This document shows, piece after piece, positions 1-64,000 of a DNA stretch of 64,000 nt. The translations under genes and the position numbers were made by a program. Each line of letters opens with the position of its first letter. Within the stretch, counting starts at the first letter, position 1. Origin of the DNA: Apostichopus japonicus (taxonomy: Eukaryota > Echinodermata > Holothuroidea > Aspidochirotida > Stichopodidae); NCBI RefSeq assembly GCF_037975245.1, contig NC_092583.1:6297264-6361263 (forward strand). Direction: 5' to 3'. Under the pieces are notes generated by a model. The model saw only the letters and a list, made by a program, of their open reading frames with translations, ran no database searches and was not told the DNA's origin.

Positions 1-152
1 CATTAGCATATAAATCCACCAACCTGTCTGTTGATAGGGTCAAACTCTCAGAGCTAATGGATGTGACTGTCCCGATCAACTGAGCTATTTGTCCTGTATT
101 CTCATCACTGGCAATCAACCAATCCCCAACCTCAAACCTAAATGGTGAGACA
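1..152 (-). CDS. DNA2: DNA2 most 3' exon in the window (partial or near-partial)
   Basis: Encodes SVSPFRFEVGDWLIASDENT and then GQIAQLIGTVTSISSESLTL, matching the human [21 protein letters not shown] region. The frame stays open to base 1. A weak donor (GTTGGT, at 22-23) could instead end the exon after STDR, near the conserved DR of the human protein; I cannot decide between the two. Confidence 0.85.
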
Positions 153-3100
153 CTGAAGAGAAAAAAAAAACATTTGTCACTGAATCAAATGGCCAACTTG
201 CAACCAATGGACCTGTCTAACCTGCTTGTATCATGGCTTCTGCTTTAATTATACCATATTAGTAATTAACAGCTAAATGACTCTAACCTTTAAGCAGTCA
301 CCTGGTGCATGCCTCTAAACAGTTTAAAAGAAGGGATAACTTGTATGATGATATAATAACCAACAACACAAAGTATATAGTTTACCATGGCAACAACAAA
401 CAGCGATGGATTTACCAACAAGATCCATAAAACTATTAAATAAATATGTTCTCTGACTGATACCTTTCTCTGTGCTTAAATGTGACTTGAAAAACTCCGG
501 AATCTTCTGCCTTGCAACGTTGGACGATGAGATCACTATGGCAACATCCTCCTTTTTCTCTGCAAGGGATACAATAATAGTTGCATGAAAATGTGTAATG
601 GATAACCATATGATGTACTATAGTGCTTTAATGTTTAGGTTTTCAACATGTCATCCACAAAGGTGAATGAAAACATTAGCAGTGGCAGCAATTGTTGAAT
701 CTACAAATGAAGATAGAGAGCATTGTTACCTTTCTTTTGCACTCTTGTTCCAAACATCTTTAGTTGAGTTTCTTTTCCTTATCTCTTCATGTTCCAGAAT
801 ACAGAGAGTGTACCAATGTACAAAGTACTGTAGATGGGAGTCCTTAAGATGGTGGATTTGTTCATTAAATCCTTGCAAAGCAGCATCAGATAGCGGAGCT
901 GGATTTATCCTATGAAGTACAAGAAGCAAAAAGACTTAGTCGACAAGGCCACTCCATTTATGTTATCCAAGCTGAATTTACAATTATCATGAATTTATCC
1001 TATGAAGTAGAAAGAAGCAAAAAGAATTAGTAGACAAGGCCACCCCATTAATGTTATCCAAGCTGAATTACAAATATGATGAAGCAATAAAAAAAAAAAA
1101 TAAAAAAAAAATTGATAGCTTGGAATGCTCAATGAAAGATACGGCAATTTGTTTCTACCTAAACATTTCCTTCACATAATCTATTGGATTCTACATATTG
1201 GTGGTTCATTCCCTAGTATAGAGTGTGTGATATGGGTTAGTGGCTGCAGTAGTTATTGAAGAAATGAAACCTGGCATCTAGGAGGCTAGAGGTTAATTCC
1301 CTGACTGGCTACACAGCAGTATGCAAACTTGGTAAAACAATTGAAAATGATTTGACACTTACTCAAACTAGATCGCAAGCTAATTTCAGTTCACTTCCTG
1401 ACTGGTATACTTGCCTTCTTGCAATCATACAATACATGCTTTTGGACAGATTTGAATAGTACTTACTTGTTCATTATTGCACAGGTTGTTGCATGACAAC
1501 ATCTGCCACAAGTAAAGTCATCTTCAATGGGAGGAGGGAGCTCAGGTGGTTGGAATGTATCGTTCCTCAGATCTTTCTTAGCACTCTTAGAAACATTAAA
1601 TGCCAGCTGATTCCTCAGGTGTATAAGTTCTATACATTATGGAAAAAAACTCAATAGTCTTTACTCTGACAACGTAAATGTTGATGACATTATACCAGGT
1701 TCAAAGGAAATGTCAAGAAAATTACATTTCATTCTCAGTCATGTGAGAGATATAATTAGAAGCTCTCTGAATATTTTATCAATTAGAGTCAACTTCATTC
1801 TTGTTTGTATGATAACAGTTACAGGCTACTGATTAACAATTCTAACCAGTTCAACAAAGCTGGGACAGAGATACATTAATTCAATGTATACATGGCACAC
1901 ATTATGGATAGCATTTCCAATCATCTTGATGTTATTTTTAGATTGTTTTAATAAGCTAGATATGATGGTACCTCCCACTGCACATAAAGTTACCTCTCTG
2001 ATCCATATGACTGGACATCACTGATAGAAGAGCACCAGTTTTCAGATAGAGCAGTAGTCCTAGAGGAGGTGTCTGGGAATCCAGGTCCTTCATCATAAGA
2101 CTGTATAGCATTACCTGAAACAATAGGAAACATATAGTAGCAGCACTGAAGAAAGGGAACAATGTGGTCAAAGCTGTGAGAAAGAGGTAACACAGAGGGG
2201 ATGGAAGCATACCTTAGAATAGAGAACAATAAGGAGAGTACAATACTCAATCAGGATGAAATTAGAATATTCCCCAAATATCCAAAGAGCATCATATAAC
2301 AACTGACATACTAATATAGAAATCAAGAAACTGAAAAAATCTCACCAATTGGAAAAGGAAATTTGTGTTTGTGGAAACACAAAATAGAAAACAATCTACT
2401 CACCTGACTGCGGTGTTCAATAGAATTGGTTTGTTTGCCAGTCTTTAGCTCAAGAGGAAGAACAAACTTATCTTTCTTCATGACTTGGTCTTTTCTGTGA
2501 ATCTAGGGAAATATAAAATAAAAATAAAAAAGTAATACATATTGACAAGCATAGAAAACCAAAGGTTTCAAAAGCATTAAAGGGATCTAGCAGCTTATCA
2601 TATGGACTTGTGTTTATAACCCGATCCCACCTCTCACAACCCAGCATAAAATAACTAATTGCTTTTTATACAGGAGAAGCTACAAGTTATGTAGCTGTTA
2701 TTTTAATCAACTATACCCAAAAATTCTTTTACAGTTTCAAATTTCCTTTTAAGTGATATCCACTATAATCCAGTCAAATAAAAAAGAGGCTGCTACATAG
2801 ACTGTAACTATTACACATTGTTATCATTACAAATCATACAAGACATTAGAATAGAAAGGGGAAGAATAACACCACATCCTCCAATGAAAGAGTGATATTT
2901 ATAGCAACTTGACAGCACTCGTTAGAATTTAACTAATTGTTACACAGGTACATTATTCAAGATTCATGAGATATTTTATCTCTACTTACCTTGACTTGTG
3001 TGGTCACATCTACTTTACCCTTCAATCCCCATCTAGGAGACCACATATTATCTTCGATGTCACAAACTTTAGGAATGGAGACCAGACACTTCACTGATGT

Positions 3101-6100
3101 CTTCATCCCTGGCCTTACCAAATAGAAATGTGGAAACAAATTATATGACAATGAACAACAAAAATAAAACATTGTAAAATCAGAGGGGACAAGTCATAGC
3201 AAAACATGTATATAATCTAAGTACAAGCAGCAGGGTAGAGGTATTCTCACAACAGATTACAAGAAGACTTACCACTTCATGTCCACAGATCCCTGAGGAA
3301 CAGGGCATTCTCTCAGATATCGTTTTGCAAACAGTTGAAGAGGCTTAAAATATTCTTCGATGTCTTTCATCAGTTCAGACTCTTTGAGTTGCATTGAATA
3401 CCTGAGAAAATCAACAACATCTTTAAGGAACCAATCATATACAGAGAAAAGTAACGATAACAGAAACTTAAATTTGGCAATGCACTTTGGTCATAACATC
3501 TACAGAGTACACACTAAAGTTGTAAACTTTTTATTTTTTTTAATTTGCAGGTAAAGTAGTTGATGTCGTAGATGATTACACTTTATTAGGGGTAACTTGT
3601 AATTACAACAATAAATTTACCAAGGCTAAATGTAAAAGAGCTCATTTGGCCAAAAGACGTTTACAGTTTTCTTTCCAAGTCATAGATTTGCCCTTGGATT
3701 TGTTGTTTTCAATTATTTGATCAAATTGTTATGCCATTGCCCAGTGCTGTTATATGGTTGTAAAATTTGGGGCTTCAAAGACTATAACATAAGGAAGCAT
3801 TTCACCTTTATTTTTGTTAACAGATCCTAAAAGTTAAGAAAGTACCCCAAATTATATGACTTATGGAGAGCTAGGAAGATTTAAATTTACAAATATGATT
3901 GATTTAAGGATGATTGAATTTGGGGGTAGGACTGTTGCCAGTAATGATCACAAGTTAGCATATAATATGTATATAGTTTGGAGAACCCTTCATGGTAAAG
4001 GTCTCTACAGCTCACCCTGGATAAGTAAGACACACCATTTATGTAATAGAATTGGAGTGCTTTTGTATGAGACATACAAGTTCAAAGTTGCTTAAATGCG
4101 GACTCCAGGAGATCTCACACAATAAATTACCCTTGGTTAAAGAAAAACAGCTAGGTTAAATGGCATTTCTCATACTATCTCAAAGTGGAAATCAAGAAAA
4201 TAAACTGAAACTGATACAAACAAATAATTGGTATACAATTAGTTGGAGCCATTTAAATCCTCAAGATGTATGGAGATATATCAATAGTAGAAGCTTACAG
4301 TTAGTTCAGTATATGTAGTGCAATGGGCTGGTTTCATGTTGACAAACCACTTTATAATATAATGCATGGTTATGTTTAAGAAGCTTCCATGAGGGACTAG
4401 AAACATGTGTTAGTGACAGTTGTTGCTTTTTACCTGCTTTAAAAGAGATTGCATCAGAGAATGGTTGACTGGCAGGACACTACTAACATGCCAATTCCTT
4501 ACTACTGTGTACATTGCAAAAAATTTAACAATACCTACACTCCATTGAGCTACTTACATCTTATTTCTAATTGATGGGTTCTGCAAAGAATCAGCAACAA
4601 ATTTCTTCAGGTAGGCATCTTCAAATTTCTGTTTCCACAAAGCCTTTGAAAGCAACAATGTAAAGTAAGGAATTGATATGTAACCTGAAGACCAACTGGC
4701 AAAAATACTTCTGATACGTTTGTGGACAATCAACACTAAAGATGATACAAAAGACCAATTAATGGCATAAAACATATCAGAAGTTTAAAAAAGAAACTCA
4801 TCTGATGTTACTAGCTCCCATCAAATGCCATCCATTAAACAATGGGCAAAGAACTGTTTTTAGACAAAGCTTTATCGAAGCTAAAATCCTACTGTCCATG
4901 TCCAGTAACATGTGCCGTACTTTGCCTGTCAATTGTATATTCTTACATTCAGGGTAGTGCATATTCTAGAATACTCTCATCAATAAGAGATAACTCATCT
5001 TTTGTCATCTGTTTACGACAGTAAAATTATGATGTCATTCCATCCCAAAAGGTTTAAAGTAATTTGAGAATTAAGGGGCAAAGAATAAAGACACCTTCTT
5101 ATTAAATAGCTTCTAGATCAGCAAAGTCTTATTATTTATGAATCTGGCAATAAACAGTGAGCTGGTACATCCCTCTGAATTTAACATTGTAACATGTGTA
5201 ACCATAATATATTGTATATCACTAACTGCTCATGATCCTTTCATGAAGAATTAAGAAAATGATGAGGAAAGCTTGTCGTTATTACATTAATGTGAACAGG
5301 AAGACATAAGACATAAGATTATATATATTTATCAGAGTCTATGCAAGAGCAGGTGTCACCGAGACGACGCTTAATGATGCTGACACAAGTAGTCGGAGGT
5401 TTTAACCCGTTTATTTGCACGTGTGGTCCTGTTGAGCCACGTGTGCAAATAAATGGGTTAAAACCTCCGACTACTTGTGTCAGCATCATTGAGCATCGTC
5501 TCGGTGAGAGCAGGTCATGTTGATGTTATACAGCATGTTATACCTTCCAAAATTTAGATCTTTTGCATGACCCCTGAACTCACCATTTCATATATGAAAA
5601 CTATAAACTTCCTTTTACAACATTTTATACACTTACTATGTAACTATGTAGCAATATGATAGTATAGATGCAACATAATACACTGAAACAGTAATGACAG
5701 AGGGATTAAATGCAAACATAATCTGAGCAGGCTGTGGTGCTGCACTGTTTACAGAGAAGTCTCTACAGTATCATGGAACAGATGCACCACTATAGGAACT
5801 AGTACACTATAAAGGACTGAAATACAAATGTTGCATGTCCAATTTTGTGGATATCCTGTGTAACAGAGTGTCATCTTACACATCTTTCATTTTGACATAA
5901 CATCTAATTGTCTAAACTGATAAATGACACTGATTTTGCAATAAACGATTCTATAAAACAAACTAATCTACACAAGCCATTGATTATGCCATTAAGGTCT
6001 TTTCTGTTAAATGCTATACAAAATAATAAAATCACAACGACTCAAAACACATGTTGCACAAGTTTTCTTGTAGACTGAAGAAAGTAACTTGCTGATAGGG

Positions 6101-9100
6101 CATCAGTTTGATACATTGACAATGCTGCACAAACTGTTAAGTCAAACTGTTTGCAGCTGTAGCTATGACTACAGTCAGACAAAACCTTTCATAAATCTGT
6201 TCTATAACAGAGTCTCTCATCTACAATTAAAAAATGAATTCAATTTGCTGTGGCTACTGGAGAAATTCATTCCTTATCAGATCTGTACACATGAAATGTT
6301 GTAAAAATGTAGGAGAGACATTACAGTTGAATAATACATCTTCAAATCAATGTTGTATTATACACACCTTATCAAAGACTTCGTGAACCAAGGTACCTAG
6401 AATCATAGCTTTGTTTCCTTTATCAATGCCCTGAAAGATAAACAATTCATTTGTTAAGTTTTTGTATAAATTAGGATGAGCAGTGGTATGATTAAATGGA
6501 AGGAAAGGAGTTTAAGTGGTATTGACATTAGACTCCTAAGATGCAATTACCAAACACAAAGCCTGTTCCTTCAACATAAAAAATTAAATTACTTGTTATT
6601 ACATAAACAGTTTCTGCAGGTGACAAACTGGGAAGAATATCCACATTTTAACAAGCTGATGGAGGGAGGAAGAAAAATGTGAATAGCCAGACATGAGAGC
6701 ACTTCATCTTTCTCTGGTGCAAGATTTCAAGATGTACAATAAAGTTTTTAAGCATGGAAAAGTGAATTAAATGAGATGATAAGAGTCACCTACCTTGAAG
6801 AATTGATCAAAAACAGACCTAAAAATAAGGAACAGAACAATATAAGAAAAAGGATTATAAGGTTATGAAATATTAATATTGAATCCCATGTCAAATTTTT
6901 TGTTTGATGATTATTGATTATTTTTCGATTAAACTTTCCTATTATTAAACGATCAGCTTACACACAACATTGGCAATGATTACTCTTCAAGCTAAGTATA
7001 ACAAGAAATACTATGTCAGATCTGTTGTTGATGAGTAACATCAAGTGACTTGTCAGTTCCTTTTAACTTATGTTACCAATGTTTCTAAGTATCTACAAAG
7101 AGACACAACTGTCAAGTCATACCGGAGTGGCAATAACACAAGAGAGGTGAAAATAATTGTATTTGGCTTAACATTGATAACATTAGTTGAGCCATGTGCT
7201 CCATTTCCCTGCATCTTACTGCTCTAAGATATACCACTATCCAGTGGTTCTTAATTGAACCACTGCCAGCCATCAGTAATGTTTACCTTCTCATGCATCG
7301 AATACTTCCTGCCACAGCAGTGCCAGTCACCAAAAAGTCTGGTTTATAAATAATAAAACCTTCATCCTGATTAATGTGACATTCTTTGGATTCACTCCAC
7401 TTCCCATGGACGGCCAGCAAGTCACCTTCAGAGTACATTATCTGGTTCCTTGGTGGAAGAATAAATAGACAGTGACATGATGTCAATGAAAAGTTGAAAA
7501 CATTAACATTTGAATAGACATATTCTACTTCTCACCAGATTTACTTAGTTCCATTAGCAATGTTCTGTGTATAAAGTCTATCAAGTTTCCCTTTTTGTCA
7601 AAAGAAAAAAGATAAAGAAAGCAATTAACTGATATTTCACCTCAGAATGTAACTCTAATACAATCAATCCTAATTCTTAAACAAGGTTGTCTGTTGTTAC
7701 TGTGCTCATTGGTGGTGCCATGGGTGGGTGGGGGGGGGGGGGCATTTTCACAACTAGAGAATAACAAATATCTCAAAACCATTTTTCCCCATAGATCCCC
7801 ACCAGGGCTTTGATAAAACTTCCACAGAACAAGGAATAATTTAGTATTTGAATTTTGTAATACAGTTTTGAAGGTTCTGAACAATCCATTGTGAAATACT
7901 GTTTCCTGTGTAAGACTGCTATACAGCTTTGCACTCGTACAGCAATTTGCCCAGTTTGCTATGTGATACCGGATAAATTGATCCCTGTAGAAATTTAATT
8001 TTCAATCTCTCACATTTATCTTGTGCTTTTACTTGATACCAGAGAATAAGGAATATTTAAAAACTCTTGAGCTTCCAGTTTCAAAATTTTCCTCCCCCAA
8101 AGTGTTTGCTTGCCCCCCCCCCTCTCCTCAGTTACTGGGGCTACCAGTGTTGTATGTTTTTTTCTTGGAAAGTAAGACACATGAAAGACAGTTGTAAGCC
8201 AAATATTTATAACAGGCTAGAGAAATTTAATGTAGGAAACACAACTTACCACACACCAGACACAAAGCAAGTATGAGAGGATCCAGAGGCCAGATTCTTT
8301 AAGTAAAGTACCTGATCACTGTGAAGCAATATTAAGAACGACTCATTAAATTCCATACAGTTAGGAAGGATTGTTACCAAACACATTAATGGCTTGTTAA
8401 CCTCCTGCCCCACTGAAGATTTATAAGACAATTGAAAACAAGAAAGAGCATTTTGAAACTGTCATCACAACTTAAAGGACACATCGGGACAGCTATCTTA
8501 AATGTTAGTGTGTATGCTTAGTGAAATAAAGAAACAATATCGGGTCTTTTACAAATAAAACAAGTGTATACAATAAAGTAATATTTGTTTAACCAAGTTC
8601 AACAATAATAGTCACTTACCCATTTTCTTTGATTTGTGTGAACTTGACCATATACCTGACCAGGCTGGCAGGTAATTGGGCAGATTCTTGTTCCTCAACC
8701 TTCTTAAAAGGAGACAGATGAGCTAGACGAGGAACCAGGTTATCTTGTCTTCTCTGAAACTGACTTTGTGCAGTACTTGCCTTACTACTCTGAGGTAAAG
8801 AAAACATTCTTAAAAATGTGAAAATCTTGCAATCAATTTGGTATACACACTGCACTGCCTACAAAGGTTATGTCAGTTATGTGGAAGGAAAGGGGAAATT
8901 ACTTTGATAACAAACTTCATCAACCTTCTGAAATTTAACATTACTAATATAAATACAACAAATAAAATATTTTGAAGTTATAAGTATTAAATTGGAAAAC
9001 TTCTAAGTAAATTCATTTCCATCCATAAGCAAACCAGAACAAACAGTTTTGACGACAAACAAGTGGATAAACACACGAAATACCTAAACCTAAAGTACAA

Positions 9101-12100
9101 GACTGCAAGAGGATGAAACTAAATAGCTGATTGTCTTCCCTGGTCATGACATACCTGTTGGTTCACCACAAGCTGCTCTTCTAAGTTATCTTCATCTAGA
9201 GCTGCAAGAAGGGATTCGTTTATATAGTCCCACTCCACACTGACATCCAACGAAGAACTGTTTTCAGTGCTGCAGGTGTTTTCTCTGAGGGTGTCCTTAT
9301 TTGTGTTGTCTGAGAGTGCTATTCTCTCTTCAAACAAATGCCCACTTTGTGTGCTCTTACAATTTCTCTTGTTTCTTCTAGTCAGAATATCTTCATTTTC
9401 ATTGCTTTCTGTTTCTATAACCTTACCAAGGTCTACACAATCAATTGTGTTGGACAATATGGTATTTTTTCCGGATGTTACAAAGGTTTTTTCAAGTTTG
9501 ATGTCCAATGAATCCTGAGGAACTTCAGTAAATAGATGTTTCCTCGCTGAAGAAGAGAGTGATTTATCATATATGTTAACTTGAGAACGTTTAGCAAATG
9601 GAGAAGCACCTCGGTCAGGAGGCCTCTTCGAACCCATCGAAGAAGGCTTATTCAAACTTTGCTTCTTCAAGAAAATCCTGGAGGGCTTGATTGCACCATC
9701 CTCATCCAGACTTTTCTCAGGAATTTTATCCAAGCTTTGAGTTCCTCGCTTGGAATGTCCATATTTACGAGATAGCTTTGACTTTCTGCTTTTCACTGTG
9801 CCATCTCTCAAACCTAAGTGAGAAGAGCAGTACTGTTCTAACAAAGGTACAGTGTTTTTTACTGTTGATTCCTTATGTACAATACTAGGCGGTGTTTCTG
9901 GAATAACGTCAGAGGTTGATGTGTGCAGATCAATTGCACTTTGACAAGGACTGAAGGAGATACCCTCTGGGGTCTCAGGAATCACTGAAAAAGAGTTTAA
10001 GTAAAAGGCCATGTCAAGATTAAGGTGACAATATATCACAAATTGGAGATGGAAAAACTTGTAGAATGAAAAAGTATCACTGAAATGTAATCAGGAAAGA
10101 AGGTGGTGTACAAGTGGTTTAATTCAGTTGTCTGCAGAGCACTCTTTGCATGAAGCATAGCAAGAGATTGTGCTTCAACTCTCATTGCAGCACTATCTAG
10201 AGCATTCTCAAAGATGTCTCAAAGATGAGGGTTAATATCTTGCCCAAGTAGACCAAGTTTAAGCAACAGATGCTGGGATCAGGGAATAAGAGTCCTGCAA
10301 GATAATTTTGTTTCTTAAGTGCAAAATTCAATGAGACAAGACCCTCATACACCAAGTTTAGGGTCACAGCACAGTGTCCACCACATATATATACTTTAAT
10401 GACATTATACAATTATGACTCAATTCCATTAATGTATGAATTTATTTTAATATATGATTCCAAAATGGTTACTTGAGCGATACTTTTGCTTACAATGCTA
10501 ACTTCAGATTTTATAGAAATAAACAACCTTGAAATCACTGCACTTGAATAAATAAGCAATGAAAATAGCATTGCCTTTAAGCTAAACTTTTAAATGAGGC
10601 AACGATTTTAGCATTTTGTTGTCTACCTCACTCTTCCTTTTAAACTTACAACAAGACTGCTTGACGCCAAGAACAACAGGTGATTTCTGCTTACTGATTG
10701 ATTCTGTATTTACTGAAAATCGTTTGTTAAACCTTTTGAAGATTAATGTATCTAATAGCAATGCTACATCAAGATTTCAACACTAGAATTTACTCTGAAT
10801 TACACCAGCTTCTGCCATGTTTACAATAGTACATGTCAATAGGAAGTAAAACAATAGGTAGGATATGCCGTGCCATACTGTTGTACACCACTCTCATTAA
10901 AAGGATTGGGTACCAATTCATACAGACTGGCTTGAATCTTAGTATTGATCCTTAGTCGTCGAAAGTTTGGCAATGAATGAGATATAGTTTGGTGATGTAG
11001 TAGATCTACATAGATTCCACAAGTCAGTAAATAATGTATGCTAAAGTGTTGTTTGCATTACAAATAACAGACTTCGTGAAGTAGATGAAGGATCCATATT
11101 TTCATATTTTTTGTAGTCCAGAAATTTATAACCATGCAGTCAAATACATAATAAATTGAGAGAAAAGGTCCTAATAATCTCTCCAAACTTCAATAACCTC
11201 TTTGTTTACATTTTCAAGGGAAAACCATGGTATAGTAACATAAGCTGAACAGTTATACTCTATGTGATGCAATCCTTTGCGTGCAAATCTCATCACAGAA
11301 GGCTGTAATGAATATAGCACATACCCAGGTCTGTTACTGGTGATGTCCTGATATCTACTGGACCAGGGGTGCTGGTTAGCTTCTTAGGAACAAACAATGA
11401 TTCTGGGAGCTCTGCTGTCAGTTGTCTGTTCTCTTGATGGAGTGAGGATGAATATCCTTTAATCTTACAAGCACTAGTTGCAGAAGATGAAGGTCCTATG
11501 GGAAGAAAAATACTCTTTCTATGATGTACACTTGTACAGTGTAGGGAAATTAATTTTATGAACAATACATTAAATAATGACAGATCTTATAAACTGTCTG
11601 TCTGTCTGCCCTTCTACTGATAATGTATGTATGTCATGAGAATCCAAAAAGTCCATCTAGTTGTAATGAATCAGTGTTTACAGTGAAGTACTGGTAGAGA
11701 AGTTGCAATGCATGTAATCAAAATTGCATTTAAAGTACAGGTACAATAGTTCACTTACTTCTAACTAGATAATTACTTTAATATTGAAAGATAATTTACA
11801 CACCTGAAATGGCACGTGGTCTGGTGACATGGGTGGTGAACAATTTTGATTGTTGCTTCTGAAAGAGAGTGCATTATGTTATATACACAAATATTGATAT
11901 TGCTGAACTAAAATTAACCTAAAAAGCTTTCTTAGCAATAATTTTTCTACAAAGAATGATAAGTCACTGATTAAGAACGTGAAAGAACAATTGTAAATGC
12001 AGATCATCATAAATATAATTCAAGCAAAAGGCTCTGTCATTCTGTAAAAGCACTTAATGACAATAACTCACCTCTGCCTTTGTGAAGAAATTCATGATAG

Positions 12101-12617
12101 AGGGCTGCTTAGGTTTAACTCTCTGAAAGAAATTGAAGACAATTTCAAAATGCCACAAGTTAGCTTTAAGGCACAATGACTGGTTACCCTATGTGACACT
12201 ACATCTACTGTGAACTGCACTGGAGGACATACAGTAGTCTGGTGTACATAAGTCACTTCAATGGTGAGGCTATATTAATGTAAACAGACTTTAGCTAGAG
12301 AAATCAAATTTATGGTCTCATAGAAGGCATTAAATCCAACTTTATATGTCAAGGTTTCAAAAGATCGGCTATTGATTATTCTGTAAATTGACCAGGGCAT
12401 TGAAAATCAGCAACAAAACACTGCACTTATGCTTATTATGTGCCTAGCTCTAAAGGTCTTAAAAATTCAAACAAACGTTGACCTACACTGGATAATCCCT
12501 GCTCTTTTCAGTTGTACACAGCAACTGAACTTGCACTACTATGACTGCTGCTTTGCACAACACTCAACAAATAAGAGCACTTACCTGGTCATTCAAAGCT
12601 GCTTTCTTTCTTGCCAT
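1..12617 (-). CDS. DNA2: DNA2 replication helicase/nuclease, N-terminal two thirds (20 exons, 3' part off the edge)
   Basis: DNA2 cleaves 5' flaps in Okazaki fragment maturation and resects broken ends; it acts in nuclei and mitochondria of animals. Coding exons in order of transcription: 12617-12585, 12122-12072, 11858-11804, 11495-11325, 10712-10650, 9984-9155, 8789-8620, 8318-8250, 7448-7287, 6818-6794, 6430-6368, 4643-4558, 3401-3273, 3113-2990, 2502-2404, 2114-1994, 1629-1467, 909-730, 559-464, 152-1. All junctions have AG/GT and compatible phases, giving about 947 residues. Landmarks matching vertebrate DNA2: SIRCMRR (Fe-S Cys532), LVHEVF (His559), GLKGKVDVT (Asp671), PLELKTGK (Glu695, Lys697), LLLYLKTG, LRNQLAF and the Cys791/794/800 cluster. 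The helicase domain lies past the left edge. The start ATG has an in-frame TGA 39 nt upstream with no ATG between. Compared with human DNA2 the protein has roughly 390 extra N-terminal residues. Confidence 0.96.
730..909 (-). CDS. DNA2: DNA2 exon after the Fe-S cluster
   Basis: Encodes INPAPLSDAALQGFNEQIHH and then LKDSHLQYFVHWYTLCILE, matching human LKQTHLEYFSLWCLMLTLE. Its 3' splice acceptor lies in one copy of a 90-bp tandem duplication (903-1082). The next exon, 464-559, encodes EKGGCCHSDLIVQRCKAED, which aligns with the start of the human beta-barrel region (EKSGSCIGNLIRMEHVKIV). Confidence 0.92.
903..1082. repeat. 90-bp tandem duplication across the DNA2 splice acceptor
   Basis: The segment beginning ATTTATCCTATGAAGTA at 903 is repeated from 993 with a few differences, both copies running on through GCAAAAAGA, AGACAAGGCCAC, ATGTTATCCAAGCTGAA. 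The left copy contains the acceptor of the exon at 730-909, so the intron carries a second copy of the same acceptor 90 bp upstream. An A/T tract follows at about 1088-1112. Confidence 0.9.
1467..1629 (-). CDS. DNA2: DNA2 exon with three Fe-S cysteines
   Basis: Encodes residues 751-805: ELIHLRNQLAFNVSKS, a linker, then DFTCGRCCHATTC. Cys791, Cys794 and Cys800 keep the C-x2-C-x5-C spacing of human CKYCSQIGNC and, with Cys532, supply all four ligands of the 4Fe-4S cluster. An extra Cys795 sits beside the second ligand. Confidence 0.94.
2404..2502 (-). CDS. DNA2: DNA2 exon with catalytic Glu and Lys
   Basis: A 99-nt phase-0 exon encoding residues 678-710, with LPLELKTGKQTNSIEHRSQ. The human equivalent is MPLELKTGKESNSIEHRSQ. 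Glu695 and Lys697 complete the D-ExK nuclease active site, so the nuclease is predicted to be active. Confidence 0.95.
2990..3113 (-). CDS. DNA2: DNA2 exon with catalytic aspartate
   Basis: Encodes residues 636-677 ending in IEDNMWSPRWGLKGKVDV, which matches human IEESIWSPRFGLKGKIDV. Asp671 is the metal-binding Asp of the D-ExK nuclease centre (human Asp277). The acceptor used is TTGGTAAG before GCCAGG; the nearby CCAG before GGATG would break the frame. Confidence 0.94.
4644..6367. other. DNA2 intron with hairpin element
   Basis: A 1.7-kb intron between the exons at 6368-6430 and 4558-4643. Apart from the hairpin at 5346-5515 I see only AT-rich unique-looking sequence. Other DNA2 introns longer than 300 bp (153-463, 910-1466, 1630-1993, 2503-2989, 3402-4557, 6819-7286, 7449-8249, 8319-8619, 8790-9154, 9985-10649, 10713-11324, 11496-11803, 12123-12584) hold nothing I can name beyond G or C runs near 7728 and 8114. 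Confidence 0.7.
5346..5515. mobile_element. Long-hairpin MITE with 9-bp target duplication
   Basis: Two nearly perfect inverted arms, 5357-5423 and 5438-5506, begin CACCGAGACGA and end CACGTG around a 14-bp loop. The direct repeat AGAGCAGGT flanks the hairpin at 5346-5354 and 5507-5515, as expected of a target-site duplication. Nine bp fits Mutator-like elements, but no transposase is present to assign a family. It lies in a DNA2 intron, away from the splice sites. Confidence 0.88.
6368..6430 (-). CDS. DNA2: DNA2 exon with nuclease motif I histidine
   Basis: A 63-nt phase-0 exon encoding GIDKGNKAMILGTLVHEVFDK, residues 544-564. The GTLVHEVF core matches the human GTVLHEVF motif. His559 is the conserved histidine of the RecB-like nuclease fold. 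Confidence 0.92.
7287..7448 (-). CDS. DNA2: DNA2 exon with first Fe-S cysteine
   Basis: Encodes residues 481-535, including GDLLAVHGKW, GFIIYKPDFLVTGT and SIRCMRR. The segment aligns with human GDIIHLEG, LILYPDMLISGT and SIRCMRR. Cys532 corresponds to human Cys136, the first of four ligands of the Fe-S cluster that staples the nuclease domain. The exon ends after two bases of the next Arg codon, completed by the 25-nt exon at 6794-6818 (SVFDQFFK). Confidence 0.94.
9155..9984 (-). CDS. DNA2: DNA2 large N-terminal exon, mostly disordered region
   Basis: An 830-nt exon coding for residues 125-401. It is rich in Ser, Thr, Lys and Glu and has no recognisable fold. The motif IPETP occurs twice near its start (IPETPEG at the splice junction, then VIPETPPS). 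Basic clusters such as KSRKSKLSRKYGHSKR could serve in nuclear import. The end, EWDYINESLLAALDEDNLEEQL, is an acidic amphipathic segment lying where the short helix of vertebrate DNA2 begins; a role in RPA binding is possible but unproven. This exon supplies most of the extension relative to human DNA2. Confidence 0.88.
12072..12122 (-). CDS. DNA2: DNA2 coding exon 2 with PIP-box motif
   Basis: This 51-nt exon, phase 0 at both ends, encodes residues 12-28 and contains KPKQPSIMNFFTK. Gln17-x-x-Ile20-x-x-Phe23-Phe24 fits the canonical PCNA-interacting consensus Q-x-x-[ILM]-x-x-[FY]-[FY], with basic residues on both sides, as is common in working PIP boxes. It sits close to the N terminus, a usual place for such motifs. 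PCNA binding is inferred from the motif only. Confidence 0.85.
12585..12617 (-). CDS. DNA2: DNA2 coding exon 1 (start codon)
   Basis: Encodes MARKKAALNDQ, 33 nt, and ends in phase 0 at a GTAAGT donor. An in-frame stop lies upstream in the leader, so this ATG is the first usable one in the frame. The exon joins directly in phase 0 to the exon carrying the PIP-like motif. Confidence 0.85.
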
Positions 12618-12662
12618 CTTTTCAAACTCTGAATGACATACCAGCAAGCTTTGTCAATTAAC
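12618..12662 (-). other. Probable DNA2 5' UTR segment with an upstream splice acceptor
   Basis: Just 5' of the DNA2 start codon the minus strand reads cttacag then GTTAATTGAC, which looks like a 3' splice site. This suggests a short leader piece followed by an intron and one or more non-coding exons further right, perhaps in the 14.6-15.1 kb region. This is inference from the splice motif; the transcription start is not visible. Confidence 0.4.
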
Positions 12663-15600
12663 CTGTAAGATGAAGTACTCATTTACATTAGGAATGAATT
12701 AGTTTTGGTAATGTACTTAGCAAAACTAGGTACAAATCTTCAAGAACCAGTTTCTTTTTGTGTATTATGTACATAAGTATCAGCTCTGCTGCTACTGTAT
12801 ATGTTTGGTTCCAAAGTAATGAATGTAGAAATACCATTCTAGACCTTGTTTTATTTGTTATGTAAAGAACAAAGCAGGTATCTTATAACCCATTTTTGTA
12901 ACTCCTGGATACCAAAGTTGAAATAAATTGCTGTAATAACTAACATTCATTTGGTGAGAATAGGAGGATGTGTCACTGTTATTTTGACTAGCAATCTCTG
13001 AGTAGCCTAGGCCTAGAATTAGCCTAGAAGTGACTTGTCAGGTTTTGCAATGTTGTCAAACAAACACTTGTTATAAGTGACACTAGTCTATAACTACTGC
13101 TTTCCATGATTCCATCACCTTTTCCATCAAGCTCACAGTTGGATGGTGCTTGGTAGTGTGCAGTAACTTTGCCTGTTACCTAAACTTGCATAGTTTGTGA
13201 TAAATCAGCATATGTACAGTAGGGTAAATGCACGTAATTTAGGCCTCGACCAATTCTAGGCCATCTACACATTGTATGGCACACAGAAAGTGTTCAGCTT
13301 GAGGATATGATCAGGTGACTTTGGTATGTGATTTTTGCAACTTTCTTCTTCCCGGTAGTTAAAAACCACTAACATATTTGTTTTAGTGAAGAGCATTTAT
13401 TGTGTCTCAAACTTGTACATTAGTCAGCCCATCTGCCAAATTTGCCATTCTTAGATATTGAGCAATTGACACATTTTTTATTTTCAACAAATTTATTTTG
13501 CATAATTGGTGCCAAACCAATTGGAAACTTCTACAGAATGTTTGCAGATGGTAGATTTTTTTTTTGTAAACCATCTAACACTGTGGTACTGTATATGGTA
13601 ATCTGTTAACATTATGATGGAGACCAGATATTGGCCACAGAATTATGCAATGTATCTAATTTTGGCCGATCATGTAAGTATGGAGTTCATGGATATTGCA
13701 GTTGCTTTGCTGCAGAAAGGCAACTGTATAGAAAAGTTACTAAAACAACACAACTAGGGTAGTGGTTAGAACTAACTTTTGAAATTCAATAAATTATGAA
13801 TGCCATTTTACGATATTTAAGTTTCTGTTCAGGAGATATATGATATGTTAATTGATATAAGTTAATCAAGCGGCCTAAATTACAATCACACACCGCCTAC
13901 CTGGGACATACGTTTTATTGTGAAAAAAGTGAGTTTGAAAAGAATTATTATAGACTACCAACTCTGAACACTGATGTTAAAAAACCATACCATGTGATGG
14001 AAAAGCTTAGAGAAGATATTTCAGTGGTAATGTGGCATGAATGATTATGCTTTGGCGGCGTAATATAGGTGCATTTACCCTAGTTGCAATGAGTGCAATG
14101 TTAGTTGCCGTTGTTTACATCTTAAATGCAGTGCAATCTAGGCCTAGGTCCTACATAGCTTTCACAAAACATCTAGTAACTTATAGCTATAATTGATACA
14201 AACACTAAATTCTACTTTGCAGCACTTTTATTAAGCATTTAACACATTAAGCTAGGTATACCTGAATCATTTTAAAGGCTACAAGTAAAACTAACTAACA
14301 TTAACAACTGTAAATTGTAATGCATGACAACATTTTGGGTAATTCCTTTTGTAAATTAGGTAAGCCTAGGCGTAATGGTCTTGACTCGGGACCTTGGCAA
14401 GCAACAAGCAAAACTTGAGCCTAACGTTAGTCTTAGCCTTCCTCATTCTAGCATAATCTAAGTTAGTGATAGAAGTAGATGAAATCATTTAGGCTACCCT
14501 GTTGTAGTATAGGCCTAGGCCAACCTAACTAAAACGACGATTGGGTGAATAGCTCCCAACCAAAACAAAGTAGCCTAGGCTGTGATACCTCCATAACCAA
14601 GCTTACATTTAATGGAACATAATATCAGGTAATTAACGTAGGCCTATGCCATCACACATCAACAGTTTACGTTCAACATTGCTAAAATATGTTACCATTT
14701 ATGAAAACATAAAGTACGTGTCCCCCACAAACCGCGGAATATACGAACACAAACGGTTTGGATTTGCGAACTCCAAATGCCAAAGAAAAGAATCAGTTCC
14801 ACGAAAAAAAAGAGGAGTACTTGCATTTGCGACGTAACAGCTCTATATTCCGTTACCATTTAATTAAAAACACGTTGCTTCGAACGAAGCTACGACCAAA
14901 ACTCAAAGAATTCATCATTCACCTCAGAATTTGGAATGCATTTTAGCCTGTGCCAAGCGATCTTCGACGTATTTTATTTGTAAGTCAACATGCGCGTGCG
15001 AATTTCCCGCTGGAATACCAAATTTGATTACGGAAGCGTATAAAGCAGGTTCCCATAATGATGAAGAGCTTCACTGCCAAAATTTCTCCCTGAAATTTCG
15101 GCTAATAAGTGTGTATCAGTCAAAGGTGTGTAAGGATATGTCCCCGTTTCGAGTTAATTCTGGAGGTGCAAAATTGGATACCCGAAACATAAAGTGACGA
15201 ATACTAAAAACCAAGGGGTAAGGCATACACAGACATATTATTTTTACAGATAGTAGGCTAGGGCGTCGATTTGAGACCGATTTTTTTTGTTTCAAATTTG
15301 TCAGAGGTTCAATACAAGTTTTCACCGTTAATCACATGTCTCTTTCAGATACTCACTCTTTGTAACAAGTGAGGTGAAATTTATCATTGAATTTGAAACT
15401 GTTATATACTACTCGTAAGCTAATAAGTTTATTGATTGTCACGAATAGGTATGCAGTTTTGAAACTATTTGCTATGTGATAATGAGAAGGCATGCAGCCT
15501 GAATCACTTGCATATTAATTTACATGCAACTGCCATGAGGACAATCTTTTATACTTTATATTGAATTTGGCCTGGTAATATGGTACGCATCACCAACTTT

Positions 15601-18600
15601 TCTAGTACTCTGTGCTTGGTGGATCATTCCACTCATACTTCTCTAATTTTTAAATTCTGGTTAAGAAAGCGTTATTGAAAGGGCTAAGGGAGTTGCCAAG
15701 AAAGTTTTGTGAAGGAAGACGGCTCCGAATATTAGCCGTTGGGAGTTAGGAATTTGGCTTCCTTGTTTCAGCCACCGGATTTGGCATCGTGAATTTGCGG
15801 CCAGTAATCTTCCTTGGGGTCCACGGAATTGGCTCCATATACCACTCACCTTTATTTAACTTCAATTTGGCTCTGCTATTAGGGCCACCGAACGTTGGGA
15901 GGCCGTTGGTTTTGCCACTAAACGACTGGGGACAGAACATGTTATAATTTTTGCTCAGTCTTAGCCGTAAAATATGTGTAATCTGCAAGAGGTGATATAA
16001 GGACATATCTTACTGGTGAAATTACCGAGAACAAGCCGTTCATCTTGTTACCAGTGAGTACTCTTATATAATTAGGCATAAGTTTGTGTAATATTTGTAA
16101 GACTAGCAATTCAGTATATGCATAATTAATACCGGTAATTCGCATTTCGTTTGCATAAATTGCCAAAGGGGCAAAACTGAAGTCAAATACAGTCAAACGA
16201 ATTTGAAGATCAGTGGTTTATACCAAAATTCAAAACATACAAAACGTTCTCCCATAAGTTACGTCAAAATTCCCTGTATTATTAATATATGGTTAAGTTA
16301 AATAGCTGGAAGAGAACTGTCTAAACGCCGCGTTGCAGCTTGCGTGCTTGGAATACCTTAACAGAAATTCCATTTTCTGATATGTTTCTCTGCTTTTTTT
16401 TTATGTCGATTCAAGGTACTGAACACGAAATATCTCAAAATCCAACCACTTCCGGGGCCACCAAGACTTTCAGGTAAATTCCATAGAAATGTTTCCCCTT
16501 TACATGTATTTTGTGTTAAAAATTCTCTATGGCAGAACAAGGAACAGCTAGACCGCCACGAGGAACTCCCTTTACCCCCACTAGGGCCCTGAAATACATT
16601 CCAGAGAAATATAAGTATATTCTTCTTTCTGACATGTATTTTTGTGCTCCAAAGTCGTTACAAGAACTATGTAAAACTTTCTGAGGACCTGTACTTCCAG
16701 ACAAGAGCAGTGCACGGTCGTTATTATACAGCACCTTGTCGTTTTGTTAGTTTTTCGAAACGATCTTCAGTTAGTTGTTCAGCTGCAATTCAATCTCGAA
16801 ATCGGTCTCTTGAAAATGGTGAATGAACGAATGAAATGACATTCAAATTTTGTCAGTGGCACTCTGCCAGGACGTTACATTGATGACTCACACTTAATCT
16901 GAAAATAACTGTTCTGCATACTTGTCTTCATACACGCCTAGTCCTTTCTTAATTATGATTTTTACCGTTACGTTTTGCATGGTATGTGGAACTAATCGAA
17001 TTTGAAATTGTTGATGTTTGACACTAGTACGATTATTTTGTCAAAACTGTATTCTTTTGAAGGGAGTGTACGTTATTTAGCACATATAGCATCTCGTTAA
17101 AAAGGTAAGCATTCAGATTTTACAATTTTTTAGCGTTTAACGTTGTAATTTTGGGATTTTGATAGTTTTACCACGTGTGTCGTCTTTAAGATATTCCTTC
17201 ATCACTTCCGTCACGGAAATAAATACGATGCTTTGTGGCTTCCGTAGAAAAAAAAAACTTCTAACGTCAGGGAATAATGCATTTTTCAAGGAACGCCAAA
17301 GGGTACTTCAAGGCATTGTTAACGAAGAAGTACACCGTATATAATACACTGTTTACGGTTAACACACGGTATGGATAGCGCAATGATCCGCTTTATGAAA
17401 TTTAAGATAGATCAAAGTGCATCTAGTAAATACGAATAATTTACAGGTTGGGAAGCTTCTTTTTCCTCAACCAGCGGCCATTTTCTAACTTTACGAGGTG
17501 GGCAACATTGGATTTTTTTCACTCCATGTAAGTATATAATATGTTCAACATCGTTAAAACCACTGGTTAGGGCCTATGTTTTTGTTTTTAATGCAAAACC
17601 AAACACTGAATGTAGAACAAGTTAAGTTTTCATTGAATCCAGTATATTTTACCAAACAGGGACGACGTGTAAAGCTGCAAACTTACGGATACAAACTCAG
17701 CTCCATATAATGCACTTGATCAGAAGCATACACCAATTGGGTTTTAAGATGTACCTCCTTCTACAGTTCTACCCTTACCCCGTAAATATGTTTCCAAGAA
17801 AGAAATTAGAAGAGAGGTCCACGCGCATATATAAGCTGCTCAAATTTTCGGCGATTCTGCGAAATTTTAACAATTTGTATATTCGAAGTTCCACAGATTA
17901 TGACATGTATGAAACAAAGAGATCATCTTATTGCCTGTCATCTTCTTTGCAAAGATCCAACTGAATGATCCACATCTTGAGGCAAAGTACATCTCTATAA
18001 AGGCAAAGGGAATGCAAATACCCCTATAGTTCATGAATACGATCAAGTATTTATTGGTAACTGACTGCAATATTGTAACCTGACATATTTCTTCGGCGGA
18101 ATGACGTTTATAACCTTTGAGTAAGATTGTCACAGGTGTTCTTACGTTCATTTAGTATGTAATGCTTTATATAGATTGAAAGACTATTAGAAAGTATTAT
18201 TGTTTTGTTTATACATCCACTAACATATATATCGGCAGAGGCCATATTACTTTCACCCAATTTTAACTGTTAAGGTGAGGTGGTACTGTGTGACCTCTCC
18301 ACCCCTTAGGATCTCACTCCTGAACCATAGCCACAGTGAGAAAACCACTTATCTCAACAATCTAAATGATAATATGACATATAGTGTTTTCGGGCACATG
18401 ACCCCCGCCCCCGGTTTATTTCTTAAACAAATGACTCAAAAGTGACCATTTCATTATATAGAGTGACCTATTTCAGGAAAAGTAGGCTTTTTCCATTTCT
18501 GTTATTTAAAAGTGCCCTTTTGCTATTTCAACATTGCCCTTTTGTTGGAAAGGCATATATGATTTTGATGAAACATGTGCAGGGCTGTTGAAAAATTAAG

Positions 18601-21600
18601 ACAAAAGTAGAAAACTTGTCCATATGTGGAAATTTAAGGCATCCATGATACTTGAACTTGTGTAAGGAATGCAGAGAGGATCCATTTTGTCGGGAAGTTT
18701 TGAGGTAATTGAAAGATATGCCGTCTAAAATCAAACTCATAAGAAAATCCTAATGCCCCTCAGGGCATAATGCGAAGTTTGCGACCACTCTGCAGATTAA
18801 ACCCTTTAGCTTCCACGCGCCCTGACGTTAAACTATATCATCGTTACATCAAATAAACGAAGTGTTATTTGGTCAGATATATAGCAAGGTAAATTATAAA
18901 TCACATTAAGCATGAATACATGCCTAACATCGATTGCACGTATATGTTTATGGATTCAGTGTTCTTTACAAACTGCCTTACTCTCTTCTGTTTCTGCTTC
19001 ATTATCTCCTTCATCTCTCTACTTCAATACTACACCAACAAACTCACCGAATAGAGTAGATCACCAATCTTTAAACTGATAAACTACAAGCTATAAGTAT
19101 TTACTTCTGCAAGCTTTCTATTAAGGCTTAAAGAATGTAAACGACCAAGACCCGATCAATATTGCGAAACCCATTAAGGTGTTTTGTAGCGGTCAAAAGG
19201 AGAATTTACCATCATCATTGAAACCGAAACAAGAATATTCGATTTGTACCTGCGCGTGAAAGATCAATAAAGTGATAATTGTTAGACCTGAGCCAATGAG
19301 GTGTTGTAAGTTTATTTTGGAGTAAACGTATAGTGCTACTAAGGCGTAGAGACCATCACACTCATTACAACATATTCTATCATCTGGGGATACACTCCGA
19401 TGGTAAGTATTATTTTCGTAAATATTTGCATCTGCACATCTTCGGAAAACAGCTTTTGAAGAAAGTCAGTCAATATAATTTCAGCCTTTCAGAGCTGTAA
19501 GTTTTTGACATACAAATATTACAACCAAACGTTGTGCACGTTCTTATAGTTGACCGCAAATGAAACATAAACGGTTCTTACACGATTTAGGCAATAAATA
19601 GGATACCTTCAGTAAACATGTCTGACTGGTAACATAGGAATATAATCCACAAGACGTTTTAAATAAATATTCCATTGAAATTGTACCAAAAGCGAGCTCA
19701 GTTGAATAAAACGAGTATCATGTAATATATGCAGCATGTGCAAAACAGTGTTTTGCTTGTTTTAAAACGTGAAGGACTTTTTCTACTTTAGAGGTTGATG
19801 TACTTGAAGATGATGGACTCATATAGTTTGTAGATAATTTATAAGCTCTAAAGCCATTGTAGTGAAACTTAGAGCCTTGTACCCAGTTGAACGCTAATAA
19901 ACCTCAAGTGAACAAACCTCGAAACGAAATGTAGAAAAGTTGAATAAAAATAGCACAAGGATGCTTTACCTCGTAAATATATATTCTGTTAAGCATTTTC
20001 TTAGATTTTTGCAAATGCCTCGAATTAGTGTCAAATTAGTGTTTAGACAGTTTTGAGCAGCATCATGGTTCCACCCAGTCTTCTCTTTATCTAAATGCCT
20101 ACTAACAAAGTCCCTATACATTTGCTGCACGACCTCTGTCGCGTATATATAACGAAGCTTCTTGAAGAAAGTATTTCTCCGATTGGACTCTATTGGTTCA
20201 GTGTTAGTTGAGGTATACAAAACCACGTAACAATGTACAGATAGCAGAGAAGAACATTATATTATCCAAAATAACACAATTATAGCCAAATATGACTACT
20301 ATTACACACGTAAATATAGTCTATAAAACTAATAAAAACCAAACATTTTTTTATATTCTTGTTAAATTTCATGATAAATTTACGAAGTTAATTTGGAATC
20401 ACTTTTTTTACAAGAAAACCAGATACACACACGTGTCGCTTGATTACATGGCTCGTTGTTCAGTGGTGTGCACATGGGTTCAAAGGTCGAGGGTGTGGGG
20501 TGCGAATTCAAACTTTCCACCTATACTGATTAAGGGTTGGGAATAAACTTTTGTGGAATGGCCAGAGGCGAATGAAGCATTTTATACTGAGGGGATCCCC
20601 TGGGGTATTTGAAGCCGGCTCCTATCTCAAATGGTGCAAATGTGAGGCAAATTTATGTCTATATAATTAGCTCTAAACGCAAACTTGTGTTTATATAAAT
20701 AATGATAAACTCCAACATTTCCCCACTGATTAAAATATAGTAACCTTAACCTTAATCTTAATGGGAGGGACACATACGAATTAACTATTTTAAAAAGGAG
20801 CAGTGCAGCCATGGTGCCATTGGAGCCGACTCCCATGTAAGGTCAAATGGTGCATTCTGGGACATATTTTGGTTATAAATTAGGTCCATAAGTAGCTTTA
20901 AACACAAGGTTTTGCCAATTAATCTATGCATGAAGTTGAACGGGGCAAAGAATGCTAAAATCCCTCGACTGAACTATTTCCCCCGACTGGGAGGGGGGGC
21001 GGCATGGACCCTCCCCGTTTGTAAAGGCCACTTTTGGTGTCAACGAGAAAGTAAATTATTGTAGGTTGTCCCTGAATATGAACAATTGTCAACATTGTCA
21101 ACAATCATGATAACTCTTATATTTCGAACACACATTTATACAGTAGGCCTAGAAACCGATAAAGGGAAACTAATATGCCAGAAGATGCTGAAGCTTCAAT
21201 ACTATTACACTGTCAGTGTGTGTGGGTGCCGTACAAAAGTGCAATACTCGGACAATACTCGGACTCGATTATCACATTCGCAGCCTGATCGATAATAAAT
21301 AGACTTACGGTAGTGGATGGGCTACTTGGCAAAATAATGTTCAGTACTAGGCCTATTAGTATTTGCATTCCTAAAGTAAAGATTGGAGTTATTAGCTCCT
21401 AAGCATACCTCGTTATACCTCTATATACTTAGATAGAGTCTCTGATATGATATGATTGGCCATTGTGCAAAGTAACATATATTTGCCCCACTTAATTATG
21501 TTGCATTATTTCATTGTCACATAGTAAACTATCTGCCATGTTGACACACGTAAGCAAAGAAAGAGTACAAACTATATATGCTGTTGGTCCACTTCTGTAC

Positions 21601-21756
21601 AATCTTGAGTGTCCACTTAAAGTAATAACCTATTGATCAGCAGAGAGCCTATGTAAAGCAAGTCCATACTAAGGCCAATCTTTTGTTTGTGTAGGTTGAC
21701 TTGTTGACAGGTCCATACTCTGTCGGTACAGAGTTATCTGTTTTGCTCTTATACAG
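12663..21756. other. Long non-coding stretch between DNA2 and the unrecognised gene
   Basis: Nine kilobases with no ORF that resembles a protein. It holds the TA-flanked MITE at 13222-14080 and diverged repeat-like sequence near 15.7-15.9 kb, 16.4-16.7 kb and 18.4-18.6 kb. The two flanking genes are divergent, so their promoters and any non-coding first exons should lie here. A good donor (ATG then GTAAGT) occurs at about 19402 on the plus strand but does not join the next coding exon in phase, so it is not called. Confidence 0.6.
13222..14080. mobile_element. Mariner-type MITE flanked by TA
   Basis: The left end TAGGGTAAATGCACGTAATT and the right end, read inverted as TAGGGTAAATGCACCTATAT, form terminal inverted repeats of about 20 bp. 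They are flanked by TA on both sides (13220-13221 and 14081-14082), the target used by Tc1/mariner elements. The 859-bp interior has no transposase ORF, so this is a non-autonomous element. A second inverted pair, AATTTAGGCC near 13237 and GGCCTAAATT near 13872, lies just inside. Confidence 0.78.
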
Positions 21757-23836
21757 GTTTATGTGATTCCAAACTGGATATTCATGGTAATGCGGTTGAA
21801 CTAATGGCTGATGAAGATGGTGAAGAACCTCTTCAAGACGGAACATATGATTTCCTATTCCTTCAATGTCAAGATCTGCGCCAGGAGCTGGTAGGTTGAT
21901 TTCATTACAATAATCGCTAGTCGATCACTGACAATACTGCTTGTTGGCTATTATACTCAATCATTTCACTCGAGTTGAAGCGGTTATAATTATGTTGGTT
22001 TTTAATGTAACGTACACTTACCTATATATTGCTCATCATAGGCTATTCGTCAATAACTACAGATTGGTTAACTCGCCGCTCAATTTGCTCTATTACTGAT
22101 ATATGCCCTCGAACCGATCAACAACACCTCGCAGGCGTCTTATCGAGTGTCATTCAATGGTTATATTTGCCGATATATTGATCTCTACATAAGTTTGAAG
22201 AAAATTTAGCATTATAATTTTAAGTCGAGATTTTGTATTTTCCGCCAAATTTGCATAATACCGTTTATGTTGCATCTTTAGTAAATTGTAATGGTTATGT
22301 CGTTACAACCTCAAGAAAGCAATGTTAAGCACGCTTTGGACAATGCTCACTTCGTAGTCTTGCGTATTCGAAAAATCACATTTGTGAAAACATTATACTT
22401 TCAGTAAGAAGGTCTACTATATATATAGCTTATTTAGTGGATCCCCTTTGCTGCCACCTTTAGAGCAATTTGTACCATTATTTCACTGAATTGTTTAATT
22501 TTAATGAATGTCAATTCCACGTGGACGTTATTTGAAGAAAAAAAAACAAGAAAAACACAACAAAATCCCCTAAAAGGAATTCGTAACTAGGCATATTGAT
22601 TATATTTCATTTACCACTTCTTTTTAATCAAACAATTATGAGTGCGCCAGAGTCAATCTTTAGCACCGTTAATAATAGGCGCGTAAATTCGAGTTTCATT
22701 ATCCAGGGGTGTGATTCGACATTCGATTCGAAAGACCGTTATTGAATAAAAAGAAATTTTGTAAAAAGTTTGTAATCCATCCGGGATTCTGTACAACCTG
22801 TTGAGGGAAACGACGGCTGCTAACGGTGAGGTGTGGTGGGTTATTTTCCGATTTACTTCTTTTCCGATTTTCATTAGAAAATTATGCGCTTATAGGTTGA
22901 CAATCAGTCTTTCCAACTCATTTTTAAAAAAAAATTCTATTTCTATTTTTTTGCAACTCCTTATAGGAAAACATGAAGGAAGCTCACCGGTTGATCGTTC
23001 ATGATATAACTTCAATCCGCACAGCGTTTAAATTATTGGTCCAGGAGGCTCAACAGCAGAACCCTGTATGTAATACAGAGCCTACATCAGAGTACAGCAC
23101 AGACTACTCAACGGAGACAGAGGAAGTTACTAATCTAAACGAGAATGAAGTATACAACACGCAACAACGGACACAAGAATCTACATCTCAAAAAAATAAC
23201 ACTAAACGAGGAAAACAAGTCAAAGTTTTACACGACTTCCCTCACATCGGTAGGACACCACAGCAGATCCCAAATCACTACCAGCCTCGCCGAAGAGATA
23301 AACGCAGTTCGAGTTTAGCTGTTGATGCAGGAAACCAATTGTATAGCAATGATCAGAGCGGGTTTTCAAATGGTGCAAGGTACAACGGTAGCTCGTCGAT
23401 GCGTCGATTCACGGCATTACCACATCATTTTGTATCATTAGAGGAAAGAAATCGACGGCAGCGGCCAGATGTGCTAGGAACACTAAACGGAATAAATAAT
23501 TCCACTTCTCGTCCGAATCAAAGGAGACATTCTGAATTTAATTCTCGTCAACAAGACATTAGAACTGGATTAGGTCCAGCATCTAGGAATTACATGGATG
23601 AAAGGCGAGGTTCACTTAGTGTAGAAATGTACCGCCGTACAAATACATTAAAGTCCCAGCATATGAAGAGTCCAAGAGCATCAGATGACATCAGACGAAG
23701 TTCGCTGTTTAATAATACTGTGGCTCAAAGACACGGTAGTGTATCTCTATCGTCACCGTCCACAGGTAACATTGGCACAGTGGGAGAAACGCTGACAGAA
23801 GACGATCATGAAGATGAAGATAATATTTATTGGTAG
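21757..23836 (+). CDS. Unrecognised gene, two C-terminal exons: coiled coil plus Arg/Ser-rich tail
   Basis: Exons 21757-21890 and 22967-23836 join in frame (AG/GT on both sides) and end at TAG 23834-23836. The joined frame reads LCDSKLDIHGNAVELMADED, then GTYDFLFLQCQDLRQELEN, then MKEAHRLIVHDITSIRTAF. If translation starts at the ATG at 21804 the protein is about 318 residues; the frame is open upstream of it to the acceptor, so earlier coding exons are possible. The second segment has heptad-like spacing suggesting a coiled coil. The tail is basic and Ser-rich with repeated Arg-Arg-x-Ser type sites (KRSSSL, RRHSEF, RRGSLS, RRSSLF) and ends in an acidic stretch, DDHEDEDNIYW. I do not recognise the family. 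The coding style and splice sites argue that it is real. Confidence 0.75.
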
Positions 23837-24138
23837 TTGACACTTATAATTACAGAATCATCGATCATCATGGAAATCAGATGTACAGTTAGGTATAGAG
23901 AGGAAACGGCATTAAGTCACCACCATAGTATGTATACCTGCGACATGAACAGACCGGGACGGAATGCTCAATATTGGTTGGCACAATCCGATCTGACCGT
24001 TCTATACCCCCGTTCTACTGTAGGGCCTATCCAGAGAGAAAATGGTACCTGAAATGGGTCTTCCACCACGATCTGGAATTTTAACAAATGCTAGATTGCC
24101 CTTAAGTTATCAGATCCACGTGCTTCATTAATAATATT

Positions 24139-24144
24139 AATAAA
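24139..24144 (+). promoter_or_regulatory. Polyadenylation signal AATAAA
   Basis: AATAAA lies about 300 bp downstream of the stop codon of the gene ending at 23836. It is the first such hexamer I see after that stop and a plausible 3' end signal. Confidence 0.5.
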
Positions 24145-24806
24145 CATTATGAAACGAACGGGAGCTATTAAAGAATTAAAGCTTTAAATACCATTTGTAT
24201 GAACGTATAGTATAAGCAACATGGAAGCCATGGCGTGAGTTTTGTAGTTATGTACGTCACACTGCGGAAATTTTCTAAATGTAAGGAAATGCAATTTGAA
24301 AGTACATTGAATTACCGTGAAGTAACGAACCAACAGTACTAATTTATAGGAGGATTTAGACAGAAATTGAGTGTTTATACATGTCAACAACTGATAACGT
24401 CGGCATTTCTATTTCAGTTCTAAATCGCTAACGTTTATCCTGGTTTTTTATAAACTTAAACAACCGTACATGAAACTGTAATTTTCATTTCGTTTACAAT
24501 ACACAGATCCGAAGGACTTGAACACTTCAAATGAAGACGCTTTAATTAATTAATATTGTTTTATTTTTTGCGTTGTCTCTTATTACTGTTGCTCTAATGC
24601 AGTGGCGGGAAATACCCGGTGGGGACGGGATCTTCCCCCCAAGAGGAATTTTAGTTTTGTTGATAATATGATGACACAGTAAGGACATTGGAAGCTTTTC
24701 GTTCATAAAAGTTTTGACTGGGTGACCCTTGACATTTGACGTTGACAATCAAATTGTCAGGGATTTTGCACGGAAAATGCGATATATATTGGTACATGAA
24801 ATGCTT

Positions 24807-25157
24807 AATAAGGGGTTAATCAACGGTCTAGCGTGCGTTACTCACAGGATTAATGCACGATCGGGGGATACTGCAAGCGATGCACGAGGGCGCAGCCCGA
24901 GTGCATCCAGCCATAGCATTAACACCGGAGTGCATTAATCATGTGAGTAACGCACGCTAGACCGTTGATTAACCCCGTTCATTCATACACTACCATTTGT
25001 GTCGGGGGAAAATCATAAAACAAAGGTTACATATAACCAAAGATTTATTAAAGTGATGCCCCGTAATTTTACCGTGCGTTACTCGCAGGATTAACCACGG
25101 TCAGCTGACCTGAATGGACCAATAGGATTTAGGAATCTTTACTAAGTATGAATGAAC
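24807..25157. mobile_element. Two-part hairpin repeat, copy 1
   Basis: The first part, 24812-24976, is an imperfect hairpin whose arms start GGGGTTAATCAACGGTCTAG and include GCGTGCGTTACTCAC. The second part, 24977-25157, is bounded by its own inverted ends GTTCATTCATAC and GTATGAATGAAC and repeats the core CGTGCGTTACTC. The same two-part unit occurs at 50172-50531 in a CASC3 intron, so both parts move or are copied together. No coding capacity. Confidence 0.88.
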
Positions 25158-25989
25158 AACTGTTTAATACCCGATTGAAGCATTATTTCATATTAAATCT
25201 GGCGTCATTGCAGAGAAATAACTTTCAGAGGCGAGAAATAAAATAGAATACCATACACTGACTGTATGTTACACCTAATCAAAATACTTCGTACTTGGCA
25301 AGATACGGTATATTTTATCCAGTATTTATCTCTCAAACACTGAGATCAACTTTCAATCAATTTAAGTAAAAAGGAAAGTGTGACTGCATGCTCCCGGTAA
25401 CGGATATACTCTGCGCCGATTTCTTTGAAGCAGGAACTGTGGAGATGGGGTATATACACAGAGGCAAGCCTCTCCTCCACCGTTGTGAAATACATGCCAA
25501 AATGGCCCCTTGCCATATATATTACTGGTGTTTTAGGGCCTTTTGTATATAAGAATTCACAATGGGGTTGGGGTGGGGGTGGGTATGGCAATTCAAATAA
25601 AGCGACCTTAATCCATGTAAGTATCAGAGGCGGATACATGATTTTAGAAAGGCGGGATGTAGTCGACTTTCGCGTGGCTTCATGCACGGAGACGGCGTAC
25701 AGTGGTGGATGACGTCACTTAATGATGTCATTTAATAAATATTCAACAGGTAAAACAGCAACTCCAAGTATGCGGCTTACTTGTATAGTTGAGTTGGTAC
25801 GGAATACACAGGGTAGACCTACTAAATTGTCGGAAAGCTTTGGCACTTTTGTGGTTTGACTTCTCAAATGACAGTCTCGTTTCCCACTAGTAACCCTCGA
25901 AGTTCCCCCACCCCCATTCTTTTGGGAGGCCACATCTGGAATATTGTAATGTTATTTTTGGTTCCCACATCTAACAAAGGACATAAACA

Positions 25990-26373
25990 GTATTTAGTGT
26001 GTTCAACGTAGAGCTACACACGTCTTGGGATTTGTCTGGAGAACTATGATTATTGTGACAGATTACGCGCACTGAAGTTATACCCAATTAGCAATGCTGA
26101 AGAAAGAGAGGTGATCTAATTCAAACTTATAAGATTGTTCATGGTTTGGAGGATATTGAGTGTAGCAAATTATTTACCTTAGATCAATCTGCCAAAATCA
26201 GAGGGCATAACTACAAGATTGACAAGAAGGATTGCAAGCCGAATTCACGTCTCAACTTTTTTTCTTACCGAGTTGTTAATACATGGAACTCTCTTCCTGT
26301 GGTTGTGGTTTCTGCAACTTCAGTGGATGATTTCAAGGAAATGTTGGACAACCACTGGGATCTAAATGGTTAG
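25990..26373 (+). pseudogene. Decayed non-LTR retrotransposon, reverse transcriptase C-terminal fragment
   Basis: In changing frames the sequence reads VQRRATHVLG, then ENYDYCDRLRALKLYPISNA, then RGDLIQTYKIVHGLEDI, then RLNFFSYRVVNTWNSLP and SVDDFKEMLDNHW, ending at TAG. This order is typical of the extreme C terminus of LINE reverse transcriptases of the CR1/Jockey kind. At least two frameshifts separate the blocks, and the catalytic part is absent, so it is a dead, 5'-truncated copy. Confidence 0.82.
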
Positions 26374-27920
26374 GAATATATAGTTTTATGCATTCTGTTG
26401 GAATAGTACAGTGTATTATTAGTGTGCAGTGCTGTTAGTTATTTCTGTCGTTGGTGAACTTTAGTATCTGTTTATTGCTGAAGTTGGGAGGGTTTAAAAA
26501 AGAACTTTCCTTTTTTGGAGCCCGTCAACAATCAAGAATAGAATAGTAGTGAGCCTGGAATATATTTCAAAGGCTTGTTACAGGGAGGGGTGTTCATTGA
26601 AGAAGCACCCGGAAGCTTTAGTATTTGGAAATATTTCTTGTCAGGCGTAGTGAATTTAATGCACTAAAACACATGTCAGAAAGGGCAATTTCTCCGGAAT
26701 GGATCACTGAGTGGATAAATGGGAAAAGCGATCAGAGTTTTTAGATATTTCTTGTTTTCTCGAAGCCAGTATAAAGCACAAAAAAAATGCTGAGAGTTGA
26801 ATTCAAGTTCCAAGTATTTCAAAGTACATGATGGGTGTCCGGCGGGGGGGGGGGGGAGCGAAGTCACAGGAAGATTTAGCATTTGCAGATATTTCGTATT
26901 CTCTCGAAGCCAATTTTACAGGACAAAAATCCTCACAAAGAGGAGTTACAGTTCTTGGAATGTATTCTACTGGGCCCGGCTAGTGAGCACTCTGGGGATG
27001 TCACATGCAGTGTTTACATGCAGATGATACTTCGTTCTCTGCAATAATAATAATAAATGAACTTATAAAGCGCTAACATCTACGAAGTATTCAATAGCGC
27101 TATACAACCCTAATAGAACGCCAACTTGAAAGAAAAAAAAATAGAAAGTTAAAGCACAGAAATACATTTCAGAACGGGACGAAAGTTTCGGCGTATAGCA
27201 TATTGTATCTAAAAGCCCCTTTGAGGTCCAGTGCTGGCCGTATTAGCTTCATGTTGGAATTGCAGAAGGGAGAAACAGAAAGCTACGATTTTGCGTTCTT
27301 CGTTTTTTTTTTTACTCACCGGTGTATAATGCATGGGCAGCTTACCATGCTGAATTCGGCTCCAATTTTGGGACCGACCGGCATCGATTTGGGGCCAATG
27401 TTTTAAATATTTTCACCAAGTTGAGGGGCGGGGGGGGGGGGGGGTTACACCCCATACCTTGAAAGGATGTTCCTCATGGTTGCATTGCCTTTTAACATTC
27501 CTTCATTTATTTGCTTTTAGACGAAATATTCAACATCAAAAAAGTATAATCACGTACAGAGTGGTCGACAAGAAGAAACGTTAAACTGATCCAAACTGAA
27601 TCATTAATTTGCATCAACAAAATTAATTCATATAAAGTCTTGTCTCATTTGAATACAGTGGTGGATTAATTAACTTTGTGTGAATGGACTTTTGTATTGT
27701 CTTCCGGTAAACAACCACTTTCTTCGCTTCGTTCCATGCCTTCCATATATGATGTTGATATATAACTGTTCCCGTGTGTGAAATAGTTTGCACAAAAGTA
27801 TTGAACATTTCAAGGTCATGTGAATCTGCTTCAGCACGTGTCAAGTAATTTCAAGTATAAGTAACCTTTTTTACAAAACAACGAATGACTCCATCACTGT
27901 CAAACGTCCAGGTCGTTTTA

Positions 27921-28160
27921 TGAAGGAACGCCAAAAGGGTAATGTATTATGTTGTTTACTTCTATGCTGTCTGTTATCATGTTGTTGTCTCTTTTGATGT
28001 TGTTGTATCCTTTTATGTTGTTCTCTCCTTCAATTTGTTGTCTCCAATTCGATGTTATTGTCTCCTTTGATGCTGTTGTCTCCTTCAGCATTGTTGTTTA
28101 CTTTAATGCTGTTGTCTCCTTTGATGTTGTTTTCTCATTTGATGCTGGTGGCGCTGTTCA
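27921..28160. repeat. Left copy of an inverted duplication, expanded into a degenerate GTTGTCTCCTTTGAT array
   Basis: From about 27921 the sequence GGAACGCCAAAAGGG, TTATGTTGTTTACTTCTATG, CTGTCTGTTATCATG is the reverse complement of 29524-29622. It then runs into about ten diverged 15-18 bp units related to GTTGTCTCCTTTGAT, up to 28160. The right copy has only two to three such units, so the array expanded or contracted after the duplication. Confidence 0.8.
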
Positions 28161-28370
28161 CTTTTAAAAAGAATTTAGTGCTTCAAAACCAGCCAAAATG
28201 TGCGAGAGAGACCGACTACCCCATCTATTAGCGCTAGGTTATACGAACAAAATGAAAGCAGAAATGATGAAAATCTCTGTAAAATCGGTGCAGAACATAC
28301 GAAAGTCTTTCAACCTAAGAAAAAGAGATATAGGTGGTCAAGTTACAGGCACGTACCGTACCTAGCCTAA

Positions 28371-28494
28371 CGTTAGGTATATAATATATAGCCTTAGTTA
28401 GTATAACCATAGTAGTATTTAGTATATTATCATTAATATTATAGTTTAGGTGCAACTGCAAGGAATGTGAGCCATAGTGGGCTTTGCTATCCCA
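28371..28494. repeat. Left arm of a second inverted duplication
   Basis: GTATATAATATATAGCCTTA, GTAGTATTTAGTATATTATC and CAACTGCAAGGAATGTGAGC at 28371-28494 match the reverse complement of 29405-29523 closely. On the right the two arms (29405-29523 and 29524-29622) are contiguous; on the left they are separated by about 210 bp. Confidence 0.85.
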
Positions 28495-28603
28495 TTGCTG
28501 TTCATGCCTCATCAGTCCTTGTCGAGTTTGGGTGGGGTCTAAAAATGCTAACAGTAACATTAGGGCTAAGTCGCTTTGTGTTTCAAACTGACAATTTAAC
28601 TGC

Positions 28604-28638
28604 CAAGCACGGACCTTGTAATACAAGGTCCGTGCTTG
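28604..28638. repeat. Perfect 17-bp inverted repeat with 1-nt centre
   Basis: CAAGCACGGACCTTGTA is followed by a single A and then by its exact reverse complement. It lies between the arms of the inverted duplications. It is near perfect as a cruciform and, because of its position, may mark a breakpoint or a small insertion. Confidence 0.9.
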
Positions 28639-29404
28639 TATACATTTGTAGTATTTGGGCTCTTATGACTGTAAGCAGTTGGTTAGGCCTCATCGGTACT
28701 GGAGTAGTAATGTAGCCTTGTAGGTATATGTTATGACTTAAAGGCTTGAATCCCATATATTGCTAAGGATAAGGAATTAGGCCTCTTGAGAAGGCCCAGA
28801 GGAGCTTGGGCAACTAGGTTGATTAGATCCTTAAAGGTAGTATGTATATGCCCCAAATTATAGGCACGCTATAATTGCTAGCAGTTTTCAAAAAGTACTT
28901 TCCTGTAGATCTTTACTCTCCAAATTGTTTTCAGACATTTTTAAGGAACACATAAGATGACTGAATGTCCCAGTGAGGAAAATTTCCTCGAAGGTTGTAA
29001 TAAAAACAGTTCAAGAATTTTGACCAAAATTGACCATATTTGGCAATCTAGCATATTTGGGGCCAATATACAGCATACCTGTAAATAGCGTTCCCTATTA
29101 TAGGAGGCATGCTGCTGTGGTTTTTTTTTTCTTCATTTTTTCATTTCATTCATCTCGTCTATACATGCTTACATCAAAAAGTAGAATGGTATAAACAGGA
29201 CACTAGAAAAATAAGGAATGTTTATCTAGCTAGCGACCAATTGAAAAAAAAAAGAAAGAAATTGAAAAAGTAGGAAAATTGTGAAGAAGAAGGAAACAGT
29301 ATACGTAAAGTCAGTGTAAACAAGAGTAACAGTATTTAGTCTGTATAATTTTAAATTATGTGATATCTAACACGACAATGATTCATGAGTCATGAACAGC
29401 AAGA

Positions 29405-29622
29405 TAGCAAAGCCCACTGTGGCTCACATTCCTTGCAGTTGCACATAAACTAATATTTAGATTAATAATAATATACTAAATACTACTGTGTTTATACTAA
29501 CTAAGGCTATATATTATATACCTGACGTCATCAAAGGAGACAACAACATCAAAGGAGACAACAACATGATAACAGACAGCATAGAAGTAAACAACATAAC
29601 ACGATGTCCTTTCGGCGTTCCA
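29405..29622. repeat. Right copy of the inverted duplications
   Basis: Reverse-complement partner of 28371-28494 (29405-29523) and of 27921-28010 (29524-29622), the latter including two CATCAAAGGAGACAACAA units. The span from 27921 to 29622 is therefore a 1.7-kb fold-back arrangement, ending about 300 bp upstream of the CASC3 start codon. Confidence 0.85.
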
Positions 29623-29916
29623 TATTTTACCAAAAATTTATTTCGTAATCCCAAAATAATATAGCCGATTTTAATGAAAACGTGTGACCAAATTTGATAT
29701 CCGTAGAAATGCCAACTAAGACATACCTTGTATTCCAATTGATAAATTCAATGTCCGCAAAGAGAGCGCGAAATCGTGCAATCCTATGGCTCTTACGTTA
29801 TGTATGGAAGGATAGGTTCCAATACTGCGATAACGTTAGTTTGGTTGACTGTTCTCACCGCATGTGTTTGGGTGTTTCGCAACGGATAAGTTATATATAC
29901 AGGTGAAACGACCGGC

Positions 29917-32900
29917 ATGTCCACCACGGAGCAAGAGAAGAAACGACCATCTCGTCGTTTGAGAAAACCGCGAGAAGGGGATCTATCGAGTGATAATAGT
30001 GGCAGTGTAAGGAAATAGGCCTAGACTAGCCTACACTACTACAGTAGCTTTTACCACTAGCAGTTAGGCTGTAACCTAGGCTAGTCATTGTTAGAACTAA
30101 CAGCACGGTTAAAGTTAATTCATGAACATGAAATATCAGAGTATGGAATAATACTTCCCAGATATCTTTATAAAGAGAAAAGTTTGACCACTACAAATTA
30201 TGTAGTGACAACTTATATGACTGCCACAGTCATGAGATCGCTGGTAACTTTTTGGAAATAATGGCTGTATTAATTTAAGGTTGTCTTAGCCGGTTTCAGT
30301 TGTTTTCCGCATACGTTACTTTCCGCTGATTACTTTCCGCTGAAAAAATTCTTCTGCGGAAAACACCGTTTTTCCACTTACCTGTACACTTATTTTTCCG
30401 CAATTTTAGGATACCAAATTCAGGCAGGATGATTAAAATAACATGAGAAAGTATCAAAGAACGTCGATCAAGGATGGTTAGACTGAGTTCATGTCAGAAA
30501 AGTTAAGCTGCTTATAATTTAGAGGAGGCTTGGGGTGTTTGTAATTAGGAATTATTAAAGAAGTATGAGGCGGTCGGCGGATGAAAGGGCAAAGGGACGC
30601 CCGCGTTATGAAGGATTGAGTATCTAATATTAATAAAGTATTAAAACTGCGGTCCCTGTAATGATGTAAAAAAAGTTGTAAAAGGCAGTATCTTTGATTT
30701 TCGCTGGAAATGGCTGTATGATTAAAGGAATTGTCTGGTGGAAGATTTTGATACATTGTCCGTGTAGTTATTATTTTTTCTCTTTCTAACCATGTAAAAA
30801 TTTTCCCCATTCGACGTTTTCTTCTTGTAGAAATCTGGTTTTCAAATTCACCAGTTTCTCACCAAAAGTTCCGTTTGTTCGAACGCTTGAATATGGTGAT
30901 TGACGTAGTGCTTGCAGATAGGCAAAACAGGCGACTTGAAGTAGGGATGCACCGGATCCAAATTTTTGGATCCGGCCGGAACCGGATTTTGCCGGATAGT
31001 ACATGAAATCTGGCCGGATAAAATCCGGCCGGAACCGGATTTTTTCATTACACAAAAGAAAATCATGAATAAGAAGTAGAAGTATGAAACAAGGGGCAAA
31101 TCTTAGGTGAGGTATATGCATATTATAAAGAAGGTGAAATTAAGACCCCATTTATGAGATTAAATATGACTTGAAGTGGTGAAATCTACATTCTTTAATA
31201 AAATAACTACAATATTAAACTGATGAAGGCTGCAAGAAATGATTTCACTGCAAACTGTATTTGTTGTATATAGCTTCATAAAACTACAGTAGTTGTGTTT
31301 TGGTTGATCTTTAGAAACAGTAGGTCAGACCATTGAGAAAATTAAATTAAACATGTTAAACCTAATTTTTCCTTACTTTGAATGTTTTTATTAATTTTTG
31401 GAAATAGTTCACATTGATTTAAGTTAATACCAACACCTTTTTAAGGGATGATTCAGGCCAGATTTTGAAAAAGATCCGGCCGGATTTTGAAAAATATCCG
31501 GCCGGAACCGGATAATTTCTCACTATCCGGCCGGATAGTCCGGCCGGACCGGATATCCGGTGCATCCCTAACTTGAAGTTAGCACTCCCAATTCCGCAGC
31601 AAATAAACTCACGTGTACGCACATTGGATTGCCTCATATATATAACGTACATACTCGCGAACGTATATACTACGATGCTCAGTTGGTGTACTTGTATATC
31701 GTTACACATAGTGCACTCACACTCAAACCACAGTTCATTAACTGTTCTTCGAAATCGCTGAAATAAAATTCACGGATCAAATTAACAGTAAAAGGAAACT
31801 TGTAAAGTATTCGTTAAACCGAAAGATGAAACTTGGCGGAATCGATGTCATCGCAGAACTGTCCGATTGTAAACGTTAGAGTAGCCTATACACGCGAACA
31901 TTCTTCGCGCTGGAGCTGGATACCGCGATGTATAAACAACGAAGAGCCTGCTGTTAAAACTTATCTTGTGTTACACAAAGACCACGAAACCACCAATTTA
32001 CTACATATATAGCGGCTTAAGGAGTTTTTTAAATCATATCTAATTTATAAGAAATTTCACCGGAAATTATTGAAGAAATTGATCGCATCGTTGTCAGAGC
32101 AGAATGTAGCACGATTAAAAAATCGTTTCTCTGTCAAACGCAACATTAGCGTTCTCATACTTTGACAACATGTTTGGAAAATTATTTACTATTTTTTAAG
32201 GTAACTTCTTTGGGCCACCAGACAATCCTTTTAAGGCATGTCAAAAACTACAACCCAAAAGGGTGGCGCTGTTTAACTAAAGTTAAACTTGCTTACAGCC
32301 TAAGCTAGTGCTTACAGCCTAAGCTACAACCTTAGCTATCCTAAATCTAGTCTCGAAGCTACATTTTATCCTGTTAGAGTCAAATCCTATCTTCTCAATC
32401 TTCCTAAATCCTTCCATGTGCCTAATCATTTCAGTAAGTCAGTCTGTTCTTCCCAAAAAAACGGTAGTTTCCGCTGAAAAAAACGTTGTTTTCCGCTGAC
32501 AAATTTGTTTGCGGAAAACACCGTTTTGTTTCAAAACGTAACGTGTGCGGAAAATAACGGTACCCGTCTTAGCCTACACTACGTCTACAGTATAGTAAAG
32601 GCTTCATAATTGACGCACCTTCGTAATTGATGCACAAATATTACTAGCAACGATACAGCAGGCAACCTAAACTTTTTGCAGCAAAGCATAACTATATTTC
32701 TTTACATAAGTCTGAATCCATTTCAGCTACTTTATATGCTGATCAATTTGTGCATTTATAAAAGCTTTTAACACCCTCCCCACAGTTTTGCACATAGTTT
32801 TTGGATTTGGAAATCTTACTCTCTAATAATATTATCTCAGCATGATACCACTACTCTCTGGGACCTGACCTGTCTGAGCTTAGAAAGTTAGAGGAAAGAG

Positions 32901-35900
32901 CATAGCAAACAGCATTCAGAGTCAATTGATGTATACTTACACAAAAGTTACAATTAGCTTAATGAGGAATGTGTCAATTTAGGGGTATGAAAAACTTGAC
33001 ACAGCAGACATTTTGTGGTCAAATTCTGCTCAATTGTACGTTGCATGTGCACAGTGCATGTCCACACATATGCAGAACACATACAGTCGAGTGATTTGGA
33101 TTTTTCCTTGACAGACATCGTTGATCAAATCCTTAAGTGTGTCAATTATGAGCCCACCATGATACACTAGGCTACTGTGGAAGAAATTTTGTTTTCCCTA
33201 AAACTAAAAGATAAAGCAAAGTATTCCTGTGAAAATAATGATAGAAGGAACAGCTTGAATAAGTTTTAACAGTGTATTAACATGTTGAAGTACAGTAAGT
33301 AGTGACTGGCCTAACTTAGCCTAGGCCAGCAACTATTTCAATCTATATATGCGCAATAAGTAAAAACGATTTCAATACAGTTAATATAAGAACACTGTCA
33401 TAAACTTTGTTTGCATAGTAATGTATAGATTATGCATAGATGTAGCTACATTACTGTAAGTAACCTTAGAACTTTTCAACTGCATGGAATGCAATAATCC
33501 CCTTTATCACGCTTATTTCCATTTGTCTAGGAGTAGGATTGCAATGATTGTGATTATTGCGATGAACTGTTTATCTAAGGATGCGTTGCATGTAATGAAC
33601 AGTTTTAAGTGTATTTATCTCCGCAGAGGTGAGAAGTCATTTTTTGTTTCCCACAAGCATTAGCTGTAATTAATCCAAGTTAATGCTATTCATCTAGTTG
33701 CAAAAGAAATTCAATTGGCGTGAAATGACAAATCAGACATAAAAGTTCCAAAAGCTTGAACTGACAATCCTAAACGAGAGTTAATAACTCATAATGTCCT
33801 ATAAAATGTTAGGAAATACAAATGGCTTCTGTCTTCATTCAGTCAACATTACTCCATTTCGTGATGAGAGCGTGATGATGTAGCCAAATGTTATGGCTTT
33901 ATTCAGAACAATCCAGCATATTGCTATATACTAAAAGTAACATTACGAGTTCAGTTGAAATCGTTGCGTCATTAGAAAAGGCTTTTCCAGTTCTGCCAAA
34001 GATTACCTCACAAAGTCTCGTTTGATTTAGGCAAGACTAGTGCTGAAAGTCAACTCTTTATTTTGTAGTCGATTAATCGCATAGCTCTTCTCGCGATTAC
34101 TGTGATAACTTGGTTACAGTTATTACTTCACCACTGTCATTTTTACAATGCAGAAATACAGTCAGAACAAATCTTTCCATGGTGCACTGTTTTTATTTGT
34201 TCTTTCATGTCTTAACGTGTGGTGTCTAAATCATGATAAAACATCTACCAAACAAATACTATGAACAACTTTCAATGTATAACATTTCTTAAATCTTTCA
34301 TAGTAAGTCACAACTTTCGAATGAATCTACGAGGCTACTACAACTACTAATAATAAAAGCAAATGTGCAAACAATGAATAGATGTAACACCTTGTAGCGG
34401 TGTGATGATTAGTTTGCAAGAGTTTTCTGTAGAAGGACGTTCAACATGCTAGGCCTGGCTCTAGCCTAGCGCGAAGGCAGGTAAATTGATATTAAACTAC
34501 GCTGCTATCGAGACACTCGATCAGAAATCCGATAAATGTGATCCAGGCCAGTAATGAAGTAATTGTAACATATTTGAAGAAATGACAAATACTTTGGCAA
34601 TCGTAAAAGATTTATAGCTTACGAATTTGCGATTATGTGCAATGATCAAACATTGCTAGGACTGATTGTTGCACTGTAGTCTGTAGAACAATCGTATTAC
34701 TGACAAGTAAACGCATGAATCTGACCGGAGCAGGTGCTTGCCGATTTTGAGATAGATAGCATTGTGAGAACCTGTACTTTTGCAATATTTGCTGACAAAC
34801 TGCTTTAGTGTTGTTTTTGATAGGTTAGGCTATTTTTCAAAAGCAGTTTATGTGTAGTGCTAGTTTGTAGCGGAGTATTAAATCGCAACTTAGGTTTTGA
34901 GCGCGATTAATGGAACTTCCAAAGTGTAATCGCGACTTCTGGCGATTAATCGATTACAACTATCGGCATTAGGCAAGACCTAGACATGAATTTGACATAA
35001 CTGGTTTCCTTTTTTGCTCTACCGTTTTTATTAATTCGATAGTTGAGGGAGTAGCCACCTTTTGTAACACAATATATATGGCAAATTTAACCTATCATGG
35101 TAGTAGTATATGGCCTATACAGTGTTGTATCAAAAGTTTTCGAAATATTCTAATATGCTGTTCCAAGCCTTCTACATGTTCTTATTCACATATTGTAGAT
35201 TGTAAACATTGACAACTTAAACGTAAATTGTGTTAAATCTTACTGTAGTCACTGTATGGACATCCATCAATCTACTGTACTCTGTATGGCAACCGTATTA
35301 TGCACACTCACATTGTGTCCCCTGAGTTATGGAAGAAATCACTAAATGTCAGTACTGGTGAAAATTCTGAAACATTTGATCTTGCGACCCATGTGTAAAC
35401 AGTACTGGTAAATGTTCACAAACATGTTCACAACATGGTCCTGATGCTTTGAACAAATGGTAGAGCAAAGGAGATAATGTTTCATTTTTTTCTTTTCTAT
35501 AGGAAAGTGATACCATTTTTGAAGAAGCCTCAGACTATGAAAGTGCTGAAGATCAGGAACCATTGGAAGTATGTTTGTTACTGTTTGTTGTTGGTATTTT
35601 ATAAGTAATAGTAAGCTGAAGGCACCTTCTCTCATTGATCTTGATAAATCTTTGTTGCCCCAAATCCCTCACAATAGAACTCATTATTTGCATTTGTTCA
35701 TTTCAAATAATGCAGGCAAATTGATAATTATGTTTAAAGTACACAACATGGGTCAGTGGCAACATGCATTATTGTTTAATGCTTATTAAGTAACTATATT
35801 TATATAAATTGTATTTGTGTAAACAACTTTTATTTTGGATTATCACTAATACTCAGAAAATGGTAAAATATCAAACGACAGACATGTAAGCATAGTGCCT

Positions 35901-38900
35901 AGCTAACTGACAAGTATGGAGTGAAGATTGCCCCTATTTGTCACACTTCATTTTTAGATACAATGCCGAAGGCTCAGTATCCTTTGCAATTTTGTTGGCC
36001 TGTGTGCGTGCGTGTGTGGGTGGGTGCGTGTATGTGTATGTGACAGCTAACACGATATCTCAACAACCACAAGTTGAATCAATGTCATACTTGGTAGGTG
36101 GATGCCCCATCATGTTTAGATGTGCCGTATTGTTTTTGGTTCCCATCTCATGAATATGAATATGTGGGCATGACTTAACATAAAATTCTTAAAATGTCAA
36201 TACCTCTTCAACCCATGAAGTTCATACATGGTATGGGGATGTAACTATATAGTAAGTACTTGTTCTTTGCAACAACAAGTTTTAGGTCATTATTATTCAT
36301 GAGTGGGTGGTGCTTAATGGGAAATTTTCAAAAACAGCTTGTTAACACGATATCTGAACAAACACAAGTTGAATCAATATTATACTTGGTAGGTAGATGC
36401 CCTGTGATGAGTATTGTTTTGGTTTTCATCCATGAATGAATGGGCAGGCTGAATGTATAATTTGGATCATACTGGTAGGTATGTTGTTATGTACATCATA
36501 AGCACATTTTCATCATGTTTCCAACTTTCTGTCATAAGTATTCATCAACTGCAATATTAAGTTTGTCACACTTCATTCATACAATTAACAGTGTGTTTTT
36601 TGTGTGCATATCGTCATATATCTCTGAAATAGTATGTCTCATTAGCTTTACTGTATACATGTACTTGGATAATACAATGTGAGTATATAGATAAATGCTT
36701 ATGAGATCATAAAATACGATCTTGTTAATATTCATGCATGTATCTGTTTGTATACAGTTTGCATGTATCTGCACAATTTCATGAATATTAACATGTATGG
36801 CTTACCACACTATGAACATATTTGGGCAACGGAACCATTAAACGTTTTGTTTTCTGGTCTCAAGTATCAATAGTAGTAACTAATCCATACACAATGAAAA
36901 GTAGAGAAATCTTCTAAAACTATCTAAACGTAGAATAGTTTGAACTGTTCACACATTTTAACCAACAATATATCACTTGCATTCTAATTTCTCTGTTGTA
37001 GGTCTTGTAGTCTAGGGTGTTTTTATCAGTGTGTTAAATATTTGTGTTGTTCTCAGGGAGCACCTAAACAACGAAAGGAATTGGATGTACCACATCAACA
37101 GGAGTTTGACAATGCACAGGACATAAAGGAAACAGTTGAACTGGCAGAGAAAGTAGCTGCTTTGAATGTTAATTCTGAACCAGCAAATGAAGAGGCTGAC
37201 GAAAGGAAGGAATCCTTTGATGGTGACCAGCCAAACGGTGAGGGTCAGCAGTTTTAATTAGTTATTATTTCTTGTATTTAATAATATTGTCTATTTCTCA
37301 AAATTTAATATCCTAAAATGATCAACAATCCAAGAAGAAGGGTCAGTTTCATAAGTCATAATCTAGGTAACATTAGATCTCATTCCACAACGTCTCATAT
37401 CTTTCTGTTTAAGTTAGTATAATGGCACATGATTGAATTTGATTTGTATCAGCTAACTAAAGGACATGTGACACGGTATAGATCCCTCTCAAATTTATAC
37501 TAGTGATTCTTTGGAGGATAATCTAAGAATATAATATCATTTCGGATGAAAAAATGGCGTACTGTTAACTTATTAGCTTAATTAAGTGCCATTCACTACT
37601 CTGAAACGGCTGAATTTGTGACAAATATGCAAATGAGATGATGCAAAGAGAGGGAGTCATGGTATCCTAGCGACAAGTCAGGAAGAACAAAGCCACAGTG
37701 GACCTACAAACGTACGTTTGTGTGTGAGACGCGCATTGTACATACACAGTTTACTACATTTATTACTATTACTATTAATATCAGTTCATCAGTTTGCAGG
37801 CTAGGCCTCCAACAACTTTTTTTATTTCTGTCTACAAATGTGTAGGACAACAACTACGTACACTAGCCTACATAGGCATCGCGCTTAGGGGCGATATGAG
37901 CTTTTGTTTCACATGTCCTATAACACAAACCTACTGTAGTGTGTATCCAGGCTCACCAGGTAATCTACAACATTGTATAGGTTGATGAGTGTAGATCATT
38001 ATCAGGTGTTCCATTCCTATTAGTTTTCGAGATGTATAATATATTCTGTTAAGTGAAGATTATCTCATTATGAATTGGATTTCAGTTTTGTTAGTAAATG
38101 TGTTATGATTTAGTTTATTGCTGTGTCTTTCAGTTTGGACAATTTAAGTATATACCTCTTACAGGCATTGTTTATCAATAAAGTATGCAACCATATTCTG
38201 TAAAGCTGTTTATAGGTTTTAAAGAGATTCATTTTCATCTAATAATTTAGAATCTTTCAAATTGTAGTCAACAATTATATGTACCATCATTCTAATTCAG
38301 AATTTTTTTGTTTTGTTTTAAGAGCATAAAGAAGAATCCCTTGTTGAGAATCAAGAAATTCAGTCTCAACCAGATGTGAATGTTGAAGGTGAAGATGTTG
38401 AAGGTGAAGATGTTGAAGGTGAAGATGTTGAAGGTGAAGATGTTGAAGGTGAAGATGTTGAAGGTGAAGATGTTGAAGGTGAAGATGTTGAAGGTGAAGA
38501 TGTTGAAGGTGAAGATGTTGAAGGTGGAGATGTTGAAGATGCTGAAGATGGAGATGAGCAATCTGAGAATGAGGAAACGGATGATGCCTTGGAGGAAAAA
38601 AGAGGAAGTGGAGATGGACAGGTATTCTATTAGGTTACTCTGTTAAGTAATGTAGAAACATACACATCAATGTAGTCATAGCAGATGCTTTAACAAAACT
38701 TTTTTACTTGGTAGCCCCAATTTCCACCTTCATCATCTTAGCGACCCTGCAGTGGTGGAGGTAGTTGCATGGCGTCTAAGGAGGATGAGTTTTAACCCTT
38801 TCATATTTTGTGATATGATTAATGGTACTTAGGTGAAAAATGGTGTTATATTGTGCAACTTTTGAAATAATGTATGTTTAAGGTTTTCAACTTTTTTTTT

Positions 38901-41900
38901 TAACAAAACATTGAAAATTGTCTCTTCTCTTTATTCTAACAATAAAATAATTGAATTAGATTTCACTGAATATGCGCTTCCAGTCTATTCTTGTGACTTT
39001 GTTTGTTTATCATTTATATGTCTATTTTATGTAATTCTATCTACATTCTCATCAAAGATAGGATTTGAATAAAAGGTGCTTTGGGAAAATGTATGTCACA
39101 TGGTAGACAACCTTTAGCATTGATGGGGAAATATTTAAAGTAACTTGTAATTGCTTTGAAATGAAAGTTAGTGTGATTTAAGTTGTTCTGTTCATCACAT
39201 CTAAAGTTTAAGTATCTGCTAAAATTGTATTTTTGTGATTAATTTTCACAAGGAGGAACCAGCTGAGGGAGAAGTTGAATTGGACGATGATGAAGACTTA
39301 AAGAATCCAGCATACATACCAAGAAGGGGAGCTTACTATCAGCATGATGTACGCAATGATGATCAGAAGGGTGACAAGAGGTGAGGGACAGCTCAACATC
39401 ATAACTTGAGTTAGGATTAGATGTTACTTAGAACAAGTTAAGAAATAAACTTGAATTCTGAATGCATTATTGATAATGAGTTTCAAATATTTTGACTGTA
39501 AGTGGCAAACAATACTTCCATGCTCATAAGCACAACAATGACAACTATCCAGACATTCTGTAGTGTCCTCAGTCCTCCAGACGTACAATGCTAAATGTAT
39601 GTCAAAGTTCAGTAGAATTATTTACATGAAGATGGTTTGAGTTGATACTTGGCACAATGGTAACACTCAAGACAGTGATGGTTTCTTGTGTTTTGGAAGT
39701 GGGTTGCATGCACATTAATGATTGGTAACACTTAATGAAGAAGTGTAATGCAATCCTAACCATATGGCATATTAACCTGTATTTGGTATGGACATGAAGA
39801 TGGACCCTTGAAATGTTTTCAGTTTCATTTTCTGTTGCTGATTAATTATTCATGAGGGATAGCTGCATATGAGATTTAGCTAAACTGAACTTGTAAACAC
39901 AGAAATATAAAGAACCAAAATTCAGTATGTGTTGATACTTGGCACAATCATACCCTATGGCTCAGTGATGGGTTCCTATTGTGTTTGATTCATGGACACA
40001 GAAGGAATCTATGCAGTGGTGATGGTGTGCATGTGACACTTGCTCGTAAACACCATAACTCAAAAAGTTTATGGTGGATTAACTTCTGTGGATCTGTCCT
40101 ATTCAGCAAAAGAACCTTATTCTTTTCTGTGAAGTTCAATGGTCATTTGGGGTTGACAGAGCTCAAAGTCTGAAAATTTTAAACATGATAACTAAAAGGA
40201 ACATCTTTGTTGAACTTCATACTTTGTATGTAGATCCATCTTGGTGAGTACAAGAACCCTATTGAAATTAGTAGAGGTCAAAAGTCATTGGTGGTCAACA
40301 TAAGTCAAAGTCTGTAAACCTTGAAAACATGATAACTCAAAAATTAAGCTACAATTAATATGTGAGTTCTATCATGCTATGATTTTCAACCATACATAGA
40401 ACCATAGTCATTCAGGATACAAAATCTGCTTCAAATAGTTCATATTCTTGTGTTGGGTGCCTTTAAGTGGCCCTTATCAGTTTTCACACCATGAGCTTCA
40501 AGGGTCAACAGGTTATCTCAAATGGCCTCAAAATTGGCCATTTCTCTGTGATTTATACTAGTAGACTTTGGCTTTGGCAGTTACTTGTGAAACATTTCAC
40601 AGTGTATAAACAATGTCATGTAACTCTCATTCGTTAATAACAATTATTAATTGGATGGTTGTTAGCAGAGCTGATTTGCTATCTCAAAATTGGTTAAAGA
40701 AAATGTCTATTGCTTGTACATCTATGTGTTTATATTTCATCTAGGAAGATCTTTCTTTCTGGCTATTGAAACATTTTGGAATGAAAATTGTACACTGTAA
40801 AACCCTTACCAGTGATATAATCAATTGATGCCCACCAGTGAATGCTGCAACTAAGAGATGGACATCTCTGATCTTTCTGGTTCTCACTTAATTCTTGGAC
40901 AAATTTAACTCACTTGCTTTACTTAACTCAGATATGTGGACTTTTTAGCAAATTATATGGCAAGAAATCACAAAGCCAAATGGCTTTCTGGTTGATATGA
41001 ATGAGTGGGCTAAGGTGAGAAAATCTCTAAAGAAAAAATCAATTCCTCCAAAAATGTATGTGATAATGACTTCTCCTTTGGTATAGACATTATGGTCCAT
41101 CACTGAATGTGTAGTCATTGTCTTGACTGTGCAATAATATTACCATTCTAAAATGTGAGTCACTTTTGTCAAAGGCAAAAACGGGATCGGAGACTGTGGA
41201 AAGAAGATGGCAATAAATGGCTCCATGATAAGTTTGATGAAGAGGAACAAGGTCCTAAATCTTGCTATGAATTGATGAATTACCATGGATTTGACGTTAG
41301 AGATCCAACTCAGCAAGACAGGGTGGATAGTTTTCAACATAGAAGAGGAAGAGGAAGGGGAACTAGAGGTGGAGGTAGGAGACCTGATGGAGTTGCAAGA
41401 GGGAGAGGGTGAGTAGAATGCTGCACACATTTACCTAAACACTTATTACATGGTGCTACTAATGCTATTATTTATATTCATCTATCATACATGCTTTGAT
41501 CATGCTGAGAATGTTACTACTTTGAGAAGACAAAGCACAGGTGACTGACTTTGCATGATCAGTGCTGCTGTGAAATATGTCATGATTCTCTAGAATATGA
41601 ACAGCTTTGGTACTCCTGCTCAAACTTTGTGTAGGACTGCTAGGATGGATACACACTTCACTTGTTATCTGACGTTTCTGACAGGTGTTAATGTACTGTT
41701 TATCTTTAAGGAGAGGGAGGAGGTTGCAGGAACCACTGGTTGAAGATGGAGGTGGTGGTGGTGATCAACGAGGACAAGAGAGATTTTATAGGAATTTCAA
41801 ACCCACACGAACAAATTACAGAGAGGAACAAGACTTCCCTGAGTTACCATCTGTAGGAGATGGAGATCAGAGACATTCACCAAAGTCTGAATCAGTTAGA

Positions 41901-43602
41901 AGCTATGCAGAGAGAGCAAGAGGGCAAAGATATAAAAACCAACCAGAAACAGAAGTTGAAGGAGTCAGAATAACCTATCAAAGTGAAAAAACATATTATG
42001 AAAAGGATAGTGTAGGCCATAGAGAAGAGAGCTACAGAAATGTAACTGCAGACTACAGATATAAACCTTCAGTGAATCGATCTGTGAATGCACACGCTTA
42101 CCGTCATACTGAAACGCAGGACAGTGAAAGTGATCAGAACATGAGGCCAAGAGTAAGCAAAGACTTGAGTTTTGGAGATCCAAAGCAGTTTTATCAATTG
42201 GAATTTGTGAACAGAAATTATCAAAATGAGACAGACAATAAGAGTAAAGTTTCACAAACTCAGGAGGATGATAAAAATGAAGAGATCAATAGTAAATTAT
42301 CAGAACCTGAACTTAAAGAGGGTTCGAGAAAAGCTTACTCTAGTGAAAGACATCAGCGATCAAGACCTTTGCAAGATCCTAGTGCATTACCTGAAAGCTC
42401 ACCTACAGAAGCTGATAGTAAAGATGACATCAAGCCTCTCCTGAACATCCATAATCTCAAGATTCAAGTAAAGGGATCAGAAAGATTGGTTCAGTATCGG
42501 GATAATGAAGACCAGGAAGAAGAAGATGGTGATACTTTACCTGAAGGTAACAAATGTCTCTCAAACACTCACTTAGGAGAATATTATGTAATGACTCAAC
42601 AGTTTGAGTACAATAATAATTAGCATCTGCTGTAATCAGTTTTCAAAGTGAAGACTTTACCACGCCCATGCATCAGTTGCTTTTGGAGGGGGAGGGGCTT
42701 TAAGGGGAGGGGGATGGCGCTTAAGGGGCAGACAAAGAGGGCATATAGCATTACATATGTATTAAGAAAGGATATGTCTTTCGTCAAGGTATTGATTCCA
42801 GGCCGTAACAACATATAGATTAGACTGCAATAAATGCCTACTTATTTTTATTTTGAAGTCTCTCTTCATAAACTAGTTTGCTATGATAAAATCCAAAACA
42901 TACTTTGGAAATCACTCTGTCTCTTAAAAGTGCTTCATCCGTAAGCAGTGTATTATCATAACTAAATACCTTTCCAAACATGTACTGTACATGTATGTTG
43001 ACTCTAAGTAAAATTCTTCACCCACTAGAGAACTTCTCTGATGGGAGATGTGCGAAACTAATAGACCTGAAATAAACCTTCAAAATACTCAGAGCATGTA
43101 TATTGCTACTCCAAATTCCTTAGACTAATTAAAACTGATCTTTTGGAGTAAATCACTTGAATTAAGATGAGTGTATTGTATCGATTATAGGGTTTTAGCT
43201 CCAATAATTCATATCTGATATAAGTCACAACACTATATTTATTGACTCAAGATTTAATTGGGTAAATGGCTCAAAATATTATTTATGGCATGGTTAGGAT
43301 TGTTAGAAACAGGGCCTAGCAAAAGAGGCTGTTGCAATATTTTGGACAGTCTGAAGAAAACAAATCTGTGGGGGGTGGAGCGGGAGGGGGTTAGGGGGCT
43401 ATGCTCAAATTGTATTTTCTATCAACCTGTAAAAACAGATACGCTGACAGTTTGGCGTAGTGAATTGTGTAGTAGTAGGGTTATTTCCACAAATTGTGAA
43501 AGCACGCAAGTGTACAATTTCTGTCAACAGTTGCATTCTGAATCATTGTATTGCTATTTTTGGTTCCTTGCTGAAAGCAAAGGAACCTATGTATTCAGGT
43601 TG

Positions 43603-43646
<44 letters not shown>

Positions 43647-46600
43647 CGCTTAAGCTTGTATGCACGATAACTCAACAAGGGATTGACTGATCATGATCAA
43701 ACTTGGTGGGTGGGTGGCCCATAGTGAGTAGATGAACCCTATTGTTTTTGGTGCCCACAAAGGTCACCAAAGGTCAGTTATGGTCCAAAATCCCAAAATA
43801 CTAAAACTGCAATAACTCCCAGTGCCAATGTGCGACAAGGTTGATATTTTAGGACAAGTTGTGAACTGGTTAGGGCAATATTTTGAAACATAACGGTCAT
43901 GTGATCTGAGGTCACCAAAGGTCAATTAATGTTAAAAAACTAGTATTTTTGCGATAACTTGAGAACGAATTGTCCGTTAGGGTTGGGAGTTGCTTCAGTG
44001 TAATCCAATTGTCGACCCACATCTGGGTGACCCTTGACCTCAATTTGACCTCTGGTGACCTTTTCATGTTTTGGGGATTTTTACAGTTTCGATGCTATTT
44101 TCAGATGTCAAAGGTACCTTCCGATCATAAATATCGATAGGTTGACCCCCGTGTGACCTTTGTGTGCGAACTTATATGGGGTCAAAGTTTTCGGTCGGAG
44201 TTAGGATGGCTGTACAGACTGTCGTGTTGATTTTTGGAATCAGCAGATCAAACTACATTTGAAACCAAGGTCAAAAGGTCAAAGGTCACATTAGAAAAAA
44301 TGTGCTTAGTTTGGGAGAAAACGGGCGAAAAAGAAAATGTTTGGTTTTGATGCTAGATTTGGATATCAAAGGTACCTTCCGATCAAAAATGTCAATGGGT
44401 TGACACCCGGGTGACCTTTGTGTGTAAAGTTATACAAGGTCAAAGTTAATTTTCAGACATTTAATGCAATAACTCCCAGGGCCAAGGTGTAACAAGGTTG
44501 ATATTTTGGGACAAGTTGCAAATGGTATAGAGGAATATTTTTAAACTTAACGGTAATGTGATCCGAGGTCATCAAAGGTCAATTAATGTTAAAAAACTAG
44601 TATTTTCGGTGAGAAAATGGGCAAAGAAAAAAATGTTTGAATTTTTACAGTTTTGATGCTATATTCACGTCTCACCAGTCAAAAATGTCAATAGGTTTAC
44701 CCCAGGTGACCTTTGTGTGTGAAGTTTTATGAGGTCAAAGTAAATTTTCAGACATTTAATGCAATAATTCCCAGTTCCAAGATGTGACACGGTTGATATT
44801 TTGGGACAAGTTGCAAATGGTATAGGGGAATATTTTGAAACTTAACGGTCATGTGATCCGAGGTCACCAAAGGTCAATTAAAGATAAAAAAACTAGTATT
44901 TTTGCGATAACTTGAGAACGAATTGTCCGTTAGGGTTGGGAGTTGCTTCAATTTAATCCAATTGTCGACCCACATCTGGGTGACCCTTGACCTCAATTTG
45001 ACCTCTGGTGACCTTTTCATGTTTTGGGGATTTTTACAGTTTCGATGCTATTTTCAGATGTCAAAGGTACCTTCTGATCATAAATGTCAATGGGTTGACC
45101 CCCGTGTGACCTTTGTGTGCGGAGTTATACGAGGTCAAAGTTAATTTTAAGACATTTAATGCAATAACTCTCAGTTCCAAGGTGTGACACGGTTGATATT
45201 TTGGGACAAGTTGCAAATGGTATAGGGGAATATTTTGAAACTTAACGGTCATGTGATCCGAGGTCACCAAAGGTCATTTAATGATAAAAAACTAGTATTT
45301 TTGTGATAACTTGAGAACGAACTGTCCGTTAAGGTTGAGAGTTGCTTCAATGTAATCCAGTTGTCGACCCGCATCTGGGTGACCCTTGACCTCAATTTGA
45401 CCTCTGGTGACCTTTTTGTGTTTTGGGGATTTTTACAGTTTCGATGCTATTTTCAGATGTCAAAGGTGCCTTCTGATCATAAATGACAATAGGTTGACCC
45501 CAATGTGACCTTCGTGTGCGAAGTTATACGAGGTCAAAGTTAAAAAATATTAATGAGGTCACGGGTCAAACGTGAAAAACTCCCAAGTTGCAATAACTTG
45601 GCTACTATTTATTGGAATTTCGTCAAACTTGGTATGATGATATTGGTAGATAGTCTCCACACACTGATGTGTGTTGCAATTGATATCATGCATGTTTATA
45701 AGGGGGGGGGGGCTAGCATTATTTCGTTATGAAAAGTTTGTATGCACAATAACTCAACAAGGGAATGACCAATCATTACCATACTTGGTGAGTGGGTGGC
45801 CCATAGTAAGTAGATTAACCCTGTTGATGTTGGTGCTCATTTCATGAATATTAATGAGGTCATGGGGTCAAATGTGAAATACTCCAAATTGCAATTACTT
45901 GGCTACTATTACTAGTCGGAATTTCGTCAAACTTGGTATGATGATAATGGTAGATAGTCTTCACACACTGAGGTGTGTTGCAATTGATATCAGGGCTTAG
46001 CATTACTTTGGCAACAAAAGTTTGTGAGCATAAATTACTGTTGTTGTATTAGGGCTTTGTTAGAAATTTCCCTATGAATGGAACTAATGAACAGCAGCAA
46101 GGAACCATGAAATGTTTTCATTCTGGTTAAAACAATGGCTAACTTTCCTTCTCCTTGATATAAGCATTTCTTATGAAACGAACCATAAATTTGCTGACAT
46201 GACTAATCTTTTATTTCATAGATAATGAGGATGAAGAAGGAGAAGAGCAAAGAATGGATAAGCGAGAGGTAGGAAGGGCTCTTTGTGGTTACGTGTCTTT
46301 GGCAGGCAAATAATGTTTGCATTCAAGCCAGCCTGTGTGTGTGTCTCTGTGTGTACAGTATATAGCAGTATGTGTGAACACAATATCTCAAGACGAGTGA
46401 GTTCCCTTACTCTCCTTGTGATGTGGTACATTGGAATGTTAGCTTGGCTTCCACCAGTGTTCTCTTATTTCTAATATTATGGCTTTCACCAGTGTTCTGG
46501 TATTTCTAATGTTGTATTGGAAGGGGTTAGTTGTCTTGTATATAAGCATGGTATCTTGTGGGTAAGTTTTTCTAGAGTATAGTATGTGTAAATTATCCTG

Positions 46601-49600
46601 AAGGCGATATTTCATTAGATAAGTGTTTCAAATGAGAAGCATTTAATCCCTTAATCACTTACTGTTGCTTACATATATTGATATGATCTTTTTTCCCTAC
46701 AGAGGAGCCGACCAAAGAGATACTCTTCACAGAGGCAGCGAGGTCAAGACCAATCTTCATCAAATGGTTCACAGTATTATAGGGAGGGTAAGTCTGGAAT
46801 CGTCATATTAAATGCAACAACTATAATTTTCTAATCAAATTTTACAACCAAGAAGGGTCATAAGTAAATGTTTACTGATTGCCACTTTTCTTATTCCTAG
46901 CTTTTTAATATTCTTCGTAGAAACTACTATTTTTCTGGTATGCCTCCATTAAAATCACTAGTAATTTACAGTAGGCTAGTGAAATGTACCTGGTTTTGGA
47001 ATAAAATCATCCTATGAAGTCTGTACTGGTTGTGCTATCCTTTTGTGTTCGAGCGATTATATGATAATTGGTTATTACCTATTACCGATTAGAACTTCAT
47101 GTGACAATCGGGCCCATTACCGATTATTTCATCATTTTCGTGGAACTGGCCTAATATATGATTAAGTGTTATGCATGATTACCAACTTCTAGGCCAATGC
47201 AATCAAAGATGTAAATGCACGACTTAATGTTTCCCACTTAAGCAAATAAAGAAAATTGTGATAGATACATAGGGCGCTGTACATTTATAACGATGAGTCA
47301 CAATATTGCATTCCCACCAGAGAAACAAATGTTTTGCATCTTTAACTGTTTGCTTTGCTTAACATATTTGTAGGTATGCAGTCTCAGTCTCCCATCAGTA
47401 AAGCTGAGGGTAGTGGTTCCCATGGCAATGTGTCTCAGAGGAGCTCTTCACAGAGAGGTCCTGCCCAGACATCTGTTGGCAGACAAGCACCTTCATCTCA
47501 TACCAGTCAAGGTAACTAGTTATCTTTCCCTGCTGCTGCTGCTGCCACCGGTTGTAATAGAAAGTACAGTCATAAAAAGATATGCCCTTCTCCTAACTTC
47601 CTTACTGATGAGTGGTCTTGAAAACCACTTCATGTAACAGGGATATTTAGGTGCTCAGGTTACCTGGTGAAAATGTTGAGAATTATCAAGAGAAAGCCTT
47701 TAAGGTGTTTAAAACACTAAGTTTAATGTGTCACTTCTAAAATATGTTGCAAAAGATCTCTTCTTCAATAATTATGAACGAAATTGTGTCAAAGACTGCA
47801 GCTTGTCAACTTTAGTGGAACTAGATAGGACCGATATGTCAGCACCCTATGTTGTTTATTGGCATGGAGCTTGTCAACTTTAGTGGAACTAGATAGGACC
47901 GATATGTCAGCACCCTATGTTGATTATGGGCATGGAGCTTGTCAACTTTAGTGGAACTAGATAGGACCGATATGTCAGCACCCTATGTTGATTATGGGCA
48001 TGGAGCTTGTCAACTTTAGTGGAACTAGATAGGACCGATATGACAGCACCCTATGTTGTTTATGGGCATGGAGCTTGTCAACTTTAGTGGAACTAGATAG
48101 GACCGATATGTCAGCACCCTATGTTGTTTATGGGCATGGAGCTTGTCAACTTTAGTGGAACTAGATAGAACCGATATGTCAGCACCCTATGTTGATTATG
48201 GGCATGGAGCTTGTCAACTTTAGTGGAACTAGATAGGACCGATATGACAGCCCCCTATGTTGTTTATGGGCATGGTTGGAGGGCACCATTGAAGAACATA
48301 AACTACAGTGAGGAGTCATTACTGGGTTGTAAAATAAAGGCATCACATCACATATAATGAAGAAGTTCAGGTTTGTAGGTTATTTTACTGGGATTGATAT
48401 CATCTCTGTAGGTTTGCAGTCCTCGATTCCTCCAAATCTACAGAACCTCCTGCAGCAGGGTATGATGTTGCCTCCTGATGGGACGGTGCCTCATGGTAAG
48501 TAACTCATATTGTATGTGTGTGTGCCACAGTGGGGGTTGAGAGGCTGAAAATGTAAACAACTTTTGAGCACATAAAGAAGTTTCTTGCTAGAATGACAAC
48601 AAAATCTTTGACCTCAGGAAAACAGTAACTACATTGTTATGTAAGGTAATTCCAGCATGTCTCAGGGAGACCTCAGGAAAACAAGTCCAGCAACTATTCA
48701 GCAATGCCTTTATTTCATTCAGTAAATACATTGTTATGTAAGGTAATTCCAGCATGTCTCAGGGAGACCTCAGGAAAACAAGTCCTGTGTCAGCAACTAT
48801 TCAGCAATGTCTTTATTTCATTCAGTAAATACATTGTTATGTAAGGTAATTCCAGCATGTCTCAGGGAGACCTCAGGAAAACAAGTCCTGTGTCTAGCAA
48901 CTATTCAGCAATGTCTTTATTTCATTCTGTAAATACATTATTATGTAAGGTAATTCCAGCATGTCTCAGGGAGACCTCAGGAAAACAAGTCCTGTGTCTA
49001 GCAACTATTCAGCAATGCCTTTATTTCATTCAGTAAATACATTGTTATGTAAGGTAATTCCAGCATGTCTCAGGGAGACCTCAGGAAAACAAGTCCTGTG
49101 TCTAGCAACTATTCAGCAATGTCTTTATTTCATTCAGTAAATACATTATTATGTAAGGTAATTCCAGCATGTCTCAGGGAGACCTCAGGAAAACAAGTCC
49201 TGTGTCTAGCAACTATTCAGCAATGCCTTTATTTCATTCAGTAAATACATTGTTATGTAAGGTAATTCCAGCATGTCTCAGGGAGACCTCAGGAAAACAA
49301 GTCCTGTGTCTAGCAACTATTCAGCAATGTCTTTATTTCATTCAGTAAATACATTGCTATGTAAGGTAATTCCAGCATGTCTCAGGGAGACCTCAGGAAA
49401 ACAAGTCCTGTGTCTAGCAACTATTCAGCAATGTCTTTATTTCATTCAGTAAATACATTGTTATGTAAGGTAATTCCAGCATGTCAGTATTACATTTTGC
49501 AGCAAAATATGATGAGTTTAGCTATCTGTTTGAAGATGTATCAGTTGCACTTGTTGTGCAGTGCTGTTTTTTACAAGAAGGCTTTTACTGAAGTTTCATA

Positions 49601-51412
49601 CATTAGTGCTCAGTTGCCTATACATGGTAGTCATCCTTCTATTATAATGACTCTGTAATACATAACTTGTTTCTTATTGTTAAGTATGGTAATGTTCACC
49701 CTACTGATCCCTATGGTGTACTCCATCCTTTTTTTGGGGGCTCGTGTGACTAAACCTTACAAGGTAAAGAGCCCTGCAAAACAATATGTAATCAACTAAC
49801 ATATAAATATAAATCTTGTATATTTATCTATAGATGTTCTTTGAGAACTGTAGAATCAGGGTAGTATTTAAGTTGCACATGCTAAATTTGTCTGTTCTGT
49901 CTTTGACCTCTACCGATAGTAAATTTTTTTGTTTTATGCAGGTGTGAGACCCCCGCATTTACCAAGTCCAGCATTTTTCCAGCAACATCAAGGAAATATA
50001 CCACCTCCTTACTATGTAGGACCAATGGTCAATTATGGTACACCGCAGTACCCAATGGGAGCACCTCTTCAATTTCAACACTTTTCAATGGTGAGGAATG
50101 AAAAACTGCTAGCTATCATTTAGGTGTTGGATTTTGCATCTTTAAATTGAGTTATGTTGCCAAAGTCTGTGAATAAGGGGTTAATCAACGGTCTAGCGTG
50201 CGTTACTCACAGGATTAATGCACGATCGGGGGATAATGCAAGCGATGCACGAGGGCGGAGCCCGAGTGCATGCAGCGATAGCATTAACACCCGGAGTGCA
50301 TTAATCATGTGAGTAACGCACGCTAGACCGTTGATTAACCCCGTTCATTCATACACTACCATTTGTGTGGGGGAAAAATCATAAAACAAAACATTTTTGG
50401 TTACATATAACCAAAGATTTATTAAAGTGATGCCCCGTAATTTTACCGTGCGTTACTCACAGGATTAACCACGGTCAGCTGACCTGAATGGACCAATAGG
50501 ATTTAGGAATCTTTACTAAGTATGAATGAACTTAAATTTAACTTAAAAGTAAGGACACAATTGGATGCATCAAGTTAAGAATGGTAATATAGTCAAGACA
50601 CTACAGTATGCTACTGTGTTTCATAATTACTGTAGGAACACAAACATTTCGTAATGTTGATTCATTGCCTAGCTTTATAACAAGATATTTTCTTTCATTT
50701 GATATTACAATTGGTGCAGAAGACTACAATCTCATTTATAAATATTTAGTTTAAACAACAAATAAGTGTCTTGAGTTTAGTTTTAAACTATATTTGTGTC
50801 ATATTCTCAACTGTGATGATAGATCTTGGAATCTCTTGCTAAATTGTAATGCCTTTTGTAGGAAGCTTGCACATAGGATATAGATATGTTACCTGAGTAA
50901 AAGATGTTTTGGATATTTTGACAGGAGAGAATTTATACAAAAACAGTCTTCGTAAATTAGTGTTTGAAGGTTTAATGGATGTCAAGAGTGATCTCATCTG
51001 GGCTAACAATTTTGAGTTATAAATTCAATGAGGAAAGTCTATTGATATGCAGCAGTAAAGTCCTCATTATGTTTCTGGTATATACTTTATCTTGGCACCT
51101 GTAAAGTGCATTGAGTAAGCTGTTAAGGTTGGATTCTGTGCTATATAAGCCTCCTACATTATCATGTAAAATTGTTTGCAGGGCATGCCACCACCAGCAG
51201 CTCAGCCAGCTGTTCCTCCTGCCCCTGCTCCACCTCCTCAAAGCCCTGCTGGACCACCACCATCCTCCTCCCAGAATCCATCTGTGCAGCAAGTAGGAGG
51301 TGTGACATATTACTCACCCATGCAGCAACCACTACAGATCAGACATCCACCTCCAAAGAGGCAGTCAAAACCCCTCACCATTGAATCTCCTCCAGAAGTC
51401 CACCTACGTTAA
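29917..51412 (+). CDS. CASC3: CASC3 / MLN51 / Barentsz, exon junction complex core protein, complete CDS
   Basis: CASC3 clamps RNA-bound eIF4A3 in the exon junction complex and works in nonsense-mediated decay, mRNA export and localisation. Exons: 29917-30006, 35503-35568, 37057-37237, 38323-38621, 39253-39380, 41175-41408, 41711-42546, 46222-46268, 46703-46787, 47374-47511, 48412-48495, 49942-50090, 51182-51412. They total 2568 nt, exactly 855 codons plus TAA, with correct splice sites at every junction. Matches to human CASC3: DYESAED, LDDDEDLKNPAYIPRRG, RRLWKEDG, HDKFDEEEQGPKS, HGFDVRDP, KRYSSQRQR, GGVTYYSPMQQ and the C-terminal PPPKR...LTIESPPEV. Order: acidic N terminus with a pentapeptide repeat (133-182), eIF4A3-binding SELOR/Btz domain (about 213-300), RG-rich segment, disordered charged middle, Pro-rich tail. 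The start ATG follows an in-frame TAA. Human CASC3 is about 703 residues; the excess lies in the acidic and middle regions. Confidence 0.97.
30292..32565. mobile_element. Non-autonomous DNA transposon with 28-bp TIRs and 9-bp target duplication
   Basis: The left end GGTTTCAGTTGTTTTCCGCA continues TACGTTAC. The right end, inverted, reads GGGTACCGTTATTTTCCGCA then CACGTTAC; about 22 of 28 positions agree. The direct repeat GTCTTAGCC flanks the element at 30283-30291 and 32566-32574. Motifs GTTTTCCGC and GCGGAAAACACCG recur near both ends. Subterminal segments GATTGTCTGGTGG (near 30730) and its complement (near 32220) are also inverted. The 2274 bp include the later 629-bp insertion at 30942-31570. 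Nine-bp duplication suggests a Mutator-like family, without a visible transposase. Confidence 0.85.
30942..31570. mobile_element. hAT-type element nested in the larger transposon
   Basis: The ends TAGGGATGCACCGGAT and ATCCGGTGCATCCCTA are exact inverted repeats. They are flanked by the 8-bp direct repeat ACTTGAAG at 30934-30941 and 31571-31578, the duplication size of hAT transposons. The interior is 629 bp, has no transposase, and carries many copies of CCGGCCGGAACCGGAT near both ends. Its position inside the 30292-32565 element shows that it inserted later. Confidence 0.93.
32600..33155. mobile_element. Probable MITE with short terminal inverted repeats
   Basis: GGCTTCATAATTGACGCAC at the left matches the inverted right end GGGCTCATAATTGACACAC with few differences. 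The distance is 556 bp and there is no coding capacity. I cannot see a clear target duplication, so the exact ends and family are uncertain. Confidence 0.55.
34038..34971. mobile_element. hAT-type MITE with 8-bp target duplication
   Basis: The left end TAGTGCTGAAAGT pairs with the inverted right end TAATGCCGATAGT. Just inside lie inverted segments GTCGATTAATCGC...TCGCGATTAC and their complements. The direct repeat GGCAAGAC flanks the element at 34030-34037 and 34972-34979, as in hAT transposition. The element is 934 bp, AT-rich and non-coding. Confidence 0.9.
35569..37056. other. CASC3 intron 2 with two units of a dispersed repeat
   Basis: Segments near 36045-36115 and 36345-36410 share ACACGATATCT, AACA/CACAAGTTGAATCAAT and TACTTGGTAGGT-GATGCCC. 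Related sequence occurs in the intron 7 array (CACGATAACTCAACAAGG near 43660 and 45740, followed by CTTGGTG-GTGGGTGGCCCATAG), so this is a dispersed family rather than a local duplication. Confidence 0.7.
37238..38322. other. CASC3 intron 3, nothing recognised
   Basis: About 1.1 kb of AT-rich sequence without repeats or ORFs that I can name. Confidence 0.6.
38323..38621 (+). CDS. CASC3: CASC3 exon 4, acidic exon with pentapeptide repeat
   Basis: Encodes residues 113-212. After EHKEESLVENQEIQSQPDVN come nine VEGED units and one VEGGD, then VEDAEDGDEQSENEETDD. Human CASC3 also has a Glu/Asp-rich stretch before the eIF4A3-binding domain, but I do not recall this pentapeptide there. The exon joins in phase to the LDDDED exon at 39253. 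Confidence 0.95.
38382..38531 (+). repeat. In-frame 15-bp minisatellite, ten copies
   Basis: The unit GTTGAAGGTGAAGAT is repeated ten times head to tail with only one substitution, in the last copy. The near identity of synonymous positions shows recent expansion. Because 15 is a multiple of three, gains or losses keep the CASC3 frame. Confidence 0.97.
38622..39252. other. CASC3 intron 4, nothing recognised
   Basis: A 631-bp AT-rich intron without features I can name. Confidence 0.6.
39253..39380 (+). CDS. CASC3: CASC3 exon 5, first half of the SELOR/Btz domain
   Basis: Encodes EEPAEGEVELDDDEDLKN then PAYIPRRGAYYQHDVRND, residues 213-254, the most conserved part of the family. In the known EJC structure this N-terminal stretch wraps eIF4A3 and an aromatic residue contacts RNA. 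The exon ends after two bases of an Arg codon and joins 41175 in phase. Confidence 0.96.
39381..41174. other. CASC3 intron 5 with dispersed-repeat sequence
   Basis: Two stretches share GTTGATACTTGGCACAAT with a following CAGTGATGG (near 39650-39680 and 39935-39970). Phrases such as GATAACTCAAAAA, GGTCAAAAGTCATTGGTGG and TCAAAGTCTG (40190-40330) resemble the GGTCA-rich family of intron 7. No ORF is convincing. Confidence 0.6.
41175..41408 (+). CDS. CASC3: CASC3 exon 6, second half of the SELOR/Btz domain and RG-rich segment
   Basis: Encodes QKRDRRLWKEDGNKWLHDK, FDEEEQGPKSCYELMNYHGF, DVRDP and then an RG-rich run (RRGRGRGTRGGGRRPDG). The first part matches human RQRKLWKDEGRWEHDKF, EDEQAPKSRQEL and YGYDIR. 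The RG-rich part has no close match in the human protein as I recall it and could bind RNA or be arginine-methylated. Confidence 0.95.
41711..42546 (+). CDS. CASC3: CASC3 exon 7, large disordered middle
   Basis: An 836-nt exon encoding residues 333-611. It begins RGRRLQEPLVEDGGGGGDQR, continues through EQDFPELPSVGDGD and many Glu, Ser, Arg and Gln residues, and ends DQEEEDGDTLPE. The FPELPS segment resembles short linear motifs of RNA-regulatory proteins. Conservation with vertebrates is low, but the frame is open throughout and the phases fit both neighbours. Confidence 0.92.
42547..46221. repeat. CASC3 intron 7 with about 400-bp tandem units rich in AGGTCA direct repeats
   Basis: From about 43650 to 46020 the intron is built of diverged units. 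Two clear successive units are offset by 399-400 bp (44861 and 45261; 44981 and 45380). AGGTCA-CCAA/ATCA-like 4-bp spaced direct repeats begin at 43761, 43909, 44566, 44861 and 45261. The opposite orientation, TGACCT-CTGG-TGACCT, occurs at 44046, 44999 and 45398. TGACCC-T-TGACCT (1-bp spacing) occurs at 44028, 44981 and 45380. The left part of the intron (42547-43600) shows nothing special except a G-rich stretch near 43371-43400. Confidence 0.85.
43605..43644. repeat. (GT)20 microsatellite
   Basis: Twenty uninterrupted GT dinucleotides in CASC3 intron 7, just upstream of the AGGTCA-rich units. Confidence 0.97.
47512..48411. repeat. 68-bp minisatellite, seven copies, in CASC3 intron 10
   Basis: Units beginning GCTTGTCAACTTTAGTGGAA start at 47801, 47869, 47937, 48005, 48073, 48141 and 48209, an exact 68-bp period, ending near 48275. 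Copies differ by a few substitutions (TGTTGTTTATTGG or TGTTGATTATGGG). The rest of the intron is unremarkable. Confidence 0.96.
48496..49941. repeat. 104-bp minisatellite, about eight copies, in CASC3 intron 11
   Basis: Units marked by ACATTGTTATGTAAGG start at 48631, 48728, 48831, 48935, 49039, 49143, 49247, 49351 and 49455 (last truncated at about 49485). The first unit is 97 bp because it lacks a CTGTGTC segment; the others are 103-104 bp. Alternating variants (AATGCC/AATGTC, TTGTTA/TTATTA) hint at expansion of a two-unit block. Confidence 0.95.
50091..51181. other. CASC3 intron 12 with hairpin repeat copy 2
   Basis: Contains the two-part hairpin repeat at 50172-50531, starting only 82 bp after the end of exon 12. 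The remaining 650 bp are AT-rich and unremarkable. Confidence 0.7.
50172..50531. mobile_element. Two-part hairpin repeat, copy 2
   Basis: Near-identical to 24807-25157 in the same orientation. The hairpin part is 50177-50342, followed by the part bounded by GTTCATTCATAC and GTATGAATGAAC, ending at 50531. A few substitutions and a small insertion (AACATTTTTGG near 50390) separate the copies. Flanking sequences differ, so the copies arose by transposition or similar dispersal, not by segmental duplication. Confidence 0.88.
51182..51412 (+). CDS. CASC3: CASC3 last coding exon, Pro-rich C terminus
   Basis: Encodes GMPPPAAQPAVPPAPAPPPQ and then VGGVTYYSPMQQP, PPPKRQSKPLTIESPPEV, HLR and TAA. Human CASC3 ends GGVTYYNPAQQQ...PPRRTPQPVTIKPPPPEV, which fixes the identity of the C terminus. 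The stop lies at 51410-51412 and a GT donor begins two nt later, at 51415. Confidence 0.96.
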   Translation, partial: GMPPPAAQPAVPPAPAPPPQSPAGPPPSSSQNPSVQQVGGVTYYSPMQQPLQIRHPPPKRQSKPLTIESPPEVHLR

Positions 51413-54400
51413 GGTTAGTAACACACATCATGACTATACCTGAGAGGACTTATATCTCATATTTTACCATATTGTTTGCAATAGACAAAGACATGCATGT
51501 ATAAGTACTGCTCTACTGAGTTATCTCATTGGTTGCAATTAAGTTGTTCAATATGTACTGACATATTAGATTTTACCTACATTGATATGTTTAAGTTGCA
51601 ATTGAGGGTTTTGTATGACTCAAAAGTTCCAAAATCATACTGTTTTCTAAAATTAATGTCTGTATTATGGTGAATTTTTTATAAACTGAAATAAGCAAAC
51701 ATTGATAATTGTTTTGCAGGTTCAATTGGCTTTCATGGTGGAGTACTTTTCTGACAGTACTGGGATACTATACTAGTGAAGGTATTACATGAAGGCTTAT
51801 CTGATGGCAGATCTGTGGGTATGCTGCCATTATTACACCTCAGTAGTATACAGTTTATCGTCATCCATACTAATAATTATCTCAATAATTACTACATACT
51901 GAGATATGTTGTGTTTGAACCAACATCATTCTTGGTTTTTCTGCAAGAGCTCTTGAGCAATTCTTGTGAAATTTCATGGAATTGTTTTCAAAAGTCACAA
52001 AATCATACCAGGGACAAATATGATGCTGCCTTTGCTCCATAGTCAAATTTGGTGCACTCTTGAATGGAAATTTGTTGCAGTACATGCTCATAACAGTGTC
52101 ATTCCACACGATATAATATCATTGGTGTGAGATCATTGGATCCCTCTCTCAAATCACACTGCAATGTACTCTACACCGAGGACTGTTTTTGTTGTTTCTG
52201 ACTTTCAAGGTAATCTGGCGGCATTGTCCTTTAGTGTTATTTGGTATTGTCTTTGTAACTTGTATGGTAAGATCCGTGCATAATAACAATCAAGAAACAT
52301 GCCTTATATAACATCCTACAATACCTTTCTTAATCTGATACATCAAAGAACAAACACAGCAGCATTAGTAGAAGTATTGAGTTTCTGCAGCATTGCCTCT
52401 CAAGTAGTACTATCAATGTATAATTAAACCTGAGTTAATACTACTAGTGGTATCGTTGTATGGTGAATTAGATTGATCATATATCAGCACAGAATAGTTC
52501 AAAACTGGTTAGCATAGGTGATTAGAAGTGTCATTTGAGATTCAGTTTTACCATATGTTTCTTATAATTTAAGTTTATTAAGGCAAATACACCAATTGTT
52601 TGCATTTTGTGATAGCTCTTTCATAGTCAGAGAAATACATTTTAGGTGAGATAATTAATCATTGGAAGCGACATTAAAGACATTTGAAGGATTGTGTTAG
52701 TATTAAATATGTTTAATTGACAATGTTTTATGTTCTAGAAGCAAGATATATAGTTCTTTTCTAACTTGTAAATTTATATTTAAATATGACATTTATAGGA
52801 CAATATTTAAAGGACAATAATTTGAACCATTTTGTTGAAGATATTAAAATTGTTTTTATTTAGTTCTTTGCTGTCATTTGAAAACAACTTTAGTCAACAC
52901 AGAAAACAAACCAAAAATTAAAAAGACAACCTATAAGAAAGGAAAGTAAAAGTGATGTTGTTGCTATGTAGATATTCAGACATGCAAAGGGCTTGCTCAA
53001 ATTGCATTTAACAGAAATTAATGTAACCTGATGTCATTATGATTGTTAGGCAATATTAAAAGAAGTCACAAGATTGTTGGTGTTTATTTGGTTTCCACTT
53101 CCCTGAGTTTTTGACAACATATTAGTGTGATATGTGATAGTCAAGAAAAGAAAGAAAGAATAAGCCCAACTTGAAGAATGCTAGTAATGGATCATGTGTG
53201 TGTGTGTGAAGGGGAGGGGGGGAGGTGGGGGATGCATATTACGAATGGTAGAAAAATGAAATGATACTTTACTATTTTGTTGCTTCAGAGGAGCTAACCT
53301 ATGGACTGCCTGTTATACTAAGTAGTTTTACCTCCCTTGTTATGATGCTTAATTGTCTTTTCTCTAAATTGCATGGACATACAAAATGGATAGATAGCAG
53401 TGGTTTCTAACAATCTCCAACATCTCAGAATAAATGTGTGTCTACATTCATCCTGTTATGGGCAAAGGTAACACTACATCATTTGATGCTGGCTTAATTC
53501 ATATACAATATCTGTTAGCAATGAAAACTCCAGAGTATTTTAAGGTGTTTTATTTTGTTTCAATGTAGAACTCCATAATGAATTTCTTCATTTTCTTGAC
53601 TTTCTTGCTTCATATCCAATTACAGAGTATACTAAGCTCTGGATAGTGGTAATCTGGTGCATAATTAGGATTGCAGAATGTATGTGAGAAATGTAAAAGA
53701 AGTATATAATGACTGCTTTGTTGTTCTGTAGGTGTAAACAGTTATTTCAGATCCTGCTGTCAGACATTTGATTTTTGTAATGTAATCATTATTTTGTAAG
53801 GTGCTCAGATGATGTGATTTTATTCAATGCCCTCAAACCAGAGTTGTAGCATGTGACTCATTTTAAGATCAAGTTTAAGCCATTCATTTTCCTAACTTGA
53901 ATCGAGTCTGTATATCACTGCATCATCTCTGCATAGTAAACTAACAAAATAAATGACACAAACAGGTTTGGTATGATAGAAAGGAACCACTTTATTATGA
54001 CCATATTAGTTATTTACAGATGTTCATCATATGAAGGATGTATTATTATTATTATTATGTAATACTGGTGAGCAGATGGAATCTTACCAGGTCATCAGAT
54101 GAGGAGGAGGGTTGTATGCCATGCTAGTGATATTAACTACTAGTTTCAGAAACCAAACTATAGATAGGAAATATAAACAAAAAACCTCTCAGTAACTTGA
54201 CATTAAAATATCACACTGTATCGACATACTAATGGAACATGCATCAACTATGAAATACCTTGATTTGTTGCTAAGGGTATATATCAATTTGTTATTGGAT
54301 ATCTTAAAAACCACTATCAAGCAAGTTATAAGGGAATATATAATCAGTAATAACCCATCTGAGCCAAATTAAACACAGGAGGCAGCAAAAATCTACGAAG

Positions 54401-54700
54401 CAATAGATATACAGTAGCAACATCATGCAATAGCCAGAAATGATTACAAATACTGGACTGACGTTTACATAATGCCCAAACGTCAACAGTGACAGGGTTA
54501 TATCTTCAAGTAAAAGTGGCAGTGGTTATCTGTCATTACACTCATTGAAATATGACTCATCTTATATTCGAAATTAACGGTTTTTTGTTCATTTACTAAT
54601 TTTTAGTTGTTGGCAATATTGATATTTAAAGTGAAAACTTTTGCAGTTGATCTTTAAATAAAAGTTGAAAGAAAATCAGTTACTAGTGTTGTATTTACTT
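51413..54700 (+). other. CASC3 3' UTR and convergent spacer
   Basis: A 3' UTR intron probably spans 51415-51719 (AAG then GTTAGT; TTTTGCAG then GTTCAATT). The UTR then runs on without obvious end. AATAAA hexamers at 53429-53434 and 53948-53953 and near 54657 are candidate polyadenylation signals; I cannot choose among them. A G-rich tract lies near 53210-53232. No ORF is convincing. Confidence 0.55.
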
Positions 54701-55684
54701 TTTTCTACGTTTCTTTGCTCTTTAATAAGAATGAGAGTGCGGGTTCTTTATATTTATAATCTACAAGGCATTTGTGTCAGAGAACCATTCAGCTCTCTGC
54801 AGATACGTCTCGAGAATAAATTCAATTGTTGAATATTCCAATGTGTTGATTGCAAGTCTGCAGTTATCACCATTATACATACCCATTGAAACATCTTGTC
54901 TTAATCTGAAGAACCCTGGAGATGTGGGTTAAAATTCATTCATTCAGTTCACAATTGAAATTGGTTTATATTCACCAGGTTACTCACATCTTTAAAATGT
55001 CTGGATTATTTATAAAAATAAAAAGAAACATTTGTTATTTATATGCGTAGTGATACATCATTCTACAATGATGAATAGATTGCTGTTTGATGCTGACTAT
55101 TTGCCATGTTAATCCTAACTTGTGCTCAACTTTGGGTTAATACTCTGATCATCTTGATTCCTCCACAGATGTTCTTTTCTTCATAGTCCTGCCAAATATT
55201 TCATCTTTTCTATTTTAGTTATTTATTTATTAACAATTTTTTTGTGTAGTAAATTATAATATTGAAAATTGGATAGGCATACTAAAAAACATTCTACGGT
55301 TCGTATTAGTTATTTGAATAATAATGAAGACATCGGTTGAATGGGGTCTACTGCAAACCACTGCTTTTTTGTTGCATCCGACAAATTAAGCCATACAACT
55401 ACCAACGCATTCCTTGATAGCATTACATGGTTGGTAATTTGGTATCCAGTTCCTCGTTAACCGGGAAAGGGAAGCGATTTAAAAAAGAAAATGAACTAGT
55501 TTTGTCAACACCTTACTGTAATAACTAAGGATCGTTTTGCGCAATGCTTGCATGCTGTCCTCTCTACATGGCGGTGTGTGCCCTTTGATCGTTAGACTCT
55601 TCTCAAATCTGATTGCACAAATTAACAAAATGCTGACATGCATCTAACATGTGCGTCGCCAACTGATTATATTCCAGTGTGTGC
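54701..55684 (-). other. Probable PDE1 3' UTR and spacer
   Basis: Minus-strand sequence downstream of the PDE1 stop codon. On that strand AATAAA occurs near 55222-55231 (ATTTATTTATT on the plus strand) and could end the PDE1 transcript about 460 bp past its stop. Nothing else is recognised. Confidence 0.45.
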
Positions 55685-55890
55685 TTATGTCTTATCTGCG
55701 CGCTCTGTTTTACCCTTCGTAGCATTACTCATGTCTCCATTAGCGGTCCCCTTGTCACTGTTGTGTGCCTCGGGTTTATTGCCTTGATCAATGGAAGCCT
55801 GTTGTGACACAGATATATGGTCCTCTTGTACTTCATTGAAGTCTGGTGGCTCTTCTAAAATGTGTTCAAAAACAAGGGTTCCTCTCACCT
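55685..55890 (-). CDS. PDE1: PDE1 last coding exon, acidic C terminus
   Basis: Encodes EVRGTLVFEHILEEPPDFNE then VQEDHISVSQQASIDQG and a charged end KTERADKT before TAA. It joins the previous exon in phase 1 across a 3.0-kb intron full of repeats. It is not alignable with vertebrate PDE1 ends, so its inclusion rests on splice phase and the open frame. Confidence 0.75.
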
Positions 55891-58800
55891 CTGAAAATAA
55901 TAAGATGTACAATATTAGATGTACGATGAAACTGTTTTGTATGTAAATCATGTAAGGCACGTCAAGATAAACACAAACATGAAAGTTGTCAGAATAGCTG
56001 CCAAGGATACTTAGCGCAAAGGATACTCCTCTAGAGAGCACGGGTGACTGCAAGTGTACACTACAAGCATAAGTCTTGGATACAAATTACGCCGAGTTAA
56101 ATATTCTGTACACGACATATAATATGGAGTCGTGGTAGAATCCAGTGCACCTATATGTTTGATAAATTATGGATATGCTACTTGAGCGTATATTCAACGA
56201 TCACCTGAGACCCATTCTAGTTTCTAATGTTTAGTTAACAAGAAGTTGACTATAAAATAACCTGCTCTTTCTACGTTCATAAGAAATGAAAAAAAAAATA
56301 TGCAAAGAAAAAAGTTAGCCAGATTGAATGCTTTTGAACGTATCAGGTACGTATGCAAAGTCACAGGTTTATCAGATTGAATGCTTTTAAACGTATTATG
56401 TCACATATTTATCAGATATATCAAAGTGATATACTCAAGGAATGAAGCGACACAGAACGATATCGAGACAGCAATATGTGAGATATTTTGAAACACTGTG
56501 TGCAGTATTTTACATATGCTTTTATCTTTACCAAAATTACCATGATCGTCTACTTTCTTTATGAGATATTCTTGTTTGGTTAATTTTTTTCTGTAAACTG
56601 TGCTCTAGCAGAAAACAAAATCATCTCAGCATATATCTTATCGCTTAGATATGAACATTTACTTTTGAAAGTTCTATGGATGTAAGTTGAACTGAGTGAT
56701 ACATTACAGGGGCGTATCCAGGATTTTCTAACCCGGGGGCGCGAATTACTATCTAAGCGGAGCGCCACCATCAGTTGGCGCGGAGCGTACAAGAAAATTT
56801 CTGGTTTTGATACCCCCTAGATCACCGGAAATGGCACTTCTCGGGCTTGAAAATGGTCAACCAGATGTACACTTTTGCCTGAGAACCAAGTATTTCCCAA
56901 TAGTTTTTTTTTCATCCATAACCTTTTTGAAGATTGTAACCAGTCACACATCATGTTCGACCTCATTGCATGTCCTGTGGATCATTGCTTTTGTAGGTGA
57001 TTCTACGTCACGGCCCACAATATCCGAAAGCCCCACTTTTCAAAGTTTAAAGCCCATTATTTGTTCAGAATTTGAAAATTCACATTTCTCGTGAAGAAAA
57101 TCACTTCAAAACATATACATAATGTTGCACAACATTCAATCTATGGACAACCAATATAGAAAAACCTCATTCAACCCCTAACAGACAGGTCAAAACTGCT
57201 ACGAGTAGAGGGAAGTATGATGAAGAATGTTGGTCAGGAAATTTTCGAAAATTCAGACACAGTTGATTTATTGGTGAACAAATATTACAACCTCTTATAA
57301 CGGCAATTATAAAACTTCGTTGAAGGAAATGAAAAATACCAGATATTTCCGATATCAGATATTTCGAAACCGAACACTACACACATAGGCGTAGGAGGCG
57401 GGGGCTGCAGCCCCTCCCCCAACCAAACTATTTCCCCTGAAAATTCGGGCAATATGCTGAGAATAAAAGAAAAGTTTAAAAATTATCTCCTTGGTAATTA
57501 AAATAAAGTTCTAAGCTTGGCAGACTAATTCGCCATTACTACTGTAAAAGAGAGTTTGACATATTTGGACCTGTATGCTTTTTCTCCATCTACATAAGAC
57601 ATTTCGTTGTTTACATTAGCATCCTGCGGTATACTGCGCAACTTTCACGGACCGTACGGTACACGATGCCATGCGATGTAATGACCTATGCTTGCTTATA
57701 TGATATTGATATTAACAAAAATGTTGGTTATATTTTTCAGGCAAGTCGTTACAGCCCCCAAATCCAATTGGGCTCCTACGCCTTTGACTACACACATAGA
57801 CAGTTTTGAGGCTGTTCATTTTTGAACATGCATTTTCATGCTCACTGATATGATGTGATGTCTGCTCTTTGCTTTACAAATTCGAACAGGCGTGTAACGA
57901 GTAATTTGCCAAGGGAGGGGCGAAGCCTGTAGGCAAACTATCTAAGCGAAGCGCCACCATGAGTTCGCGCGAAGCGTACAAGAAAATTTTGGCCGAAAAT
58001 GCCTCCCAGATCGCTGGAAATGACACTTCCCAGGCCTTGTAAGTTGCATCTAAGCATTGTCTATTTTGAAATTACTAGCGATATCATAAAGAAAATTTGC
58101 TCGGGGTGGGGGGGTCGCGAAATGCGTCATGTTCCCAGACGACTCAATCGAGTTCAAGACCAGCCACAGTTGGTTTCATTGCACAATTGAACAATTGTTT
58201 AAGGCGTCCATACACACACACGCGTTATGCTAGACCATATATAGTATATATATATAGATACATTGGTGAGAGAGGAAAAATGGAAACGTCAAAAATGGAG
58301 TTGTCGGTGTAAGGGGGAGGGTGAGGCGCACGTCCCCTCCGTAATCTTCGATCTGTCACTGGCTACCCTGTGTATATAATAGGGATCAGCGCTGTAATTA
58401 TGACTGTTCCTCTTTCTCTTCCCGAGGTCTTGACGTTTATCTTCTACTTCCTCCTTTTCTCCTTTTTCTCTCTTTCTTCTTTTTCTTTTCCCTTCCTTCC
58501 TCTCCTCCTTTTCTTTTTTTCTCCCCCTTTTTCCCTTTTTTCTTCTCTTTTTTTCTCTCCTCTTTTCCTTACCCGGGGGGGGGGGGCGCGCGCCCCCAAC
58601 GCCCCCCTGGATACGCGCCTGCATTATCACAATCATGCTGAGAATGTCTGATATTTTACATTATGTAAATTTGTCTAACTCTGACGTCATGCTATTCAAA
58701 GCTGAGAGTACTGAGTGTACCCAGCTAAAGCAGACAAAAGAACCGTTAACGTGGGATCAGCTAGGACTTCACGGACATCACACAAGAACATTATTTCTGA

Positions 58801-61800
58801 CTCGGACTAGCCGGACCCTACTGCAATATTGTCACTGTCAACGCTGACCTCCTGTACAAGACCCCCCCCCCCCCCCGCAACAGGGTAAATATGTCTATGC
58901 ATTTTTGGCCTACCTGTGGCGGCTATTTCTCGCCATTTACCCTTGTTTTGACTCAGTTTATCCGTCCAGCATCTACTGCATTTAGCTGGTAGGGTATTGC
59001 TCCTACCCATACTGAGACGCCCCGGGCTGGATGGAGGTCTACTCTCCGACTGCAAAATAAATAAAATATAGCACAAAAAATGACTCGTGTAGTCTGTCTA
59101 AACGTCATCAATAATCCGCCTAACAAGTAGTACAGTTTTGATTATAAATGTTTACTTAAAGTATAAAAAAATGTATGTAACTGCTGAGCGAACAGTCAGC
59201 ACAGGACGAAAAAAAGAAGAAGATAATTTACAATAACACTTTTGGTACATGTATATCGTGATTACCACGATAGACAGGTAAGATCTGAGAATATGTACAG
59301 TTGAATGAACGTTTGTATGTACCTCATGGTTCGTGGGAGCGGGTACACTCGAAGACCTAGGCGCTGAACTGGGTCTCGTGAGAGGTATCGAGTTCCTTTT
59401 GCCAGATACGATTGACTCTTCTGGCGTTGAAGAGGTAGAGTTCAACTCATCCTCAAGGATCTGATCAATCATATCACCGCACACATGCAGACTTGGTTCC
59501 ACAATGAAATCAATGAAGCCTTCAAGAAAGAGTGACAGAAACAAATATATCAGTGCATTCGTCGGCACAATATAGTATCATGTAATAACGGGTTATAACC
59601 GGCGGGGTGATCAAGTAGTAGAACAACCGGGGTGATCACTTTGCAATAACAGTATAGATTTGCTGCAGCGCATCGTTTTATACATATGTCAAAGAACTTA
59701 TTGACAAATAAGGTAATGTTATGTATTTCTCAATCTTATTTGTTAGTGTTAGTGGAGAACATATGGGAGGGCGGGGTGCGGTGGCAAGCGTGGGCAACAA
59801 TTCGGAAGGGGGTCATGTGCCTGAGCTGGTTACGGTTCTGATTACGCCACCAAAATCGATGGAATTCGTATTAACGGTGAGCTATATCATAATACATTGT
59901 CTTATATTACTGTATTTAGCTATCCCGAACAAATGCATTACACCCTGTTTGTCTCTGCATATATTGTAAGCCTTGCACGACTTTAACATTGTGTAGTTCG
60001 AGTAACATGCACCTCACAGGAAATTGCATGTCAGTTGTGACATTGTCATGCAAGAAAATATTATGTACACCAATAATAAATCAGGAAGGATAAATGAGAA
60101 ACTGAGGTGTGGAAGTTAGTCAAAACCAAGAAATGCTATTTATGCCAACTCCCTGTAATTTGTTGCAAGAAGTTGCAGCGTCAAAAAATATCAAGGATAT
60201 CTTATTCCGATCAATCAATACTCTATAGTTTAGTTGAAAGGAGGAGAAAGCAGAGCTATATTATTTATACAAGTGGCACTAGCAAATTTGAAAGTAATGA
60301 ATACAATTATGTTGACATTAGTGTGAAGTTTGCCTGGTTGCTATAAGCCTTCGGGTTCTCCCTTCTCATATACATACTTTATGTTAATGGAAGTTTGATA
60401 ACGCGTTAAGTAAGCAATTTCTAGTGATTTGATGACAATATTGAAGAAATATGATGTATTTCTTATTCATTCGATTGCCAACTTTCTGCTAATGTAAAGG
60501 CTTTGTCAACTGTCTCAATATCGCATACTGTTAACTTCGAACGAGTTCGTCTTTGTGAATATTGATGGATGATTTCTCTCTGCCATCAGAAACTTTACTC
60601 TCGTACTCTGCAACACAAAGGGCTATCGGTAATAGTCCATTGTGTTGAATGATGTACGTTAAATCACTGCAGCAATATATATGAGTACATAATACAACAA
60701 CGTATTACCGTAATCTCTCGATACGTAAGCTGATGCATAAAAATTATAGAATTCTTACCAATTTGGGATTCCGCAATGAGAGTGGTATTTCTGTCGCAGA
60801 GAGGGGAGATTGCAATCCCTAGGTCCCTTTCTCTGTCACCCTGTTGAGGAAAGATGAATATCTCATGTATGGATACTGTCAGGGTTGCATTGTTACATGT
60901 ACCAATGTAAGGATAACATGGTTATATTTTCTGATACATATGTGCAAGACTGCCCAGTGGAAGCGGTGGGGGCGGGGATTTATTTACTAGCACATCCTAG
61001 TGTTTATTAGATAGTGTACATGTATCTCAGAATTACCACATTTGCCGTCGAAACCTTTTTTCAAATATTTTTTATGGACGAGGACCCCCTCTCTCCCTCC
61101 CTACATGGAAGCCAGCTTCAATGAAAAATCTCAGGGCCGTATAGCCAAGTGTGTAGAAATGGTGGAATGTTCCTCTCCCGCCTCCCCCTCCCTTAAAAAA
61201 GCTCAGGCTTTCTTGCATATGGCTTATGCCTGTACTACACAAATGTAGTTAAAATTATGGAATTTATAGCATAATTTTGCTACTAATTTGAAGCACCCTA
61301 TACCTACTCAAAAATGAGCTCCTTAAACCCCTCCCAAGAACGGACATCAGTTCAAGTTTGTGCCACCCTCCCCAATTCCCACAAAAAAAAACAGGTTTTA
61401 TTCAAAGTGGCCTTAAAAAGCACACGATAGAAAATAAAGCTTGTAATACACAAGTGTAGTTAACATGATGAAATGATAGCCGATCTAAGTCCATCTACTA
61501 ACATTAAAACGCACGCTACAAGACAGTGTTCTTGAAATGATTGAAATGATAGCACCATTTCACAGCTAAGCCGTTCTACCCTAACATAAAAGTCTCTTTA
61601 ATCTCTACCCATGGTGACGTACAAACGCCCCACAGAATTCTATAAGGCTATAGGGACTGCTCTGCCCTTATGTAGGGTCAATCGTTGGAATTGCGAGTTA
61701 ACCCCCCCCCCCCCCCTCAAACCTTGAAATCTGTACACGTTACTATCGCCCTCCATGTTGTTCATAACACGTGTTTGTTCACGTCACAATTGCCCTCCGT

Positions 61801-63421
61801 GTACATCGCAATAGTGACTTATGTGAAAACTCTCAATAAAAGTGCTCTGCGTGATTTTTCATTCAGGCTATTCCGTAAAGGAAACGGGCAATTCCACAAA
61901 ATTAGAAAATACAGTTCAATTTGTATCCTCACGTGAGGCAATCAGTTCATAGATGATGAAAGGTCGAACAAGAATGTTGTATGATATCGTATCTGAGTTC
62001 AGATTCTGCTTTAAGGATTGAACATGGTGAAAGCCAAACGTGTAACAGTGTAACATTTGAGCGCAACTGTTAATCAAAAGTAACTTCTGGAAGATCAGGA
62101 CGAAACTAACCTGTCTAAAGAATTCTTGCATTAGAAGTTGTGTCCATTTGCTGTGAAGTTTCCATTCCTTGGCAGCGTGGCTGATATCTGCACAGTGTAG
62201 TATCATTGATAATGCCTTGACCTTCTCAATACTATATAAAAAGAACGTTAAATGCATTAAAGCTGACATAAGTATTATAATTGCTAAACGGTGTCTAAAA
62301 ACAAATGTAATTCGTCACCTTAGATCACATCTTAGTAAATGGACTTATAAGTAGCAATACGGCCATTGTAAAGTGCATGACACAAACACAATAAAAGATA
62401 CCATGATAAATATGTGCCATGCATACTTTGAAAACGGAGGAGATAAACAATGAAGTAAATTATTTTAACTATGAAATTCGTCGTGTTTATATGACTTTAA
62501 CAAATTTTTATAACATTTTGCCCACAATCTTACGTATTGCCCAACCCCCCCCCCCCCCCCGAATCCGGACCTGGCAAGGATTTCGATGAAATGCAGACAG
62601 CATGTGAGAAAACCAAAATTCTTCAAGAAAGTGATTGGTGCACAAATCTACTCATTCATAGGATAATTATAGCAACAAAGCACTTTAATGTTCCATCTTA
62701 TAATGCGTTATCCATATCGCAGTTTTGACCAAACATCCGTCAATAAACCGAGTCACACTGCTAGGGCCAATATGCCTATTCATAATTATGTTTCCAGAAC
62801 ATCGCAAGTCAAGAATTTAATTACCTGTTTGCGTCAGGTGTTTATTATAAACAAATGTAGGTCATATTTTCTCAATATCGTTTGATCTGAACTGAATACA
62901 ATATAATACCCTTTTGCCCATATTTAAGTTCGTAATTTCCCATTTGGTATTCTTGTAAACAGTTTCTCAGCCAAAGCACTCATAGACTATTTATCGTCTA
63001 ATTTATACCATATTAATTTACAACACATGTGTTTGTTCATCTTTCAACGTTTCCAAATTCATCTTGTCCATTCCAATGAAAAACGTGGACGAACAATAGG
63101 GGTCGATATCTTAAACAAATGACTTAAGCAGTTGCATACCTACACGTATAGGTCACTAAACATCTGGTAACATTCTGATATACCCAATTGTGTCACAGAT
63201 GGTATAATGAGTTAACCGCCACAAATGCGCCAAGGTCTTACGCAAATAACTCACAATAGCTGTGTGGCCATGACATACATCTCGAATGTTACATAATATG
63301 AAATGCCGTATTATCTCACCTTTCTGTGTTTCCTATCATCCCCTTCATTTGTTTGATTTGCTGGAAATGATACGACATGTCTGTTGCAAGTACCATTTCA
63401 ATGATCAGGTTTCTTAACTCT
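55685..63421 (-). CDS. PDE1: PDE1, calcium/calmodulin-dependent cyclic nucleotide phosphodiesterase, C-terminal part (six exons)
   Basis: PDE1 hydrolyses cAMP and cGMP and is activated by Ca2+/calmodulin in the cytosol. Exons in order of transcription: 63421-63320, 62231-62111, 60840-60759, 59519-59323, 59049-58914, 55890-55685 (stop TAA at 55685-55687); all phases agree. The sequence ELRNLIIEMVLATDMSYHFQ, KALSMILHCADISHAAKEW, LLMQEFFRQGDRERDLG, SPLCDRNTTLIAESQIGFID and FIVEP matches vertebrate PDE1 almost position by position. The metal-binding Asp in CADISH and the invariant Gln in ESQIGFIDF, which binds the purine, are present. The calmodulin sites and the first half of the catalytic domain lie beyond the right edge. 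After the catalytic domain comes a Ser/Pro-rich tail, and in place of the Lys-rich end of vertebrate PDE1C a short acidic one. Which vertebrate paralogue (A, B, C) is closest cannot be decided here. Confidence 0.95.
57384..57786. mobile_element. hAT-type MITE nested in the PDE1 intron insertion
   Basis: The left end CATAGGCGTAGGAGGC and the inverted right end CAAAGGCGTAGGAGCC are terminal repeats with few mismatches. The 8-bp direct repeat ACTACACA flanks it at 57376-57383 and 57787-57794. The 403-bp interior is non-coding. Confidence 0.85.
58411..58575. repeat. Polypyrimidine tract
   Basis: About 160 bp in which the plus strand is almost all C and T (TTCTCTTTTTCCCTCC-like), followed directly by a run of Gs at 58575-58586. 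Its antisense frame codes only Lys/Arg/Glu and is not a gene. Such mirror-like tracts can form triplex DNA. Confidence 0.85.
58914..59049 (-). CDS. PDE1: PDE1 exon, tail
   Basis: Encodes SESRPPSSPGRLSMGRSNTL, then PAKCSRCWTDKLSQNKGKWR and EIAAT. KWREIAA is similar to the FKATWTEVV segment of vertebrate PDE1, which is the last conserved helix. The CSRC pair is an oddity. Confidence 0.85.
59323..59519 (-). CDS. PDE1: PDE1 exon, end of catalytic domain and start of tail
   Basis: Starts FIDFIVEPSLHVCGDMIDQI, matching vertebrate FIDFIVEPTFTVLTDMTEKI, and ends in a Ser/Pro-rich stretch (KRNSIPLTRPSSAPRSSSVP). KRNSI is a plausible basophilic kinase site. Confidence 0.93.
59520..62110. other. PDE1 introns, nothing named apart from homopolymer tracts
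   Basis: The introns 59520-60758 and 60841-62110 hold no recognisable gene. Two similar stretches, about 61160-61260 and 61385-61470, share a TTAAAAA-GC core and ACACAA-TGTAGTTAA and look like a diverged local duplication. A C-run lies at 61703-61717. Confidence 0.5.
60759..60840 (-). CDS. PDE1: PDE1 exon, catalytic domain with invariant glutamine
   Basis: Encodes GDRERDLGIAISPLCDRNTT and LIAESQIG. The Gln of ESQIG, followed across the intron by FIDFIVEP, is the purine-selective glutamine that allows dual cAMP/cGMP use in PDE1. Confidence 0.94.
62111..62231 (-). CDS. PDE1: PDE1 exon, catalytic domain with metal-binding Asp
   Basis: Encodes SIEKVKALSMILHCADISHA and then AKEWKLHSKWTQLLMQEFF, RQ. 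The vertebrate equivalent is KALSLMLHTADISHPAKAWDLHHRW. The Asp of ADISH is the last metal ligand of class I phosphodiesterases. Confidence 0.95.
62232..63319. other. PDE1 intron, nothing named
   Basis: About 1.1 kb of AT-rich sequence with a run of Cs at about 62546-62561. Short ORFs here do not resemble proteins. Confidence 0.5.
63320..63421 (-). CDS. PDE1: PDE1 exon, catalytic domain (ELRNLIIEMVLATDMS)
   Basis: Encodes ELRNLIIEMVLATDMSYHFQ followed by QIKQMKGMIGNTE; vertebrate PDE1 reads ELRALVIEMVMATDMSCHFQ and then QIKAMK. The exon starts after one base of a codon completed by an upstream exon that is outside the window. Confidence 0.94.
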
Positions 63422-64000
63422 CTGCAAAAACGAAAATAGCGTAAATTGAAAAACGCTTAAGTGATTGGCATAGCTTATGGCCTTTCGTCACGTCCTAGAT
63501 AAACTAGATAGAATCATAAAATGTCTTTCATGAAAGAACTATGAACTCAGCTATTGATAAAATAGAGGTCGGAGGTTTCAGTGCTTGGATTGATTTAAAT
63601 TTCTTGAATGTCTTTCAATCAATTTATTTTAGAAGGAATACCAGCACATGAATATTGACATTCGTAAAAAAAAAAAACCCAATTCAGCAAGCTACAGGTT
63701 GATATAATTTGTATGTATTCAAGATATACACCCTGGTGATCAAGTAAAACTTACTGTAGGCACGTGCTGTGGTTGCGTTTGCAGTTAAATATCTCTTACG
63801 TTTTAGACATATTTGAACAGAAGCAGTTTGTTTTCACAAAATATGTTTATAATCTTGGGCTAGTATGTTACTTTGAGTGAAAACAAACGTAACCAGACAG
63901 CAAAACTGCAGTGTATTTTCGATGATGCTACATGCATAATCTAATATCAGTGTGACTGACTATGCTGTAGCGTATAGCCAGGATGAACAACATACTTCAA
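63422..64000. other. PDE1 intron to the window edge
   Basis: Sequence upstream of the first PDE1 exon in the window. I see no exon matching the preceding part of the PDE1 catalytic domain; it should lie beyond base 64000. Confidence 0.5.

Follow-up and report, generated by a model that had tools for sequence, protein, structure and literature searches.

A candidate exon would give the DNA2 of Apostichopus japonicus a canonical PIP box near its N terminus

Does an animal DNA2 carry, near its N terminus, a canonical motif by which it could dock on PCNA? The question is raised by a short candidate exon at 12122-12072 on the minus strand of the window, the whole 64,000-nucleotide stretch of Apostichopus japonicus DNA that was analysed. 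The original prediction read this exon as RVKPKQPSIMNFFTKAE, with a glutamine at residue 17 of the protein, and its sequence, its coordinates and its reading frame were all found to agree.

The gene downstream of this exon had been called DNA2, and analysis of its nuclease part bore out that assignment. On the minus strand, the first part of the gene extends from 12617 leftwards as far as the window edge, and the C-terminal SF1B helicase part lies beyond it. Once spliced, the nuclease part comprised 580 residues, with two unresolved places written as X, and matched Pfam Dna2 (PF08696) with 176.4 bits (cut-off 22.4) and mouse DNA2 (chain 5eaw) with E=1.1e-80; the score for Dna2_Rift was 23.5 bits, below the cut-off of 27. 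Single open frames on the minus strand were also compared. The frame at 7531-7283 matched Pfam Dna2 above the cut-off (2.7e-14) and mouse DNA2 with 9.2e-5, that at 3160-2990 was likewise above the Pfam Dna2 cut-off, and that at 6511-6347, with 19.9 bits against the cut-off of 22.4, fell below it. The nuclease region showed 40% identity to mouse DNA2, a level that in our judgement suits an animal other than a vertebrate. The Asp of GKVD, the ELKTGK motif and the Cys of SIRC are the same residues in the mouse protein, and CGRC...C aligns with mouse CKYC...C; the GKVD Asp and ELKTGK are active-site residues, and the cysteines of SIRC and CGRC...C are those of the Fe-S site.

The end of exon 7 (8412-8250, minus strand, phase 1 to 2) lies inside the mouse DNA2 alignment. 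Exon 7 joins exon 8 (7448-7287, minus strand, phase 2 to 2) in frame, 2 to 2, and exon 8 carries the start of the nuclease domain (SIRCMRR). One small exon is missing from the gene model between exons 8 and 9. Exons 9 to 18, which span 6430 to 2 on the minus strand, encode the rest of the nuclease domain, the Fe-S cysteines and the start of the rift domain: 6430-6368, 4643-4558, 3401-3273, 3113-2990, 2502-2404, 2114-1994, 1629-1467, 909-730, 559-464 and 152-2, the last being cut by the window edge. The frame is kept at all nine junctions among them. A 91-bp tandem duplication at 903-1083 (2.0 copies) overlaps the start of exon 16, with its acceptor at 909, and the intron upstream. Elsewhere in the window, an open frame at 38322-38630 on the plus strand repeats VEGED some ten times (10.6 copies of a 15-bp unit, with 99% matches), and clean satellite-like arrays are located at 47800-48275 (68 bp x 7.0, 97% matches) and 48623-49485 (104 bp x 8.4, 97% matches). 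Two long open frames on the plus strand, of 289 codons at 22967-23833 and of 313 codons at 41682-42620, had no Pfam match above cut-off.

The N-terminal part of the protein was assembled from six further exons on the minus strand, the splice sites of which were scored with a generic matrix made for the analysis. Exon 1 (12617-12585) encodes MARKKAALNDQ and ends in phase 0 at a donor, CAG/gtaagt, of 8.7 bits. Around its ATG at 12617, position -3 is an A and position +4 a G. Inspection by eye found an in-frame TGA at 12656-12654, upstream of this ATG and downstream of a possible, unscored acceptor (exon start 12662); the protein therefore probably starts at 12617. Exon 2 (12122-12072), the candidate PIP-box exon, is 51 nt long and runs from phase 0 to phase 0 between an acceptor, tttctttcag/AGA, of 4.6 bits and a donor, GAG/gtgagt, of 8.0 bits. 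Exon 3 (11858-11804) encodes KQQSKLFTTHVTRPRAIS and one further base (phase 0 to 1; acceptor 5.0 bits, donor 6.2 bits). Exon 4 (11495-11325, phase 1 to 1) has an acceptor of 8.1 bits and a weak donor, CTGG/gtatgt, under the 3-bit listing limit. Exon 5 (9984-9155, 830 nt, phase 1 to 0, donor 5.9 bits) is open across 276 codons in DNA of 63% A+T, and exon 6 (8789-8620, phase 0 to 2, acceptor 6.6 bits, donor 4.8 bits) ends in RYMVKFTQIKEN. Open frames at 10.0-10.8 kb were considered as additional exons and dropped because exon 4 joins exon 5 directly in frame.

All six exons join in frame at GT-AG sites, with phases 0, 0, 1, 1 and 0. Their spliced product starts MARKKAALNDQRVKPKQPSIMNFFTKAEKQQSK, in which MARKKAALNDQ from exon 1 is followed by RVKPKQPSIMNFFTKAE and then by KQQSK. 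The interval between exons 1 and 3 held three exon candidates with an acceptor of at least 2 bits and a donor of at least 4 bits, and the predicted exon, bounded by its scored sites, proved to be the only open one among them. When both strands of the window were searched, three candidates of the strength of exon 2 were obtained, one of which, exon 2 itself, was open with phases 0-0; the thresholds of this window-wide search were chosen post hoc and placed just under the scores of exon 2.

A regular-expression scan located the PIP box, QPSIMNFF (Q..I..FF), at 12107-12084 on the minus strand, corresponding to residues 17-24 of the predicted protein. The canonical box is defined as Q1-x-x-h4-x-x-a7-a8 (PMC6116012). 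Q17 occupies position 1, I20 position 4 and F23 and F24 positions 7 and 8, and the exact match to Q-x-x-[ILM]-x-x-[FY]-[FY] claimed for residue 17 thus holds under the canonical definition. Lysines are found close to the box at residues 14, 16 and 26. The charge-hydropathy value of residues 1-60 was -0.17, negative values denoting disorder, as against +0.13 for the catalytic part. The possibility was considered that the box is a PIP degron of the CRL4-Cdt2 type, which has TD at positions 5 and 6 and K or R four residues past the box (PMC6116012), but here M21 and N22 occupy positions 5 and 6 and E28 stands at +4, and the degron was rejected. No APIM was present in the 949 spliced residues. MKDIEEYF, at residue 605 of the joined string and within the nuclease part, matched a looser PIP pattern only and was discarded.

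Judged from the sequence, it is rather probable that exon 2 gives DNA2 an N-terminal PCNA-docking motif, carried on a long tail with a possible counterpart of the mammalian RPA helix behind it. According to this proposal, Q17, I20, F23 and F24 would sit in the PCNA pockets below the interdomain connector loop, as in canonical boxes. A tail of approximately 330 residues would lie ahead of an acidic stretch and would carry the PCNA clip close to its free end, and this long tail, which is probably flexible, would let the catalytic body reach the displaced 5' flap. The clamp would hold DNA2 at the junction, and RPA would hold it on the single strand. We infer PCNA binding, the flexibility of the tail, the role of RPA and the biological step served, whether flap trimming, fork processing or resection. 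If the proposal is true, an animal DNA2 with a strong-looking PCNA clip would offer a natural system for telling clamp-dependent from RPA-dependent recruitment, since a handful of point mutations, or the skipping of one exon, would separate the two. It would also show the gain and loss of docking motifs in replication enzymes.

The motif could instead bind PCNA for the processing of stalled forks, for end resection or for mismatch repair and not for the trimming of Okazaki flaps, a reading to which we give a smaller but appreciable chance. A review names PCNA among the interaction partners of human DNA2 when replication is under stress (PMC6943134, Table 2), and in a system that includes PCNA and RFC the human enzyme promotes mismatch repair independent of EXO1 (PMC9036127). 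However, nothing in the data separates these pathways from one another. Against the docking proposal itself, the same review credits RPA with the recruitment of DNA2 to long flaps (PMC6943134).

The occurrence of the pattern by chance was evaluated next to the docking proposal. Six-frame translation of the window gave nine matches to Q..[ILM]..[FY][FY], compared with 9.4 +/- 3.3 expected from 60 first-order Markov sequences, so that the bare pattern is unremarkable in this DNA. One of the nine, QLLMQEFF at 62140-62117 on the minus strand, is a decoy in the frame of an unrelated enzyme that matches PDEase_I. That open frame, at 61919-62314 on the minus strand, matches 3',5'-cyclic nucleotide phosphodiesterase (PDEase_I) with 45 bits. 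Within the 949 spliced residues QPSIMNFF is the sole PIP match. A match was found in 2.2% of 50,000 shuffles of these residues. When the 422-residue extension was shuffled 100,000 times, 0.46% of the resulting sequences had a match and 0.024% had one that started within the first 25 residues; these percentages apply to this one motif alone, which was itself picked among many that were looked for.

Exon 2 could be a genuine DNA2 exon in which QPSIMNFF arose by accident in a fast-evolving tail and plays no part in PCNA binding. Short motifs arise easily, as the six-frame count and the phosphodiesterase decoy illustrate. Against this stand the rarity of a match in the shuffled extension, above all in its first 25 residues, the near identity of the core to that of DNA ligase 1 and the fact that DNA2 is a replication enzyme. 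We regard an accidental match as unlikely.

Since exon 2, 51 nt long, keeps phase 0 at both ends and exon 3 is entered in phase 0, exon 1 can join exon 3 without a frameshift, and skipping would remove the PIP box with its flanks and nothing else. Exon 2 could then be a cassette that places the clip on only some DNA2 molecules. Nevertheless, the donor is strong (8.0 bits) and the acceptor fair (4.6 bits), which fits constitutive use. Symmetric exons are frequently constitutive. A switch between isoforms is therefore a possibility that we hold to be slight.

The long tail itself was characterized in the same manner. No Pfam match above cut-off was obtained in the extension, including exon 5 (830 nt), which has no known domain. 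The charge-hydropathy value of the extension as a whole was -0.01, at the border, and some windows of 60 residues were positive. A single-sequence AlphaFold2 model of exon 5 alone, built without an alignment and without the PIP motif, had a mean pLDDT of 42.8, and its only helices were formed by model residues 252-260 and 264-271. The extension also contains VIPETP twice, in exon 5 (9984-9155, minus strand), and seven S/T-P pairs in its 422 residues, which are possible kinase sites.

At the end of exon 5, an acidic stretch, EWDYINESLLAALDEDNLEEQ, occupies residues 354-374 (9235-9173, minus strand), 50 residues before RYMVKF. The only helices of the exon 5 model fall in this stretch, a prediction of low confidence. 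When the stretch was compared with the N terminus of mouse DNA2, the best match paired INESLLAALDED with LDELDLLLLEED, and 758 of 2000 shuffles scored as high; it therefore resembles the mammalian RPA-binding helix in position and character only. By this analogy it may be the counterpart of that helix. Neither the N terminus of DNA2 nor the part of the protein that runs from residue 348 up to where exon 6 ends had a match in the PDB.

The junction between exons 6 and 7 does not join as smoothly as the others. Exon 6 (8789-8620) leaves in phase 2 and exon 7 (8412-8250) needs phase 1, so that they are one base out of register. A listing of single-intron GT-AG pairs gave 21 that keep the frame, and all of them lose a piece of exon 6 that includes VKFTQIKEN. 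A single G gained or lost within a G run (AATGGG or TGGGG), whether real or an error of assembly, could account for the mismatch, as could a missed tiny exon. The best local match of exon 6 to mouse DNA2 pairs RYMV with RYLV (mouse RYLVLAV); when exons 6-7 were shuffled 2000 times, 1014 of the shuffled sequences scored as well. Exon 6 may encode the first strand of the OB fold, and the order of such a fold and an acidic helix ahead of the nuclease domain would fit that of mammalian DNA2. Because exon 6 matches the mouse protein no better than shuffles do, what ties exons 1-6 to DNA2 is their strand, order and frame rather than homology, and we infer that splicing connects them to exon 7. It is quite improbable that exons 1-6 are a separate upstream gene and that the start of DNA2, like that of the mammalian gene, is to be sought downstream of them: the lack of a Pfam match or detectable homology in the extension, the break in frame under GT-AG splicing and the shuffle result for exon 6 would be accounted for, but the six exons share strand and order and are mutually in frame, exon 6 has no in-frame stop and ends about 200 bases before exon 7, its best, though non-significant, local match lands on the expected mouse strand RYLV, and a single G gained or lost in the G run restores the frame.

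Relatives were sought in homology collections of prokaryotes and viruses. The N-terminal 60 residues gave 34 pattern matches in viral contigs, none of which was confirmed. Similarly, none was confirmed among the 75 matches of the nuclease alignment in viral contigs or the 83 in genome contigs, and the nuclease had no match among phages. The DNA pattern for WSPRxGLKGK occurred in none of the viral contigs and in three prokaryote contigs; these three were rejected as DNA2, the sole tblastn match up to E=1 having E=0.039. In the open-access literature, no PIP box in DNA2 was described among the matches listed, which is not proof of its absence in print.

With respect to known systems, plant DNA2 proteins may bear an FF-type motif near the N terminus. 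Mammalian DNA2 has the homologous nuclease domain, with the same active-site residues and the SIRC cysteine, but it starts with an acidic amphipathic RPA70N-binding helix, with a flexible connection between this helix and the OB fold (PMC4716839), and human DNA2 has approximately 400 N-terminal residues fewer than the yeast protein (PMC6943134). The contrast with vertebrates drawn in the original prediction stood in part: as described in these two sources, mammalian DNA2 is without the long N-terminal part of the yeast protein, but a contact with PCNA has already been reported for human DNA2. What would be new here is the canonical motif, not the contact between DNA2 and PCNA itself.

Dna2 proteins other than the mammalian ones have N-terminal extensions relative to mammals (PMC4716839). 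Like the protein predicted here, budding-yeast Dna2 has a long N-terminal extension; in yeast this precedes the OB fold and docks the enzyme by a short peptide (PMC4980431, PMC4716839), as is proposed for the tail described above. Its extension was proposed to work via linear epitopes (PMC4716839), and its CIP box, at 207-223, is a helical peptide that docks on Ctf4 (PMC4980431). The yeast protein differs in that the partner is Ctf4, and the acidic stretch found here is unlike its 207-223 peptide (1613 of 2000 shuffles scored as high). Since the yeast extension docks Ctf4 and human DNA2 is without some 400 residues, the docking partner of the tail may, by analogy, change between lineages. A more speculative and, as a whole, rather unlikely extension of the proposal is that the tail is a fast-changing docking arm, for PCNA here and for Ctf4 in budding yeast and lost in mammals, with its clip on a skippable cassette exon, such that clamp-bound and clamp-free DNA2 would choose between flap trimming and RPA-guided resection.

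The closest parallels to the motif itself are found in other enzymes. FEN1 is likewise a 5'-flap nuclease with a canonical PIP box, although its box is near the C terminus and its core adds further contacts with PCNA (PMC6116012). DNA ligase 1 (PDB chain 7qnz_A, N terminus MQRSIMSFFHPK) also has a canonical N-terminal box, QRSIMSFF, which has six of eight residues in common with QPSIMNFF, and in both proteins a basic residue follows the box. It differs in being a ligase and in that its box starts at residue 2, whereas that of the DNA2 described here starts at residue 17.
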